Source of the DNA: Mesorhizobium sp. Pch-S
GTDB lineage: Bacteria; Pseudomonadota; Alphaproteobacteria; Rhizobiales; Rhizobiaceae
DNA: 64,000 bases
NCBI RefSeq assembly: GCF_004136315.1
Contig: NZ_CP029562.1
Coordinates: 3,178,501-3,242,500, forward strand
Direction: 5' to 3'
A program made the position numbers and the translations under genes. The notes below the pieces were generated by a model. That model saw only the letters and a program-made list of their open reading frames with translations. It ran no database searches and was not told the origin of the DNA. This document shows, one piece after another, positions 1-64,000 of this stretch (within the stretch, counting starts at the first letter, position 1; every line of letters begins with the position of its first letter).

Positions 1-441
1 GTCTTCGATGATGAGGATATCGGTAGCGACCTGACGGGAAATCTCATTGCTCGCCTCGACGAGAAGTTCGGTGAAGCGATCTTCTCCGATGCCCAGGACC
101 TCGGCGGCTTCTGTCTCGCTGAAGCCTTCGACTGCAACCAGCAGGAAAGCCTGGCGCGGCAGCGGCGCAAGCGCGTCAAGATTGGCGGCCGCGCGTTCCT
201 CCCAACCGGTCGGCTCGTCGCCCTTCGGAACGCGGATTGCGACGGATGTGAAGAGTTTCGCGAAGATCTTGTAGAGCGCGATGCGATCGGAGGAACTTTC
301 GGGGAAGATCGACGTGTCTGCGATGATCGCCTCGAGCATCGTCGCCACCATGGCATCGCCGCTGTGCTGGGAACCGGAGACAGCGCGGGCAAACCTGCGC
401 AGATAAGGAAGATGCGGCGCGATAGTGGCGGACAAACCCAT
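1..441 (-). CDS. phyR: General stress response regulator PhyR (3' part cut by window edge)
   Basis: The 147 residues in the window form the sigma-like N-terminal domain of PhyR. They start MGLSATIAPHLPYLRRFARA and contain the region-4-like stretch LPRQAFLLVAVEGFSETEAAEVLG. The last residues, ATDILIIED, are the first strand and acidic residues of the C-terminal receiver domain, which continues off the left edge. PhyR is an anti-anti-sigma factor: when phosphorylated it binds NepR and frees EcfG (family knowledge). It lies divergent from nepR-ecfG and has its own EcfG-type promoter at 512-536. The start is the ATG at 441-439. Identity is nearly certain from sequence and context. Confidence 0.95.
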   Translation of the reverse strand, partial: MGLSATIAPHLPYLRRFARAVSGSQHSGDAMVATMLEAIIADTSIFPESSSDRIALYKIFAKLFTSVAIRVPKGDEPTGWEERAAANLDALAPLPRQAFLLVAVEGFSETEAAEVLGIGEDRFTELLVEASNEISRQVATDILIIED

Positions 442-511
442 GACAAACGGCTCCCTCGGATGGCGTCTCTAGACTGTAACAGATAGAAGTATACATATAC
501 CCGGGACAACG

Positions 512-536
512 AACGTTTCCGTCATGAAAAAGTTCC
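512..536 (-). promoter_or_regulatory. EcfG-dependent promoter of phyR
   Basis: On the minus strand this reads GGAAC (536-532), a 16-base spacer, then CGTT (515-512). This is the full EcfG/sigma-EcfG consensus GGAAC-N16/17-CGTT. It points at phyR, about 70 bases upstream of its start codon, so the regulator is probably under positive feedback from EcfG. Confidence 0.85.
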
Positions 537-544
537 ACCATGGC

Positions 545-569
545 GGAACCATTGTCCAGGGGATACGTT
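545..569 (+). promoter_or_regulatory. EcfG-dependent promoter of nepR-ecfG
   Basis: GGAAC (545-549), 16 bases, CGTT (566-569): a perfect EcfG consensus pointing at nepR, about 80 bases upstream of its ATG. It lies 8 bases from the equally perfect phyR promoter on the other strand, so the two holoenzyme sites are back to back. Confidence 0.87.
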
Positions 570-649
570 ACGAGCCAACCAAGCGAATGGATGAACGGTA
601 GCTTGTTGGATCAAGCCGAAAACAGCTCGGGGGACTGGACAAAAGGCGA

Positions 650-841
650 ATGAAGGACACCACCAAGACTGGCGCCGGCGTGCGCCAGGCCGGTTCTGCC
701 GACGCGCTCGGCACCAACTCTGAAATCGGCCGCAAACTCAAGCAATATTACGATGAACTCGTCTCGGACGAAGTTCCGGATCGCTTTGCCCAGTTGCTGG
801 CGCAACTGGAGCAGGTCGAGCCAGGGCGCAAGAAGGACTGA
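650..841 (+). CDS. nepR: Anti-sigma factor NepR
   Basis: A 63-residue protein with the NepR signature in its second half: IGRKLKQYYDELVSDEVPDR followed by FAQLLAQLEQ. NepR holds EcfG inactive until phosphorylated PhyR sequesters it. The length suits the family, which is a short two-helix core with a disordered N-terminus. The ATG at 650 follows AAGGCGA. The stop is 3 bases before the ecfG start, so the two are co-transcribed and probably translationally coupled. Regulation is by the EcfG promoter at 545-569. Confidence 0.95.
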   Translation: MKDTTKTGAGVRQAGSADALGTNSEIGRKLKQYYDELVSDEVPDRFAQLLAQLEQVEPGRKKD

Positions 842-844
842 CGC

Positions 845-1393
845 ATGTCCGCATCCGAGGGCTTTCGGACCGACCTGCTCGGCGCCATTCCAAGTCTGCG
901 TGCCTTTGCCGTATCGCTGACCCAGAATGCCGACCGCGCCGACGACCTTGTCCAGGAGACCCTGGTCAAGGCCTGGGACAAGCAGGACAGTTTTCAACTG
1001 GGCACCAACCTCAAGGCATGGCTTTTCACCATCCTGCGCAACGAATTCTATTCGCAGATGCGCAAGCGCGGCCGCGAGGTCCAGGACAGTGATGGCATCA
1101 TGACCGCGCGTCTTGCCATCCACCCATCCCAGCACGGGCAGCTGGATCTCAAGGATTTCCGGGCAGCGCTGGAACAGTTGCCGGAGGATCAGCGCGAAGC
1201 GATCATCCTGATCGGCGCGTCCGGGTTCTCCTATGAGGAAGCGGCGGAGATCTGCGGCTGCGCCGTCGGTACCATCAAGAGCCGCGTCAGCAGGGCCCGT
1301 ACCCGGTTGCAGGAAATCCTTCAGATCTCCGGAGATGAAGATTTCGGCCCTGATGCGATTTCTGCCCAGGTGACGGGATCGTCCGTCCTTTGA
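845..1393 (+). CDS. ecfG: General stress response ECF sigma factor EcfG
   Basis: 182 residues. Region 2 spans about residues 10-75, with the DDLVQETLVKAWDKQDSFQ helix and then LKAWLFTILRNEFYSQMRK. Region 4 spans about 100-160, with LPEDQREAIILIGASGFSYE, AAEICGCAVGTIKSRVSRAR and RLQEIL. This is the ECF15/EcfG type, defined also by its nepR and phyR neighbours. It directs RNA polymerase to GGAAC-N16/17-CGTT promoters, three of which (one imperfect) lie in this locus. The C-terminal tail after region 4 is short. Co-transcribed with nepR. Confidence 0.95.
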   Translation: MSASEGFRTDLLGAIPSLRAFAVSLTQNADRADDLVQETLVKAWDKQDSFQLGTNLKAWLFTILRNEFYSQMRKRGREVQDSDGIMTARLAIHPSQHGQLDLKDFRAALEQLPEDQREAIILIGASGFSYEEAAEICGCAVGTIKSRVSRARTRLQEILQISGDEDFGPDAISAQVTGSSVL

Positions 1394-1441
1394 AGGCCGC
1401 GGCCTTTGCGGCTGGACGGGAGTGTCAAAACCATTTTCAAT

Positions 1442-1466
1442 GGAACCGGCCGTTTGTGAACGGGTT
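1442..1466 (+). promoter_or_regulatory. Probable EcfG promoter of the DUF883/holin pair
   Basis: GGAAC (1442-1446), 16 bases, GGTT (1463-1466). Only the first base of the -10 element differs from the EcfG consensus CGTT. It lies about 50 bases upstream of the DUF883 gene and just after ecfG, so stress control of that pair is likely. The mismatch keeps the confidence moderate. Confidence 0.6.
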
Positions 1467-1513
1467 GAGATGATGTCGGGCGTGTTGGCTCGGCAAAATG
1501 CAAGGAGTTCAGT

Positions 1514-1840
1514 ATGGCCAAAACCACGGACAAGATCAGCGCAACCGCCAAGTCCACCGAGGATCTGGAGGCCGATATCCGCCAATTGCAGGCCGATATC
1601 GCAAAACTGACCCAACAACTGGCCCAGACCGGTGAGCATGGGCTTGGCGCTGCGCGCCGCGCTGCGGCACAGGGTGCGGAGCATCTGCGTGAACGGGGTG
1701 AGGCGGCAATGGAAAAGCTGCGCGGCAACGCGCACGACATCGAGGACCAGGTCGCTGCCACGGTGCGTGAGAAACCGATGACGTCCCTCGCGGTGGCCGC
1801 AGGCGTCGGCTTCCTTTTCGCTCTTCTGTCCCGGCGTTGA
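1514..1840 (+). CDS. DUF883 family membrane-anchored protein (ElaB/YqjD-like)
   Basis: 108 residues. A helical, charged region (about 10-85) carries coiled-coil heptads (LEADIRQLQADIAKLTQQL). It is followed by the DUF883 C-terminal motif EKPMTSLAVAAGVGFLFALL, a single membrane helix ending in RR. In enterobacteria YqjD/ElaB anchor to the inner membrane and bind ribosomes in stationary phase; whether this holds in rhizobia is not known. It overlaps the next gene by 4 bases, matching the yqjD-yqjE pairing, and has an EcfG-like promoter upstream. Confidence 0.85.
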   Translation: MAKTTDKISATAKSTEDLEADIRQLQADIAKLTQQLAQTGEHGLGAARRAAAQGAEHLRERGEAAMEKLRGNAHDIEDQVAATVREKPMTSLAVAAGVGFLFALLSRR

Positions 1841-2337
1841 GTTTCGGGCGGCACGTGGGACCGCTGGCCTCCCTTCTGATAAGCCTCGTGACCGGTGAGG
1901 CAGGCACCGTCGCCCGGAATATCCGTGGCGCGGCGATCGCCTATGGGATCGCTCTGCTTGCCGCGTTGGCGGGCGTGAGTTTCCTGTTGCTGGCAGCCTA
2001 TCTCTGGGCTGCGGCACGATTTGGCGCGATCAATGCGGCACTCGGCTTTGGAGTGGGGTTCCTCGTGTTGGCCGGTATCGTCGTCCTGATCTACCGCCTG
2101 ACTGCGAAAAAACGTGCGCGTCGTCGCGCCGAGCGCCGCAAGAGCGATTTCACGGCACTTGCGATCGCCGCGAGCATCGCCGCGCTGCCGGAGTTGCTGC
2201 GCAGCAAGGAGGGTCTGGGAGCTCTCCTCGGCCCGCTTGCAGCATTCCTTGCCTATGCTGTCTATCGGGAAAATTCGCCCAAGCCGGATGCAGGAGGGGC
2301 GGGGGAGGAAACGCCTAATCCCGACGTTTCAACCTGA
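1837..2337 (+). CDS. Phage holin family / YqjE-like membrane protein
   Basis: 166 residues starting at a TTG (1837) that overlaps the DUF883 stop as TTGA, so it is translationally coupled. There are two long hydrophobic segments (about 30-60 and 65-90), a very basic stretch (TAKKRARRRAERRKSD), a third weaker hydrophobic segment near 120-145, and an acidic tail. The layout matches the holin-superfamily III / YqjE type that commonly follows a DUF883 gene. Despite the Pfam name there is no phage context here. A cell-envelope stress role is inferred from its position in the EcfG locus. Confidence 0.75.
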   Translation: MSFGRHVGPLASLLISLVTGEAGTVARNIRGAAIAYGIALLAALAGVSFLLLAAYLWAAARFGAINAALGFGVGFLVLAGIVVLIYRLTAKKRARRRAERRKSDFTALAIAASIAALPELLRSKEGLGALLGPLAAFLAYAVYRENSPKPDAGGAGEETPNPDVST

Positions 2338-2482
2338 CTTGTAATGGTGAACGATGGCTGCTCCATTGTTCACAATCAGAGCACAGTCCATTCTGTCTTC
2401 GCTGTCTTTGCCTGTGCCGGTCGCACGCTCATATTGGCGTCGAGAGCGGCCAAGGGGCCGCGCCGGAGAGAAAGGGCAAATC

Positions 2483-3415
2483 ATGCTTACCCAGATCAAA
2501 GGCCTGCATCACGTCACTTCCATGGCTGCGGATGCACGCCAGAACAATGATTTCTTCACGCAGAAGCTTGGCCTGCGCAGGGTCAAGAAGACGGTCAATT
2601 TCGACGCACCGGACGTCTATCATCTCTACTACGCGGATGAGTTCGGCACGCCGGGCTCGGTGATGACCTATTTCCCGTTCCCCAATATTGGCAAGGGTCG
2701 CCAGGGCGTTGGCGAGGTGGGAACCACGGTGTTCTCTGTGCCCGAAGGTACGCTGCCTTACTGGCAACGGCATTTTGCGGATCAGGGCGTCGCCGGGGTC
2801 ATGGCCGAGGAGACTTTCGGCCAGAAACGGTTGAAGTTCTCGGGACCTGATGGCGATGGCTTCGCGCTGGTCGAAGACAAGGCGGATGGCCGTGCTCCCT
2901 GGCTCAAGGGCGGGGTGCCCGGAGACGAGGCGATTCGCGGATTTCATTCCGTATCGATGCGGCTGAAGGACGGCGCCGCTACCGAAGAACTGCTCACGTT
3001 CATGGGCTATGAAGAGCTCGACCGCGCCGGCAACGTAACCAGGATGGCGCTGAAGAACGGCAATGGTGCCGATGTCATCGATATCGAAACGCTGCCGGCG
3101 GCTTCATTCGCCGGGCTGGGCGCCGGTTCGGTACATCACGTGGCCTTCGCCGTCGAGGACCGTGCCGCGCAACTCGAAGTCCGCAAAGCGCTGATGGATA
3201 CGGGCTACCAGGTGACACCGGTGATCGACCGTGACTATTTCTGGGCGATCTATTTCCGTACTCCGGGCGGCGTGCTGTTCGAAGTGGCGACCAACGAACC
3301 CGGTTTCGACAGGGATGAAGATACCGCGCATCTCGGCGAGGCGCTGAAGCTGCCTGCGCAGCACCAGCACCTGCGGCCCTATCTCGAGAAGCACCTGCAG
3401 CCTCTGGAGAGCTGA
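2483..3415 (+). CDS. Ring-cleaving dioxygenase, MhqO-like VOC protein
   Basis: 310 residues with two vicinal-oxygen-chelate halves. The first opens with IKGLHHVTSMAADARQNNDF and the second with IRGFHSVSMRLKD, with a further metal-site region at VHHVAFAVEDRAAQ and GGVLFEVATNEPGF near the C-terminus. Conserved His and Glu residues in LHHVT, HHVAF and LFEVA are the probable Fe ligands. MhqO/LinE-type enzymes open hydroquinone-like rings. The ATG at 2483 follows GAGAAAGGG; an in-frame upstream extension to 2354 lacks family sequence. The MhqD-like hydrolase follows, as in mhqOD, which suggests quinone detoxification. Confidence 0.82.
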   Translation: MLTQIKGLHHVTSMAADARQNNDFFTQKLGLRRVKKTVNFDAPDVYHLYYADEFGTPGSVMTYFPFPNIGKGRQGVGEVGTTVFSVPEGTLPYWQRHFADQGVAGVMAEETFGQKRLKFSGPDGDGFALVEDKADGRAPWLKGGVPGDEAIRGFHSVSMRLKDGAATEELLTFMGYEELDRAGNVTRMALKNGNGADVIDIETLPAASFAGLGAGSVHHVAFAVEDRAAQLEVRKALMDTGYQVTPVIDRDYFWAIYFRTPGGVLFEVATNEPGFDRDEDTAHLGEALKLPAQHQHLRPYLEKHLQPLES

Positions 3416-3424
3416 AGGAACGAT

Positions 3425-3446
3425 CCCCGCCGCTGTCGCGGCGGGG
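3425..3446 (+). other. Stem-loop between dioxygenase and hydrolase genes
   Basis: CCCCGCCGC - TGTC - GCGGCGGGG: a perfect 9-bp stem with a 4-base loop and no following T-tract. It may stabilise or attenuate the message between the two genes. It is not a canonical intrinsic terminator. Confidence 0.6.
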
Positions 3447-3475
3447 GGCGCCGAAATGTGGACAAGGAGGTCGGA

Positions 3476-4099
3476 ATGTCGAGTAGTTCTTATATCCATG
3501 AGATTTTGCCGGGCGCTCCGCGCGGCCCGATGCTGTTCGTCTTCCATGGAACAGGCGGAGATGAGCGCCAGTTCTTGGCTTTCGGGCGAGAGCTGTTGCC
3601 AACCGCGACGATCGTATCACCCCGCGGCGATGTGTCGGAGTTCGGCGCGGCGCGGTTTTTTCGCCGCACCGGCGAAGGTGTCTACGATATGGACGATCTG
3701 GCCCGGGCGACCGCCAAGATGGCCGATTTCGTTCAGTCGCATATCTCGGCGGTGCAGCCATCGGCGGTGTTCGGGCTGGGTTATTCCAATGGAGCCAACA
3801 TCCTGGCGTCGCTGGTCTTCGAGCAGCCGAATCTGTTCGATGCCGCGGTGTTGATGCACCCGCTGATCCCGTTCGAGCCGCAGGTGAACGGTAGTCTCGC
3901 AGAGAGCCACATCCTCATCACCGCCGGCCGGCGCGATCCCATCTGTCCACCTAACCTCACCAGCCGGCTCGACGCCTATTTGCGCGCGGCAGGTGCAGAT
4001 GTCACAGTGGAATGGCACGAGGGCGGCCACGAGGTGCGGCCGAACGAGATCGAAGCGGCGAGGCGGCTTTTCGCCGCCGAGCCTGTGAAAGGAGCATAG
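3476..4099 (+). CDS. Alpha/beta hydrolase, phospholipase/carboxylesterase type (MhqD-like)
   Basis: 207 residues. The nucleophile elbow GLGYSNG places Ser104, with Asp154 in GRRDPICPP and His185 in HEGGHEVRP completing the triad. FVFHGTGGDE near the N-terminus is the oxyanion-hole strand. This is the carboxylesterase/phospholipase family that includes MhqD and YpfH. The ATG at 3476 has AAGGAGG 6 bases upstream, so it is preferred over the in-frame ATG at 3458. It follows the dioxygenase and likely processes a ring-cleavage product or related ester (inference). Confidence 0.85.
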   Translation: MSSSSYIHEILPGAPRGPMLFVFHGTGGDERQFLAFGRELLPTATIVSPRGDVSEFGAARFFRRTGEGVYDMDDLARATAKMADFVQSHISAVQPSAVFGLGYSNGANILASLVFEQPNLFDAAVLMHPLIPFEPQVNGSLAESHILITAGRRDPICPPNLTSRLDAYLRAAGADVTVEWHEGGHEVRPNEIEAARRLFAAEPVKGA

Positions 4100-4101
4100 C
4101 C

Positions 4102-4401
4102 ATGGTCGAAGCGTTGCCCGAGATCGAACTCGAAGATCATGGCTCCAAGGGACGCTACGTGCTGCGTGGCGCTGGCGGCGCCGAAGCCGAGATGACGTTC
4201 ACCAAGGTCGGTGAACACAGGATCATCATCGACCACACCGAGGTTCCGGATGCATTTCGTGGGCAGGGTGCAGGTCTCAGGCTGGTGACACGGGCCGTTG
4301 AGGATGCGCGCGCTTCGCAAAAGAAGATCATTCCGCTTTGTCCGTTTGCGGCAGCGCAGTTTCGTCGCCATGCGGAATGGGCTGATGTTCTTGCCACATA
4401 G
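4102..4401 (+). CDS. Small GNAT-fold N-acetyltransferase
   Basis: 99 residues of the short acetyltransferase type (Acetyltransf_CG-like). VPDAFRGQGAGLRLVTRAVE is the acetyl-CoA binding motif A, and KIIPLCPFAAAQFRRHAEW is the characteristic C-terminal block with Cys. The substrate is unknown. It starts 2 bases after the hydrolase stop with AAAGGAG upstream, so it belongs to the same transcription unit. Confidence 0.85.
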   Translation: MVEALPEIELEDHGSKGRYVLRGAGGAEAEMTFTKVGEHRIIIDHTEVPDAFRGQGAGLRLVTRAVEDARASQKKIIPLCPFAAAQFRRHAEWADVLAT

Positions 4402-4456
4402 GACCCCATATCGTTCGCCTCAACGAATTTTGACGTGGATTTGAGATCTCTGTCGC

Positions 4457-4482
4457 GTAACAAATCGCCATGTCGACGCGAA
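4457..4482 (+). promoter_or_regulatory. Likely autoregulatory ECF promoter
   Basis: GTAACA (4457-4462), 16 bases, CGAA (4479-4482). From memory, Caulobacter SigF, the founder of the ECF16 group, uses GTAACC-N16-CGAA, which this matches at 9 of 10 bases with the same spacing. It lies directly upstream of the ECF gene, as expected for autoregulation. Confidence 0.6.
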
Positions 4483-4501
4483 CACTCCAGGAGCGGTGCC
4501 T

Positions 4502-5038
4502 GTGGCGGGCATGAATGAAGCCGAGCTTGCCCGCCTGATGCGGGCGGCCACCGCAGGCGATGAGAAAGCCTATGCCGAGTTCCTGCGCGGAACCGCAGCG
4601 ATCGTTCGCGGCTTTGCGCGGCGCAAGATCGTGCAGGGCGGTGTCGATCCCGAGGATGTCGTGCAGGAGACTTTGCTGGCCATTCATCTCAAGCGGCATA
4701 CCTGGCGTCAGGATGCGCCGATCCTGCCGTGGATCTACGCCATCGCCCGCTTCAAGCTGATCGATGCTTTTCGCCGTCGTGGTCGACACATCGAAGTGGC
4801 TGTGGATGATTTTGCCGAAACGCTGGCCGAACCGGAGCAGGAAACGGTCAGCGAACGCGACATGGGTCGCGCGCTCGACAGTCTGCCTCCAGGGCAGCGT
4901 TCGGTGGTGTCATCGATTTCCGTCGATGGCCATTCGATCGGCGAGACGGCGAAAAAGCTCGGCATGAATGAGACGGCGGTACGGGTGGCGTTGCATCGTG
5001 GGCTGGCGGCCATCGCCAAGCGGTTCGCGCGAGGCTGA
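4502..5038 (+). CDS. ECF sigma factor, SigF/ECF16-like
   Basis: About 178 residues. Region 2 is AYAEFLRGTAAIVRGFARRK with VDPEDVVQETLLAIHLKRHT and ILPWIYAIARFKLIDAFRRR. Region 4 is LPPGQRSVVSSISVDGHSIG with GMNETAVRVALHRGLAAIAK. Pairing with a downstream NrsF/DUF1109 membrane anti-sigma is the hallmark of ECF16. In Caulobacter that pair answers chromate, cadmium and oxidative stress (family knowledge). The start is uncertain: GTG 4502 is best spaced from AGGAG at 4489-4493, with ATG 4511 an alternative. Confidence 0.88.
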   Translation: MAGMNEAELARLMRAATAGDEKAYAEFLRGTAAIVRGFARRKIVQGGVDPEDVVQETLLAIHLKRHTWRQDAPILPWIYAIARFKLIDAFRRRGRHIEVAVDDFAETLAEPEQETVSERDMGRALDSLPPGQRSVVSSISVDGHSIGETAKKLGMNETAVRVALHRGLAAIAKRFARG

Positions 5039-5039
5039 G

Positions 5040-5678
5040 ATGAACACGGACGAATTGATCAAGACGCTGGGCGCTGATGTCAAAACGACGGCCATGCCGC
5101 TTGGCAGGATGTGGCTTGTCGTGCTGGCATTTGCGGCGGTCGCCGCAGCCGCCGTGTTCTTCATGACGATCGGCATGCGGCCCGATTTCATGCAGGCGAT
5201 GCAGACGATCCGCTTCCTCTTCAAGTTCGTCTTCACGATCACCCTGGCAATCACCGCTTTCCTGGCGCTGCGGATGCTGGCAATGCCGGGGGCACCGGCA
5301 GGCAGATATGGCCGCTGGCTGCTGGTCGCGCCATTCCTCATGGCTGCCGCCGTCGTTCTTGAATTGTTTGCGATGCCGTCGAGCGACTGGGGTAAACGTC
5401 TCGTGGGCAACAATATGATGATCTGCCTGTCGTTCATCCCGTTGATCGGTCTTGTTCCTCTTGCAGCTCTCCTGGTTGCCTTGAAACAGGCTGCGCCCAC
5501 GAGGCCGGCCCTGTCAGGCGCGGTCGCGGGATTGCTGGCCGGTGCCCTGGCGGCCACGTTTTATGCGGCACACTGCACGGACGACTCTCCGCTGTTCGTG
5601 GCGACCTGGTACAGTCTGGCCATTGCTGCCCTGGGCGGGATCGGAGCGCTGGCCGGCCGCTTTTTCCTGCGTTGGTAA
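5040..5678 (+). CDS. NrsF family (DUF1109) membrane anti-sigma factor
   Basis: 212 residues with a short cytoplasmic N-terminus (MNTDELIKTLGADVKTTAMP) and six hydrophobic segments, at about 22-42, 57-77, 90-112, 120-145, 155-175 and 183-205. This is the DUF1109/NrsF layout. The protein holds the upstream ECF factor at the membrane and releases it on stress; in Caulobacter two Cys residues are needed for sensing. One Cys is clear here (AAHCTDD, about residue 178). It starts 1 base after the sigma stop and is co-transcribed. The partner role rests on adjacency plus family. Confidence 0.86.
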   Translation: MNTDELIKTLGADVKTTAMPLGRMWLVVLAFAAVAAAAVFFMTIGMRPDFMQAMQTIRFLFKFVFTITLAITAFLALRMLAMPGAPAGRYGRWLLVAPFLMAAAVVLELFAMPSSDWGKRLVGNNMMICLSFIPLIGLVPLAALLVALKQAAPTRPALSGAVAGLLAGALAATFYAAHCTDDSPLFVATWYSLAIAALGGIGALAGRFFLRW

Positions 5679-5810
5679 AGCGGAAGATAAAACAGTGAAA
5701 TCTTATAGATGCAGACTGTTGCGCGGTTGCTTCACGACACCTTTAAATGGTGGACGCGCCCTCTATGCAATCATTGCTTAAATGAGATACTCCATAGTGG
5801 AGGTGAAGGG

Positions 5811-5828
5811 ATGCGCCTAGGTAGATAA
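5811..5828 (+). CDS. Possible five-codon leader ORF upstream of the cyclase
   Basis: ATG CGC CTA GGT AGA TAA follows a strong Shine-Dalgarno, GGAGGTGAAGGG. Its stop ends 4 bases before the GTG start of the MASE1-GGDEF gene, which has no good ribosome site of its own. The two frames differ. The arrangement suggests translational coupling of the cyclase to a leader peptide (MRLGR). Whether it is translated is inferred from sequence only. Confidence 0.4.
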   Translation: MRLGR

Positions 5829-5832
5829 CGTT

Positions 5833-8088
5833 GTGACGTTTCACCAGTACGAGGGACGTGCTCCGGGCAGGTATCTTTCAGCGATTGTGCTGGGCTTGGG
5901 GTTCTGGTTAGCGGCGGTGGTTTCGATCCTGCTGTCGCGGGTTGGCGACGGTGTCGCCACGATCTGGCTGGCTTCAGCCTTCGCTTTCGTGATGCTGGCC
6001 AGACGCAGATATGTCACCAGCTGGATCGACTACGCAGCCATCGCGCTCGCCACACTGGCTTCCAATGTCGCTTTCGGATCGTCCTGGAAGATGGGCGTAT
6101 TGTTCGCCGTGATCAACGGCGGCCATACCGCACTATCGCTCTGGCTGGTCGACCGTTTTGCAGGTGGCTTGCCGGTGAAAACCGACGCGCCGGCCCGAAC
6201 GTTCTCGCTCATTCTTTTTCTGACTGCGGTGCTGACTGATGCGATTACCGGCCTGGCTTTTGCCGGGGTCACGTATTTTCTGCATGGCTGGCCGATTATC
6301 CCTACCGCCTGGACGTTTCTCGCCAGCAACGCGCTGGGGTTCGCACTGCTCTTGCCGCTGCTGATGTATGCGTCACGCTCCGAAGTCGCGGCGGTACTCA
6401 AGCCGCAAGCCGTGCTGCGCGTCGTGCTGGTGGCGGCAATCTGTGCCGGCCTTGCTTATCTGGCACTCAGCCAGAGCCGCTTCCCGTTCGCGCTGGCAAT
6501 GCTTCCCTTGATGATCATCGCGCCAAGACTGGCTCATCTCGAGTTGGCGCTCGTTTGCGGTGTGACAGGAATTACATGCGTTGCCGTGGCGATGAGCGGC
6601 TTCATGCCGGGCATCAATGGCGGCGTCGAGATGTTGAGCGACGGCTTTCAGGTCTCGGTGGCCATCATCGTTTCGACACCGTTCATGGTCGGCTTGTTCA
6701 TCAAGCAGATCAGCGAAGATCATGCACGCCTGGCCGAGACGGAAACACGCTGGAATTTTGCTCTTGCCAGTGCCGGGCAAGGCGTCTGGGACGCCGACAT
6801 GCGCAACAACACCGTTCATTACTCGGCGACGTGGAAGCACATGCTCGGCTATGAGGAGCACGAACTGGGCAACGATCCGGACCTGTGGCTTGAACTTGCG
6901 CATCCGGACGATGTTGCGCGCATGGCTGCAGCCGATCGAGACCACATGGAAGGACGCACGCTCGAATACAAACTTGAATACCGCATGCGTCATAAAAGCG
7001 GACGCTGGATCTGGGTGGAGGATCACGGCAAGGCGATCGAACGAGAACCTGACGGAGCCGTCGCGCGGGCGATCGGATCGATGACCGATATCACCGAGCG
7101 CAAGGAGGCCGAAGAGCGGTTGATGGTTTCGGCAGCCCTTCTTGCCGACGAGAAGGAGCGGCTGCGTGTCATGCTGCAGTCGATCGGAGATGCCGTCATC
7201 GGCACCGACGCCGAAAACCGCATCACCTTCATGAACCCTGTTGCGGAAAAGCTGACGGGGACCACCAGCCTGGCTTCACTCGGTAAACCACTTGGCTTCG
7301 TCTACCGTGCCGTGGATGAGGAGACCGGACGTCGGCTCGACGAGCCGCATCTGGCAGACAACAGGCTGGAACGAACCGAGCAGAACAGCCGGGCACTTCT
7401 CACGCGAAACGACGGCACACGCTTCAGCATCCGCCAGATGGTATCGCCGATCCTGAATGAACTGAACGAGTTCAGCGGTTCCGTCATCGTCTTCCAGGAT
7501 TTCACCGATGCACGCACCTTGCAGCGGCAGCTCGCTTATGCCGCCACCCACGATGCGCTGACCGGCCTGGCCAACCGCCCCAGCTTCATACGGACGGTGG
7601 AGGACCTGCTCGACAGGGCCAGAAAGGACGCATCACACTACCAGTTGATGTTCATCGATCTCGACCACTTCAAGCCAGTCAATGATACCAGCGGCCACGC
7701 TGCCGGCGATGCGCTGTTGCAGAAAGTGGCTGCAACGATCAAGGCGGCGCTGGCACCGACGGATATCGTGGCCAGGTTTGGTGGCGACGAATTCTCGGCC
7801 GTGCTGATGTCGCCTTCCCCTGTCGAGGGCGAGCGTGCAGCCCTGGCGGTTCTCGATGCCGTTAGCGCGCTGGAATTCAGCTGGGAAGGCCAGACGCATC
7901 GCGTGTCTTCCAGCATCGGTCTCACGTCGATTGCAGCGGATTCCGGTGAAGCCAACGAAATCATCGCGAGGGCTGATGCGGCCTGCTACGCGGCCAAAGC
8001 GGCGGGCCGCAATTGCGCGTTCGTCGCGCTGGCTGGTTCCGAAGCAGGCGTTGCGATTCCGATGACGCGGGTGGCGACGGGAACCTGA
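5833..8088 (+). CDS. MASE1-PAS-PAS-GGDEF diguanylate cyclase
   Basis: 751 residues. An N-terminal MASE1-type sensor (about 15-295) with eight or nine membrane segments is followed by a PAS_3 domain (about 305-420, ending MTDITERKEAEE), a second PAS domain (about 435-550), and a GGDEF domain (about 560-735) with THDALTGLANR, FIDLDHFKPVND and FGGDEF at 650-654. The active-site motif is intact, so it should make cyclic di-GMP. The inhibitory site is degenerate: the RxxD position reads APTD. No EAL domain. The start is GTG 5833, next to the leader ORF at 5811-5828. Confidence 0.9.
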   Translation: MTFHQYEGRAPGRYLSAIVLGLGFWLAAVVSILLSRVGDGVATIWLASAFAFVMLARRRYVTSWIDYAAIALATLASNVAFGSSWKMGVLFAVINGGHTALSLWLVDRFAGGLPVKTDAPARTFSLILFLTAVLTDAITGLAFAGVTYFLHGWPIIPTAWTFLASNALGFALLLPLLMYASRSEVAAVLKPQAVLRVVLVAAICAGLAYLALSQSRFPFALAMLPLMIIAPRLAHLELALVCGVTGITCVAVAMSGFMPGINGGVEMLSDGFQVSVAIIVSTPFMVGLFIKQISEDHARLAETETRWNFALASAGQGVWDADMRNNTVHYSATWKHMLGYEEHELGNDPDLWLELAHPDDVARMAAADRDHMEGRTLEYKLEYRMRHKSGRWIWVEDHGKAIEREPDGAVARAIGSMTDITERKEAEERLMVSAALLADEKERLRVMLQSIGDAVIGTDAENRITFMNPVAEKLTGTTSLASLGKPLGFVYRAVDEETGRRLDEPHLADNRLERTEQNSRALLTRNDGTRFSIRQMVSPILNELNEFSGSVIVFQDFTDARTLQRQLAYAATHDALTGLANRPSFIRTVEDLLDRARKDASHYQLMFIDLDHFKPVNDTSGHAAGDALLQKVAATIKAALAPTDIVARFGGDEFSAVLMSPSPVEGERAALAVLDAVSALEFSWEGQTHRVSSSIGLTSIAADSGEANEIIARADAACYAAKAAGRNCAFVALAGSEAGVAIPMTRVATGT

Positions 8089-8104
8089 ACAACGGAAATG
8101 CGCG

Positions 8105-8184
8105 CTAGAGCAATTCAGCGGTTCTGCGCCAGGAATTGCGTAAAAACAAAGAGTTAGAGCGTTTCCGCGAAAAGCGGGAACGCT
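8105..8184. repeat. Rhizobial dispersed intergenic repeat, copy A
   Basis: The stretch between two convergent genes has CTAGAGCAATTC ... GAATTGCGT (arms 8111-8116 and 8133-8138), an AAAAACAAAGAGTTAGAG linker, and a hairpin AGCGTTTCCGC-GAAAA-GCGGGAACGCT (8158-8184). This mosaic matches intergenic repeats common in Mesorhizobium and relatives (recognised from memory). Related copies lie at 18357-18414 and 58527-58568. Here it probably also acts as a bidirectional terminator. Confidence 0.7.
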
Positions 8185-8188
8185 TGGA

Positions 8189-9070
8189 TCAGCGCGTCGG
8201 CACCGGATGTTCGCCGCGATAATCGTAGAAGCCGCGGCCGGACTTGCGGCCAAGCCAACCGGCCTCGACATATTTCACCAGCAGCGGACAAGGACGATAT
8301 TTGGAATCCGACAGGCCTTCGTGCAGCACCTGCATGATCGACAGACAGGTATCGAGGCCTATGAAGTCGGCAAGCTGCAGCGGCCCCATTGGATGGTTGG
8401 CGCCAAGCTTCATGGCGGTGTCGATGGCTTCGACCGTGCCGACGCCTTCGTAAAGCGTGTAGATCGCCTCGTTGATCATCGGCAACAGGATGCGATTGAC
8501 GATGAAGGCCGGGAAATCCTCGGAGACGGTGATCGTCTTGTCGAGCTGCTTCACATAGGCCTTGGCCAGCTCGAAGGTCTGATCCTCGGTCGCGATGCCG
8601 CGCACCAGTTCGACCAGTTTCATGACCGGCACGGGATTCATGAAGTGGATGCCGATGAACCGCTCCGGCCGATCGGTCTGGGCGGCAAGGCGCGTGATCG
8701 AGATCGAAGACGTGTTGGTGGCAAGCACGGCCGTCGGATTGAGCTGCGGGCAGAGCTGCGCGTAGATCTTGCGCTTCACCGTCTCATCTTCGGTGGCCGC
8801 CTCGATGACCAGGTCTGCAGCGGCGAGATCGGCCATGGCCGCGGCGGAACCGATGCGCGAAACAGCGTCCTTGCGTTCCTTTTCGTCGAGCTTGCCGGAA
8901 GCGACCTGACGGGCCAGATTGCCGCTGATCGTGGCGATACCCTTCTCGATGCGATCGACGGAGACATCATACAGCAGGACGTTGTAGCCGGCCAATGCCG
9001 AGACGTGGGCGATGCCGCCCCCCATCTGGCCCGCACCGATAATGCCGATCGTTTCGATCTTGCCGGTCAT
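8189..9070 (-). CDS. 3-hydroxybutyryl-CoA dehydrogenase
   Basis: 293 residues. The N-terminal Rossmann fold starts IGIIGAGQMGGGIAHVSALA with Asp in LLYDVS. Family motifs are LATNTSSISITRLA, FIGIHFMNPVPVMKLVELVR and DFPAFIVNRILLPMINEA, and the C-terminal domain includes MKLGANHPMGPLQLADFIGL. It interconverts acetoacetyl-CoA and 3-hydroxybutyryl-CoA, in butyrate or polyhydroxybutyrate turnover. It lies downstream of etfBA on the same strand, a common rhizobial order, but a perfect terminator separates them. The ATG at 9070 is chosen because the upstream extension is unlike the family. Confidence 0.93.
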   Translation of the reverse strand: MTGKIETIGIIGAGQMGGGIAHVSALAGYNVLLYDVSVDRIEKGIATISGNLARQVASGKLDEKERKDAVSRIGSAAAMADLAAADLVIEAATEDETVKRKIYAQLCPQLNPTAVLATNTSSISITRLAAQTDRPERFIGIHFMNPVPVMKLVELVRGIATEDQTFELAKAYVKQLDKTITVSEDFPAFIVNRILLPMINEAIYTLYEGVGTVEAIDTAMKLGANHPMGPLQLADFIGLDTCLSIMQVLHEGLSDSKYRPCPLLVKYVEAGWLGRKSGRGFYDYRGEHPVPTR

Positions 9071-9120
9071 TCTTTTATCCCGCCAATGCTTCTTCTTGGT
9101 TTTGTGCAATGCAAACTAAA

Positions 9121-9151
9121 TGGCCGGGGTAGGTTTCGTCTACCCCGGCCA
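9121..9151 (-). terminator. Terminator hairpin after etfA
   Basis: TGGCCGGGGTAG - 7-base loop - CTACCCCGGCCA: a perfect 12-bp stem. On the minus strand it is followed by TTTAGTTTG. It lies between the etfA stop and the dehydrogenase start, so it should end most etfBA transcripts. Confidence 0.8.
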
Positions 9152-9180
9152 CCACATTTAATACCGATCCAGAAAGAGCG

Positions 9181-10110
9181 TCAAAGCGCCTTCTGAAGTT
9201 CCGGCAGCACCTGGAAGAGATCGCCGACGATACCGTAGTCGGCAACCTGGAAGATCGGCGCTTCCTCGTCCTTGTTGATGGCGACGATGACCTTGGAATC
9301 CTTCATGCCGGCGAGATGCTGGATGGCACCGGAGATGCCGCAGGCGATGTAGAGGTCTGGCGCCACCACCTTGCCGGTCTGGCCGACCTGCCAGTCATTG
9401 GGGGCATAGCCGGCATCGACCGCCGCGCGGCTGGCGCCGACGGCGGCACCCAGCTTGTCGGCCACGGGAAGGATGACTTCCTGGAATTTTTCGGCTGAAC
9501 CAAGTGCGCGGCCGCCCGAGATGATGATCTTCGCCGACGTCAGTTCCGGTCGGTCGCTTTCCGACAGCTTGTTCTCGACAAAGGTCGAGAGGCCGGGGTT
9601 TGCGGCAGCCGAGACAGTGTCAACCGAAGCAGAGCCACCTTCCGGCGCGGCCTGGAAAGAGGCGGTGCGCACGGTGATCACCTTCTTGCCGTCGGTTGCC
9701 TGCACCGTCTGGATGGCGTTGCCGGCATAGATCGGGCGCTTGAAAGTATCGGCCGAAATGACCTCGATGATTTCCGAGATCTGAGCGACGTCGAGCAACG
9801 CAGCGACGCGTGGCGAGACGTTCTTGCCGGTGGAAGTGGCCGCGGCGACGATGGTGTCGTAGTTGCCGGCCAATGAGACGACGAGAGCGGCGGTCGGCTC
9901 GGCGAGGCGCTCAGCCAGTTCATCGGCCTCCGCCAGAAGTACCTTGCGTACGCCCTTCAGCTTGGCGGCAGCGTCGGCTGCTGCCTTCGCACCCTTGCCG
10001 GCGACCAGGACATCGACGTCCGAGCCGATCTTGAGAGCTGCCGACAGCGCCTTGGCGGTCTGGTCCGAGAGCGAAGCATTGTCGTGCTCGGCGATGAGGA
10101 GGATTGCCAT
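9181..10110 (-). CDS. etfA: Electron transfer flavoprotein subunit alpha
   Basis: 309 residues. The N-terminal domain starts [20 protein letters not shown]. The C-terminal FAD domain has [55 protein letters not shown] and [20 protein letters not shown], the full ETF-alpha signature. With EtfB it passes electrons from acyl-CoA and other dehydrogenases to ETF-ubiquinone oxidoreductase. The alpha start is 24 bases downstream of the beta stop, so the two form an operon. Confidence 0.97.
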
Positions 10111-10134
10111 GTTGTTGATCCCTTTCCGCTTCGC

Positions 10135-10884
10135 TTAAAGCACGCCGGCTTCGTTCTTGAGCTTGTCGACAAGCTCGGCCACCGTCTTGACCTTGACGCC
10201 CGCCTTGCGGCCGCCCGGTTCCTCGGTCTTGATCACCTTGAGGCGCGGCTTGATATCAGCGCCGAAGTCGGCCGCGGTCTTTTCGTCGAGCGGCTTCTTC
10301 TTGGCCTTCATGATGTTGGGCAGCGAAGCGTAACGCGGCTGGTTCAGGCGCAGGTCCACCGTCACGATGGTCGGCATCTTGAGTTCGACCGTCTGCAGGC
10401 CGCCGTCGACTTCGCGGGTGATCCTGGCCTTGTCGCCGGCCAGTTCCACCTTCGAGGCGAAGGTGCCTTGCGACCAGCCGAGAAGGGCTGCCAGCATCTG
10501 GCCGGTCTGGTTGGAATCGTCGTCGATCGCCTGCTTGCCAAGAATGACGAGGCCAGGCTGCTCGGCATCGACGACGCCCTTCAGCACCTTGGCGACGCCA
10601 AGCGGCTCGACGGCTTCGTCGGCCTTGACCAGGATCGCGCGATCGGCGCCCATGGCGAGAGCGGTCCGCAGTGTTTCCTGCGCCTGCGCCGGGCCGATCG
10701 AGACCACGACGATCTCTTCGACCTTGCCCGCTTCCTTCAGGCGGATCGCTTCTTCGACCGCGATCTCGTCAAACGGGTTCATCGCCATCTTCACATTGGC
10801 GAGTTCCACGCCCGAGCCGTCCGCTTTCACACGAACCTTCACATTCGCATCGACGACCCGCTTCACGGGCACCAGGACTTTCAT
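10135..10884 (-). CDS. etfB: Electron transfer flavoprotein subunit beta
   Basis: 249 residues starting [20 protein letters not shown]. It carries the AMP-binding and signature regions [40 protein letters not shown] and the recognition-loop segment [20 protein letters not shown] followed by [19 protein letters not shown]. It is the AMP-containing partner of EtfA. The start at 10884 is preferred over one 6 codons upstream because it follows GAGAGACAG and matches the family. First gene of the etfBA unit. Confidence 0.97.
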
Positions 10885-11129
10885 CTGTCTCTCACCTCTC
10901 AAAGATGCATTCGGGGCGCTATAACAGTACCCGCCCGCTCAGGGTTGTCGAATGCCGACATTTCGGGCGCAATTTCTGTAGTTTGCCCGCCAGCTTCGGC
11001 CGCCTGGACGGTGGCTGACAGGGCTGCCGCAGGCGCGCGGACCGTAGTTGCGGGCGCTACCCGCGTCAATATCGGCAAAAGGTCCAAATCGGTTGAAAAC
11101 CGCACTGGCGCAACCGGAAACGCGGCGAT

Positions 11130-11909
11130 CTACTGCCTGCCCCAGCGTGATGCCGGCTTCGCTTCCGTCGTGGCAGGGAGGGGAGCCGGCGCGGTTTCGG
11201 CAGGGGGTGCCACCGGAGCGGTCTCCTCCTCGTTTTCCAACAACGGGACGCCACGGCTGCGCAGCACCAGCACGAGGATGGCACCTGTCACGATGCCGCC
11301 GATATGGCAGGCCCAGGAGATCTGCTGGTCGCCGCCCATCGCAAACATCACGAACTGCAGGAGAACCCACAGGATCAGGACAATGTAGGCCGGCAGCCTG
11401 AGCGGAATGCGCGCGAAGGCCAGCACCCATACTTTCACGCGCGGGTAGAGGATGAGGTAAGCCGCCACCACGCCAGCTATGGCTCCCGATGCGCCGATCA
11501 GCGGCTGCTCGGACCCTGGAGCCACCCAGCCATGGAAAAAGGCGCCGCCAGCCGCGCAGGCAAGGTAGAAGATCAGATAGCGGACGTGACCGAGCGCATC
11601 CTCGACATTGTCGCCGAACACCCACAGGAACAGCATGTTGCCGCCGAGATGGAAGATATCGGCATGGAGGAAAGAGTAGGTGAGATAGCTCAGCTGTTCC
11701 GGGATGACGATGAACTGCGGCGACAGTTCCGCGATGTCGTGGACGACCGAAGGGATGAAACCATAGCTGAGCGTGGCGCCCGCCGCATAGTCATCGCCGC
11801 CGACGCGCGTGAGCAGGTAGATCGCGACATTGAACAGGATCAGCGCGATATTGACATAGGCATAGCGTATGCGGCGCAGGTGATTGCTGTCGTAAAGCGG
11901 AATGAACAT
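11130..11909 (-). CDS. Rhomboid family intramembrane serine protease
   Basis: 259 residues with six or seven membrane segments. Conserved residues are HLGGN (His87, Asn91) in the second segment, GASG with catalytic Ser141, and CHIGG with His202. Together these form the serine-histidine dyad and oxyanion site. The first 20 residues (YDSNHLRRIRYAYVN) match the alphaproteobacterial rhomboid type. The C-terminus is a Pro/Ala/Glu-rich cytoplasmic tail. Substrates are unknown. The roughly 245 bases between it and etfB hold no convincing gene. Confidence 0.93.
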   Translation of the reverse strand: MFIPLYDSNHLRRIRYAYVNIALILFNVAIYLLTRVGGDDYAAGATLSYGFIPSVVHDIAELSPQFIVIPEQLSYLTYSFLHADIFHLGGNMLFLWVFGDNVEDALGHVRYLIFYLACAAGGAFFHGWVAPGSEQPLIGASGAIAGVVAAYLILYPRVKVWVLAFARIPLRLPAYIVLILWVLLQFVMFAMGGDQQISWACHIGGIVTGAILVLVLRSRGVPLLENEEETAPVAPPAETAPAPLPATTEAKPASRWGRQ

Positions 11910-11945
11910 GCGGCCGGTTTCCGCCCCTTGTCCGCCGACGCCAAA

Positions 11946-12527
11946 TCAGCGGTTCTTGCCCGGCACCCATAGCACGTCGGACTTTCCATTGTCATTGACC
12001 GTGCGCGCGGCCACGAACAGGAAGTCGGACAGGCGGTTGATGTATTTGAGTGCCTCCGCGCCAATCTGCTCGTCCGGGTTCTGGGCCAAAGCCACCATGA
12101 CGCGTTCGGCGCGACGCGTGACCGTTCGGGCGAGATGAAGAGCGGCCGCGGCCGGCGTGCCGCCGTTGAGGATAAAGGATTTCAGCGGCTGCAGGTCCTT
12201 GTTTAGCTGGTCGATGTCCTTCTCGACACGTTCGACCTGCGAGGCGACGATGCGCAGCGGCTCGTATTCCAGCGGCTTGCCATCGTCCGGCACGGAGAGA
12301 TCGGCGCCGAGATCAAACAGATCGTTCTGGACCCGGCCAAGCATCAAATCGATCGCAGGATGCACGACAGCCGTGTGCAGGCGTGCCAGGCCGATGCAGG
12401 CGTTAGCCTCGTCGACCGTACCGCAGGCTTCGATGCGCAGGTCGGACTTCAGCCGTCTTGCGCCGGTACCGAGCCCGGTGGTGCCGGCATCACCGGTGCG
12501 GGTGTAGATCTTGTTGAGTTTGACCAT
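11946..12527 (-). CDS. Cob(I)yrinic acid a,c-diamide adenosyltransferase, PduO type
   Basis: 193 residues. The PduO-family N-terminus is KIYTRTGDAGTTGLGTGARR (ATP-binding), followed by DLRIEACGTVDEANACIGLA. The core has NDLFDLGADLSVP, SFILNGGTPAAAALHLARTV and RRAERVMVAL, and the C-terminus has NRLSDFLFVAARTVNDN. It transfers the adenosyl group of ATP to cobalt in coenzyme B12 synthesis or salvage. No cobalamin riboswitch was recognised upstream. It follows the HIG1-like gene on the same strand. Confidence 0.95.
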   Translation of the reverse strand: MVKLNKIYTRTGDAGTTGLGTGARRLKSDLRIEACGTVDEANACIGLARLHTAVVHPAIDLMLGRVQNDLFDLGADLSVPDDGKPLEYEPLRIVASQVERVEKDIDQLNKDLQPLKSFILNGGTPAAAALHLARTVTRRAERVMVALAQNPDEQIGAEALKYINRLSDFLFVAARTVNDNGKSDVLWVPGKNR

Positions 12528-12553
12528 GCGTGTCCTCCCGCCTGACCGGAGGT

Positions 12554-12745
12554 TTATTTGCGCGTGAAGTAGACCGCGAGCATGATCAGGACCAGCGCCA
12601 GGAACTGCAGCAACACGCGCGCCTGCATGAGTTTGTTCGAGGTGACGCCCGAGCCGCCGCGCATCATGTTGACGAGGCCGCGGATCAATACCGCGACCAC
12701 GGCCACCATCACGACGATGGCGAGGATGTTGAAAACAGTGCCCAT
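12554..12745 (-). CDS. Small twin-transmembrane protein, HIG1-like
   Basis: 63 residues: a first membrane helix (FNILAIVVMVAVVAVLIRGL), a loop with SNKLMQARVLLQF, and a second helix (LALVLIMLAVYF) ending TRK. The loop and two-helix layout fit the HIG1/hypoxia-induced domain, often annotated as twin transmembrane protein in Mesorhizobium. In mitochondria HIG1 proteins help respiratory complex assembly; the bacterial role is not established. The ATG at 12745 is preferred over an upstream TTG. It is within a same-strand run from the SDR gene to pduO. Confidence 0.75.
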   Translation of the reverse strand: MGTVFNILAIVVMVAVVAVLIRGLVNMMRGGSGVTSNKLMQARVLLQFLALVLIMLAVYFTRK

Positions 12746-12762
12746 GGCGTATTCCGTTCCGT

Positions 12763-13629
12763 TCAAGCGCGCTTGGCGAGGATGCGGTAGAGCATTGAAG
12801 CCGGCAACAGGCGTTTCAGCACTACCCCGATTCTGGCCGGCATCGTTACCACATAGTGGGGCCGGGGGCGTTGCGACAGAAGCGCATGGGTCAGCACTTT
12901 GTAGACGGCTTCCGGTCCGAGTTTGTAGGGCGAACGGATACCGCCCTGCCTGAGCCGCAGCAATTGCGCCTGATAGGCCGCGTGGTGCACCGAATTCTCA
13001 TGATCGATATGCTTCAGGAACCAGGGCAGGCCGTTGCTGGCAAACTTCGACGCAATTGGCCCGGGTTCAATCAACGAGACGTGGACACCGCTGCCGTCCA
13101 GCTCCTGGCGCAGGCACAGCATCAATCCCTCCAGCGCGTGTTTGGACGCGGCATAGGCTCCGCGAAACGGCACCGGCGTAAGGCCGAGGATAGAAGAGCA
13201 GTGAACGATGCGGCCATGACCCTGAGTACGCATCACGGGCACGACCCTGCGGGTGAGATCATGCCAGCCGAACAGATTGGCTTCGAACTGTTCACGCAGC
13301 GCTTCTACGGGCAGGTCCTCGACCGCGCCGGGCTGGGCGTAAGCGCCATTGTTGTAGAGTGCGTCGAGCCGGCCACTGCTGCGTTCGAGCACGGCCTCGA
13401 ACAGAACCCTGATCGACTCCGGTTCGCGATAGTCGAGATAGAACGCCTCGATGCCGTCCGCTTCCAGCGCTGCGATGTCTTCCGATTTGCGGGCCGTGGC
13501 GAAGACCCGCCAGCCGTCAGCCTTCAAGGCCCGTACGCAATAGGCGCCAATGCCTGACGATGCGCCGGTGACGATGATCGTGCGCGGCGCTTGCGATGAC
13601 GTGCTGGAAGATGCGGCGAGGCTTGCCAT
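12763..13629 (-). CDS. SDR family NAD(P)-dependent oxidoreductase
   Basis: 288 residues. The cofactor motif is TGASSGIG with Arg in VFATARKSED, then YNNGAYAQPG (the NNAG equivalent), catalytic Ser in VHCSSILGL, and the YAASK active site. The extended C-terminus (to about 285) with LPWFLKHIDHENSVHHAAYQ is seen in a rhizobial subgroup of classical SDRs. The substrate is unknown. The start at 13629 is an ATG; the first 15 residues are Ser/Ala-rich and the fold begins at RTIIVTG. Confidence 0.9.
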   Translation of the reverse strand: MASLAASSSTSSQAPRTIIVTGASSGIGAYCVRALKADGWRVFATARKSEDIAALEADGIEAFYLDYREPESIRVLFEAVLERSSGRLDALYNNGAYAQPGAVEDLPVEALREQFEANLFGWHDLTRRVVPVMRTQGHGRIVHCSSILGLTPVPFRGAYAASKHALEGLMLCLRQELDGSGVHVSLIEPGPIASKFASNGLPWFLKHIDHENSVHHAAYQAQLLRLRQGGIRSPYKLGPEAVYKVLTHALLSQRPRPHYVVTMPARIGVVLKRLLPASMLYRILAKRA

Positions 13630-13685
13630 TTGCCGCAATCACTTCCCATATTCGCGGCCTGGAAACAACTGGAGGAACAGTATCG

Positions 13686-14537
13686 TTGCTGCGCACCATC
13701 GTCGCCTTCCGCCGCGTACTTTACGATGCGGCCGGCCATTTCAACAATGACGACGGCTGGGCGATGGCCAGTCATCTGGCGATCACCTCGCTGATGGCAC
13801 TGTTTCCATTCCTGATCTTTGCCACCTCGCTGGCGAGTTTCCTTGGCGCGCAGGCTTTCGTCGAGACGATCGTGCCGCTGCTGTTCGACACCTGGCCGGA
13901 GCAGATCGCCAAGCCGATCGCGCGGGAGGTCATCAACGTGCTGACGGTCCGGCGAACGGACCTTCTCACCTACGGTGTGCTGCTTGCCGGTTTCTTCGCC
14001 TCCAATGGTATCGAGGCGGTGCGCACGTCCTTGAACCGGGCCTATCGCATGACGGAGACACGTTCGATCTTCTTTCGTCGCACGCAGAGCATCATCTTCG
14101 TGCTGATCGCCGCGGTGGGCTTCCTGGCGATCAGTCTTCTGCTGGTTTTCGCACCGCTGATCGCCCGTCTGGCGGAGGCGCACTTCCATTGGATCGGCCC
14201 CTATATGGGCACCATCACGCTGTGGCGCTTCGTGATAGCTTCCACAGTCATCGTGTTCGCGCTTTTCGCCGTTCACATCTGGCTGCCGATGGGGAGACGC
14301 AGCATTCTCTCGATCCTGCCGGGGATCGGCTTTACGCTGGTCGGCTGGGTGGTCGGATCAACCATCTTCGCTTCTTATCTCGACCATTTCTCGTCCTATG
14401 TGACGACCTATGCCGGCCTCGCATCGATCATGATCGCCGTCGTCTTCCTCTATATCGTCTCGGTGATCTTCATTCTCGGCGGCGAACTCAACGCCGCCAT
14501 CAGCCGCTATGCCGAAGCACGTGCCCGTGTCGGCTGA
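13686..14537 (+). CDS. YihY/BrkB family inner membrane protein
   Basis: 283 residues with six membrane segments and family motifs NNDDGWAMASHLAITSLMAL, FFASNGIEAVRTSLNRAYR and GSTIFASYLDHFSSYVTTYA, then VFLYIVSVIFILGGELNAAI. The family includes Bordetella BrkB and was long misnamed RNase BN; its function is unsettled. The TTG at 13686 is the start, with GGAGG 10 bases upstream and the family sequence beginning LLRTIVAFRRVLYDAAG. Its last 31 bases overlap the 3' end of the convergent exporter gene. Confidence 0.87.
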   Translation: MLRTIVAFRRVLYDAAGHFNNDDGWAMASHLAITSLMALFPFLIFATSLASFLGAQAFVETIVPLLFDTWPEQIAKPIAREVINVLTVRRTDLLTYGVLLAGFFASNGIEAVRTSLNRAYRMTETRSIFFRRTQSIIFVLIAAVGFLAISLLLVFAPLIARLAEAHFHWIGPYMGTITLWRFVIASTVIVFALFAVHIWLPMGRRSILSILPGIGFTLVGWVVGSTIFASYLDHFSSYVTTYAGLASIMIAVVFLYIVSVIFILGGELNAAISRYAEARARVG

Positions 14538-15394
14538 GCCGTGGCCAGCCCGACCCCGAAGGTGGTGATGGCCATTCCGACGATCTGGACCAGGTTCAGA
14601 TGTTCACCGAACAGGACCCAGGCCATTACCGCTGTGACCGCAGGAACCAGGTAGAACAGCGAAGCAACCTTCGACATCGCTCCCTCGCGGATCATCACCA
14701 TCAACAGGAAGATGGCGCCGACCGAAAGCACCAGCACGAGCCAGGCCATGGCGAAGATGAAATCGCCATTGACGGTGAAGACGCGGGTCTCGAAGGCGAA
14801 GCTCGCGATCACCATCACCACGGTGCCGCCGACATACTGCCAGAAGGTCGATGCGACGAGGTTGCCCGATGATCCGAAACGCTTCTGCCAGACGGTGCCG
14901 GCGCTCATGGCAATGACCGAGATGATGGAAGCCGTCAGCGTGGCCGCCGTGATGCCGCCGCCCAGCGCACCGAGCTTGGGCCACAAGACGGTGACGACGC
15001 CGACGAAACCGATTGCCAGGCCGGCCCAGTGTCGGGGTTGGATCTCTTCACCGAGAAGCTTGCCGGCCATGACCGCGGTGATCAGCGGCTGCAGGCCGAC
15101 GATCAGTGCCGAGATGCCGGCAGGAAGGCCACGGTGGATCGCCCAGAAGACTGCTCCGAGATAGATACCGTGCATGAGAATGCCGGCGATGATGGCGTGC
15201 TGTGCCTGCGTACGGTTCGGCCAGGGCGCCTTGAGGGCCACGATCAGGACGGCGAACAGCACCGCGGCGATGGCAAAACGGATGGCAAGGAACGTGAATG
15301 GTTCGGCCCACGGCATCGCGTAGCGCGCACCGATGAAACCGGTTGCCCACAGCACGACGAAGGTGGCGGGAATGAACCGCTTGAACTCGTGCAT
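14507..15394 (-). CDS. EamA/DMT family transporter
   Basis: 295 residues with ten hydrophobic helices in two EamA repeats. The first repeat starts FIPATFVVLWATGFIGARYA and includes LGAVFWAIHRGLPAGISALI. The second includes FWQYVGGTVVMVIASF, MIREGAMSKVASLFYLVPAV and VLFGEHLNLVQIVGMAIT. It is probably a small-metabolite or amino-acid exporter; the substrate is unknown. The ATG at 15394 is chosen because the 43-residue upstream extension is not membrane-like. It overlaps the convergent yihY-like gene by 31 bases. Confidence 0.88.
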   Translation of the reverse strand: MHEFKRFIPATFVVLWATGFIGARYAMPWAEPFTFLAIRFAIAAVLFAVLIVALKAPWPNRTQAQHAIIAGILMHGIYLGAVFWAIHRGLPAGISALIVGLQPLITAVMAGKLLGEEIQPRHWAGLAIGFVGVVTVLWPKLGALGGGITAATLTASIISVIAMSAGTVWQKRFGSSGNLVASTFWQYVGGTVVMVIASFAFETRVFTVNGDFIFAMAWLVLVLSVGAIFLLMVMIREGAMSKVASLFYLVPAVTAVMAWVLFGEHLNLVQIVGMAITTFGVGLATAQPTRARASA

Positions 15395-15512
15395 GGAAGG
15401 ACAACCGCTTTCTGATGAAGAATGTGCCGCTCTAGCCCGGTAACCGGGCAGGGCAAAGCCAAAACCGCTTACTTTTAAAGTAACGCGAATTGAAGCTTCT
15501 GCCGGAACGGTC

Positions 15513-16388
15513 CTATAGGCCAACCATGTGGCGGATGTCCTCGGGGGCCGCGCCGGCGGCTCGCAGCGTGGCCAATCCCGTGTCCTTGAGGCTCTTCGAG
15601 AGCTTGCGTCCGTCCGGACCGAGGATCAGCCGGTGGTGGAAATATACAGGCTGCGGCAGGCCAAGCAATTCCTGCAACAGTCTCTGTACGGCCGTTGCCT
15701 GGAACAGATCCATGCCGCGCACGACGTGGGTGATGCCTTGCAGGGCATCGTCGAGCACGACGGACAGATGGTAGCTGGTCGGGATGTCCCGGCGCGCCAG
15801 CACGATGTCGCCCCAGTCCTGCGGCTGTGCCTGGACATGACCTGTTTTCGACAGGCTCGTGTTTTCGAATTCCGCCCAGGAGAGATCGGTACCGACCCGC
15901 GACAGTGCGGCTGCAACGTCGAGGCGCCAGGCGAAAGGCATCCCTTCCGCAATGCGCGCGCTGCGCTCCTTTCGCGACAGAGCCTTGTCGACTGCCGGAT
16001 AGAGCGGCGCGCCATCCGGGTCGCGTGGCCAGTCGCGCCCGCGCCGTTCGCGGTCGCTGATGAAGGCGCGGATGTCGCCACGGCTCATGAAGGCAGGATA
16101 GACGAGGTCTTCGGCAATCAGCCTTTCAAGGGCTGCCCGGTATTCGCCGAAATGCTCCGACTGCCGCCGCACCGGTTCTTGCCAGCTCAAGCCAAGCCAT
16201 TCGAGATCGCGGTAGATAGCCGCCTCGAACTCCGGCGTGCAGCGCGTGGTGTCTATGTCCTCGATGCGCAGCAAGAGGCGTGCCTGATTGCCGTTTGCCA
16301 GTTGCTGGTTGAGCAGCGCCGAATAGGCGTGACCAAGATGCAGGTCGCCATTCGGGCTGGGGGCGAAACGAAATGTCAGGAGTGTCAT
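15513..16388 (-). CDS. gluQ: Glutamyl-Q tRNA(Asp) synthetase
   Basis: 291 residues, the catalytic half of a glutamyl-tRNA synthetase without an anticodon domain. RFAPSPNGDLHLGHAYSALL carries the HIGH motif (HLGH), LLRIEDIDTTR the substrate loop, and GRKLSKS the KMSKS motif. GluQ glutamylates queuosine at position 34 of tRNA-Asp. The segment that in E. coli holds zinc-binding cysteines reads VYPAFMSRGDIR, with no Cys, so this protein probably lacks that zinc. The ATG at 16388 is chosen; a 77-residue upstream extension is unrelated sequence. Confidence 0.93.
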   Translation of the reverse strand: MTLLTFRFAPSPNGDLHLGHAYSALLNQQLANGNQARLLLRIEDIDTTRCTPEFEAAIYRDLEWLGLSWQEPVRRQSEHFGEYRAALERLIAEDLVYPAFMSRGDIRAFISDRERRGRDWPRDPDGAPLYPAVDKALSRKERSARIAEGMPFAWRLDVAAALSRVGTDLSWAEFENTSLSKTGHVQAQPQDWGDIVLARRDIPTSYHLSVVLDDALQGITHVVRGMDLFQATAVQRLLQELLGLPQPVYFHHRLILGPDGRKLSKSLKDTGLATLRAAGAAPEDIRHMVGL

Positions 16389-16460
16389 CGATCGGCGGCA
16401 ATCGGGTTTTGCAAGCGTTAGCCGGATTGCTACCTTGCCGGCCTTTCCCGGACAAGGAAC

Positions 16461-17102
16461 ATGCAGCGGATCACCTCTCTCAATGACATCACTGCGGGGC
16501 TGGATGCCCTGTGCGGTATCGATCCCCGCCTGGAAACGGTGCGTGCCTTTGCCGGCGACGTGCCGCTGCGCCTTTCGGAGCCGGGCTTTGCCAGCCTCGC
16601 TTCGATCATCGTTTCGCAACAGGTATCGCGCGCCAGCGCCGACGCCATTTTCGGCCGACTGACCAAACTGCTGGATCCGCTGACGGCCGACGCCATCCTT
16701 GGTGCAGGCGAAGATGTCTTCCGTGAAGCCGGATTGTCACGGCCCAAGCAGCGTGGGCTGCTCGCTGTTGCCGGCGCGGTCGCGGACGGACTCGATCTGC
16801 ATCACCTCTGTTCGCTGGAAGCCAGCGAAGCAATCACCACGCTGACGGCCGTTCCAGGCATCGGTCCCTGGACGGCGGAATGCTATCTGCTCTTCGCTGC
16901 GGGACACCCGGATGTGTTTCCTGCACGTGATGTCGCGCTGCAGAGCGCCGTCGGCCATGCGCTGTCGATCGACCCACGCCCGGCCGAGAAAAAGCTCATC
17001 CTCCTGGCCGAATCATGGGCGCCCTGGAGGGGCGTCGCGGCGCGACTTTTCTGGTCCTACTACAGAGAATTGAAGGGCAGGGATGCGGCCCCGCCGGTCT
17101 GA
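16461..17102 (+). CDS. DNA-3-methyladenine glycosylase, AlkA-like
   Basis: 213 residues of the helix-hairpin-helix glycosylase superfamily. IIVSQQVSRASADAIFGRL, LSRPKQRGLLAVAGAVADG, the hairpin motif LTAVPGIGPWTAECYLLFA, the catalytic Asp in FPARDVALQSAVGH, and ESWAPWRGVAARLFWSYYRE are the AlkA-type landmarks. It removes alkylated bases in base excision repair. It lacks the N-terminal beta domain of E. coli AlkA, as many short bacterial homologues do. Divergent from gluQ. Confidence 0.92.
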   Translation: MQRITSLNDITAGLDALCGIDPRLETVRAFAGDVPLRLSEPGFASLASIIVSQQVSRASADAIFGRLTKLLDPLTADAILGAGEDVFREAGLSRPKQRGLLAVAGAVADGLDLHHLCSLEASEAITTLTAVPGIGPWTAECYLLFAAGHPDVFPARDVALQSAVGHALSIDPRPAEKKLILLAESWAPWRGVAARLFWSYYRELKGRDAAPPV

Positions 17103-17230
17103 GCCGCAAAAAAGCTTAAAAATCATGCTCTTTTGAGGGGTGTTCGGCACGGCTTCCCGCTTCACATCCCTGTCATGTCGGGCTTACAGTATCCGCGTCG
17201 TTCGGTTCGGGAACGAAGGAGGCAAACAAC

Positions 17231-17788
17231 GTGACGGTTGCCGTATCTCCGGATGGGCTTCCAGCACTGGTGCTGAATGCGGATTATCGCCCGCTCAGCT
17301 ATTACCCGCTTTCGCTCTGGTCCTGGCAGGATGCGATCAAGGCGGTGTTCCTCGATCGCGTCAATATCGTTGCCGAATACGAGCACGCGGTCTCCTCGCC
17401 GAATTTCTCGATGAAGCTGCCGTCCGTCGTCAGCCTCAAGGCCTATGTGAAGCCATCACGCTACCCGGCTTTCACACGCTTCAACGTTTTCCTGCGTGAC
17501 CGCTTCCAGTGCCAGTATTGCGGGACGCCGGAGGATCTCACCTTCGACCACGTTGTCCCGCGTCATCGCGGCGGTGCGACGACGTGGGAAAATGTGGTCG
17601 CCGCCTGTTCCCCCTGCAATCTGCGCAAAGGCGGCATGATGCCTTCCCAGGCCAAGATGTGGCCGCTGCAGAAGCCTTACCAGCCGACCGTGCACGATCT
17701 GCACAACAACGGCCGCCTCTTCCCACCCAACCATCTGCACGAGAGCTGGATGGATTATCTCTACTGGGATGTGGAACTGGAGCCGTAA
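17231..17788 (+). CDS. HNH endonuclease family protein
   Basis: 185 residues. A conserved N-terminal region (ALVLNADYRPLSYYPLSLWS, WQDAIKAVFLDRVNIVAEYE) is followed by the HNH domain: CQYCG, FDHVVPRHRGG, WENVVAACSPCNLRKG. The four cysteines form the structural zinc site and the His pair the metal site. A C-terminal tail contains PNHLHESWMDYLYWD. This widespread chromosomal type is not a homing or restriction enzyme by context; its cellular target is unknown. The start is GTG 17231, after GAAGGAGG at 17213-17220. Confidence 0.9.
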   Translation: MTVAVSPDGLPALVLNADYRPLSYYPLSLWSWQDAIKAVFLDRVNIVAEYEHAVSSPNFSMKLPSVVSLKAYVKPSRYPAFTRFNVFLRDRFQCQYCGTPEDLTFDHVVPRHRGGATTWENVVAACSPCNLRKGGMMPSQAKMWPLQKPYQPTVHDLHNNGRLFPPNHLHESWMDYLYWDVELEP

Positions 17789-17802
17789 GGCCCGCTCCCT
17801 GT

Positions 17803-18318
17803 TCAAGCGCGCTTGAAAGCTCCGCGGAAGGCAACCGCTGCCAGGATCACGCTGGCAATGGCATTCCAGCCGGCCAGAGACAGTCCGAGGATACGCAAGG
17901 CGGCCTTGTCGCAGGAAGGCGGCACGAACTTGTCGAGTGCGTCAAGCACGCCGTTGCCGCCGGTGTCGACCGGACCAGCGACGTTGGTGCAGTCGGTCGG
18001 GCCTGGCCACCAGCCCCATTCGACGCCGGAATGGAACACGCCGAGATAGAGGCCGTAGACCATGAGCAGGCCACCGACGATCAACAAGGCACGAGTGATC
18101 CAGACGGGCAGCTTGAAGACAGCTGCCAGCACCGCAAGCAGCATAAGCGGCGCACCGACATAGTAGGGGATGCGCTGTTCGTAGCAGAGTTTGCACGGGA
18201 TATAGCCGCCGATGTACTGAAAGGCGAGCGCCGATCCAACAGTGGCGGCCATGGCCACGGTCAGGAAAGCGGCGGTAAGCATCGGAGCGCGTTGAGCGGG
18301 CGTCGTCGCTTGGGACAT
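17803..18318 (-). CDS. dsbB: Disulfide bond formation protein B
   Basis: 171 residues with four membrane helices. The first redox pair is in IPCKLCYEQRIPYY (Cys42, Cys45) and the second pair is Cys110 (PTDCTN) and Cys136 (PPSCDK), as expected for DsbB. It reoxidises periplasmic DsbA using ubiquinone. The ATG at 18318 is preferred over one 6 codons upstream on family grounds. Convergent with the HNH gene. A repeat copy separates it from the YqaA-like gene upstream on the same strand. Confidence 0.92.
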   Translation of the reverse strand: MSQATTPAQRAPMLTAAFLTVAMAATVGSALAFQYIGGYIPCKLCYEQRIPYYVGAPLMLLAVLAAVFKLPVWITRALLIVGGLLMVYGLYLGVFHSGVEWGWWPGPTDCTNVAGPVDTGGNGVLDALDKFVPPSCDKAALRILGLSLAGWNAIASVILAAVAFRGAFKRA

Positions 18319-18356
18319 CTGGTTTGCTCCTGGCACCGGCGGTTTCCGGACCGTTG

Positions 18357-18414
18357 TTACTACGCAATTTCGGACGGAAAACCGCTACACGCTTTTCCTG
18401 AAATTGCTCTAGAG
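18357..18414. repeat. Rhizobial dispersed intergenic repeat, copy B
   Basis: On the minus strand it reads CTCTAGAGCAATTTCAGG AAAAGCGTGTAGCGGTTTTC CGTCCGAAATTGCGTAG. The CTAGAGCAATT start and AATTGCGT end match copy A at 8105-8184, with a different middle. The TAG inside CTCTAGAG is the stop codon of the YqaA-like gene, so the element has set that gene's 3' end. Confidence 0.7.
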
Positions 18415-18996
18415 GGCGTACTTGGCCGCGAAATACAGCAGAATAAGGATGACAGCGGCGGCCCCGGCCAACAGGCCGAGCCGCTTCTCGATGAAGTCAC
18501 GGATCGGTTCGCCGTAGCGGCGCAGCAACCAGGCGAGCAGCAGGAAACGGCCGCCGCGCGCCACGATGGCGAGCACGATGAACAGCAGCAGGTTGACGCC
18601 GATGACGCCGGAGAGAATGGTCACCACCTTGATCGGCGGCAGATGCGCGGCCCCGGACGTGATCAGCATCAGGATGATGAAGCCGATCCCGGACGAGGTG
18701 CGCAGCGCTTCGAACTCGTCGTATTTGCCGTAGAATTCGAGCACGGGCTTGGCCACGGCTTCATAGGCATAGTGCCCGATGAACCAGCCGGCAACGCCGC
18801 CGAGAACGGAGGCAATGGTGGCGACGAGTGCGTAGCGGTAGGCGCGATCGGGACGGGAAAGCGCCATGGGCAGGTAGAGCACGTCCGCCGGTACAAGAAA
18901 GACCGAGCTCTCGACGAAAGCGATGAAGGCCAGCCACCACTCGGCCGATTTCCTGGCCGCAAGCGACAGGGTCCAGTCGTAAAGTCCGCGAAGCAT
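18409..18996 (-). CDS. YqaA family membrane protein (SNARE-associated/DedA-related)
   Basis: 195 residues with five or six membrane segments. AFVESSVFLVPADVLYLPMA and LGGVAGWFIGHYAYEAVAKP, with the later GAAHLPPIKVVTILSGVIGV and RGGRFLLLAWLLRRYGEPI, are typical of YqaA/DedA-related proteins, which are tied to lipid or membrane homeostasis in other species. The ATG at 18996 fits; an in-frame upstream start gives unrelated sequence. The stop codon lies within repeat copy B. Confidence 0.87.
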   Translation of the reverse strand: MLRGLYDWTLSLAARKSAEWWLAFIAFVESSVFLVPADVLYLPMALSRPDRAYRYALVATIASVLGGVAGWFIGHYAYEAVAKPVLEFYGKYDEFEALRTSSGIGFIILMLITSGAAHLPPIKVVTILSGVIGVNLLLFIVLAIVARGGRFLLLAWLLRRYGEPIRDFIEKRLGLLAGAAAVILILLYFAAKYAL

Positions 18997-19194
18997 GCAG
19001 CCCCCTTCTTGGTCAGCGTCATGCTCTAGAAAGAATTTCTTGGCCACACAATGGCCGGAGGCTTCACGAAACCGAAAGGTCGCACCTGCCAGGCGGGAAG
19101 TTTGTGGCGATTTCAGTTCCCGGATGCATTGCGCCAGTTGACGAACCAGTGCGCGACCGTATAGTCCGCGCCCATCTGGACCGCCCGGTCCAGG

Positions 19195-19279
19195 GCCCCT
19201 ATGGCGGAATTGGTAGACGCGCTCGACTCAAAATCGAGTTCCGCAAGGAGTGCTGGTTCGATCCCGGCTAGGGGCACCA
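19195..19279 (+). tRNA. tRNA-Leu (anticodon CAA)
   Basis: The acceptor strands GCCCCTA (19195-19201) and TAGGGGC (19269-19275) pair fully, followed by discriminator A and an encoded CCA (19277-19279). The anticodon stem CTCGA/TCGAG encloses the loop CTCAAAA, giving anticodon CAA. The long variable arm between it and the T-arm (GGTTCGATCC) is the class II form expected for leucine. Confidence 0.95.
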
Positions 19280-19289
19280 TTTTCTTATC

Positions 19290-19382
19290 TCACGCCAGTT
19301 CGCTTTCGCTCACGGCTCCGATGGGGCGGCCTGACGGCCGACGGGCGGTCGCCCGTGCGAACCCTTGGGGTTCGATGGTGCT
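19290..19382 (+). repeat. Direct repeat copy 1 downstream of tRNA-Leu
   Basis: About 93 bases, starting TCACGCCAGTTCGCT and running through CTCACGGCTCCGATGGGGCG to a hairpin CGAACCC-TTG-GGGTTCG. Copy 2 begins 117 bases later and is about 90% identical apart from a variable stretch just before the hairpin. Confidence 0.85.
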
Positions 19383-19406
19383 CTGGAGAGATGTGGCGTT
19401 TCCATA

Positions 19407-19497
19407 TCACGCCAGTTCGCTTCGCTCACGGCTCCGATGGGGCGGCCTGACGGCCGACGGACGGTGTCCTTGCGAACCCTTGGGGTTCGATGCTGCT
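19407..19497 (+). repeat. Direct repeat copy 2 downstream of tRNA-Leu
   Basis: Second copy of the unit at 19290-19382. The TCACGCC start, the GGCGGCCTGACGGCCGACGG core and the CGAACCC-TTG-GGGTTCG hairpin are kept. The stretch between core and hairpin differs (ACGGTGTCCTTG against GCGGTCGCCCGTG). Confidence 0.85.
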
Positions 19498-19567
19498 CAG
19501 CCATGATGCGCTGGTTACCGGCGCGCCCGATCCGAGCCATCGTTCTGGTGACTTCACAACCCCAGCG

Positions 19568-19644
19568 AGCCCGCTTGCCTGGGTGGGGTTGGGGGGTGTG
19601 GCAAGCGGGCTACGGTAACACGACGTGCCTTCGTCCTACCGTAG
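19568..19644 (+). other. Two adjoining strong inverted repeats, the first with a G-rich loop
   Basis: AGCCCGCTTGCC (19568-19579) pairs perfectly with GGCAAGCGGGCT (19600-19611) across a 20-base loop rich in G runs. CTACGGTA (19610-19617) pairs with TACCGTAG (19637-19644) and shares two bases with the first arm. The pair could be a terminator, a structured RNA or a protein site. Confidence 0.6.
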
Positions 19645-19816
19645 AACCTATGTATCCCATTCGGGTGACGTTAGAAATGAAAACTTTGAAAAACTTATAT
19701 ATATCAATAGTTTAGATGAAACTAAAGTATGAATGTCAAAAAGTTTCGGCCGGACGCTCGAAGGTTGTCGGGGTTCGTTGTGCCGGGGCGATCGGATCAG
19801 CAGGCCTGTCTCCCGC

Positions 19817-21100
19817 TCAGTTGCGACTGAACAGGCTCCTCACCCTGTTGCGCAGCAACCGGGCGAAGTTGCGGGTCTCGCGATAGAGGTGCAGATGGGA
19901 CGCGGCCTGCCTGGTCGCCTTGTCGGCATCCGGCGCCAGGCCGATCACGAAGGTCCCAACCGGCCTGCGCTCCATCCACAGGCGGCTCATGACGGGATGA
20001 TCGGGCACTGCGCATGAATCGGTCATGATGATGTTGGGATCGTCGAGGTGCTGCTTGGTCACCTCGATCATCAGCAGCGTGCCCGGTGAGTAAGAAGCCA
20101 GCTTCTCATCATAGGCCGTCTTCCACGTGTAGGCGTGCCCGGCTTCCACAAAGACGATGAGGCTTGCAATGGTGCGGCCATCCAGTGTCAGTGAATGGAT
20201 GCGGCACATGTCCTGCTCGGCCAGGCGGTGCACCGCCTCGCGTGCGAAGGCGGCACGAAAGCGATCGATGGCCATGGCGGTGCGTTCGCGCCCTTTCCAA
20301 CCGGATGCCTCCAGCGTCAGGAAATTCTCGATCGCCTGCCGGATCTCTTCCGGCACGCGCGCCACTTCGTGTTGCAATTTTCCGGTCTCGCCGAGCCGTC
20401 GTTTCAGGCGACGGAACTCACGATAATGGTGCGAGCGCAGGGACTGCTTGAGGTAGGCTTCGCCATCAAGCTTGCTGTGCAGGAACGGTCGCTGCGTTTC
20501 GCCGGTAATCACCAATGGCAGGTTGCGTGCCTCGGCAAGTGCCCGCAGCAGGCTGGCCATCGGGCCATCGAGCCGCATGTCAGGCAGGGCAAAGACCTTG
20601 GGGAGCTTCAGATGCGGTCGCGACAGCATCGCGAAGAAATCTTCGATCACGCCGATAGGATCGTCCCGGTCGACCAACGGGGTGCCGACAGGGCCGAATG
20701 GGCTCGCCCAGGTCCGCATGATAGGGGCCGCAAGCGGAATGCCGGGCCGCTCGACCGAGAAAGGCACCAGGAGCCGCAGCCGGCTGCGATGTTCGTTGCC
20801 GTCGCGGATCACGGCCAGACGCACTTCCCGGTCCTCGAGGCGTGGCATTGCAGGTGCCAGGAAGCGCGGATTGAAGAAGACGTTGGGCTCGACGGTCCGG
20901 TTGCACAGATAGTCGAGTTCTTCGACCAGATCGAAGCCTGCCGAAGCCGGATAGACAGCGAGCGTCCGTTCCGGCCGGCTGGAGGCCAGCAATTCGATCT
21001 CGGCGAGGTGGGCGGCATCGGGAACGACACCCGCCAGACCGGTCATCAGGGTCCCGGCGGGACCACCGCTTGTTTCCTCGATCAGTGGGACGGCGGCCAT
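19817..21100 (-). CDS. GNAT family N-acetyltransferase, CelD/BcsL-like
   Basis: 427 residues. The C-terminal acetyltransferase domain (about 240-400) has SLRSHHYREFRRLKRRLGE, LTLEASGWKGRERTAM, LDGRTIASLIVFVEAGHAYT and TAYDEKLASYSPGTLLMIEV, typical of CelD/BcsL-FemAB-like enzymes. These often act on surface polysaccharides. The ATG at 21098-21100 overlaps the flippase stop as TGATG, so the two are coupled; the longer in-frame extension is the flippase gene itself. An acetylation role in polysaccharide assembly is inferred from this pairing. Confidence 0.85.
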   Translation of the reverse strand: MAAVPLIEETSGGPAGTLMTGLAGVVPDAAHLAEIELLASSRPERTLAVYPASAGFDLVEELDYLCNRTVEPNVFFNPRFLAPAMPRLEDREVRLAVIRDGNEHRSRLRLLVPFSVERPGIPLAAPIMRTWASPFGPVGTPLVDRDDPIGVIEDFFAMLSRPHLKLPKVFALPDMRLDGPMASLLRALAEARNLPLVITGETQRPFLHSKLDGEAYLKQSLRSHHYREFRRLKRRLGETGKLQHEVARVPEEIRQAIENFLTLEASGWKGRERTAMAIDRFRAAFAREAVHRLAEQDMCRIHSLTLDGRTIASLIVFVEAGHAYTWKTAYDEKLASYSPGTLLMIEVTKQHLDDPNIIMTDSCAVPDHPVMSRLWMERRPVGTFVIGLAPDADKATRQAASHLHLYRETRNFARLLRNRVRSLFSRN

Positions 21101-22545
21101 CAGGCGGCTCCTCTGGCGGGAATGAAGATAGCCATTGTGATGCCGAGCTTGCGCCAGACCGTAAACGACAGGGCGGCGGCTTCGAACACCATGGCAAGAG
21201 CCGTGGCCAGCGCGGCCCCCCAGAGATGGAAGGTCGGGATCAGCACGACATTGAGTGCGATGTTGAGGGCCAAGGTCACTGCGAAAACAGCGGCGCAGAT
21301 GTTCTGATGGCCGCTCATGGTGAGCAGGCTCTCGCAGGGGCCGACAGCCGCGCGGGCAACGACGCCGCAGACGAGCAGGAACAGCAACGGGTAGCCGCTG
21401 GTGAATTCCGGTCCGAACAGGATCAGCATCGGCTTGCCGAGAAGAAGAACCACAAGCGCCATCAGCAGCGACGGCCAGAAGGTCCACGAAACCGTTTCAC
21501 GGGCAAAGGTGGCGAGTTTTTCCCTATCGCCATGGGTGTAGTGGGCATAGCGCTGCGCGACGCCGGCCTTGACGGCGAAATACACGAAATGCACCAGCGC
21601 CAGCGTCTTTACGGTCGCGAAATAGACCGCGACGTCGTCCGGTTGCAGATAGAAGCCGACCATCAGCACGTCGGCATTGGTCAGCAGAAAAAAGAAGCTT
21701 TCCACCAGGAAGATCGGCAGGGACACGGCGATCCAGTCGCGCATGTGGATGGCTCTGGGGCCGGAAGGTACGCGGGCATCGGTGCGCGCGGTGATCTCGA
21801 CCAGCTGGAAGATGGTGGTGGCATAGGTGGCGACGATCGAGGCAATCAAAGCGGTCCTGGCGTCCGCCGGCATGCCAATCAGCAGCGCAAGCCCCATGCA
21901 GGCAAGGATCGCGATCGGGCGGACGATGTAGACGAGCGAAAGGGCTGAAAGCGTCCAGGAATGGGCGCGGGCGATACCCTGGAGCAAGTCGGACATCGCG
22001 ATCATCGGCAGGCAGAAGATGCCGAGGATGAACGGCACGACATAGTAGTTTTCGAGCCAGCCGGAAAACAGCCAGACACCTGCGATGCCGATCAGTGCAA
22101 TGAGGGTCGACGCTACCAGTACGAAAATCCGGCTGGCCAGCAGGATGCCGCGCAGTTCGGCCAGCTTGCCATGCTCGCGGAACTCAGGAATGAAGCGGAT
22201 GACGGAGGTGTGGAAACCGAGGCAGGAGAGATTGCCGACGATGACCATCGTCGTCCAGACCAGCACGAGAATGCCGTATTCGAAGGAGCCCATCCAGCGG
22301 GCCATCAGCACCTGGCTGACAAAGGCGATGACGGCACTGATGACGCGGATGGCAAAGGCGATCAGCGAGATGCGTCCGGCCTGGCCGCGCTCATCGGAAG
22401 AAAAAAGGACCGCATCGAGCTTCCCCAGCAAAGGCCGCGCGCGCAGCGCCAGGCGCTGCGGCAGAAGCCGCTCGGCTGTCGTGGCTGCAGAAAAGCGCAC
22501 GTGATACTCCAGGTCCTCGCCCTGGACCTTAACAGGCCCCGGCAT
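21100..22545 (-). CDS. Polysaccharide flippase / O-antigen translocase family protein
   Basis: 481 residues. A cytoplasmic N-terminus of about 60 residues is followed by 12-14 hydrophobic segments starting at ISLIAFAIRVISAVIAFVSQ. RWMGSFEYGILVLVWTTMVI and SCLGFHTSVIRFIPEFREHG are typical of Wzx-like/MOP flippases. It would move lipid-linked sugars across the inner membrane. No glycosyltransferases are adjacent, so the polysaccharide is not identified. Coupled to the acetyltransferase downstream. Confidence 0.87.
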   Translation of the reverse strand: MPGPVKVQGEDLEYHVRFSAATTAERLLPQRLALRARPLLGKLDAVLFSSDERGQAGRISLIAFAIRVISAVIAFVSQVLMARWMGSFEYGILVLVWTTMVIVGNLSCLGFHTSVIRFIPEFREHGKLAELRGILLASRIFVLVASTLIALIGIAGVWLFSGWLENYYVVPFILGIFCLPMIAMSDLLQGIARAHSWTLSALSLVYIVRPIAILACMGLALLIGMPADARTALIASIVATYATTIFQLVEITARTDARVPSGPRAIHMRDWIAVSLPIFLVESFFFLLTNADVLMVGFYLQPDDVAVYFATVKTLALVHFVYFAVKAGVAQRYAHYTHGDREKLATFARETVSWTFWPSLLMALVVLLLGKPMLILFGPEFTSGYPLLFLLVCGVVARAAVGPCESLLTMSGHQNICAAVFAVTLALNIALNVVLIPTFHLWGAALATALAMVFEAAALSFTVWRKLGITMAIFIPARGAA

Positions 22546-22723
22546 GGCAGACTATGTATGACGGACAGCTTAAGAAACGGTTCGGCGGCAACCCGTACCG
22601 AGTTGGCAGTCTTAGTCAGGAGAAAGTCGCCACCACTGCCCGGAACTTCCTCATGGGTTCCAATGGCAACGTTTCCGCACTAATTTGCCGCGCGGGTGGC
22701 AGGCGCAAGATTCGGAAGGCTTC

Positions 22724-23305
22724 ATGTTCGGCAGCGCCCGTTCAAAGCTCAAAGCCTGGATTGTTGGCGGTATCGGCACCTTCGCGGCACTCGCGGTGGG
22801 CGGCGCCCTCGGCATGTTCGACGCAGTTCAGAAACCGGTCATCGTGCTCGAGCCAGGCCAGCCAGTCGAGACCGGTCCGTGGGAAGTCAAACCCTTGCGC
22901 GCCTACACGGTCGACAAGGGTGTCTACGGCCTGCCGCTGAAAGCCGGTGAGAAGGCCCTGGTCTTCGAAGCCGAAATGAAGAACCGAACGGCGCTGTCGA
23001 GCAAGGACTACTTCACGACCTTCAAAGCGACCGGCGGCACGGACGACAGGCCCTACATCGTGCTCGTTCGTGATTCTTCGATGTCGCCGGCTCTGCAGCC
23101 CGGGCTGCCGGAGCGCATGGCCTATGTCTGGGGGTTGCCGGCAGGCGCAACGCCACCCGAACGTCTCGTGCTCGCCGTGAATGGCGAGATATACAAAAAG
23201 CGCGACAATCTTTACGGTGTGCCCGGCTGGTACAATGAACATGTCATAGGCACAGTGGCGATGCCCGTCGGAGCCGGGCCTGATACTCCGGATATCCGGC
23301 CATGA
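22724..23305 (+). CDS. Unrecognised membrane-anchored protein, cassette gene 1
   Basis: 193 residues. One N-terminal membrane helix (KAWIVGGIGTFAALAVGGAL) is followed by an extracytoplasmic beta-rich-looking domain with VLEPGQPVETGPWEVKPLRA and KALVFEAEMKNRTALSSKDY. The pattern of an external domain with a mid-protein AEMKNRT resembles DUF4352-like immunoglobulin folds, but this is a guess. First gene of a three-gene operon (22724-24474) divergent from the flippase. Its stop overlaps the next start as ATGA. Function unknown. Confidence 0.75.
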   Translation: MFGSARSKLKAWIVGGIGTFAALAVGGALGMFDAVQKPVIVLEPGQPVETGPWEVKPLRAYTVDKGVYGLPLKAGEKALVFEAEMKNRTALSSKDYFTTFKATGGTDDRPYIVLVRDSSMSPALQPGLPERMAYVWGLPAGATPPERLVLAVNGEIYKKRDNLYGVPGWYNEHVIGTVAMPVGAGPDTPDIRP

Positions 23306-23880
23306 TGCGGCGGGTCGCCAATGTTGCGGTTCTGCTGATTGCCGCACTGCTTTGCTTCGGCATGCAGACAAGCAAGCCGCACTATGCCGATCTGACGGCC
23401 CCAATTCCAGTCTACGGCAAGATCGGTGAGACGATCCAAACACGGACATTCGATATTGCGGTCGACAAGGTCGTCTTTGCCCGTACGCTGAAATTCGACC
23501 GGTTCGGCCAGAAGAAACTGCTCACGACGGGCGGCATCTGGGCCATCGTGACTGCCAGGCTGGACGCGAGAAACCGTTCGGCAATGGTTGCAGCCGCGAC
23601 CTGGCAAGGGCCCGATGGTCTCAACTATCGGGCTACCGAGCGCACCTCGCTTGCGGCCGGTGCGTTGCCTGTCGCGCTGGACCCGGGCGTGACCGGCAGG
23701 ACGAGGCTGGTGTTCGAGATACTGCCCTCGCAGGCTGTCGGTGCCATGCTGCTTGTATCCGGCAAGCTGGCTGGGCCGCTCGATTCGGAAGCGCGGATTG
23801 CGCTTGGAGCAGTCCCCGCGCAGGCCGATGGCCTACCGGATAGCACGATCGAAACCTATGAACTCAGCGACGCATTCTGA
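23302..23880 (+). CDS. Unrecognised exported protein, cassette gene 2
   Basis: 192 residues with a signal-like N-terminus (RRVANVAVLLIAALLCFGMQ), then an extracytoplasmic domain with VYGKIGETIQTRTFDIAVDK and LTTGGIWAIVTARLDARNRS. The segment order (an early strand block, then GIWAIVTARLDARNRS) is similar in spirit to gene 1 (EAEMKNRTAL) and gene 3 (VLVDLTVTVGETD), suggesting three divergent paralogues. The first two ATGs (23302, 23305) are both possible. No family recognised. Confidence 0.75.
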   Translation: MMRRVANVAVLLIAALLCFGMQTSKPHYADLTAPIPVYGKIGETIQTRTFDIAVDKVVFARTLKFDRFGQKKLLTTGGIWAIVTARLDARNRSAMVAAATWQGPDGLNYRATERTSLAAGALPVALDPGVTGRTRLVFEILPSQAVGAMLLVSGKLAGPLDSEARIALGAVPAQADGLPDSTIETYELSDAF

Positions 23881-23889
23881 GGACCTGTC

Positions 23890-24474
23890 TTGAGCAGCGC
23901 GGCACGGCCAATCGATGAAACAGGGAGTGAGCGTACGCCGTCAGAAAGACGCTGGTGGCTGCGCAGCCTGCTGGCACTGATCGTGCTGGTCCCGGCAGCG
24001 CTGGCAGTAATGTCGTATGACGACGTCAAGGAGCTGCTCGGCAACCAGGATTTTTTTGCCAAGGACGTTGCCTGGGGCAAGAAAGTCCGTTTCGGCGGCA
24101 GCGATTGGCAATTGACCGACCTGCGCGCCGCGCTCGGGCGTGCCGACATCCCGCCGGAGGTGGTTCCGGTGCTGGTCGACCTCACGGTGACCGTCGGCGA
24201 GACCGACCTGCAGTCCCTGTGGTTGAGTTGCAAGATCATGCTCATCGACGCAGCCGGCCGCCGCTGGTTGCCGACCGCCGCAGTGTCTTTCAGGCAGACC
24301 GACGACGTCATGACCTGCAATTCGGCAATCTTCTCCGGTGCCAAAAGCGGCGATGCGCTGAAGATCCGCGAGACCTTCCTGGTGCCGAAGGACGCCACCG
24401 CAACCATCCGGCCGGCGGTGGGCGTAGCCAGTGAGCGGCCGGGTTTCCTGCTGTTCCAGCGACCGCAGAACTGA
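23890..24474 (+). CDS. Unrecognised membrane-anchored protein, cassette gene 3
   Basis: 194 residues. A charged N-terminus is followed by one membrane helix (LLALIVLVPAALAVMSY) and an extracytoplasmic domain with VAWGKKVRFGGSDWQLTDLR and VLVDLTVTVGETDLQSLWLS. The start is TTG 23890, with GAGGA 7 bases upstream. Last gene of the three-gene operon. It ends 5 bases before the end of the convergent membrane-protein gene. No family recognised. Confidence 0.72.
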   Translation: MSSAARPIDETGSERTPSERRWWLRSLLALIVLVPAALAVMSYDDVKELLGNQDFFAKDVAWGKKVRFGGSDWQLTDLRAALGRADIPPEVVPVLVDLTVTVGETDLQSLWLSCKIMLIDAAGRRWLPTAAVSFRQTDDVMTCNSAIFSGAKSGDALKIRETFLVPKDATATIRPAVGVASERPGFLLFQRPQN

Positions 24475-24479
24475 GCCGG

Positions 24480-25772
24480 CTAGACAGGCTCGCTGACACC
24501 TGCCGCCGGCGCGCGCTTCGGCAAGGCAAAAGCACATTCCAGAACGGCGGCCAGCAGGCATATCCGCAGGGGCTCGACCAGAATGCCGGTTGAGCTGTCC
24601 TGGAACGGGCTGCCGAACAAGAACGTCACGCCATTTGCCAGCACCTGCCAGCTATCGAGCTCATGCGGGCCGATCAGCCGTGTTGCGCCCAGCCAGGCCC
24701 AGGCCGCCGCCCAGTCGATCAGCCGATAGCCGACGATCAGGACGACCATCAGCAGCACGCCGGAACTCAGGGTCAGGCGTACGCCGTTGGCGATCGGCAG
24801 ATAGCGCGAGCGATAACCGCTGATGAAGTGTTCGACGAAGTCGCGCAGGAATTTCGGGATCGCCCTGTAGCGCTCGCCAAGGCGCTCGACACGCTGGTGG
24901 ACGCGCATCAGTTCCTTGTCGTCGCGCACGTCATAGCCATAGATCAGTGCGGCAAGCACCAGCCAGATGACCGGCACGAGCATATAGAAGAACAAATTGA
25001 TCAATGTGGTTGAGGCGCCGGCAGGCGTCATTTCCACCGATACTATCGGCGCTGCCGCAATGGCGCTGCCGACCGGCGTAGCGATGCCCTCCATTGCTGC
25101 CTGAAAAAGAGAACCGATGTTGCGGCTCATCACCCAGGAGAGGACGTCATCCTTCCAGCGGCTGATGACGTAGATACCGATGAAGATCCAGTTGGTCTCA
25201 CAGATGACGACGATGATCTGCCAGGCAGAGGAAGCGCCGCCGCGTTTCTGCATTTCCTTGGCGCCACGCCGGATCAGCCAGGAAATGGCGACGGAAAACA
25301 GCAGCCAGCGCGAGTCCAGCACGTCGAGTACATTTCCAGACTCGCCGAATGGGGCCAGGGCAAGAGCTGCACGCGAATATTGCCGCACCGTATCGCTGAG
25401 GAAGCCCCAGGCGGCATAGTAGGCGAAGAACGGCAGCAGGGCGACGGTGACCATTCTGGCGAGCCGAGCGCTGCCGCTGCCGCCAGGCTCCTCAACGCTG
25501 TTGCCGCTGGCGGCCGCCTGGGCGGCGCGTACGGCAGGCAAAGCTGGCCGCAATGTCTGGAACATGGCAACCGTGACGACGAGCTGGGAGAGAGCCACCA
25601 GTGTCAGCAGCGCAAGGCCCGCCATGTGGTTGGCGATTGCAACATGCGTTGCCAGCCGCATGAACAGGCCGTTGGCGACCAGTCCAAGCAGCACCAATGC
25701 GATGAGTTGCGGCCAGAAACGCCAGAGCAGGCGCAGCGTCAGTCCGATCGGCCTTGCGATCTCAGCAAGCAT
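24480..25772 (-). CDS. Unrecognised multi-pass membrane protein
   Basis: 430 residues with about eight hydrophobic segments, at roughly 10-35, 45-70, 105-125, 150-165, 185-205, 260-290, 345-365 and 405-420. A charged cytoplasmic loop (YGYDVRDDKELMRVHQRVER, LGERYRAIPKFLRDFVEHFI) lies between the sixth and seventh. No catalytic motif was seen. It is convergent with the three-gene operon 22724-24474, with only 5 bases between stops, so the four may form one functional locus. No family recognised. Confidence 0.75.
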   Translation of the reverse strand: MLAEIARPIGLTLRLLWRFWPQLIALVLLGLVANGLFMRLATHVAIANHMAGLALLTLVALSQLVVTVAMFQTLRPALPAVRAAQAAASGNSVEEPGGSGSARLARMVTVALLPFFAYYAAWGFLSDTVRQYSRAALALAPFGESGNVLDVLDSRWLLFSVAISWLIRRGAKEMQKRGGASSAWQIIVVICETNWIFIGIYVISRWKDDVLSWVMSRNIGSLFQAAMEGIATPVGSAIAAAPIVSVEMTPAGASTTLINLFFYMLVPVIWLVLAALIYGYDVRDDKELMRVHQRVERLGERYRAIPKFLRDFVEHFISGYRSRYLPIANGVRLTLSSGVLLMVVLIVGYRLIDWAAAWAWLGATRLIGPHELDSWQVLANGVTFLFGSPFQDSSTGILVEPLRICLLAAVLECAFALPKRAPAAGVSEPV

Positions 25773-25994
25773 ATCAACCTCGCGACGCCCCCGCCGCCTT
25801 TTAGCAAAGTTTCAGGGAATGTCTTCCCTCGGCGACTGCCGCAGCAGTCGCCTGCTGACAGTCTGTGGAGAAAGGCTGTCGCGAAAGTCGGTGCCCATTC
25901 TCGAAAAGCTGATTGGACCAGGAGGAACAAAAGCCGGCCGGTCGCCATTGAAAAACAGTCGGGAGCGATGGGAGCCGGCACGGAGGAAAGCACG

Positions 25995-26366
25995 ATGAAA
26001 ATCGCATTCAGTATCACGCTGGCGGCCCTGATCGTGGGGCAATCGGCCGGAACGCTGTCAGCCGAACCTCTGAACACCATGGGAGAGGTTGGATCTGCTC
26101 TGCAGAGCTGCTGGGATCCGCCCATCGGTGCGGCGAAAGGTTCGATCACGCTGCAATTCAGCTTCAAGCGCGATGGAACATTGATCGGCCAACCCAAGGC
26201 GACCAGCATCCGTGTCGACGGTGACGCCGACCAGCGCAAGAAGCTGGTTCAGGCGGCGACTGAAGCCGTTCAGAAATGCGTCCCGCTCACCTTTGCGCCG
26301 AAACTGGCGGACGGCATGGCAGGGACCGTCTTCACCCTGCAACTTGCATCACCAAAGCCGCAATAG
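25995..26366 (+). CDS. Exported protein with TonB/TolA C-terminal-like domain
   Basis: 123 residues. The signal peptide MKIAFSITLAALIVGQSAGT ends near LSAEP. Then SALQSCWDPPIGAAKGSITL, QFSFKRDGTLIGQPKATSIR and AVQKCVPLTFAPKLADGMAG follow, resembling the periplasmic C-terminal domain of TolA/TonB-type proteins (Cys-Trp then a beta hairpin with RDG). It has no transmembrane anchor or proline linker, so it is not a full transducer. Two Cys could form a disulfide. The start follows GGAGGAAAG. Convergent with secA. Confidence 0.7.
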   Translation: MKIAFSITLAALIVGQSAGTLSAEPLNTMGEVGSALQSCWDPPIGAAKGSITLQFSFKRDGTLIGQPKATSIRVDGDADQRKKLVQAATEAVQKCVPLTFAPKLADGMAGTVFTLQLASPKPQ

Positions 26367-26398
26367 CGGCGCCTGACCAGCGCCATGACGCCTGGCGA

Positions 26399-29125
<2,727 letters not shown>

Positions 29126-29365
29126 TCAATGGTCCTTTCGCTTGCAATCCAGGGCGCGGATGCGGATGCGGAGGCATCCTGCAGACCCGCTTGAACGGAA
29201 AAACACCAAAAAGCGCCCGGAAAACGGTTCTGGACGCCAAGTGGTTGGACAGATAAGAGGGGGCACAATCGATGTCAACGCTGCGTTACTGACCCGCGGA
29301 ACGCCTAATTCTGCCACATTCCGGCTGATCAAAAGACCCAATCATCCTCATCGGAGCTCTTTCGC

Positions 29366-30286
29366 ATGACCTTGTTGTTTCGCCGCGCGTCGCTTGCCAG
29401 CCTCGGTCTGGCTATCGGCCTGTCGGCTCTGGCCGTTTCGCCGCTCGCTGCCCAGGAAACCAAACCGGCAGATGCTGCCGCGGCTCCGGCTCCTGCGCCG
29501 GTCGACCCCAACGCGGTCATCGCCACCGTGGACGGCAAGCCGATTACCGAAGCGGATCTGACGCTTGCCGAGGGTGAACTGTCGCGCCAGTTCGCGCAGC
29601 TTCCTGCCGAGCAGCGCCGCGCGGCCGCATTGTCGGCTGCCATCGAGATCAAGGTTCTTTCGGCCAAGGCCATCGCCGACGGGCTCGACAAGGATCCCGA
29701 ATTCCAGCGTCGCGTGGCCTTCCTGCAGCAGCGGGCGCTGCACGGCGAACTGGTCGAGAAGGAAGTGGTCGGCAAGATCACCGACGCCGAAATCCGGGCT
29801 CGCTACGACAAGGAAATCGCGGCACAGCCGCCGGTCAATGAAGTGCACGCCCGTCACATTCTCGTGAAGACCAAGGAAGAAGCGGACGCCATCGTCAAGA
29901 AGCTCGACGCCGGCGAGGACTTCCAGAAGCTCGCCAACGAGAACACGAAGGATCCGAGCGGCAAGACCAATGGCGGCGATCTCGGCTTCTTCGGCCCGGG
30001 CCAGATGGTGCCGGAGTTCGAGAAGGCGGCAATGGCGCTGGAAGTCGGCAAGTACACCAAGGAGCCGGTGCAGACGCAGTTCGGCTGGCACATCATCAAG
30101 CTCGAGGACAAGCGCCAGCAGCAGCCGCCGGCCTTCGACCAGGTCAAGGACCAGGCCAAGTCGGCGGTCATCCGCGACAAGTATTTCGAGGCCGTCAAGG
30201 AAGCCCGCAAGGCCGCCAAGGTCGAGATTCCCGATGAGAATCTGCGCAAGGCCGTCGAAGCGGCTGAAGGCAGCGCCGGCAAATAG
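29366..30286 (+). CDS. Periplasmic peptidyl-prolyl isomerase, parvulin type
   Basis: 306 residues. A signal peptide (about 1-29, ending LAVSPLAAQE) and an Ala/Pro-rich linker precede a SurA-like N-terminal helical region (VIATVDGKPITEADLTLAEG). The parvulin rotamase domain (about 155-250) has VHARHILVKTKEEADAIVKK, SGKTNGGDLGFFGPGQMVPE and TQFGWHIIKLEDKR. It assists folding of exported proteins, which fits its place opposite secA. An intrinsic terminator follows at 30326-30360. Confidence 0.93.
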   Translation: MTLLFRRASLASLGLAIGLSALAVSPLAAQETKPADAAAAPAPAPVDPNAVIATVDGKPITEADLTLAEGELSRQFAQLPAEQRRAAALSAAIEIKVLSAKAIADGLDKDPEFQRRVAFLQQRALHGELVEKEVVGKITDAEIRARYDKEIAAQPPVNEVHARHILVKTKEEADAIVKKLDAGEDFQKLANENTKDPSGKTNGGDLGFFGPGQMVPEFEKAAMALEVGKYTKEPVQTQFGWHIIKLEDKRQQQPPAFDQVKDQAKSAVIRDKYFEAVKEARKAAKVEIPDENLRKAVEAAEGSAGK

Positions 30287-30325
30287 GCTGCGACTTTCGC
30301 CTGCCTGGCGACTGGATTTTCAAGG

Positions 30326-30360
30326 AGCGGTGCCCGCAGGGGCGCCGCTTCTTTTCTTTT
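30326..30360 (+). terminator. Intrinsic terminator of the parvulin gene
   Basis: AGCGGTGCCC (30326-30335) pairs with GGGCGCCGCT (30340-30349), one wobble, over a 4-base loop, followed by TTCTTTTCTTTT. A standard Rho-independent terminator about 40 bases after the stop. Confidence 0.88.
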
Positions 30361-30376
30361 GGATGACGGGATCAGC

Positions 30377-31003
30377 TCAGGTCTTGATGCCGTGGACGAT
30401 GATCCGGACCGCGGCCCGGATCCTGCCCTCATCTTCGTCCAGGCGTCCCGTCAGAAGACGGACCCACGCATAGGACGACACCATGTCCGCCACCTGCAGC
30501 GGGTCGACGTCGTCACCGACTTCGCCACGCGCCTTGGCGCGTTCGGTTATCTTGCCCTGTTCGACGCGGCGGCTGGCCGCATAGGCGGTGAGTGCCTTCG
30601 CGGCGGCTTCGTCCGACTGCGCTTCGGCGATGATCGAGCGGAAGATCGATCCCGAAGGGGTGTCGCGCCAATGCGCGAGCAAGCCCGACAGGAATCCGAC
30701 GAGGTCACCCTCCAGATCCCCTGTGTCTGGATAGTCGAGATGCTTCTGGCGTTGATACACGTCGATCAACAGTGCAGCCTTGCTCGGCCACCAGCGATAG
30801 ATGGTGGGTTTGCCGGCGCGGGCACGCCGCGCCACCGCCTCGATGGAAAAGCCGGAATAGCCGTCTTCCCGGAGTACGGCTTCGGCCGCCTCCAGGATGG
30901 CCTCGGCGCTGGCAGGGTTGCGCCGGGCGCCGATTGAACGGCGGGCCTTTCCTTCGCTTGCGGTCAACGCGTCCACGCTCCTCGAAATTTCGCCGGCAAC
31001 CAT
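30377..31003 (-). CDS. TetR/AcrR family transcriptional regulator
   Basis: 208 residues. A Ser/Arg-rich N-terminus is followed by the TetR helix-turn-helix (about 30-78): AILEAAEAVLREDGYSGFSI, EAVARRARAGKPTIYRWWPS, KAALLIDVY. The C-terminal ligand domain (TetR_C) contains SIFRSIIAEAQSDEAAAKAL and ADMVSSYAWVRLLTGRL. It is divergent from a small membrane protein gene. Tandem operator-like sites at 31021-31062 suggest that it represses that gene and perhaps itself. The inducer is unknown. Confidence 0.9.
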   Translation of the reverse strand: MVAGEISRSVDALTASEGKARRSIGARRNPASAEAILEAAEAVLREDGYSGFSIEAVARRARAGKPTIYRWWPSKAALLIDVYQRQKHLDYPDTGDLEGDLVGFLSGLLAHWRDTPSGSIFRSIIAEAQSDEAAAKALTAYAASRRVEQGKITERAKARGEVGDDVDPLQVADMVSSYAWVRLLTGRLDEDEGRIRAAVRIIVHGIKT

Positions 31004-31013
31004 ACATCAACTC

Positions 31014-31044
31014 TTGACGAAACGAAACGGAGCGTTCTATATAT
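31014..31044 (+). promoter_or_regulatory. Sigma-70-type promoter of the small membrane protein gene
   Basis: TTGACG (31014-31019), 18 bases, TATATA(T) (31038-31044). The spacer contains the first operator copy, so repressor binding would block this promoter. Confidence 0.65.
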
Positions 31045-31062
31045 GTAACGAAACGTATCGTT
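31021..31062. promoter_or_regulatory. Tandem TetR operators between the regulator and its target
   Basis: Two 16-base sites, AACGAAACGGAGCGTT (31021-31036) and AACGAAACGTATCGTT (31047-31062), start 26 bases apart. The second is a near-perfect palindrome (one mismatched pair) and the first keeps the AACG/CGTT ends. Both continue as CT. They flank the -10 element, as expected for repression. Confidence 0.72.
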
Positions 31063-31077
31063 CTTATGGAGACTGTC

Positions 31078-31332
31078 ATGTCCAGCGCGAACTCGTCGCC
31101 GGCCGTCACTCAACCCCGGTTTTCCCGGCATCGCTTCGCACTGCTCGTGCTGGCCGGCGTTTATCCGCTCATCACCACGATCCTCTATGTGCTGGCACCG
31201 CTGACGGAAGAGTGGGAAATCTGGCAGCGCACGCTGGTCATCGCGCCGACCATGGTGTCGGCGATGATCTGGGGCCTGATACCGACTGTCCACCGCGTGT
31301 TTGGCCGGTTCATCAATCCGGTAGCGGGTTAG
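31078..31332 (+). CDS. Small two-helix membrane protein, TetR-linked
   Basis: 84 residues with two membrane helices ([20 protein letters not shown] and [20 protein letters not shown]), the linker having [10 protein letters not shown]. It is divergent from the TetR gene and behind its operators, so it is the probable regulated target. The ATG at 31078 has GGAGA 5 bases upstream; ATG 31066 is an alternative giving four more residues. No named family recognised; similar small proteins often sit beside TetR genes in rhizobia. Confidence 0.75.
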
Positions 31333-31432
31333 AGCGGGCGCGGCGGCGGTTGTCAGAAAACGCCTTGCGAAGGCTCGCGCTATCGGGCAAACGGAGCGTA
31401 CCTTCCCGTTTACCGGACCGCCGAGGTTCCTT

Positions 31433-32673
31433 ATGTCCGCTACGATTTCCCCGCTCGCTCCCAAGAAATATCCCAAGATGCCGGCGATCGAGGGGGTACG
31501 CATCGCGACAGCCGAAGCAGGTATCAAATACAAGAACCGTACTGATCTCCTGACGATGGTGTTCGATCCCGGCACCGCCGTTGCCGGCGTGTTCACCCGC
31601 TCGAAATGCCCGTCGGCTCCAGTCGACTTGTGCCGGGAGAATCTCGGCCAGGGCAAGGCCCGTGTGCTGGTGGTCAATTCCGGCAACGCCAACGCCTTCA
31701 CCGGGAAAAAAGGTCGCGAGACGACGTCGATGACCGCCGCCGCCGCCGCCAAGGCTGTCGGCTGCGGCGCGGATGAGGTTTTCCTGGCTTCGACCGGCGT
31801 GATCGGCGAACCACTTGATCCAGGCAAATACAGCCATCTCCTGGCCGGAATGGCCAAGGAGGCGCGCCCGGACCAGTGGGCCAGGCAGCCAAAGCGATCA
31901 TGACCACGGATACCTATCCGAAACTGGTCACGGCCACGGTCAGGCTGGGTGATGTCGATGTGACGCTCAATGGTATCGCCAAAGGTGCCGGCATGATCGC
32001 ACCGGACATGGCGACGATGCTGTCTTTTGTCGCGACCGATGCTCCGATCGCCGCCCCGGTGCTGCAGGATCTGCTCTCCAGAGGGACTGCCAAGACATTC
32101 AATGCGGTGACGGTGGATAGCGATACCTCGACCAGCGACACGCTGCTTTTGTTCGCGACCGGCGCGGCCGCCAAACGTGGCGCTCCCGAGATCACGGATG
32201 CCAAGGATGCACGCCTCGGCGTCTTTCGCCGCGCCCTGAACAAGATGCTGAAGACGCTCGCCATCCAGGTGGTGCGTGACGGCGAAGGGGCCCGCAAGCA
32301 GATCGAAGTCACTGTGACCGGGGCGAAGTCGGCGCGTTCGGCCAAGCGTATTGCGCTGTCCATCGCCAACTCGCCGCTTGTGAAGACCGCGGTTGCCGGC
32401 GAGGATGCCAACTGGGGCCGGGTCGTCATGGCGGTCGGCAAGGCTGGCGAACCCGCCGATCGCGACAGGCTGGCGATCTGGTTCGGCGACAATCGCCTTG
32501 CCGTCGATGGCGAGCGCGACTCGGCCTATTCGGAAGCAGCCACCTCGGCCTACATGAAACGCGACAGCATCGTCATTCGCGCGGATATCGGCATAGGCAG
32601 CGGCAAGGCGACGGTGTGGACCTGCGATCTCACCAAGGAATATGTTGCCATCAATGGCGACTACCGGAGCTGA
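31433..32673 (+). pseudogene. argJ: argJ, bifunctional ornithine acetyltransferase/N-acetylglutamate synthase, with a frameshift
   Basis: The first 150 or so residues (from ATG 31433: [20 protein letters not shown] ... [20 protein letters not shown]) run up to DQWA near 31882. The rest continues one frame back from about 31885 ([52 protein letters not shown]) to the normal C-terminus. Restoring one base at 31883-31884 (gcc-xag-gca) gives an intact protein of about 413 residues with the self-cleavage site Ala-Thr in DMATML. ArgJ makes N-acetylglutamate and ornithine in arginine synthesis. Neither fragment should work alone. A sequencing or assembly error is as likely as a true mutation. Confidence 0.88.
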
Positions 32674-33451
32674 TTTGTCGAACCCGCAGCATCCTGCCAC
32701 TGTCCTGGCAAAGGTCCGCCGCTACGAGGCGGCAGGCTTTCGCGCGTGGCCGGCGGCAGCTGCGCACTATGACGGTACCTGGGTGGTGCGGTTGACGGCC
32801 GGCCATCCAGCCAAACGGCTGAATTCGATCAATCCGCTCGACCCGAACGATGTTCATCACCTGCCCGAACGCATCGCGCGTGCCGGCAGGCGCTTCGAAG
32901 CTTACGGGCGGCCGCTGACCTTCCGTGTTTCACCGCTGGCGGGAGCCGCTCTTTCGCGGCATCTCGACGCCGAGGGGTGGTCGCGCTTCGGAGAGTCGCT
33001 GGTCATGCGCATGCCGCTCGCAAAGGCGCCTGTCGATGATGTCCTCGATCAGATACCCCTCAAGGACATCAGCCGCTTCGTTTCGGCGACGCTGAAAGTG
33101 CATGGCGCCGCCGCTTCGCTGCGGCCGGGCCTTTCGGAAATCATCGGCGCGATCCAGCCCGAGGCTGGATTGTTCGCGCTGGAGCGCGGTGACGAGGCGA
33201 TGGCGACGCTGATATGCGTGCATGACGGCGATCTGGCCGGCTTGTTCGAGATTGCCACGGACAAGGCCGTGCGGCGGCAGGGATACGGCCGACAGCTGGT
33301 GTTGTCGGCCCTGAAATGGGCGCGGCTGCGCGGCGCCCGCGAGGCCTGGCTGCAGGTCGAGGCAGACAATGCCCCGGCGCTTGCGCTCTATCATGGCCTC
33401 GGCTTCGAGGAAGTCTATCGTTACCACTACAGGCAACCAGCCGTCGCATGA
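32654..33451 (+). CDS. GNAT family N-acetyltransferase
   Basis: About 265 residues. The N-terminal half is a degenerate GNAT-like domain ([40 protein letters not shown]). The C-terminal half carries the acetyl-CoA motif: [20 protein letters not shown], then [20 protein letters not shown] and YRYHYR. This is the usual neighbour of argJ and mutT in rhizobia; its substrate is unknown. ATG 32654 overlaps the argJ end by 20 bases; TTG 32675 after GGAG is an alternative. It overlaps mutT by 4 bases. Confidence 0.88.
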
Positions 33452-33870
33452 GCTCCGAATCGTCCAAACCGAAGCGGCTGCTTCTGGTCGTTGCCTGTGC
33501 GCTGGTCGACGCCGACGGCCGCGTGCTGATCGCGCAGCGGCCTGAAGGCAAGCAGCTTGCCGGCTTGTGGGAATTCCCGGGTGGCAAGGTTGAACCAGGC
33601 GAAACACCGGAAGATTGCCTCGTGCGCGAACTTCGCGAGGAACTCGGCATCGAAACCAAGACGGCCTGCCTTGCGCCGCTGACCTTCGCCAGCCACAGCT
33701 ACGACGACTTTCATCTCCTGATGCCCCTTTACGTCTGCCGCCGCTTCTGGGGGACTCCGCAGCCGAAGGAAGCGCAGGCGCTGAAATGGGTTCGTCCGAA
33801 GCAGATGCGCGACTATCCGATGCCACCGGCGGATGCGCCGCTTATCCCTTTCCTGATCGATCTGCTCTGA
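33448..33870 (+). CDS. mutT: Nudix hydrolase MutT, 8-oxo-dGTP diphosphatase
   Basis: 140 residues. The Nudix box is GGKVEPGETPEDCLVRELRE followed by ELGI, matching GX5EX7REUXEEXGU. The N-terminus LLLVVACALVDADGRVLIAQ RPEGKQLAGLWEFPGG is the MutT type. It removes oxidised dGTP from the nucleotide pool. The ATG overlaps the GNAT stop as ATGA, so the genes are coupled. Confidence 0.93.
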   Translation: MSSESSKPKRLLLVVACALVDADGRVLIAQRPEGKQLAGLWEFPGGKVEPGETPEDCLVRELREELGIETKTACLAPLTFASHSYDDFHLLMPLYVCRRFWGTPQPKEAQALKWVRPKQMRDYPMPPADAPLIPFLIDLL

Positions 33871-33885
33871 TCGCCACAATTAGCG

Positions 33886-33900
33886 TTAACAGAGGTTTAA
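33886..33900 (+). promoter_or_regulatory. CtrA-type binding box
   Basis: TTAA-CAGAGGT-TTAA matches the CtrA consensus TTAA-N7-TTAA exactly. It lies about 60 bases upstream of the small membrane protein gene and about 460 bases upstream of the Flp pilin. A 15-base match with 8 fixed positions can arise by chance, but CtrA is known to control pilin genes in Caulobacter. Confidence 0.5.
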
Positions 33901-33958
33901 TCCACTCGTGAAAGAGTAATCCCGGGGCTACGGCAAGGTGCCGTCTTGGGGTTGACGC

Positions 33959-34264
33959 ATGGGCATGGATCGGGATTGGGCGGATATCCGTCCACAGCGT
34001 TCGCTGGGCATGATCGGCATGGGCATGCTGAGGGTCACGCTGCTGTTTGGGTCGGCGGCGGTGGCGCTATCCATCCTCGGTGCTTCCTACCTCGACAATC
34101 AACTCGGGCAGCGGTTTGCCAGCGCTGACCCCGGGCTCGACATGATGAGCACCGGATCGATCGGCAGGATGAGCACCTATACGGTGCGGCGCAGCGTGCT
34201 GCAGCCTAGCCCCGATGCCGTCTGCATCATCCGCGACAACGGCACCCGTTCCGGCGCGTGCTGA
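33959..34264 (+). CDS. Small single-helix membrane protein upstream of the Flp pilin
   Basis: 101 residues. A basic/acidic N-terminus (MGMDRDWADIRPQRS) precedes one membrane helix (LRVTLLFGSAAVALSILGAS) and a Ser/Thr-rich external part with TGSIGRMSTYTVRRSVL and PSPDAVCIIRDNGTRSGAC. The short C-terminal block with two Cys resembles conserved rhizobial hypothetical proteins near flp pilin genes. No function recognised. A CtrA-type box lies upstream. Confidence 0.7.
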   Translation: MGMDRDWADIRPQRSLGMIGMGMLRVTLLFGSAAVALSILGASYLDNQLGQRFASADPGLDMMSTGSIGRMSTYTVRRSVLQPSPDAVCIIRDNGTRSGAC

Positions 34265-34358
34265 GTACTGCCTGGCGGATTCACCGAGCCTTAAGCCTGC
34301 TCCGTTAACCTTTGTAAATCAGTTATCGCTAAGAGAACTCCAACGGGAAAGGGCGACC

Positions 34359-34535
34359 ATGTCATTGCTGCGGCGATTCCTGGCGGATAACAAAGGCGCG
34401 ACCGCCATTGAATATGGCTTGATCGGAAGTTTGATTACCCTGGTCATCATCGCCGGCGTTGGTGCCTTCGCCGACAGGCTGGCATGGTTGTGGAACAACA
34501 ACAGCAGCGAGCTCGTCCAGGCTCTCGGCAAGTAG
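34359..34535 (+). CDS. Flp family type IVb pilin
   Basis: 58 residues: a short basic leader (MSLLRRFLADNKG), the prepilin peptidase site G/ATAIEYGLI with the conserved Glu at +5, one membrane helix (GSLITLVIIAGVGAF) and a short tail. This is the Flp/Fap pilin of tad-type adhesive pili. No cpa/tad genes are in the window, so it is an orphan here. The ATG at 34359 follows a GGGAAAGGG-type ribosome site. Confidence 0.92.
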   Translation: MSLLRRFLADNKGATAIEYGLIGSLITLVIIAGVGAFADRLAWLWNNNSSELVQALGK

Positions 34536-34544
34536 GCGGATCAC

Positions 34545-35420
34545 TTATTCATCAGTCCCGCTGTCGCCCAGGATCTTAGCCAGCGATACCGTGGCCGATC
34601 CGGGTTTCAGGGGTTTCTGCTGCGAAACATCCGGTGCCCAGCCGGACAGCCAGATGATCGAAAAGCTCGCCCTGACGCGGCCATCGGCGTCGGAGAATCT
34701 CTCGAAATAGATTTCAGCTGCGCGGGCAAGCAGTGCGCGGCTGGCCGGGCGCCGGCTACGATCGATCAAGGCATTGGTTTCACCCATCGCCTTGAGGTCG
34801 TTCATGAGGCCGAATGGCGTGCCATAGCGCACGGTTACCGTCTCGACGTCGGTAACGGGCAGCGCGAACCCGGCCCGTTGCAGCAAGGCGCCGGCATCAC
34901 GGACATCGGCAAAGGGAATGACGCGGGGGCTTGCGCCACCATGGAGCTCGGTTTCTGCCGCAAGCAGGCTTTCGCGCAATTCGCTGAGCGTGCCGGCGCC
35001 GGTCATGGCCCCGAGAAAGAGGCCGTCCGGCCTCAGGGCCCTCCGGATCTGGGCGAACATGCCGGGAATGTCGTTCATCGACTGAAAAGCCAGCAGCGAT
35101 ATGACGAGATCGAGACTGCCCGGTTCGAAAGGAACTGTCTCGGCGGTCGCGGTCATTCCAGAAGCCCCGGCAAGAAAGGCGGGATCGGCTTCGATGCGGA
35201 TGACTTCGTCGACCTTGCCGCTCGCAGCAAGAACCTCAGCCGCATGCCCGGTCTGGCAGAACAGGGTAGTGGCACGGCCGAAACGGCGCTCGACCGCAGC
35301 CAAACGGTCCGCCAAATCATCGGCGGTGCGTTGCATGAGGAAATCAGCGCCATTGGCAGGCCGGGCCAGTGCCCGGCGCTTTCGCGTCAAGAAAAGGGCG
35401 GTGTCGAACAAAGGCTGCAA
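34545..35420 (-). CDS. SAM-dependent methyltransferase, NDUFAF5/BioC-like
   Basis: 291 residues. The N-terminal TALFLTRKRRALARPANGAD and DFLMQRTADDLADRLAAVER, then the class I methyltransferase core (IEADPAFLAGASG, PGSLDLVISLLAFQSMNDIP, ALRPDGLFLGAMTG), match the mitochondrial NDUFAF5 / bacterial BioC-like group. NDUFAF5 hydroxylates an Arg of complex I; whether the rhizobial protein does is unknown. Convergent with the Flp pilin and divergent from comF, a conserved pairing. Confidence 0.85.
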   Translation of the reverse strand: MQPLFDTALFLTRKRRALARPANGADFLMQRTADDLADRLAAVERRFGRATTLFCQTGHAAEVLAASGKVDEVIRIEADPAFLAGASGMTATAETVPFEPGSLDLVISLLAFQSMNDIPGMFAQIRRALRPDGLFLGAMTGAGTLSELRESLLAAETELHGGASPRVIPFADVRDAGALLQRAGFALPVTDVETVTVRYGTPFGLMNDLKAMGETNALIDRSRRPASRALLARAAEIYFERFSDADGRVRASFSIIWLSGWAPDVSQQKPLKPGSATVSLAKILGDSGTDE

Positions 35421-35440
35421 AGACGGGGCCTGCTTCTGCT

Positions 35441-36256
35441 ATGCTTTTGGATCTGGTGACAGGCAATCACGTGGCCGATCCGATGGCGGATATCAAGGGG
35501 CTAGCCCAGACGGCACTGCAATGGCCGGCGCGGATGTTGTTTCCGCCGGTCTGCGCCGGTTGCCGCCGCCACGTCTCTCAGCCCGGTGTCTTATGCGGCG
35601 ATTGCTGGCCGAAGTTGCGGCTTCTCGAGCGGCCCTGGTGCCCGGTGATGGGTACCCCGTTCACACACGACATGGGCGAAGGTTTCCTGTCCGCTGAAGC
35701 CATTGCCGATCCTCCTCCCTTCGAGCGGGCGCGTGCAGCGGCCGCATATTCGGGGGTGGCGAGGCAGATGGTGCAGGGGCTGAAATACAACGATCGCACC
35801 GACCTGGCGCCGTGGATGGCGGGTTGGATGGCGCGCGCCGGCGCTGACTTGCTTGAAGAGGCCGATGTCATCGTGCCGGTACCGCTGCACTGGCAGAGGT
35901 TTTTCCGGCGCAAGTTCAATCAATCCGCCGAACTCGGGCGTGCTCTTGCCGGACGGTCGGGGCGGCATTTCCTGCCGCAGGCGATAAAGCGGGTAAGGCC
36001 AACGCGCCAGCAGGTGGGGCTGGAGCGCGCCGCGCGCGAGGAAAATGTGCGGACGGCTTTCCAGGTGCCGCCGGAAGTCGAGATCGAAATCGCAGGTCGA
36101 CGTGTGCTGGTGGTGGACGATGTCTACACCACTGGCGCGACCGTGAGAGCAGTGGCCAGGACATTGAAAAGAAAAGGTGCTGTCGCTGTCGACGTGCTTA
36201 CCTTCGCGCGCGTCCTGCCGGGGGACTTTCGGGCCGACGAGTCCGAGACTATATAG
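35441..36256 (+). CDS. ComF family phosphoribosyltransferase-like protein
   Basis: About 271 residues. The N-terminal zinc ribbon PPVCAGCRRHV and VLCGDCW precedes the C-terminal PRTase fold with VIVPVPLHWQRFFRRKFNQS, KRVRPTRQQVGLERAAREEN and the PRPP motif VLVVDDVYTTGATV. In naturally competent bacteria ComF aids DNA uptake; in rhizobia its role is not known. The start is not certain: ATG 35441, or ATG 35483 (MADIKGLAQTAL). Confidence 0.9.
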   Translation: MLLDLVTGNHVADPMADIKGLAQTALQWPARMLFPPVCAGCRRHVSQPGVLCGDCWPKLRLLERPWCPVMGTPFTHDMGEGFLSAEAIADPPPFERARAAAAYSGVARQMVQGLKYNDRTDLAPWMAGWMARAGADLLEEADVIVPVPLHWQRFFRRKFNQSAELGRALAGRSGRHFLPQAIKRVRPTRQQVGLERAAREENVRTAFQVPPEVEIEIAGRRVLVVDDVYTTGATVRAVARTLKRKGAVAVDVLTFARVLPGDFRADESETI

Positions 36257-36302
36257 GTTTCATGACAAGATAGGTTTCAAGATTGGGCAGGATTGTTGAC
36301 CC

Positions 36303-36572
36303 ATGGTCGACGTGACGATCTACACACGCATGATGTGCGGCTACTGCGCAGCCGCAAAGCGCCTTCTCGACAGAAAGGGCGTTGCCTACACCGAGCACGA
36401 CGCGTCCTTCTCGCCGGAACTGCGCAAGGAAATGATCCAGCGCGCCAACGGCCGTGCCACCTTCCCGCAGATTTTCGTCGGGGATGTCCACGTCGGCGGT
36501 TGTGACGATCTGCATGCGTTGGAAGACGCCGGGCGGCTCGATGTATTGCTTGCCGGTGCTGTGGCGCGCTGA
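36303..36572 (+). CDS. grxC: Glutaredoxin 3
   Basis: 89 residues with the dithiol active site MMCGYCAAAK (Cys12, Cys15), the cis-Pro motif RATFPQIFVGDVHVGGCDDL and a standard thioredoxin-fold length. It reduces protein and small-molecule disulfides with glutathione. It is in a same-strand run comF-grxC-nitrilase-DUF1178 that is conserved in rhizobia. Confidence 0.95.
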   Translation: MVDVTIYTRMMCGYCAAAKRLLDRKGVAYTEHDASFSPELRKEMIQRANGRATFPQIFVGDVHVGGCDDLHALEDAGRLDVLLAGAVAR

Positions 36573-36605
36573 ACGCACGGAACGATCGAAAGCGAGGACG
36601 AAACG

Positions 36606-37472
36606 ATGGGTGTTTTCAAGGCGGCCGCCATACAGATGCGGTCCGGCACCAGCCCGGAGCGCAACGCTGCCGAGATGGAGCGCCTCGTGCGCGAGGCGGT
36701 GGCACAGGGGGCCACCTATGTGCAGACGCCCGAGATGACCGGAGCGCTGGTTCGCGACAAGGATGCCAAGCAGTCCATATTCACCAGCGAGGACAAGGAT
36801 GTCGTCGTTGCCAGGGCCAGGCAATTGGCGCGCGAACTCGGCATCTATTTTCACATCGGCTCGACAGCGATCCTGCGGGAGGACGGCAAGCTTGCCAATC
36901 GTGCCTTGCTGATTGCGCCGGATGGCACGACGCTCGCGTCCTACGACAAGATCCATATGTTCGACGTCGATCTCGATAATGGCGAAAGCTGGCGGGAGTC
37001 CTCGGCGTATGAAGCAGGCACCGAAGCCAGTGTCGTCGATCTTGCCGGTACGAAACTTGGCTTTGCCATCTGTTATGACCTGCGTTTCCCGCAGCTTTTC
37101 CGCACCGAAGCGCTGGGTGGGGCGGCGGTGCTGTCGGTGCCTGCCGCCTTCACCCGCCAGACCGGCGAAGCGCATTGGCATGTGCTGCTCAGGGCGCGTG
37201 CCATCGAGAACGGTGCCTTCGTCATAGCCGCAGCACAGGGTGGCCTGCACGAGGATGGTCGTGAAACCTACGGTCATTCGCTGATCATCGATCCGTGGGG
37301 ACGCATCCTGGCCGAGGCAGACCACAACGAGCCGGCGGTGATCGTTGCCGAAATCGATCCGGCGCAATCGGCAGCAGCGCGCGCCAAGATTCCGAATCTG
37401 AAGAACGCGCGCGACTTCTCGCTGCGCCGGTTCGAAGCTGAGCCGGCATCGCTCAGAGGAGCCGCATCTTGA
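36606..37472 (+). CDS. Carbon-nitrogen hydrolase, Nit1-like amidase
   Basis: 288 residues. The nitrilase triad is Glu43 (QTPEMTG), Lys115 (YDKIHMFD) and Cys156 (GFAICYDLRFPQLFR). GAFVIAAAQGGLHEDGRETY GHSLIIDPWG is the Nit1/NitFhit type. Such enzymes deaminate damaged glutathione (deaminated GSH amidase); this function is inferred from family and the neighbouring glutaredoxin. Its stop overlaps the DUF1178 start as TTGA. Confidence 0.9.
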   Translation: MGVFKAAAIQMRSGTSPERNAAEMERLVREAVAQGATYVQTPEMTGALVRDKDAKQSIFTSEDKDVVVARARQLARELGIYFHIGSTAILREDGKLANRALLIAPDGTTLASYDKIHMFDVDLDNGESWRESSAYEAGTEASVVDLAGTKLGFAICYDLRFPQLFRTEALGGAAVLSVPAAFTRQTGEAHWHVLLRARAIENGAFVIAAAQGGLHEDGRETYGHSLIIDPWGRILAEADHNEPAVIVAEIDPAQSAAARAKIPNLKNARDFSLRRFEAEPASLRGAAS

Positions 37473-37894
37473 TCCGCTTTTCTCTGGTCTGTGAGCGGGA
37501 GCATGATTTCGAAGGCTGGTTCCGCTCCAACGACGATTTCGACAAGCAGAAGAAGCGCGGTTTCGTCGAGTGCCCGAGCTGTGGTTCGCACAAGGTCGAG
37601 AAAGCATTGATGGCGCCGGCGGTTTCGACCAGCCGCAAGCAGGAAAAGATGGCGCTTGCCATGGGTGAGCAGCAGCGCCAGGCGATGGTGCAGCTGAAGG
37701 CGTTGGCCGACAAGATGCGTGAGAATTCGGACTATGTCGGTGACAAGTTCGCCGAGGAAGCACGCAAGATTCATTTCGGCGAGGCCGACGCACGCGGTAT
37801 CTACGGCGAAGCGACGATCGAAGAGGCCCAGAGCCTGGCCGAAGATGGCGTCGAATTCATGCCGATGCCGACTTTCCCGGACGACCGCAACTGA
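37469..37894 (+). CDS. DUF1178 family protein
   Basis: 141 residues. The N-terminal zinc-ribbon-like region has LVCEREHDFEGWFRSNDDFD and VECPSCGSHKVEKALMAPAV, then a helical part (QQRQAMVQLKALADKMRENS) and a conserved C-terminus (HFGEADARGIYGEATIEEAQ, FMPMPTFPDD). Function unknown; widespread in alphaproteobacteria beside the nitrilase. The start is TTG 37469, coupled to the nitrilase stop. Confidence 0.92.
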   Translation: MIRFSLVCEREHDFEGWFRSNDDFDKQKKRGFVECPSCGSHKVEKALMAPAVSTSRKQEKMALAMGEQQRQAMVQLKALADKMRENSDYVGDKFAEEARKIHFGEADARGIYGEATIEEAQSLAEDGVEFMPMPTFPDDRN

Positions 37895-37940
37895 TCATGA
37901 TCATGGCCCAGGCTTGCATGCGTCAGCTCGCCGCTGGCGA

Positions 37941-38435
37941 TCAATCGTCTGCGTCCAGCCCCTTGATCAGCTTTTCCAGCAGACCTGCCAGCTGATCCTG
38001 TTCGTCGCGGGTCAACGCCGAAAGAACCTGGTGCTCATTCGCGACATGGGCGGTCACCGCTTCGTCGATGAGGGCGCGGCCTTTTTCCGTCAGTTGCACG
38101 ATCACGCCACGGCGGTCCTGCGGATGCGGCGCGCGCGCGATGAGCTCTGCCTTTTCCAATCGATCCAGCCGGTTGGTCATGGCGCCTGAGGTCACCATCG
38201 TGGCTTCGTAAAGTGCTGTCGGGGTCAATGCGAAAGGCGTGCCCGAGCGTCGCAAGGTCGCCAGAACGTCAAATTCGCCATTCTGCAGGCCGAACTGAGC
38301 GAACAAGGGATTGAGCTTGTCCCGCGCGACCACCAGGGCGGCGTAGCTGAGGCGCCCGAACACCGCCATGGGACGGACATCGAGATCCGGCCTTTCCTTC
38401 TGCCATTGCGCCACGGCATTCCCTGCACGGTCCAT
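37941..38435 (-). CDS. MarR family transcriptional regulator
   Basis: 164 residues. The winged helix spans about 45-125: GLQNGEFDVLATLRRSGTPF, LTPTALYEATMVTSGAMTNR, LDRLEKAELIARAPHPQDRR and GVIVQLTEKGRALIDEAV. Divergent from the FMN reductase gene; a palindrome with ATCTT/AAGAT arms lies between them (38453-38468), so it probably represses that gene and itself. Ligand unknown; no clear redox Cys is present. Confidence 0.92.
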   Translation of the reverse strand: MDRAGNAVAQWQKERPDLDVRPMAVFGRLSYAALVVARDKLNPLFAQFGLQNGEFDVLATLRRSGTPFALTPTALYEATMVTSGAMTNRLDRLEKAELIARAPHPQDRRGVIVQLTEKGRALIDEAVTAHVANEHQVLSALTRDEQDQLAGLLEKLIKGLDADD

Positions 38436-38452
38436 CTATCTCACCATAAAGT

Positions 38453-38468
38453 ATCTTGACATTAAGAT
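38453..38468. promoter_or_regulatory. MarR operator palindrome
   Basis: ATCTT-GACATT-AAGAT: inverted arms of 5 bases separated by 6. The form is close to the TATCTTGACATNAAGATA motif known for many MarR regulators. It lies between the divergent marR and FMN reductase genes and overlaps likely promoter sequence. Confidence 0.7.
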
Positions 38469-38535
38469 TCTTTCTATTAAATGATATGTCATCGATCAAC
38501 AATCGCCAAGTGGCTCCGTCCGCCAGGAGATCAAA

Positions 38536-39105
38536 ATGAGCAAAATCGCGGTCCTCGTCGGCAGCCTGCGCCAGGAATCCTTCAGTCGTAAGGTGGCGAA
38601 AGCCGTGGCGGAACTCACGCCGGCACTTGCCCTCGATTTCATCGACATCGGTGCCGTGTCCTTCTTCAACGAAGACCTGGAAGCAAATCCGCCTGCCGAC
38701 TGGCAGGCGCTGCGCGATCGCGTGTCCTCGGCCGATGCCGTGCTTTTCGTCACCGCCGAATATGTGCGTTCGGTGCCGGGTGTGCTGAAGAACGCCATTG
38801 ATATCTGCGCCCGGCCGCAAGGGCAGGGCGCATTGGGCGGCAAGCCCGCGGCAATCATCTCGACATCCCTTGGTGCGATCGGCGGTTTCGGCGCCAATCA
38901 CCATCTCAGGCAATCACTGGCCTCGCTCGACATGAAGGTGCTTGGCCAGCCTGAAGCCTACATCGGCAACACGGGTGCGCTCTTTGATGCCGAGGGCAAG
39001 CTGGTCGATGAGCGTGCGCGCGCATTCCTTGCGGCTTTTGGCACAGCCTTCGAGACATTCATACAACGTCAGGTGCCGCCGTTCGAGCAGCGGCAGGTCG
39101 CCTGA
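38536..39105 (+). CDS. NADPH-dependent FMN reductase
   Basis: 189 residues, flavodoxin-like. VLVGSLRQESFSRKVAKAVA binds the FMN phosphate, and LFVTAEYVRSVPGVLKNAID with ISTSLGAIGGFGANHHLRQS is the ChrR/NADPH:quinone reductase-type core. Likely a quinone or chromate reductase (family knowledge). The ATG follows AGGAGATCAAA. It lies behind the MarR operator and 22 bases before the DMT exporter gene, so they form an operon. Confidence 0.88.
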   Translation: MSKIAVLVGSLRQESFSRKVAKAVAELTPALALDFIDIGAVSFFNEDLEANPPADWQALRDRVSSADAVLFVTAEYVRSVPGVLKNAIDICARPQGQGALGGKPAAIISTSLGAIGGFGANHHLRQSLASLDMKVLGQPEAYIGNTGALFDAEGKLVDERARAFLAAFGTAFETFIQRQVPPFEQRQVA

Positions 39106-39127
39106 GCGGGTAAAGGATATTGTCATC

Positions 39128-40057
39128 ATGACAACGCTAACTGAAGAAAATCACGCGGGCGCTTCGATGAAATCGGTGTGGGATTCGGCCTTCGGCCTGC
39201 TTTTGATCACCGGCATCCTGCTGGGTCTGACGCTGCCTCTCGGCAAGCTGGCAACGGCGAATGCCGTCCCGCCGATGCTGTGGGCATTCATGACTTCGTT
39301 CGGTATCGGCGGCGTGCTTCTGCTGGTTCTGTTCTACCGGCGCCACCGCCTGGTGATGACGGGTCACAAGCTGCGCTACTACGTCATCGCGGCGGCCATT
39401 TCGTTCGCCATCCCGAATTTCCTGATCTTCTCTGCGATTCCGCATCTTGGTGCGGGCTACACCGGCATCATGTTCACGCTTTCACCGGTGGTCACGCTGA
39501 CACTGTCCATCCTCTTCGGAGTGCGTCGTCCCAATCTGCTTGGCGTGATCGGCATCGTGATCGGTTTTGCGGGAGCGCTCCTGGTTGCGTTGACCCGCGG
39601 TGAGGCCGGTCAACCGGCTGATCTGTTCTGGGTGCTGATCGGCCTGCTGATCCCGGTCTTCCTCGCCGCTGGCAACATCTATCGCACCATCGACTGGCCG
39701 ACGGGCACGGACGCCATCGAACTGGCGGTCGGCAGCCATCTTGCAGCAGCAGCGATGTTGCTTGGCGGGCTGCTCTTTTCCAGCCAGGCAGGTTCGTTCG
39801 GCACGCTGGTCGAGGTGCCCTGGCTGGTGCTGGCCCAGGTGGTTACGGGGGCGGCGATGTTTGCCTTCTACTTCCGCCTTCAGGCAGTGGGTGGCCCGGT
39901 CTATCTCAGCCAGATCGGCTATGTCGGCGCTGCCGTCGCGTTGGTCTCGGGCACGCTCTTCCTTGGCGAGAACTATCAGCTGCTGACCTGGGCTGGCGCA
40001 GCCATCATCGTGGCTGGCGTTTTCATCACCACCAAGGCGCAACGACAGACGGCCTGA
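39128..40057 (+). CDS. EamA/DMT family transporter
   Basis: 309 residues, ten hydrophobic helices. The first EamA half has SAFGLLLITGILLGLTLPLG KLATANAVPP, and FSAIPHLGAGYTGIMFTLSP VVTLTLSILFG at its end; the second has QIGYVGAAVALVSGTLFLGE. Probably an exporter; the substrate is unknown. Starts 22 bases after the FMN reductase stop, thus in the MarR-controlled unit. Convergent with the winged-helix regulator gene. Confidence 0.88.
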   Translation: MTTLTEENHAGASMKSVWDSAFGLLLITGILLGLTLPLGKLATANAVPPMLWAFMTSFGIGGVLLLVLFYRRHRLVMTGHKLRYYVIAAAISFAIPNFLIFSAIPHLGAGYTGIMFTLSPVVTLTLSILFGVRRPNLLGVIGIVIGFAGALLVALTRGEAGQPADLFWVLIGLLIPVFLAAGNIYRTIDWPTGTDAIELAVGSHLAAAAMLLGGLLFSSQAGSFGTLVEVPWLVLAQVVTGAAMFAFYFRLQAVGGPVYLSQIGYVGAAVALVSGTLFLGENYQLLTWAGAAIIVAGVFITTKAQRQTA

Positions 40058-40064
40058 CCTGCTT

Positions 40065-40652
40065 TCAGCCTGCGTCGTCCTCGCGGGCGCCGATGGCTTC
40101 CGGCTGCGGGTGGCGCCTGCGGTGGGTGGCGGCGGCGCGAGCGGACTGCTCATAGATGCCTGTCATCAATTCCAGCGTGCGTGCCGCATCTTCCAGCCTG
40201 TCCGCGAGATCGGGCACGCGCGTTACCGCATCGATCAGCAGTGCCGAGCGGATATCGGCATAACGTTCCGTCACGCGATGCCCCAGCGGCGTGACCTCAT
40301 AAGTGACTCCGGCGCGGCCGCTACCCTGACGCTTGACGAGATCAGCCTTCACCAGCTTGCGCAAGCTGTACTGGATGTTGGGGATGTCATCGCGATTGGT
40401 CATCTGCGCCAGATCGCGGATGCTTTTCGGCCGGTCGTTCATGCGGATGATATGCAGCAGCGCGTTCTCAGGACCGCTGGCCGAAAATTCGATCACCGTC
40501 TCAAGACATTCCGCCTGCCAGCGCCCGAAAGCCTCGTAGGAGCGCATCAGTGCGTATTCGATTTCGGCGACGTCGATCTCGAGCGGCGTGCGCGCCAGGT
40601 GCCAGCCGCGATCGAGAAGATCCCTCTGGTTCAATGTCTTCTTGGCTTTCAT
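40065..40652 (-). CDS. Winged-helix MarR-like transcriptional regulator
   Basis: 195 residues. KTLNQRDLLDRGWHLARTPL opens, and the winged helix spans about 65-135: ENALLHIIRMNDRPKSIRDL, AQMTNRDDIPNIQYSLRKLV and KADLVKRQGSGRAGVTYEVT. It resembles the predicted MarR-like regulators next to LLM monooxygenases. Divergent from the LLM gene, which it probably controls. The ATG at 40652 has GGAG upstream, better than the longer start 10 codons before. Confidence 0.82.
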   Translation of the reverse strand: MKAKKTLNQRDLLDRGWHLARTPLEIDVAEIEYALMRSYEAFGRWQAECLETVIEFSASGPENALLHIIRMNDRPKSIRDLAQMTNRDDIPNIQYSLRKLVKADLVKRQGSGRAGVTYEVTPLGHRVTERYADIRSALLIDAVTRVPDLADRLEDAARTLELMTGIYEQSARAAATHRRRHPQPEAIGAREDDAG

Positions 40653-40760
40653 CCACGTCTCCTCAGGCATGCGACCATGCACCAGCGGACCGGGTTGCGT
40701 CCATGAGGTTTTATGGTAGACTTTCTATTATAAAATATAACAAATGGTGAGGATATAGAC

Positions 40761-41882
40761 ATGAGCATGCTCGACGGTGGTGCGACTGCGCAGCCTTTCT
40801 TTCTCGGCACTTTCGCTTCCAATTGCTCCGGCGGCATGACCGTCACCAAAGTGCCGGAGCGGTGGGTCAATTCCTGGGACAACAACCTCAGGCTGGCGCG
40901 GCTTCTCGATGATGCAGGCATCGATTTCATGCTGCCGATCGCACGCTGGATCGGATATGGCGGCGAGACCAATTTCCACGGCAACGTGCTGGAAACGATC
41001 ACCTCGGCAACGGGGCTTCTGGCTCTGACGCGCAACATAACCCTGTTTGCCACCACTCATACGGCAGCAAACCATCCGGTCGTCGTTGCCAAGCAGCTCG
41101 CGACCATCGATCAGATCGGTGCCGGCCGCATCGGCCTCAACATCGTTGCGGGCTGGAACAAGCCGGAATACGAAGCGCTGGGTCTGACGCTGCCGGACGA
41201 TCATATCACCCGCTACGGCTATGCGCAGGAATGGTTCGATGTCATCCAGGCGCTATGGAGCCGCACCGAAGCCTTCGACTGGGACGGGACCTATTTCAAG
41301 CTGAAGAATGTGCTCGGCGATCCGCGGCCATCGTCGCCACTGCCGATCCTCAACGCCGCCGGTTCGGAAGACGGACGGCGTTTTGCAGTTCGCAATGCCA
41401 ACTTCCTGTTCACGCCGGCCATCGACCTGGCGCGCTCGAAGGACGAGATCCAGGCACTCAAGGGCCAGGCGCTGGAAGCCGGTCGCAAGGTGGACGTGCT
41501 CACCTTCTCGCATGTCGTGTGCCGGCCGACTGAAAAGGAAGCGCGGGACTATCTGGAGAATTTCGGTCGCACCAATGCCGACTGGGCGGCAGTCGACAAT
41601 CTGGTGCGCCTGCAATTCGCGCATGCGCAGTCCTTCCCGCACGATCTGCTCGCCCTTATCAGGGATCGCATGGCTGCCGGTCATGGCGGTTTTCCCCTCA
41701 CCGGCACGCCCGAGCAGGTCGCCGACGGCATCACGGCCCTGCACGAGGCCGGTTTCCGCGGCGCGACGCTGTCCTTCGTCGACTATGCGGAGGAGTTTCC
41801 CTATTTCCGCGACACCGTGCTTCCGATCCTTGAACAGCGCGGCATCCGGATGGCGCCTGCCGCCGCACGCTCTGCGGCGTAA
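40761..41882 (+). CDS. LLM class flavin-dependent oxidoreductase (monooxygenase)
   Basis: 373 residues, bacterial luciferase-like TIM barrel. Landmarks are FASNCSGGMTVTKVPERWVN, GGETNFHGNVLETITSATGL, NHPVVVAKQLATIDQIGAGR, IGLNIVAGWNKPEYEALGL and the C-terminal LTGTPEQVADGITALHEAGF. This is the RutA/NtaA-type group of FMNH2-dependent monooxygenases, which need a separate flavin reductase; one follows 9 bases downstream. The organic substrate is not deducible. Confidence 0.9.
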   Translation: MSMLDGGATAQPFFLGTFASNCSGGMTVTKVPERWVNSWDNNLRLARLLDDAGIDFMLPIARWIGYGGETNFHGNVLETITSATGLLALTRNITLFATTHTAANHPVVVAKQLATIDQIGAGRIGLNIVAGWNKPEYEALGLTLPDDHITRYGYAQEWFDVIQALWSRTEAFDWDGTYFKLKNVLGDPRPSSPLPILNAAGSEDGRRFAVRNANFLFTPAIDLARSKDEIQALKGQALEAGRKVDVLTFSHVVCRPTEKEARDYLENFGRTNADWAAVDNLVRLQFAHAQSFPHDLLALIRDRMAAGHGGFPLTGTPEQVADGITALHEAGFRGATLSFVDYAEEFPYFRDTVLPILEQRGIRMAPAAARSAA

Positions 41883-41891
41883 GGAGCCGTC

Positions 41892-42401
41892 ATGGCAATG
41901 CCTGCAGAGCCGGTCAACGCCGGTACTTTCCGCTCGGCGATGCGGCTTATCGTCGGCAATGTCAGCGTCATCACTGCCGGCGTCGGCGATGACAGGTCCG
42001 GCCTTGTGGTGATCTCGGTGGTTTCGCTGTCGGCCGAACCGCCCAAGGTCATTGCCTGCGTCAACCGCTCGTCCTCGACCTGGCCGGTCATCGAACGCCA
42101 CCGTCATTTTGCCGTCAATTCGCTGGGGCCGCAGCATCAGAATGTGGCGGAGCGCTTCTCGGGGTTCGGCGGCGTAAAGGGGCAGGACCGCTATGCCGGC
42201 GTGGAGTGGACGTCGATGAAAACCGGCGCCTCGGTTCTGGCGGATGCCGTGGCGGCGTTCGATTGCAGCCTTGACGAAATGATCAATCGCGGCACGCATT
42301 CGATCATCATCGGCTCGGTCGAAGCCGTACGCACCCAGGACACCGGCGAAGCGCTGATCTATTGGCGCGGCGCCTACAGGCCGCTTGTGACGGAGACGTG
42401 A
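41892..42401 (+). CDS. Flavin reductase family protein
   Basis: 169 residues, flavin_reduct split barrel: NAGTFRSAMRLIVGNVSVIT, VVISVVSLSAEPPKVIACVN, HFAVNSLGPQHQNVAERFSG and HSIIIGSVEAVRTQDTGEAL IYWRGAYRPL. It supplies reduced FMN to the LLM monooxygenase encoded 9 bases upstream, making a two-component monooxygenase. Co-transcribed with it. The two genes with the divergent regulator resemble catabolic units for small nitrogen or sulfur compounds (inference). Confidence 0.9.
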   Translation: MAMPAEPVNAGTFRSAMRLIVGNVSVITAGVGDDRSGLVVISVVSLSAEPPKVIACVNRSSSTWPVIERHRHFAVNSLGPQHQNVAERFSGFGGVKGQDRYAGVEWTSMKTGASVLADAVAAFDCSLDEMINRGTHSIIIGSVEAVRTQDTGEALIYWRGAYRPLVTET

Positions 42402-42458
42402 CCGAGCGTATATGGGCGATGACATGGCCGGCGCCAGCAGGCTCCGGCCATGGTTTGA

Positions 42459-43205
42459 TCAGGCCGCCTTTTCGGCGAGCACCATGTAGTTGACGTCCAT
42501 GTCCTTGGAACGCTGCCAGCGATCGGCGAGTGGATTGTAGATGACGCCGGAGCGATCGGTTATGGCGAGGCCCGCACCGCTCAGGGCGAGCTCCAGTTCT
42601 TCCGGCCGCACCAGCTTGCCGAATTTGTGCGTGCCGCGCGGCAGCCAGCGCAGTACGTATTCGGCACCGATGATGGCCAGCCCGAGCGCCTTCAGCGTGC
42701 GGTTGATAGTGGCCACGAACATGATGCCGCCCGGCTTCACCATCTCGCCGCACTTGCCGACGAACAAATTGATGTCGGCGACATGCTCGACGACTTCCAT
42801 GTTGAGCACGACGTCGAACTTCTCGCCGGCATCGGCGAGATCCTCGGCCGTGGTGGCCCGGTAGTCCACAGCCACGCCAGCTTCCGCCGCGTGCAGCCTG
42901 GCCACTTCGATGTTTGTCGTGGACGCGTCCGCCCCGACCACCTGGGCGCCCAGGCGTGCCATCGGCTCGCACAGCAGTCCGCCGCCGCAGCCAATATCGA
43001 GAATACGCAAGCCCTCGAAGGGTTTGGCGTCGCGGGCGTCGCGGCCGAAGCGGGCCGCGATCTGGTCGCGGATATAGGCCAGCCGCACAGGGTTGAACTT
43101 GTGCAGCGGACGGAATTTTCCGTTGGGGTTCCACCATTCGGCGGCAAGGGCTGAAAAGCGCTCGACTTCTCCGGCGTCGATCGTCGACCGTCGGGGCTCT
43201 GGCAT
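42459..43205 (-). CDS. ubiG: Ubiquinone biosynthesis O-methyltransferase UbiG
   Basis: 248 residues. The UbiG N-terminus ([30 protein letters not shown]) is followed by the SAM motif [20 protein letters not shown], acidic loop [36 protein letters not shown] and [20 protein letters not shown]. It carries out both O-methylations of ubiquinone synthesis. Length and motifs are normal. Convergent with the flavin reductase gene. Confidence 0.96.
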
Positions 43206-43336
43206 GACTTTGTCTCCTTCGGGGGAAAGGAAGTCAGCAGAAGGGAGCCGATTGTCAAGGCGCGTTTTGTGCGCGCGTCATTCCGGCGCGACAAGGCGGC
43301 ATCACAAAGCCGTTGTTTTCCAAAGTCCTGCCACGC

Positions 43337-43747
43337 TCAAAGCGTTTCGGTGAGCGCCACCAAATTTCCCGTGTATTGTCTCCAGCCGGCATCGAGCAGT
43401 TGCAATGTCGGTTCAGGCACCAGTCCATCATGGGTCAAAACCAGGCGCACGAAGCCGGCGTGCTCGGCCAGGCTGAAAACGACGCGTCCGGCCGGGCTCT
43501 GTTCGGTACAATCGAACGACCAGACCATGCGGTGCGGAGGGACGATCTCCAGCACCTGAACCTCGGTCCAACCGCGCCAGCCGGCAGTCGCCTGGCCCGT
43601 GATGCGGAAGCGGTGCCCGACAACCGGCCTGAAATCGACTGCGAAGAACCATCGCGCGATCAGCTTTGGCTCGGTGAGGCAGGCCCATACCGTCGCAAGC
43701 GAGGCCCGGATGTCGCGCTCAAACGTCAGATCGATCGGCTTCAGCAT
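43337..43747 (-). CDS. SRPBCC (AHSA1-type) domain protein
   Basis: 136 residues: LTFERDIRASLATVWACLTE PKLIARWF at the start, VGHRFRITGQATAGWRGWTE, VLEIVPPHRMVWSFDCTE and the C-terminal helix TLQLLDAGWRQYTGNLVALT. This is the Aha1/START-like pocket fold usually encoded just after an ArsR regulator; the ligand is unknown. It overlaps the arsR-like gene by 29 bases, so it is translationally linked. A stand-alone role in stress or detoxification is possible. Confidence 0.9.
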   Translation of the reverse strand: MLKPIDLTFERDIRASLATVWACLTEPKLIARWFFAVDFRPVVGHRFRITGQATAGWRGWTEVQVLEIVPPHRMVWSFDCTEQSPAGRVVFSLAEHAGFVRLVLTHDGLVPEPTLQLLDAGWRQYTGNLVALTETL

Positions 43748-44066
43748 CGAGCTTCTCCGCCAGTTCGCCCAGCCCGTCGAGCTTTTCGTTCCAGAAGCCC
43801 GACAACTGCGCGGTCCAATCGGTAACGGTCATGAGTGGAGCAGGGTTCAACCGATAGAGGCGCTGACGTCCGGCTGCTCGGCGGCGTACCAGTCCCGCTC
43901 GGCTGAGCACCTGCAGGTGCAACGAAACATTTGCGAGTGTCCCACCGACTTCGGCAGTGAGTTCGGCGACGGAACGCTCACGATTTCCAATCCGCTCCAG
44001 CAGTCGCCGTCGTGTCGGATCGGCAATCGCCGCAAAGACATCGCCGTGGGTCGAGGTTCGTGGCAT
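43719..44066 (-). CDS. ArsR family transcriptional regulator
   Basis: 115 residues. The winged helix spans about 5-80: GDVFAAIADPTRRRLLERIG, NRERSVAELTAEVGGTLANV, SLHLQVLSRAGLVRRRAAGR. No metal-binding cysteines are present, so it is of the non-metal ArsR subgroup paired with SRPBCC proteins. The ATG at 44066 follows GAGAAA. A perfect 20-base palindrome sits 10 bases upstream, so it is very likely autorepressed. Confidence 0.92.
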   Translation of the reverse strand: MPRTSTHGDVFAAIADPTRRRLLERIGNRERSVAELTAEVGGTLANVSLHLQVLSRAGLVRRRAAGRQRLYRLNPAPLMTVTDWTAQLSGFWNEKLDGLGELAEKLDAEADRSDV

Positions 44067-44075
44067 CGTTTTCTC

Positions 44076-44095
44076 ATTCAAGTATAAACTTGAAT
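44076..44095. promoter_or_regulatory. ArsR operator, perfect 8+4+8 palindrome
   Basis: ATTCAAGT-ATAA-ACTTGAAT: two perfect 8-base arms around 4 bases. It lies 10 bases upstream of the arsR-like start, between it and the divergent VOC gene, so it can control both. Confidence 0.8.
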
Positions 44096-44171
44096 TTCAA
44101 TCTGCATCCGCGATACGATGACCGTCAAGCCGCGGATGGCTGGTGGGCGGGCAAATCAACAGGAGATCGCG

Positions 44172-44561
44172 ATGACGACCTTGAACGGAGTAGTTCCCTG
44201 TCTGACCATCGACGGCGCCAAAAAAGCCATCGAGTTCTACAAAGCAGCCTTTGGCGCCGAGGAGGTGAGCCGGCAAGATGCCGAGGACGGCAAGCGGCTG
44301 ATGCACGCCCATATCCGTGTCAACGGCTCGGATATCATGATGTGGGATCTTTTCCCCGAATTCGGCATGTCCGCCGACAAGCCGACCGGGGTGACGGTGC
44401 ATCTCGAGGTCGATGACGCGGACCGCTGGTGGTCGCGCGCCGTCGATGCAGGCGCCGCCGTGACGATGCCGCTGGACAATGTGTTCTGGGGCAGCCGCTA
44501 CGGCCAGCTGCGTGATCCGTTCGGGCATAGCTGGGCAATCGGCGGACCGCTGAAGGAGTAG
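44172..44561 (+). CDS. VOC family protein, PhnB-like glyoxalase fold
   Basis: 129 residues: VVPCLTIDGAKKAIEFYKAA FGAEEVSR, the hydrophobic MHAHIRVNGSDIMMWDLFPE, VTVHLEVDDADRWWSRAVDA and the final QLRDPFGHSWAIGGP. This is the PhnB/YybH-like vicinal oxygen chelate type, often linked to ArsR-SRPBCC pairs. Function unknown. The start follows AGGAGATCGCG. Divergent from the ArsR gene and sharing its operator. Confidence 0.88.
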   Translation: MTTLNGVVPCLTIDGAKKAIEFYKAAFGAEEVSRQDAEDGKRLMHAHIRVNGSDIMMWDLFPEFGMSADKPTGVTVHLEVDDADRWWSRAVDAGAAVTMPLDNVFWGSRYGQLRDPFGHSWAIGGPLKE

Positions 44562-44759
44562 TCCGCGGGCGAGCCTTCGGGGCAAGGAAAAGGAGCCAAA
44601 GCGCAAGAGACTTGCGCCACGCTGCCACATCGGTCGTGTGTGCCTTGCGAAGGCCTTGTGTTTTGGCTAAGGAAGCCGCGCATTTTTGCGTCCCGGCCAG
44701 CCGGGGCTTTCCTGTCCATCCTTGGCCATCAGGCCTGCATTCAAAGGCTTTCCGCTCCC

Positions 44760-46034
44760 ATGGCGCGCATCGTGATGAAGTTCGGCGGGACCTCCGTCGC
44801 CGACCTCGACCGCATCCACAATGTGGCGCGTCACGTCAAACGCGAGGTCGAGGCCGGCCATGAGGTTGCGGTCGTCGTCTCGGCGATGTCGGGCAAGACC
44901 AATGAGCTCGTCGGCTGGGTGCAGGGCATGCCCAAGGCAACCGGCGCCAACAGCCCGTTCTTCGACGCGCGCGAATATGATGCCATCGTGGCTTCCGGCG
45001 AACAGGTCACGTCTGGCCTGCTGGCTATCGCCCTGCAGTCGATGGGGATCAACGCACGGTCCTGGCATGGCTGGCAGATCCCGATCAAGACCGACGGCGC
45101 GCATGGCGCGGCGCGCATCACCGACATCGACGGCTCGTTCCTGATCCAGCGTTTCAAGGAAGGCCAGGTCGCGGTGATCGCCGGCTTCCAGGGCATCGCG
45201 CCGGACAACCGCATTTCGACGCTCGGACGTGGCGGTTCCGACACCAGCGCCGTGGCGATCGCGGCCGCCGTGAAGGCCGACCGTTGCGACATCTACACCG
45301 ATGTCGACGGCGTCTACACCACCGACCCGCGCATGGAGCCAAAGGCCAGGCGGCTCGATCGCATTTCCTTCGAGGAAATGCTGGAGATGGCCTCGCTCGG
45401 CTCGAAGGTGCTTCAGGTGCGCTCGGTGGAGCTCGCCATGGTACACAAGGTGCGCACTTTCGTGCGATCGTCCTTCGACGATCCCGATGCGCCCGGCATG
45501 GGGGATTTGATCAATCCGCCCGGAACGCTCATTTGCGACGAGGATGAAATCGTGGAACAGCAGGTCGTCACCGGAATTGCCTACGCCAAGGACGAAGCGC
45601 AGATCTCGCTGCGCCGCGTCGCCGACCGGCCGGGTGTGGCTGGTGGCATCTTCGGCCCGCTTGCCGAAGCCAACATCAACGTCGACATGATCGTCCAGAA
45701 CATTTCGGAAGACGGCAAGTCGACCGACATGACGTTCACCGTGCCGTCGGGTGATGTCGCCAAGGCCCTTGCCGTCCTGGACAAGGTCAAGCAGACCGTC
45801 GGCTTCGATGCCCTCCAGCATGACGAAGGCATGTCCAAGGTTTCCGTCATCGGCATCGGCATGAGAAGCCATGCGGGCGTCGCGGCGACTGCTTTCCGGG
45901 CACTTGCCGAAAAAAGCATCAATATCCGCGCGATCACCACGTCGGAGATCAAGATTTCGATCCTGATCGACGGTCCTTACACGGAACTGGCTGTTCGCAC
46001 TTTGCATTCCGTCTACGGTCTCGATAAGCAATAA
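44760..46034 (+). CDS. lysC: Aspartate kinase
   Basis: 424 residues. The kinase domain starts ARIVMKFGGTSVADLDRIHN, with VVVSAMSGKTNELVGW, FQGIAPDNRISTLGRGGSDT and CDIYTDVDGVYTTDPRM. Two C-terminal ACT domains (about 265-424) include ISLRRVADRPGVAGGIFGPL, AEANINVDMIVQNISEDGKS and RSHAGVAATAFRALAEKSIN. It makes aspartyl phosphate for lysine, threonine and methionine. The ACT pair predicts allosteric feedback. The ATG at 44760 is the family start; a 40-residue upstream extension is not conserved. Confidence 0.97.
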   Translation: MARIVMKFGGTSVADLDRIHNVARHVKREVEAGHEVAVVVSAMSGKTNELVGWVQGMPKATGANSPFFDAREYDAIVASGEQVTSGLLAIALQSMGINARSWHGWQIPIKTDGAHGAARITDIDGSFLIQRFKEGQVAVIAGFQGIAPDNRISTLGRGGSDTSAVAIAAAVKADRCDIYTDVDGVYTTDPRMEPKARRLDRISFEEMLEMASLGSKVLQVRSVELAMVHKVRTFVRSSFDDPDAPGMGDLINPPGTLICDEDEIVEQQVVTGIAYAKDEAQISLRRVADRPGVAGGIFGPLAEANINVDMIVQNISEDGKSTDMTFTVPSGDVAKALAVLDKVKQTVGFDALQHDEGMSKVSVIGIGMRSHAGVAATAFRALAEKSINIRAITTSEIKISILIDGPYTELAVRTLHSVYGLDKQ

Positions 46035-46059
46035 GGGACCCGAGTCGGTTTTTGCGTCG

Positions 46060-46087
46060 GGCCGGTGCGAAGGGAACCGCACCGGCC
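46060..46087 (+). other. Strong stem-loop after lysC
   Basis: GGCCGGTGCG - 8 bases - CGCACCGGCC: a perfect 10-bp stem between lysC and ptsP, about 25 bases after the lysC stop. It lacks a T-tract, so it may be a weak terminator or an RNA processing or stability element. Confidence 0.6.
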
Positions 46088-46110
46088 TAAACGCCTTTGG
46101 AGAAGCCGCG

Positions 46111-48381
46111 ATGCGTGAGACGGCCATCGGCCCGCGCGTTTTGTTGAAACGGCTCCGCGAGCTCATGCAAGAGCCGCTGGAACCGCAGGATCGGCTTGAC
46201 CGTATCGTGCGCGACATCGCCTCCAACATGGTGGCGGAAGTCTGCTCGCTCTACGTGTTGCGCGCCGATTCCGTGCTTGAGCTCTACGCCACCGAAGGTC
46301 TCAACAAGAACGCCGTGCACCTGGCGCAATTGCGTCTCGGTCAGGGCCTCGTCGGCACGATTGCCGCCAGTGCGCGCCCGCTCAATCTTTCCAATGCGCA
46401 AGAGCATCCCGCCTTCGCCTATCTGCCGGAGACGGGTGAAGAAATCTATCACGCCTTCCTCGGCGTGCCGGTGCTACGGGCGGGCCGCACGCTCGGCGTG
46501 CTCGTCGTGCAGAACCGCACCAAGCGTGTCTATCGCGAGGACGAGGTCGAGGCGCTGGAAACCACCGCGATGGTGATTGCCGAGATGGTCGCCACCGGTG
46601 ACCTTGCCCGGCTCTCACGACCCGGCATGGAGCTCGATCTAAGCCGCCCGGTCTCTTTCACCGGCGTCTCCTTCAACGAAGGTGTCGGGCTCGGGCATGT
46701 CGTGCTGCACGAACCGCGTATCGTCGTCACCAACCTGTTCAACGAGGACAGCGAGGAGGAAGTCCGGCGGCTCGAGGAGTCACTCGGTTCGCTCAGGCTT
46801 TCCATCGACGACATGCTGGAGCGGCGAGACGTCGCCTTCGAAGGCGAACACCGCGAGGTGTTGGAAGCCTACCGCATGTTCGCCAACGATCGTGGCTGGG
46901 TGCGCCGCCTGGAAGAGGCCATCCGCAACGGCCTGACGGCGGAAGCCGCAGTGGAAAAGGTGCAGTCGGACATGCGCGCCCGCATGATCCACATGACCGA
47001 TCCCTATCTGCGCGAGCGGATGAGCGACTTTGACGACCTCGCCAACCGGCTGCTGCGCCAGCTGATGGGGCGTGGACCTGAAGACGTCGCTGCTTCGCTG
47101 CCGAAGGATGCCATCATCGTCGCCCGCTCGATGGGGGCGGCCGAGTTGCTCGACTATCCGCGCGACAAGATGCGCGGGCTCGTGTTGGAAGAAGGCGCGG
47201 CGACCAGCCACGTCGTCATCGTCGCGCGCGCCATGGGCATCCCGGTCGCCGGCCAGGTCAAGGGCGCGGTTTCGATGTCGGAAAACGGCGATGCCATCAT
47301 CGTCGATGGCGATGAAGGCGCCATTCATCTGCGGCCGCAACAGGATCTCGAGGCGGCCTACGCCGAGAAGGTGCGCTTCCGTGCGCGACGGCAGGAGCTC
47401 TACCGGGAACTGCGCAAGAAACCGTCCGTCACCCGTGACGGTGTGCAGGTGGACCTTTTGATGAATGCCGGCCTGGCCGTCGACCTGCCGCAACTGACCG
47501 AATCGGGCGCCGCAGGCATCGGCCTGTTCCGCACCGAGCTGCAATTCATGGTGGCGGCGACCTTCCCGCGCGCCGAGGCGCAGGAAAAGCTCTACCGCGA
47601 TGTGCTGGAGGCCGCGCGCGGCAAGCCTGTCACCTTCCGCACCATCGACATCGGCGGCGACAAGGTGCTGCCCTACTTCAAGAATGCCACGCAGGAAGAG
47701 AACCCGGCACTTGGCTGGCGGGCGATCCGCCTGACCCTCGACCGGCCCGGCCTGCTGCGGACGCAGATCCGTGCGCTGCTCAAGGCCGCCGGCGGGCGCG
47801 AATTGAAGCTCATGCTGCCGATGGTGACGGAGCTTGGCGAGATCGCGCAGGCGCGCGAGATCATCGAACGTGAAGTGAGGCATCTGTCGCGCTTCGCCCA
47901 CCATCTGCCGACCAGCCTGAAACTGGGCGCGATGCTGGAGGTGCCGTCGCTGCTGTTCCAGCTCGACGAACTGATGAAGGCGGTCGATTTCGTCTCGGTC
48001 GGCTCCAATGACCTGTTCCAGTTCGTGATGGCGGTGGACCGTGGCAACACGCAGCTGGCGGATCGTTTCGATCCGGTGTCGATCCCGTTCCTGCGCGTGC
48101 TGAAGCAGATCGCCGATGCTGGCCATCGCAACAATACACCGGTGACACTTTGCGGCGAACTTGCCGGCAAGCCGATTTCGGCCATGGCCCTGATCGGCCT
48201 TGGCTTCCGCTCCATCTCGATGTCGCCAGCGGCGATCGGTCCGGTCAAGGCGATGCTGACCGACCTGCCGCTTGAAGAGCTGGAAGCCTTTTTCGCCGAC
48301 AACCTCAACCAGCCTGCCACGGGCATGCCGATCCGCGCGCTGCTGCAGGCCTTCGCGGATGACCGCGGCATTCCTTTGTAA
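46111..48381 (+). CDS. ptsP: Phosphoenolpyruvate-protein phosphotransferase PtsP (EI-Ntr)
   Basis: 756 residues. A GAF domain (about 20-165: [40 protein letters not shown]) is followed by the enzyme I domains. The phosphorylated His lies in [20 protein letters not shown], and the PEP-binding barrel has [45 protein letters not shown] and [13 protein letters not shown]. It starts the nitrogen PTS relay to NPr and EIIA-Ntr; the GAF part likely senses glutamine. It is upstream of prfA-prmC, 17 bases before prfA. Confidence 0.96.
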
Positions 48382-48398
48382 GAAGCCTTCGATACCCC

Positions 48399-49475
48399 AT
48401 GATCAATCTGCCCCGCGACCGCATGGACCAAGTCGTCAAGCGTTTCGATATGCTCGAAGCGCAGATGGCGGCCGGGCCGGCACCTGATGCCTATGTGAAG
48501 ATGGCGGCCGAATATGCCGACATGCAGGAATTGGTCGCCAAAATCCGGGAGCTGCGTGCCGCCGAGCGCGAGCAGGACGATCTCGAGGCGATGCTCGGCG
48601 ACAAGGGCACAGACTCCGAGATGCGTGCGCTGGCCGAGGCCGACCTGCCGGAGGTGGAAAGCCGCATCGAGGTGCTGCAGCAGGAAATCCAGATATTGCT
48701 CCTGCCCAAGGACGCTGCCGACGAGCGCAACGCCATCCTGGAAATCCGTGCCGGCACCGGCGGCGACGAGGCTGCCCTGTTCGCTGGCGATCTGTTTCGG
48801 ATGTATGAGCGCTACTCGGCTTCGAAAGGCTGGCGGTTCGAGGTTGTTTCAGCCAGCGATGGCGAAGTCGGCGGGTTCAAGGAAATCATCGCTTCGGTTT
48901 CCGGCAGAGGCGTCTTCGCGCATATGAAATTCGAATCCGGCGTGCATCGCGTGCAGCGCGTGCCGGCAACGGAAGCGCAGGGGCGCATCCACACCTCGGC
49001 GGCGACGGTGGCCGTGCTGCCGGAAGCCGAGGAAGTCGATATCGAGATCAAGGCGGAAGACATCCGCATCGATACGATGCGTGCGTCTGGTTCCGGTGGC
49101 CAGCACGTCAACACCACCGACTCCGCCGTGCGCATCACCCATCTGCCCACCGGCATCATGGTGGTGCAGGCGGAGAAGTCGCAACACCAGAACAGGGCGC
49201 GCGCCATGCAGATCCTGCGTGCGCGGCTCTACGACCTCGAGCGCAGCCGCGCCGATGAGGAGCGTTCGGAATCGCGCAAGTCGCAGGTTGGCTCCGGCGA
49301 CCGCTCCGAGCGCATCCGCACCTATAATTTCCCGCAGGGGCGTCTGACCGACCATCGCATCAATCTCACGCTCTACAAGCTCGACCGGGTGATGGAAGGA
49401 GAACTGGACGAGGTGGTCGACGCGCTGATCGCCGACCATCAGTCCAGGCTTCTGGCGGAGATGAAGGAAGGGTGA
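48399..49475 (+). CDS. prfA: Peptide chain release factor 1
   Basis: 358 residues. The stop-recognition tripeptide PAT is in [20 protein letters not shown], and the catalytic GGQ is in [21 protein letters not shown]-terminal domain [20 protein letters not shown] and the C-terminal [20 protein letters not shown] are typical. RF1 ends translation at UAA and UAG. It is followed 4 bases later by prmC, whose product methylates the GGQ glutamine. Confidence 0.98.
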
Positions 49476-49479
49476 GGCC

Positions 49480-50352
49480 GTGACGGGCACGACCCTCGCC
49501 GAGCTGTTGCTTTCCGCACGCAGGCGTCTCGCGGAGGCCGGCATAGAAGGTGCGATGTTCGACGCGAGGCTTCTGGTCGAAGACCTGACCGGCACGACAC
49601 GTACCGAGGTGATTACGGATCCCGGCCGTGTCATCGACACCGATACGCTGTCAGCGGTTGATATTGCTCTGGCCCGCAGGATTTCCGGCGAACCGGTACA
49701 CCGCATTCTCGGCTACCGTGAATTTCACGGGCTCCGGCTTGGGCTTTCGCCTGAAACCCTGGAACCGCGTCCCGATACCGAGACGCTGGTGGAAGCGGTG
49801 CTACCGTTGCTCGCCGAGATCGGTGAACGCAAAGGGAGGTGCCATGTCCTGGACCTCGGCACGGGAACCGGTGCCATTGCGCTGGCGCTGCTCGCGGCGA
49901 CGCCCCAGGCTCGCGCCGTGGGCGTGGACATTTCCGAAGATGCGCTGACCACTGCAGCCCGCAATGCTCGTGATCTCGGCCTATCGGAGCGGTTCAGCGC
50001 CGTCAGATCCGACTGGTTCGAAGCAATTTCGGGTCGATTTGATGTAATCGTCTCCAACCCTCCCTATATATCTAGCGCTGAGATCGGAACGCTGCAGAAG
50101 GAGGTGCGCAATTTCGATCCACTGCGGGCACTTGATGGCGGTGCCGATGGGCTCGACGCCTATCGGACAATTGCCGCAGAAAGCGCCAGGCATTTGGAAG
50201 CCGACGGCCTCGTCGCCGTTGAGATCGGCAGCAGCCAGAAGGCGGATGTGACCGATATTTTCCTGGATGCAGGATTCCTCATGAAAACAGCGTTGCGCGA
50301 TCTTGCCGGAAACGATCGCGTTCTACTGTTCACAGGTGGCGGAAAAGCTTGA
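49480..50352 (+). CDS. prmC: Release factor glutamine methyltransferase PrmC
   Basis: 290 residues. The N-terminal helical domain ([40 protein letters not shown]) is followed by [20 protein letters not shown], the SAM motif [20 protein letters not shown], and the catalytic NPPY in [18 protein letters not shown]. It methylates the Gln of the GGQ loop of RF1/RF2. The start is GTG 49480, 4 bases after prfA; the two are co-transcribed. Confidence 0.96.
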
Positions 50353-50649
50353 AGGCGCGGCGAAAAACCGCTTGGCAAGGCTAAGGAATGCGGCTAGGGT
50401 CGAATTACCGGATGAGACGAAGCAGGCAGTGCTCTTAGCGATTCGGTTCCTTTGAAATAGCTGCCTTCTTGCGAAACGACGCTCAAGCTTCGTGCGGGAA
50501 TCGTCCGGAAAGTGATGTAACCGGAACAGGATGATACGTGGCGCCAACGCAATCGATGCGGGCGAGCACCGGTGAAACAGCGAAACGGCAGGCTGCATGA
50601 GCGCCGCCGTATGCGAAGATTTTCAAGTTTTTGAAGCGAAGAGACCCTT
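50353..50649 (+). other. 297-bp gap before the DUF4167 gene
   Basis: No gene, RNA or repeat element was recognised. It probably holds the promoter of the DUF4167 gene. No consensus promoter was clear enough to mark. Confidence 0.4.
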
Positions 50650-51534
50650 ATGAGGCCACAACAGCAGAATAGACGCATGCGCGGTCGCAACAATGGCGGC
50701 GGCGGCAATAATAATAATAATAACAACAACAACCGCAAAGGGCCGAACCCGCTCAATCGCAACTACGAGAGCAACGGTCCGGATGTGAAAATCCGCGGTT
50801 CGGCCCAGCAGATCGCCGAGAAGTACGCGACTCTCGCCCGTGATGCGATGAGCTCGGGTGACCGCGTGATGGCTGAGAACTATCTCCAGCACGCCGAGCA
50901 CTACAATCGCATCATTGCAGCCGCTCAGGCGCAGATGCCGATCCAGAATTTCCAGCAGAATCGCGACGATTTCGACGATGAACTCGATGAGGAGCGCGAG
51001 GAATTCGACAACAGCGGAAATGCAGGCGAAGGCCAGCAGCCTGCCAATCACGGTTCCGGCCCACAGCCAGTGATCGAAGGCACGCCCGCCGAGGTGGCGC
51101 TCAACTCCGAGGGTGGCCGCGACAACAATGGCCGCGAAGGCGGCTACCGCGACAACAACCGGGACAATGGCAACCGCCACCAGCGGGATCGCCGCCACAA
51201 CAATGGCTACGGCCAGAATGGCCAGCGCGGAGACCGTGGTCCGCGAGGAGAAAACGGCAACAGGCGTGAAGAAGCGCAGCCTCAGGCTGCCGCTCCGGTA
51301 GAGGCGGCTCCGGTCGTCGCGACTGAAGAGCCGACGCCGGTGACCGTTGCCGAACCGGCGCCGCAGTTCGAAAGCTTCAATCCGGCGCAGCTTGCCGCCC
51401 ATGCCGAAGCGCGCGAGGCGGAGACTGAAGCGGTCGCGCCGCGCAAGACCACCCGGCGCCCACGCAAGCCGAAGGCGGAGGCTGTGGAGGCAGCGCCTGC
51501 CGATACCGCTGAAACGGCCGGCGCCGATAGCTGA
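50650..51534 (+). CDS. DUF4167 family protein, Asn- and Arg-rich
   Basis: 294 residues of very biased composition. The conserved DUF4167 core (about 30-100) has RNYESNGPDVKIRGSAQQIA, EKYATLARDAMSSGDRVMAE and NYLQHAEHYNRIIAAAQAQM. Around it lie low-complexity parts: a 9-Asn tract at residues 20-28, an acidic stretch (DDFDDELDEEREEFD), an Asn/Arg/Gly segment (NNRDNGNRHQRDRRHNN), an Ala/Pro region and a basic tail (RKTTRRPRKPK). The composition suggests nucleic-acid binding, possibly RNA, but this is inferred. Usual rhizobial neighbour of prmC and clpB. Confidence 0.88.
   Translation: MRPQQQNRRMRGRNNGGGGNNNNNNNNNRKGPNPLNRNYESNGPDVKIRGSAQQIAEKYATLARDAMSSGDRVMAENYLQHAEHYNRIIAAAQAQMPIQNFQQNRDDFDDELDEEREEFDNSGNAGEGQQPANHGSGPQPVIEGTPAEVALNSEGGRDNNGREGGYRDNNRDNGNRHQRDRRHNNGYGQNGQRGDRGPRGENGNRREEAQPQAAAPVEAAPVVATEEPTPVTVAEPAPQFESFNPAQLAAHAEAREAETEAVAPRKTTRRPRKPKAEAVEAAPADTAETAGADS
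50707..50733 (+). repeat. Trinucleotide repeat encoding nine Asn
   Basis: (AAT)5(AAC)4 in the DUF4167 gene, giving nine consecutive Asn codons. Unit gain or loss stays in frame, so the tract length may vary between strains. Confidence 0.9.
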
Positions 51535-51558
51535 GCATAGGCCCTTTTCGAGATCGCG

Positions 51559-51590
51559 AACGGCGGAGAGAAATCTCCGCCGTTTTTGTT
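51559..51590 (+). terminator. Intrinsic terminator of the DUF4167 gene
   Basis: AACGGCGGAGA (51559-51569), loop GAAA, TCTCCGCCGTT (51574-51584), then TTTGTT. An 11-bp perfect stem with a U-rich tail about 25 bases after the stop. Confidence 0.92.
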
Positions 51591-51647
51591 TGGCTGGGCT
51601 ATAGTCCCGCCTCGGATAAATATCTGCCTTGATCGGCATCAATGCGT

Positions 51648-51676
51648 CTTGAGAGACAAGGGCTTACGTCCCATAT
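51648..51676 (+). promoter_or_regulatory. RpoH-type heat-shock promoter of clpB
   Basis: CTTGAG (51648-51653), 17 bases, CCATAT (51671-51676). The heat-shock sigma consensus is CTTGAA with CCATNT about 15-17 bases on, so this matches well. It is about 90 bases upstream of the clpB start, as expected for a chaperone gene. Confidence 0.68.
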
Positions 51677-51768
51677 CACGGCTGAACAGGGCCCGGCTCA
51701 ACAGAGCGGGTCCGTCACCAAGGCTGATCCGGTGCCGCAAAGCGGGCCGGTGACGGAAGGAGACAATG

Positions 51769-54375
<2,607 letters not shown>

Positions 54376-54399
54376 CAGCAGTCGTCAATCGACGTTTTT

Positions 54400-54435
54400 G
54401 AAAGCGCGCCTCTTCAGGTGAAGGGGCGCGCTTTC
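54400..54435. other. Long stem-loop between clpB and the DMT gene
   Basis: GAAAGCGCGCC-T-CTTC, loop AGGT, GAAG-G-GGCGCGCTTTC: about 16 paired bases, one wobble. It lies between two convergent genes, 25 bases after the clpB stop, and is likely a terminator for one or both, although neither side has a long T-tract. Confidence 0.7.
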
Positions 54436-54454
54436 TCGTATCCAGAGTCAGGTT

Positions 54455-55318
54455 CTATTTCGCGAACCGTTTGGCTCCAGCCACGCAAAGCACCACGCCG
54501 AGGGTGACGACCACCATGGCGGCGCTGACCTGCTCGTGCAGCAGGAAAGCCGCCAGTGCGAGGCCGAAGAATGGCTGCAGCAACTGCAATTGTCCGACTG
54601 CCGCGATGCCGCCTTGCGCCAGTCCGCGGTACCAGAACACGAAGCCGATCAGCATGCTGAACAACGACACATAACCCAGGCTGACCCATGCCGGCATGCT
54701 GATGCCGGCGAGGGAAGGCGGGAAGGTGATGAGGGCCAGTACCAGCATCAGCGGCAGCGAAATCACCAGCGCCCAGCAGATCACCTGCCAGCCGCCCAGC
54801 CGGCGCGACAGTTTTCCACCTTCCGCATAACCCAGCCCGCAGACGACGATGGCCGCCAGCATCAGGGCATCACCGACAGGCGAGGCGGAAAGACCGCGCG
54901 ACAACGCAAATCCGGCAACCAGTGCGCTGCCCAGGCAGGAAAACAGCCAGAAGGCAAGGCGGGGTCGCTCGCCGCCGCGCAGCACGCCGAAGATCGCCGT
55001 CGCAAGCGGCAGCAGGCCGATGAAGACAATGGAATGTGCTGACGTGACGTGCTCGAGCGCCAGTGCAGTCAGCAGCGGAAAGCCGACCACGACGCCGAGT
55101 GCCACGATGGTGAGTGAGATCAGGTCGTCCCGGCTTGGGCGCTTCTCGCGAAAGGCCAGCAAAAGGGCGAGACCGAGCAAGCCGGCGAGAGCCGCGCGTG
55201 TGACGGTCAGGAACACCGGGCTGAAATCCATGACGGCGACGCGTGTTGCCGGCAGCGAACCGCTGAAGATCAGCACCCCCAGGAAACCGTTGAACCATCC
55301 ACTCGTCGTCTTGTCCAC
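54455..55318 (-). CDS. EamA/DMT family transporter
   Basis: 287 residues with ten membrane helices. The first half has GWFNGFLGVLIFSGSLPATR VAVMDFSPVFLTVTRAALA, and the second GVLRGGERPRLAFWLF and LGYVSLFSMLIGFVFWYRGL AQGGIAAVGQLQLLQPFFGL. The start is GTG 55318. It is divergent from the MocR-like regulator, a common genetic pairing in which the regulator controls an exporter. Substrate unknown, possibly an amino acid or amine (inference). Confidence 0.88.
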   Translation of the reverse strand: MDKTTSGWFNGFLGVLIFSGSLPATRVAVMDFSPVFLTVTRAALAGLLGLALLLAFREKRPSRDDLISLTIVALGVVVGFPLLTALALEHVTSAHSIVFIGLLPLATAIFGVLRGGERPRLAFWLFSCLGSALVAGFALSRGLSASPVGDALMLAAIVVCGLGYAEGGKLSRRLGGWQVICWALVISLPLMLVLALITFPPSLAGISMPAWVSLGYVSLFSMLIGFVFWYRGLAQGGIAAVGQLQLLQPFFGLALAAFLLHEQVSAAMVVVTLGVVLCVAGAKRFAK

Positions 55319-55443
55319 GCGCGCACACTCTTCCTTATTCGCATGACCTCTGTCCGAAAAGTCTGCAACTTTCCGGGGATCGTGCTTGCAATCATTGCGC
55401 TCTTATCGATGGAACGGGCTGGCGCCGCCAGATACGCTGGGAT

Positions 55444-55461
55444 ACAGTTCAATCAAACTGT
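55444..55461. promoter_or_regulatory. Palindrome at the MocR start, likely operator
   Basis: ACAGTT-CAATCA-AACTGT: perfect 6-base arms around 6 bases, ending 1 base before the ATG at 55463. It is positioned so that bound regulator would block its own transcription or translation. It lies between the divergent MocR and DMT genes. Confidence 0.55.
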
Positions 55462-55462
55462 T

Positions 55463-56896
55463 ATGGATACGGTGGCAATACAGATGGATGGGATCGCTGC
55501 ACCCGCAAGCAAGGACGGAACACTCATCGAAACCGTCATGGCGACGGTTCGGCAACGTATCGGTGCACGGCAATTGACGCCCGGCGCCAAGCTGCCTTCC
55601 GTGCGGGCCTTCGCCAAGACCATGCAGGTTTCCACCTCCACCGTAGTGGAGGCGTATGAGCGGCTGGCTGCGGAAGGCGTGATCCGTTCGCGGCCGGGAT
55701 CAGGCTTCTATGTCTGCGGTCCGCTGGCCCCGCTTTCACTTGCCGAGGTTGGCCCGAGGCTCGATCGCGAGATCGATCCGCTGTGGATTTCGAGGCAGTC
55801 CCTGGAGGCCGGGGAGGGGGTATTGAAGCCCGGTTGTGGCTGGCTGCCCGCCGACTGGATGCCGCAGCAGGCGTTGCGGCGCGCGCTGCGCGGCCTTGCC
55901 CATGCCAGGGATGCGACGCTGGCTGATTATGGCACGCCGCTCGGGCTGGCGCCGTTGCGGCAACTGCTTGCACGGCGCATGGGCGAGCACGGTATCGAGG
56001 CTTCACCCAACCAGATCATGTTGACGGAGTCGGGCACGCAGGCGATCGACCTCCTGTGCCGGCTTCTCATCGAGCCCGGCGATACCGTGCTGGTCGACGA
56101 TCCATGTTACTTCAATTTCCATGCTTTGCTGCGGGCGCACCGCGCCAGCATCGTCAGCGTGCCCTATACGCCGACCGGGCCGGACCTCGATCTGTTCGCA
56201 CAGGCGCTGGCCGAGCATCGGCCGCGCCTCTACATCACCAATTCTGCGCTGCACAATCCAACCGGCGCAACCCTCTCGCCGGTCACGGCGCATCGCCTGC
56301 TGAAGCTGGCTGACCAGTTCGAGGTGACCATCGTCGAGGACGATATCTTCGCCGATTTCGAGCCGGAGCCGGCGCCGCGGCTGGCTGCGTTCGACGGACT
56401 CTCCCGCGTGGTCCATATCGGCAGTTTTTCCAAGACGCTGTCCGCGTCGGTGCGTTGCGGCTTTATCGCGGCGCCGCGCGACTGGGTCGAACGGCTGACT
56501 GACCTGAAGATCTCGACCACTTTCGGCGGCGGGCACCTTTCAGCCGAACTGGTGCTTTCCTTGCTCAAGGACGGCAGCTACCGAAAGCACGTCGAGACAT
56601 TGCGGCAGCGCCTGTCGGCTTCGATGGTCGATACGTCGAAGCGGCTCGAACCGCTCGGCATCAGGCCCTGGATCGAACCGCGTGCCGGCATGTTTTTGTG
56701 GTGCAGTCTACCGGATGGGCTCGACGCGGCCGACGTTGCCCGGCGTGCTCTGGCCGAGGGTGTGGTTCTGGCACCCGGCAATGCATTCAGCCTGTCCCGG
56801 ACGGCGAATGGTTTCCTGCGCTTCAATGTTGCGCAGTCGCAGGATCCAAGGGTGTTCGAAGTGCTTGCCATGGCCATGCGCCGTGATGGGCGCTAG
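55463..56896 (+). CDS. MocR family PLP-dependent aminotransferase-like regulator
   Basis: 477 residues from ATG 55463. The N-terminal GntR winged helix (about 18-90) has IETVMATVRQRIGARQLTPG AKLPSVRAFAKTMQVSTSTV VEAYERLAAEGVIRSRPGSG FYV. The aminotransferase-like domain (about 120-475) has LVDDPCYFNFHALLRAHRAS, SALHNPTGATLSPVTAHRL and the PLP-binding Lys in GSFSKTLSASVRCGFIAAP. MocR proteins regulate nearby metabolic or transport genes in response to PLP-linked ligands. A 40-residue upstream extension lacks family sequence. Confidence 0.9.
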   Translation: MDTVAIQMDGIAAPASKDGTLIETVMATVRQRIGARQLTPGAKLPSVRAFAKTMQVSTSTVVEAYERLAAEGVIRSRPGSGFYVCGPLAPLSLAEVGPRLDREIDPLWISRQSLEAGEGVLKPGCGWLPADWMPQQALRRALRGLAHARDATLADYGTPLGLAPLRQLLARRMGEHGIEASPNQIMLTESGTQAIDLLCRLLIEPGDTVLVDDPCYFNFHALLRAHRASIVSVPYTPTGPDLDLFAQALAEHRPRLYITNSALHNPTGATLSPVTAHRLLKLADQFEVTIVEDDIFADFEPEPAPRLAAFDGLSRVVHIGSFSKTLSASVRCGFIAAPRDWVERLTDLKISTTFGGGHLSAELVLSLLKDGSYRKHVETLRQRLSASMVDTSKRLEPLGIRPWIEPRAGMFLWCSLPDGLDAADVARRALAEGVVLAPGNAFSLSRTANGFLRFNVAQSQDPRVFEVLAMAMRRDGR

Positions 56897-56914
56897 GTCG
56901 GGCTCGAAGTCGCG

Positions 56915-57316
56915 TCAGGCCGCGGCGGGTGCTCGCGATTTCCGATAGGCGTCGAGGCTCCAAGGGCCCGGGCCGGCGGCAAACAGATACAGAAACACGA
57001 AACAATAAACGATGGCGAGGTTGCCACCGTTCAGAATCGGGAAGATCGAATTCGGCGCATGGCCGATCCAGTAAGCGAAAGCCATCAGGCCGGAAATGAT
57101 GAAGGCGACGGGCCGGGTAAACAAACCGACCAGCAGCAAGGCGCCGCCGATCAGTTCCAGGGTGCCGGCGAACCACGACAGGGAAAACATCGCCGGGACG
57201 CGTTCGAGTGTCGGGAAGCCCAGCAGCTTTCCGGTGCCGTACTGCAATAGGGTGAGGGCGCTGACAATTCGCAGGATGCTCAGAAATTGCGGTCGCAGTG
57301 CATCGATGTCGATCAT
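56915..57316 (-). CDS. DoxX family membrane protein
   Basis: 133 residues. Four membrane helices with the DoxX pattern LRIVSALTLLQYGTGKLLGF, ELIGGALLLVGLFTRPVAFI, SGLMAFAYWIGHAPNSIFPI LNGGNLAIVYCFVFLYLF. Family proteins are linked to redox or sulfur metabolism; the function here is not known. The ATG at 57316 follows AGAGAAG. It is convergent with the MocR gene. Confidence 0.9.
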   Translation of the reverse strand: MIDIDALRPQFLSILRIVSALTLLQYGTGKLLGFPTLERVPAMFSLSWFAGTLELIGGALLLVGLFTRPVAFIISGLMAFAYWIGHAPNSIFPILNGGNLAIVYCFVFLYLFAAGPGPWSLDAYRKSRAPAAA

Positions 57317-57422
57317 GGGCTTCTCTCGTGTTCGGCCTGGTACTGATAGCGGCAGCACCTGATAACAGGGCAATAAACAGTTCGAGATATTAGCTGTCGC
57401 TGATCAGGGACGACGGGATCGG

Positions 57423-57959
57423 TCAGGACAAACGAAACGTGCCGCCGCGCAGGGCTTCAACAACAGTGGCAAACGTTTGTTCACGGGCCTGGTCGCCGAT
57501 GTCGATGGCATGCCGTTCCAACTCCCCCAGATCGGAAAGCTGCCGGTGCAGCGCGGCAATCGGCTCGGGGTCCGTCAGCGTGTCACCGCCGCGGTCCTGA
57601 CAACGGCGGATGGCCACCTCGAGCGGCGGGCGCAGAACCACATAGTGCAGAGCTACGCCAAGTGTCGTGAACGGTGCCAGGAACCATGGGCCGACAATGC
57701 CGTCGACGATGACGAAGAAACCGCCTTTGGCGTAACCCTCTGCTGCCTTGGCCAGGACATCGATTACCACGGCGTTCTGCTGGTGGGCTTCCGGCAGGTA
57801 GGGTGCGACGGCGCCATTTTTGATGAAGTGCCAGAAATCATCGGAGTGGAGATGGACTTTTGCCGATCCGCCCTCCGCCGCAAGCGCTTTGGCGGTGGTG
57901 GTCTTGCCCGACCCCGGTGTTCCGGTCAGGATCAGGATTTCGCCTGCAAATCTTACCAT
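57423..57959 (-). CDS. P-loop kinase-like ATPase (AAA family, gluconate/adenylate kinase-like)
   Basis: 178 residues. Walker A GTPGSGKTTTAKALA near the start, then VHLHSDDFWHFIKNGAVAPY, QNAVVIDVLAKAAEGYAKGG FFVIVDGIVGPWFLAPF and the lid-like VVLRPPLEVAIRRCQDRGGD. It resembles small-molecule kinases (chloramphenicol-phosphotransferase-like or gluconate-kinase-like); the substrate is not deducible. The start is ATG 57959; a 100-residue upstream extension is unrelated. Confidence 0.8.
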   Translation of the reverse strand: MVRFAGEILILTGTPGSGKTTTAKALAAEGGSAKVHLHSDDFWHFIKNGAVAPYLPEAHQQNAVVIDVLAKAAEGYAKGGFFVIVDGIVGPWFLAPFTTLGVALHYVVLRPPLEVAIRRCQDRGGDTLTDPEPIAALHRQLSDLGELERHAIDIGDQAREQTFATVVEALRGGTFRLS

Positions 57960-58017
57960 GGCCGCCTCTACCACGATGCGGGCGGGGCGTCCAAGCGTGT
58001 CGGCATCGGCGGGATGA

Positions 58018-58422
58018 TCAGTCCCGGATGTCGCCGCGGTGGACGATATGCACCTTGTTGCCGTCGGGGTCGCGCAGATAGGCGCCGAAATAGCCGTCGC
58101 CGTAGTGCGGGCGAGGACCCGGTGCGCCTTCGTCCGATCCGCCTGCGGCGACACCCGCGGCATGGGCAATCGAGACGGCCTCCGGAGAAGGAGCGAGGAA
58201 CGCGACCATGGAGCCGTTGCCGGGGTTCGCTGGTCCGCCGTCAAAGGGAATATAGGCATAGAAACGCGGCAAGGTGTGGTCCTTGCCTACCCAGCATGCG
58301 GATGCCGGGCCGCCATCGGGTGTGACGGGTCGCCGGCGAAGCTCCAGCGGCAGGAGCACGGCGTCATAAAAGCGCTCTGCGCGATCGAGATCGCTGACGC
58401 CGACTGTCACATGGCTGAACAT
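58018..58422 (-). CDS. VOC family protein
   Basis: 134 residues: FSHVTVGVSDLDRAERFYDA VLLPLELRRR at the start, DGGPANPGNGSMVAFLAPSP in the middle and GDGYFGAYLRDPDGNKVHIV HRG at the end. Glyoxalase/bleomycin-resistance fold of the common YaeR-like type with metal ligands partly conserved (His3, Glu or equivalent). Function unknown. ATG 58422 is the family start. Upstream of the kinase-like gene on the same strand. Confidence 0.87.
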   Translation of the reverse strand: MFSHVTVGVSDLDRAERFYDAVLLPLELRRRPVTPDGGPASACWVGKDHTLPRFYAYIPFDGGPANPGNGSMVAFLAPSPEAVSIAHAAGVAAGGSDEGAPGPRPHYGDGYFGAYLRDPDGNKVHIVHRGDIRD

Positions 58423-58526
58423 GGATGCGCCCCCTGGAAATCCGATGAGACGTTCTAGGCCGGACTGTCCATCCTGATCTGCGCCACTTGCCGGTGTTCG
58501 AGATGCCAACCGTCAAGAGAGGCCGA

Positions 58527-58568
58527 AACGCGAAACCGCTACGCACTTTTGCAGGAGTTGCTCCAAAG
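58527..58568. repeat. Degenerate rhizobial intergenic repeat, copy C
   Basis: On the minus strand it reads GGAGCAACTCCTGCAAAAGTGCGTAGCGGTTTCGCG. It aligns to copy B (GAGCAATTTCAGGAAAAGCG then TGTAGCGGTTTTCCG) with about three quarters identity. It lies between the divergent VOC and MmcQ genes. Confidence 0.5.
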
Positions 58569-58617
58569 CGCGGTAGAAGCAATAAGGCGCTGGGCATCGC
58601 CATTGACGGAGGCCGAT

Positions 58618-58983
58618 TTGACACTCGACGAATACAACGGCTTCTGTGCCTCGCTGCCAGCCAGCCATCACGTGGTGCAGTGGGGCGGCGCCCATGTGTG
58701 GAAGGTCGGCAGCAAGGTCTTCGCCATCGGAGGCTGGAGCAATGAGGCTGAAATTCCCTTCTTCACCTTCAAGTGTTCGGACATGGCGTACGATATCCTG
58801 AAGGAACAGCCCGGCTGCAGGCCCGCGCCTTATCTTGCTTCGCGCGGAATGAAATGGATCCAGCGCGTGACCGGCGAAAGCATGGATGACGAGGCGCTGA
58901 AGGACTACCTGACGGACAGTCATCGTCTCGCTGCACGCAACCTGACCAGGCGCGAGCGGCGGGAACTTCGACTGGAGGAATAG
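58618..58983 (+). CDS. MmcQ/YjbR family protein
   Basis: 121 residues: TLDEYNGFCASLPASHHVVQ WGGAHVWKVGSKVFAIGG W, CSDMAYDILKEQPGCRPAPY and the end YLTDSHRLAARNLTRRERRE. This is the MmcQ/YjbR CyaY-like fold, sometimes called DNA-binding; the function is unsettled. The start is the TTG at 58618 giving the family N-terminus; the in-frame ATG at 58549 lies inside repeat copy C and adds unrelated residues. Confidence 0.85.
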   Translation: MTLDEYNGFCASLPASHHVVQWGGAHVWKVGSKVFAIGGWSNEAEIPFFTFKCSDMAYDILKEQPGCRPAPYLASRGMKWIQRVTGESMDDEALKDYLTDSHRLAARNLTRRERRELRLEE

Positions 58984-59138
58984 CGCGACGGCGCTTTCGG
59001 TGCGCAGGTCTTGCGAATCCGCCATGTTCATGCCCAGTTCATGGTTGAATCGTTAGGCGGATTATGGCCCACAGGAGACATGCGGCTCCCGACCGGTGGC
59101 CAGATCGGTGACGGAACGCGCCGGAGACTTCGGACTAC

Positions 59139-60632
59139 ATGCTGCGCACGATGCTTTCGCTTTCAGCCCTGACGCTTGGCGTGACGCTGGCCTTCAGCGC
59201 CCAGGCCACGCCATCCCGCGAGCCGGTCGCGGAGGGCAGTGTGGCAAGGAAGACCGAGGGCATACAGGTCGCCCAGAATGGCGACTACCAGGTTTTCTAC
59301 GACGGCAAGGGCAACCGCGTCATCGTCGATCCCTATACCGGCAAGGTCATCGCGATCCAGCCGCCGCAGACACGGTTCGACCGGCGCGCCCTGCGCCTTG
59401 AAAATCGGGAGCGTCGCGTCGAGCGTGTGCCCGACGACGAGCGCTATTATCTCGATGATCCCGAGGACATGGCCCGTTTTCGCCGCCGGCAGATGGAAGA
59501 TCGGCGTGCCTACCAGTATCCGGAAGACGATGGCGGATTTTACGACAATGCACCTGCCGACGGCAGCATGGTCGAAACCTTCCCGCCGGCGCCGGGCCCG
59601 CGTGATCGTTATGGTGATCCCTTGCCGACCACCCGCGAGGGCATTCCTGCACCGCAGCCGGTGGAGCGGCAGCCATTGAAGGAAGCTTCGATCGATCCGG
59701 CGCAGCCCACGTCACCGGATGGTTCGCTTGCTCCGACCGAGCCGTCGACCGACGGCAAGTCGGCGATCAATCCTTCGCTGTCGCTGGGCGCGCGCGAGGA
59801 CATTGCCGCACTGCAGGTGCTGCTCGACCGCGCCGGCGCTTCGCCCGGTGCGATCGACGGGCGCTTTGGCTCCAACATGGACAAGGCGCTCGCGGCCTAT
59901 CGCGAAATCACCGGCACCAATCTGAAGTCGACAGATGTTGCGGCAATCAAGGCCGAGCTCGACAAGACGGGCGGGCCGGCGTTCGCCAGCTATTCCATCA
60001 CCCCTGAGGATGCGGCTGGGCCCTATGTCGCGTCGATCCCGGAAGACTACAGCCAGAAGGCGACGCTGGAGCGCATGAGCTTCACCTCGGTGACCGAGGC
60101 GCTCGCCGAACGTTTCCATATGGATGAAGCCTATCTCAAGGCGATCAATCCGGGCGTCAACTTCAACCGGCCAGGCACGCTGGTGAAAGTCGTCAATTTC
60201 GGCAAGCTCGCGCAGACACCGGTCACGCACATCATTGCCGACAAGGGCCGCAAGCAGGTCCGCGCTTATGATGCGTCAGGCAAACTGGTCGCTGCCTATC
60301 CGGCTACGATCGGCTCGTCCGATACGCCTTCGCCCACAGGAACGCACGCCGTGTCGCGCGTGGCGTTCGACCCTAACTACACCTACAATCCCAAGATCAA
60401 TTTCAAGCAGGGCGCCAACGACAAGGTGTTGACCATCCCACCGGGACCGAACGGTCCGGTCGGCTCGATCTGGATCGCACTCGACAAGCCGACCTATGGT
60501 ATTCACGGCACGCCGGAGCCGTCGAAGATCGGCAAGACCGAAAGCCATGGCTGCGTGCGTCTGACCAACTGGGATGCTGCCGAACTGGCCAGGCTGGTGA
60601 AACCCGGCGTCCCGGTCGATTTCATCGAATAA
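59139..60632 (+). CDS. L,D-transpeptidase (YkuD family) with linker
   Basis: 497 residues. A signal peptide (to about 24) is followed by a low-complexity, proline- and charge-rich region (about 30-210), a peptidoglycan-binding-like segment (EDIAALQVLLDRAGASPGAI DGRFGSNMDKALAAYREITG), a LysM-like portion (FHMDEAYLKAINPGVNFNRP) and the YkuD domain, with HGTPEPSKIGKTESHGCVR ending the active site (Cys about 471). It makes 3-3 peptidoglycan crosslinks or links proteins to the wall. No neighbour clearly belongs to the same pathway. Confidence 0.92.
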   Translation: MLRTMLSLSALTLGVTLAFSAQATPSREPVAEGSVARKTEGIQVAQNGDYQVFYDGKGNRVIVDPYTGKVIAIQPPQTRFDRRALRLENRERRVERVPDDERYYLDDPEDMARFRRRQMEDRRAYQYPEDDGGFYDNAPADGSMVETFPPAPGPRDRYGDPLPTTREGIPAPQPVERQPLKEASIDPAQPTSPDGSLAPTEPSTDGKSAINPSLSLGAREDIAALQVLLDRAGASPGAIDGRFGSNMDKALAAYREITGTNLKSTDVAAIKAELDKTGGPAFASYSITPEDAAGPYVASIPEDYSQKATLERMSFTSVTEALAERFHMDEAYLKAINPGVNFNRPGTLVKVVNFGKLAQTPVTHIIADKGRKQVRAYDASGKLVAAYPATIGSSDTPSPTGTHAVSRVAFDPNYTYNPKINFKQGANDKVLTIPPGPNGPVGSIWIALDKPTYGIHGTPEPSKIGKTESHGCVRLTNWDAAELARLVKPGVPVDFIE

Positions 60633-60730
60633 TTCCCTGCCTGGGAGCAGACAGGCCTCGTTTTCGATTTGACGCAACGTTTCGTCCGAAAATCGATACC
60701 GGTCGGGGCAATGCTGCGCTAAGCAAAGCC

Positions 60731-62302
60731 ATGCAGGCGAGCGGTGATACAGGCATGGATGCCAGCGGTCTCGGCGGATTGGCTTCGAAGGAAACCTTCT
60801 GCCCCCAGCGCAGCCGTCGTTATGTGCTGATCGCCGCCATTCTCGCCTCCGCGCTGGGCTTCATCGATGGGTCCGTGCTTTCAATCGCCATGCCGGTGCT
60901 GCGCACCAATCTTGGTGCAAGCCTTGTCGAGGCGCAGTGGATTTCCAATGCCTATGCATTGACGCTGTCCGCGCTCATCCTGGCTGGTGGTGCGGCGGGA
61001 GACCGGTTTGGTCTTCGCCGGGCTTTCGTTGCCGGGATTGCGCTGTTCATCGTGGCGTCGATCGCGTGCGCGCTGGCGCCAACCGCACCGTTGCTCATCC
61101 TGTTCCGGGCGATCCAGGGCATCGGTGCCGCCGTCATGGTGCCCGGCAGCCTTGCCATCATCGCCAAGGCTTATCCGAAAGCCGAGCGAGGCCGCGCCAT
61201 CGGCATCTGGGCCGCTGCATCGGCTCTGACAACGGCGCTCGGCCCGGTCCTTGGCGGCATGGTGCTCTCCAGCTTCGGCGCCGGCATCTGGCGTGCGATC
61301 TTCGCCATCAACCTGCCGCTCGGCGCGATTGCGATCTGGCTGCTGCTTGCCAAGGTGCCGGCAGATTCGCCAACACAGCAGAAAGGCCTGGATCTCGGTG
61401 GTGCGGCGCTGGCCACGCTGGCCTTCGGCGGCATGGCCTACGGGTTGACCGCGATGAGCGCGGAAGGCGGCAATGGCTCGGTGATGGTCAATATCGCCGC
61501 CTTTCTCATCGGTCTTGCCGCGCTTGCGGTGTTCCTGTTGTGGGAGAGCCGCCATCGCGAACCGATGGTCGATCTCAGGCTGTTTCGGATCGCTGCCTTT
61601 TCAGGCGCCAATGCCGCGACCTTCTTTCTCTATTTCGCGCTGTCGGCGGTGCTTTTCTATCTGCCGATGCTCCTGATCGCAGGCTGGGGGCTGAGCACAG
61701 CGGAAGCGGGGTTCATCTTCCTGCCACTGTCGGCGGCGATCGCCTTGTTGTCGGGTCCGGTCGGTCGATGGTCCGATCGGATCGGAGCACGCCTGCCGAT
61801 CACCCTCGGGAGTTTCGTCGTGGGGCTGGCATTTGTCGGACTGGCTTTACTGGCCGGGGTTGATTTTCATGGCTTCTGGACCGGTGTTTTCCCGCTTGCG
61901 GCACTCATGGGACTTGGCATGGCGCTGGTCGTATCGCCGCTGTCGACTGCAATCATGACGTCGGTCGATGATCGCGACACAGGCGCCGCATCCGGAATCA
62001 ACAATGCGGTTGCGCGGATCGCCGGCCTGATGGCGGTCGCCGCGCTGGGCGCGGTGGTCGGGCTGGTCTACGCCGCTGCCGGCGGTCCTTCGAGTGGCGT
62101 CGATTTTGGAGTGTTGCCGCAATCCGCCATCGAGCCGGCGGCGGAGGCTGTACGGGCGAGCGCGACGGGCCGCGCTTTCCAGGCCGTTGCCGCGATCTCG
62201 GCGGCAATGTGTTTCGTCGCGGCGATAACCGCATGGCTGACGCAGCCGGCACGGCCGACGCCACAGCCTGACGAGGTCGCGGCAGGTCCGACCACTTACT
62301 AA
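60731..62302 (+). CDS. MFS transporter, DHA2 family (14 helices)
   Basis: 523 residues, 14 predicted membrane helices. DHA2 signatures are SALGFIDGSVLSIAMPVLRT, WISNAYALTLSALILAGGAA GDRFGLRR (motif A), ALGPVLGGMVLSSFGAGIWR (motif C) and the second-half DRDTGAASGINNAVARIAGL. Probably a drug or metabolite exporter. It is a single-component gene here with no regulator next to it. The ATG at 60731 gives the normal N-terminus. Confidence 0.93.
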   Translation: MQASGDTGMDASGLGGLASKETFCPQRSRRYVLIAAILASALGFIDGSVLSIAMPVLRTNLGASLVEAQWISNAYALTLSALILAGGAAGDRFGLRRAFVAGIALFIVASIACALAPTAPLLILFRAIQGIGAAVMVPGSLAIIAKAYPKAERGRAIGIWAAASALTTALGPVLGGMVLSSFGAGIWRAIFAINLPLGAIAIWLLLAKVPADSPTQQKGLDLGGAALATLAFGGMAYGLTAMSAEGGNGSVMVNIAAFLIGLAALAVFLLWESRHREPMVDLRLFRIAAFSGANAATFFLYFALSAVLFYLPMLLIAGWGLSTAEAGFIFLPLSAAIALLSGPVGRWSDRIGARLPITLGSFVVGLAFVGLALLAGVDFHGFWTGVFPLAALMGLGMALVVSPLSTAIMTSVDDRDTGAASGINNAVARIAGLMAVAALGAVVGLVYAAAGGPSSGVDFGVLPQSAIEPAAEAVRASATGRAFQAVAAISAAMCFVAAITAWLTQPARPTPQPDEVAAGPTTY

Positions 62303-62335
62303 ACTTTGAGCGATCGCGGTAAGGAATGGTTCATC

Positions 62336-62368
62336 ATGAGGCTATGGCTGTGGTGACCATCGCCTCAT
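62336..62368 (+). other. Stem-loop between the MFS gene and the second cyclase
   Basis: ATGAGGC (62336-62342) pairs perfectly with GCCTCAT (62362-62368), with further pairing inside (TATGG with CCAT). It lies 34 bases after the MFS stop and may be its terminator, though no T-tract follows. Confidence 0.5.
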
Positions 62369-62465
62369 AACGCGATGCGCTTCTATTGATCGATATTTGC
62401 TGACGCTAGTGTGCTAAAATCCGGACAGACACACGACGTGATCCTGTCGTCGAGTGGGGGCGTGC

Positions 62466-63305
62466 ATGTCGAAGAATGATCCTCGGTGGTCGCTGGATTC
62501 TTCCGAGATCGCTGCTGGCGATCACAGATGGCCCAAGCTGCGCATGCTCGCGCTTGCCGGTCTATGGACACTGCTGGTGGCTGGGCTTTTTGCGTTTGCG
62601 GTGAAAGTCAATCTTTTCGACTGGCTCTATGACGTCACACGCGCTCATGAGGATTGGCAGCTGGACGAAATCCTGGCGCTGCTTCTGTGCGTCGGTGTCG
62701 GGTCGCTGGTTTTCCTGGTTATTCGAACAAGGCAGCTTGGCCACGAAATCAGGCGGCGCGAGGCGGCTGAACGGCTTGCGCATGATTCGGCCCGGCATGA
62801 TCCTTTGACCGGTCTCGCCAATGGCAGGCGATTTCGTGAGGCCTTGACCCTGGCAATCGAACGCGCCAGTCAGTCCCGGTCGCACTGCGCCGTCCTGTTC
62901 ATCGATCTCGATCGTTTCAAGCCGGTCAACGACATGCATGGACATGCGATCGGCGATGAGGTGCTGATCGATGTCGCGCAGCAGATCGCGCAGGCGGCTC
63001 CGGCGGACGCAACGGCAGCCCGGCTTGGTGGTGATGAATTCGGGATCGTGGTGCCGTCCGTGCCTGGCCGGGAATCCGTGCTGTTCCTGTCGCAACGGCT
63101 TTCGCGTGATATCGGCAAGGTGCGGCAACTCGGCGAGCGGCAACTGGAAGTCGGCGCCACTGTCGGCATTGCCGTCTTCCCGGAAGACGGCCTTGATGCC
63201 AACGCGCTCATCAGCGCAGCCGATCAGGCCATGTATGCGGCCAAGCCGTCGCGGCGCGGCATGCTGGGACGCGGCGATCTGCAGGGCAGCGCGATCGCCA
63301 ACTGA
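62466..63305 (+). CDS. Diguanylate cyclase, two membrane helices plus GGDEF
   Basis: 279 residues. Two membrane helices (about 25-45 and 70-88) flank a short periplasmic loop, then a GGDEF domain (about 115-275) with RHDPLTGLANGRRFREALTL, LFIDLDRFKPVNDMHGHAIG and LGGDEF at about 187-192. The active site is intact and the inhibitory RxxD motif is absent (PADA). Similar small two-helix cyclases are common in rhizobia. The ATG at 62466 is preferred over an upstream GTG. Confidence 0.9.
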   Translation: MSKNDPRWSLDSSEIAAGDHRWPKLRMLALAGLWTLLVAGLFAFAVKVNLFDWLYDVTRAHEDWQLDEILALLLCVGVGSLVFLVIRTRQLGHEIRRREAAERLAHDSARHDPLTGLANGRRFREALTLAIERASQSRSHCAVLFIDLDRFKPVNDMHGHAIGDEVLIDVAQQIAQAAPADATAARLGGDEFGIVVPSVPGRESVLFLSQRLSRDIGKVRQLGERQLEVGATVGIAVFPEDGLDANALISAADQAMYAAKPSRRGMLGRGDLQGSAIAN

Positions 63306-63322
63306 ACCGATCCTGAAAGCTG

Positions 63323-64000
63323 CTATTTGCTGGTAGCGGCGCCAGCGCTGGCGACTTTCAGGCCCGTGCCGTTCTGCTGCTTCAGCAGATCGTCGATGCG
63401 TTCGCGCTCGCGCTTGAAGGCGACGAGGTCGTCGCCTTGCAGCACCTTGCCGGTGGGCAGGCGCACACGCATCGGATCCACCTTGGTGCCGTTGACCATG
63501 AGTTCGTAGTGAAGATGCGCACCGGTCGAAAGACCCGTGGTGCCGACATAGCCGATCACCTGGCCCTGTCGGACGCGTGCTCCCGGCTGGACGCCACGCG
63601 CGAAGGCACTCTGGTGGTTGTAGGATGTCTCGTAGCCATTGGCGTGGCGCAGGATCGTCTGTTTGCCGTAGCCGGCGGCCCAACCGGCCTTTTCGACAAC
63701 GCCGTTGCCGGCCGCGATGATCGGGGTGCCGGTGGGGGCCGCCCAATCGACGCCGGTATGCATTCTGACATAACCGAGGATCGGATGGCGGCGCGCGCCG
63801 AAGCCGGAGCGGAAAGTGCCGTTCGGAACGGTCTTGCGCAGCAGGAACTGCTCCGCACTGCGACCATTCTCATCGAAATAGTCGGTGCTGCCGTCCTGCA
63901 GCTGGAAGCGGTAGAGCGTACGGGTCATGCCGCCAATGGCGGCAGATACGTAGAGAAGTTCCGAATCCTCGGAAGCCTGGTCGTCGCTGTCGGGCTGTGA
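63323..64000 (-). CDS. M23 family metallopeptidase (5' part beyond window)
   Basis: The last 225 residues of a lysostaphin-like endopeptidase lie in the window, reading in from the right edge without a start. NGTFRSGFGARRHPILGYVR MHTGVDWAAPTGTPI holds the HxxxD zinc site, YNHQSAFARGVQPGARVRQG QVIGYVGTTGLSTGAHLHYE the second pair (HxH). The upstream part (LLYVSAAIGGMTRTLYRFQL QDGSTDYFDENGRSAEQF) looks like the conserved region before the catalytic domain. It cleaves peptidoglycan crosslinks. Confidence 0.92.
   Translation of the reverse strand, partial: SQPDSDDQASEDSELLYVSAAIGGMTRTLYRFQLQDGSTDYFDENGRSAEQFLLRKTVPNGTFRSGFGARRHPILGYVRMHTGVDWAAPTGTPIIAAGNGVVEKAGWAAGYGKQTILRHANGYETSYNHQSAFARGVQPGARVRQGQVIGYVGTTGLSTGAHLHYELMVNGTKVDPMRVRLPTGKVLQGDDLVAFKRERERIDDLLKQQNGTGLKVASAGAATSK

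Follow-up and report, generated by a model that had tools for sequence, protein, structure and literature searches.

Bacterial arginine synthesis can run as an acetyl cycle that uses a bifunctional ArgJ (families NF003802, TIGR00120 and PF01960), or as a linear route that uses an N-acetylglutamate synthase (NAGS), such as ArgA, together with ArgE. Mature ArgJ is naturally composed of two chains, which arise by self-cleavage. Mutations in arginine genes, with argJ among those listed, cause fitness defects in rich medium in wild-type S. meliloti, according to the accessible portion of one study (PMC5929573), and deletion of cg3035 in C. glutamicum gives partial auxotrophy, as stated in the accessible portion of another (PMC3827942). 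Other arrangements of arginine genes are described in the part of PMC1382215 that we consulted, and they leave our reading of the locus described below unchanged. Our search of the literature on argJ in Mesorhizobium, and on argJ or arginine auxotrophy in Sinorhizobium, yielded no title on a break of the kind that we describe.

A second body of work bears on how such a break is to be read. Indels in long-read assemblies are known to fragment genes; in the excerpt available to us, the errors are mostly in homopolymers, with a small share removing a non-repeated base (PMC12007338). Here, we analyse argJ in a 64-kb stretch of DNA (C1:3178501-3242500; hereafter "the window") from the 6.62-Mb single-contig genome of Mesorhizobium sp. 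Pch-S. As in other bifunctional ArgJ systems, the encoded sequence spans the whole family profile and retains its ATML motif; the difference is that the gene is one base short, with no single coding frame in the assembly. We argue that the base is very likely missing through a residual error of sequencing or consensus calling, and not through a real mutation.

The argJ gene of Pch-S is one base short

The argJ gene (31433-32673, + strand) has 1241 bases. Its upstream frame (31433..31903, +) runs from ATG 31433 to TGA 31901-31903, a length of 156 codons plus the stop, and its residues 1-150 are those of a normal ArgJ. The downstream frame (31876..32673, +; 265 codons) runs from GTG 31876 to TGA 32671-32673 and includes an in-frame ATG at 31900 that overlaps the upstream stop as ATGA (31900-31903). 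Alignment to a relative, G141, and to proteins P0001-P0005 and P0008 places the frame change at 31880-31886 (+), where Pch-S has one base fewer than its relatives; in the alignment to G141, the gap does not coincide with any homopolymer of three bases or longer. The motif ATML, which we take to be the ArgJ self-cleavage motif, is encoded at 32011-32022 (+), wholly within the downstream piece, and its Thr codon (32014..32016, +) could be read directly and is intact. The local gene order is secA (minus strand), a peptidyl-prolyl isomerase gene, argJ, a GNAT gene and a Nudix gene, where secA and the Nudix gene are presumptive names drawn from their translations.

The two pieces complement each other in the family profiles. 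They abut in PF01960, covering positions 2-122 and 125-377 of 377. In NF003802, the upstream half covers 3-142 of 400 (142.9 bits) and the downstream half 142-400 of 400; the latter alone scores 357.7 bits, just above the cut-off of 351, while covering only that part of the profile. A full-length NF003802 match in one protein was not found in this assembly, which has the halves only. A genome-wide profile search likewise found no second argJ, the two halves being the only PF01960 matches.

We searched the genus (146 genomes, including that of Pch-S) with the 1241-base gene as the query, deriving lengths by eye from the match table. Matching argJ DNA is present in 145 of the 146 genomes, Pch-S included; G073 gave no match. 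The aligned counterpart is exactly 1242 bases long in 139 of the 144 relatives that matched, in agreement with a preliminary description of this locus, which had proposed that argJ is split by a one-base deletion. The remaining relatives are G141, where 1239 bases of the query correspond to 1240, so that this copy too is one base longer than the part covered; G047 (1208 bases); G065 (1232 bases); G048, where the gene is cut over two contigs; and G122, where it is partial. We also fetched 109 relative argJ loci, 29 from the genus search and 80 from a homologue search, two sets between which organisms may overlap. At 108 of these loci, at least 390 of the 413 ArgJ residues lie in one stop-free open frame. 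The exception is a Brucella oryzae contig (L062), in which argJ (~5552-6789) is also in two frames, with the break at a different place.

In a protein homologue search, the best named matches to the Pch-S ArgJ are from Mesorhizobium. Protein P0002 (413 residues), which is present on 22 contigs, the longest of 2.16 Mb, is identical to the upstream half at 150/150 residues and to the downstream half at 262/262. P0001, P0003 and P0004 each differ by one residue over the same 412 residues, and the last 262 residues of P0001 are also all identical to the downstream half. The longest contigs carrying P0001-P0004 are shorter than 6.62 Mb; hence, these proteins come from other assemblies, and intact, near-identical copies of ArgJ therefore exist elsewhere, as an assembly error would lead one to find. 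Since P0002 matches both halves over 412 residues, any real break would be very young. The junction near 31883 and the length of about 413 residues that had been predicted from the sequence of the window are both borne out by these comparisons.

Conserved genes elsewhere in the assembly are also one base short

We compared 800 kb of Pch-S (C1:2610001-3410000) with 800 kb of G141 around its argJ. A frame change was counted when a change of one or two bases separated two parts that were each at least 30 residues long and at least 75% identical. Gene frames were chosen by summed match score and not as the longest open frame, because antisense frames often outlength genes in a G+C-rich genome, which makes longest-ORF gene calling unsuitable. 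Among 424 G141-defined genes, 13 frame changes in Pch-S satisfied this rule. In five of the 13, a single family match extends across the break, and each of these five genes is one base short: argJ, accA, and genes for an NAD-glutamate dehydrogenase, a propionate-CoA-ligase-like protein and a DUF1839 protein. Only argJ lies within the window. The breaks in the last three genes are on C1 near 2718976, 3112113 and 3144807, respectively. The NAD-glutamate dehydrogenase gene was identified by Pfam (PF05088) and has no NCBIfam match; the propionate-CoA-ligase-like gene matches NF007815 with 730 bits, below the cut-off of 955; and the DUF1839 gene, also identified by Pfam with no NCBIfam match, is the weakest case (86 and 75% identity). 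All five losses align outside homopolymers of three bases or longer.

The other eight changes were dropped, partly by judgement. Three are one-base losses upstream of the gene proper, positioned before a ppi domain (frame 322), a GluQRS match (2382) and a sub-threshold YccA-like match (1725); those in frames 322 and 2382 lie inside the window. The other five, of different size or sign, are in four frames with no Pfam match, namely 2101 (+2 and -2), 1109 (+1), 2056 (+2) and 2187 (+1), and frames 2101 and 1109 have no NCBIfam match either. One further one-base change, close to the end of a gene of 1053 residues (94% and 73%), fell below the 75% rule and was left uncounted.

In the reverse comparison, three changes were detected in G141 among 446 Pch-S-defined genes. 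One is the glutamate dehydrogenase break viewed from the other side, and the other two (621 and 6) fall outside genes as assessed by visual inspection; in our judgement, none of the three is a break in G141. We compared 400 kb with a second relative, G102, and detected no change in G102 among 106 Pch-S-defined and 166 G141-defined genes. Two of 101 G102-defined genes change in Pch-S: accA, whose break satisfies the rule here too (84/89%), and a 110-residue frame (C1 near 3249600) in which Pch-S and G141 share a one-base change (1/161 in G141). The argJ break is missed in this comparison, its upstream part being 72% identical and so below the rule. Any error rate must be modest, since the completeness of the genome is given as 100% and 354 of the 424 genes can be read to 90% or more in a single frame.

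The gene accA (C1:3013497-3014443; L174 and L175) is outside the window, 197 kb from argJ, and is split in two frames by its one-base loss near C1:3013830. A whole-genome search with TIGR00513 recovered it solely in two adjoining parts (2-205 and 205-317 of 321) and gave no further copy; the remaining two matches score 36.1 and 22 bits. In G141, accA matches NF004344 with 461 bits. Fatty acid synthesis is reported to be (quasi-)essential in Sinorhizobium in the part of PMC11211677 that was accessible, and we infer that accA is essential in the species of Pch-S as well, such that viability without the sole copy would be unexpected. For these reasons, the accA break is hard to accept as real. 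It is very probable that at least one loss of the argJ kind in this assembly, the one at accA, is false, the alternative being an accA copy on a replicon that is missing from the assembly. A probable false loss in accA shifts the odds for argJ strongly towards error, short of proof; argJ could carry a true mutation even if the accA break is an error.

The missing base is best explained as a residual assembly error

The preliminary description had left a choice between a sequencing error, a laboratory mutation and a real auxotrophy, and, having noted no good slippery sequence at the junction, had considered programmed frameshifting unlikely. We favour error because other conserved genes of this 800-kb region, with the sole accA among them, are broken in the same way. 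We infer that all five losses are errors, and likewise the kind of sequencing that lies behind them. As with the gene-fragmenting indels of long-read assemblies, single indels interrupt conserved genes here in a one-contig genome that is otherwise complete. On the other side, five losses against none is a small count that rests mainly on one relative, G141, and all five lie outside homopolymers of three bases or longer, unlike the usual long-read profile as given in the excerpt of PMC12007338. If the base is indeed missing through error, the gene would be an ordinary argJ of the bifunctional type, with glutamate N-acetyltransferase and ornithine acetyltransferase activities predicted from its sequence, whose copy in the assembly is one base short near 31880-31886. 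The living strain would then most likely make a normal 413-residue ArgJ, self-cut at ATML and running the acetyl cycle. The finding at argJ is ordinary. More generally, a one-contig genome that is scored as 100% complete can carry single-base losses, through which essential or near-essential genes look broken, and auxotrophy should not be inferred from one such broken gene alone.

A real loss of argJ would probably make the strain dependent on arginine

Single, isolated bases are indeed sometimes deleted, and arginine auxotrophy can be tolerated by strains maintained in rich medium. A real and recent loss-of-function deletion, acquired in culture or in nature, is the foremost competing explanation, although we consider it unlikely; the strain would then need arginine, or grow slowly without it. 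The fitness defects of S. meliloti arginine-gene mutants in rich medium (PMC5929573, as far as accessible) and the lack of a NAGS match over cut-off, described below, are in line with such a phenotype. Against a real loss stand the like losses in other conserved genes of this assembly, the sole accA among them, and the ArgJ protein itself, which is otherwise unchanged relative to the intact alleles and has undergone no further decay.

It had been proposed that the deletion would block arginine synthesis unless another acetylation route exists, and that the genome be searched for argA, argE and another argJ. The outcome is divided. As in the linear route, a clear ArgE is encoded (C1:542411-543526), exceeding the cut-offs of both TIGR01892 (373.6 bits; cut-off 297.7) and NF005710 (520 bits; cut-off 412). 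In genome-wide searches covering the two NAGS families TIGR01890 and NF049894, no classical ArgA scored above cut-off, the best match being the ArgB gene (127.3 of 202.85 bits), and nor did any CG3035-type NAGS (best 119.3 of 280 bits); a second argJ is likewise missing. Pch-S differs in this respect from organisms with the linear route, and argJ DNA is near-universal in its genus, as described above. With ArgE encoded and no NAGS over cut-off, a true loss of argJ would probably mean a need for arginine.

The best NAGS candidates, on the basis of weak sequence likeness to the CG3035 family, are two GNATs. The first is encoded directly downstream of argJ (32675..33451, +; 258 codons from TTG 32675) and is not part of the break; an alternative start at ATG 32642 would overlap argJ. 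It is Rv0428c_C/CG3035-like, with 75 bits against the CG3035-family cut-off of 280, and our literature search found no title on it. In 104 of the 109 relative loci, including an Ensifer locus (L100), a GNAT match begins no farther than 900 nt downstream of argJ, with a median gap of 18 nt between matches. The second (C1:17905-18600; L125) is closer to the CG3035 family, with 121 bits, and is still below the cut-off. Another GNAT, of 164 residues (C1:1465774), was assessed as a possible short ArgA and rejected (29 bits against TIGR01890 and 45 bits as RimI-like, none over cut-off).

These genes would permit a real deletion to be bypassed by a linear route, in which either GNAT makes N-acetylglutamate and ArgE deacetylates. 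We regard such a bypass as improbable. The ArgE scores, the sub-threshold GNAT matches and the partial auxotrophy that follows cg3035 deletion in C. glutamicum (PMC3827942, accessible portion) all speak for it; however, both GNATs fall well short of the cut-off and proteins of this type are diverse, ArgE is over cut-off in 131 of the 146 genus genomes, Pch-S included, and so is not a compensating gain, and loss of argJ is felt in S. meliloti (PMC5929573, in the portion consulted) even though the Ensifer locus has the GNAT neighbour. The specific version in which the deletion is real and harmless, with the argJ-linked GNAT an unrecognised NAGS, ArgE completing the linear route and argJ dispensable, is just as improbable. 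Were the break real, the role of the conserved argJ-linked GNAT would become testable.

Least credible, with a probability close to nil, is that both pieces are produced and function together, through a restart at ATG 31900 (ATGA) after TGA 31901-31903 or through frame slippage: the ATGA overlap is real and mature ArgJ does consist of two chains, but the split is within the first chain and not at the cleavage site, none of the 109 relative loci shows the arrangement at this place (L062 breaks elsewhere), and the ATG is within a conserved peptide, AAxAIMTTD, found in 108 of the 116 homologues, out of 120 listed, that are 405-445 residues long, so the overlap would follow from any such loss just upstream and is not special to this argJ.
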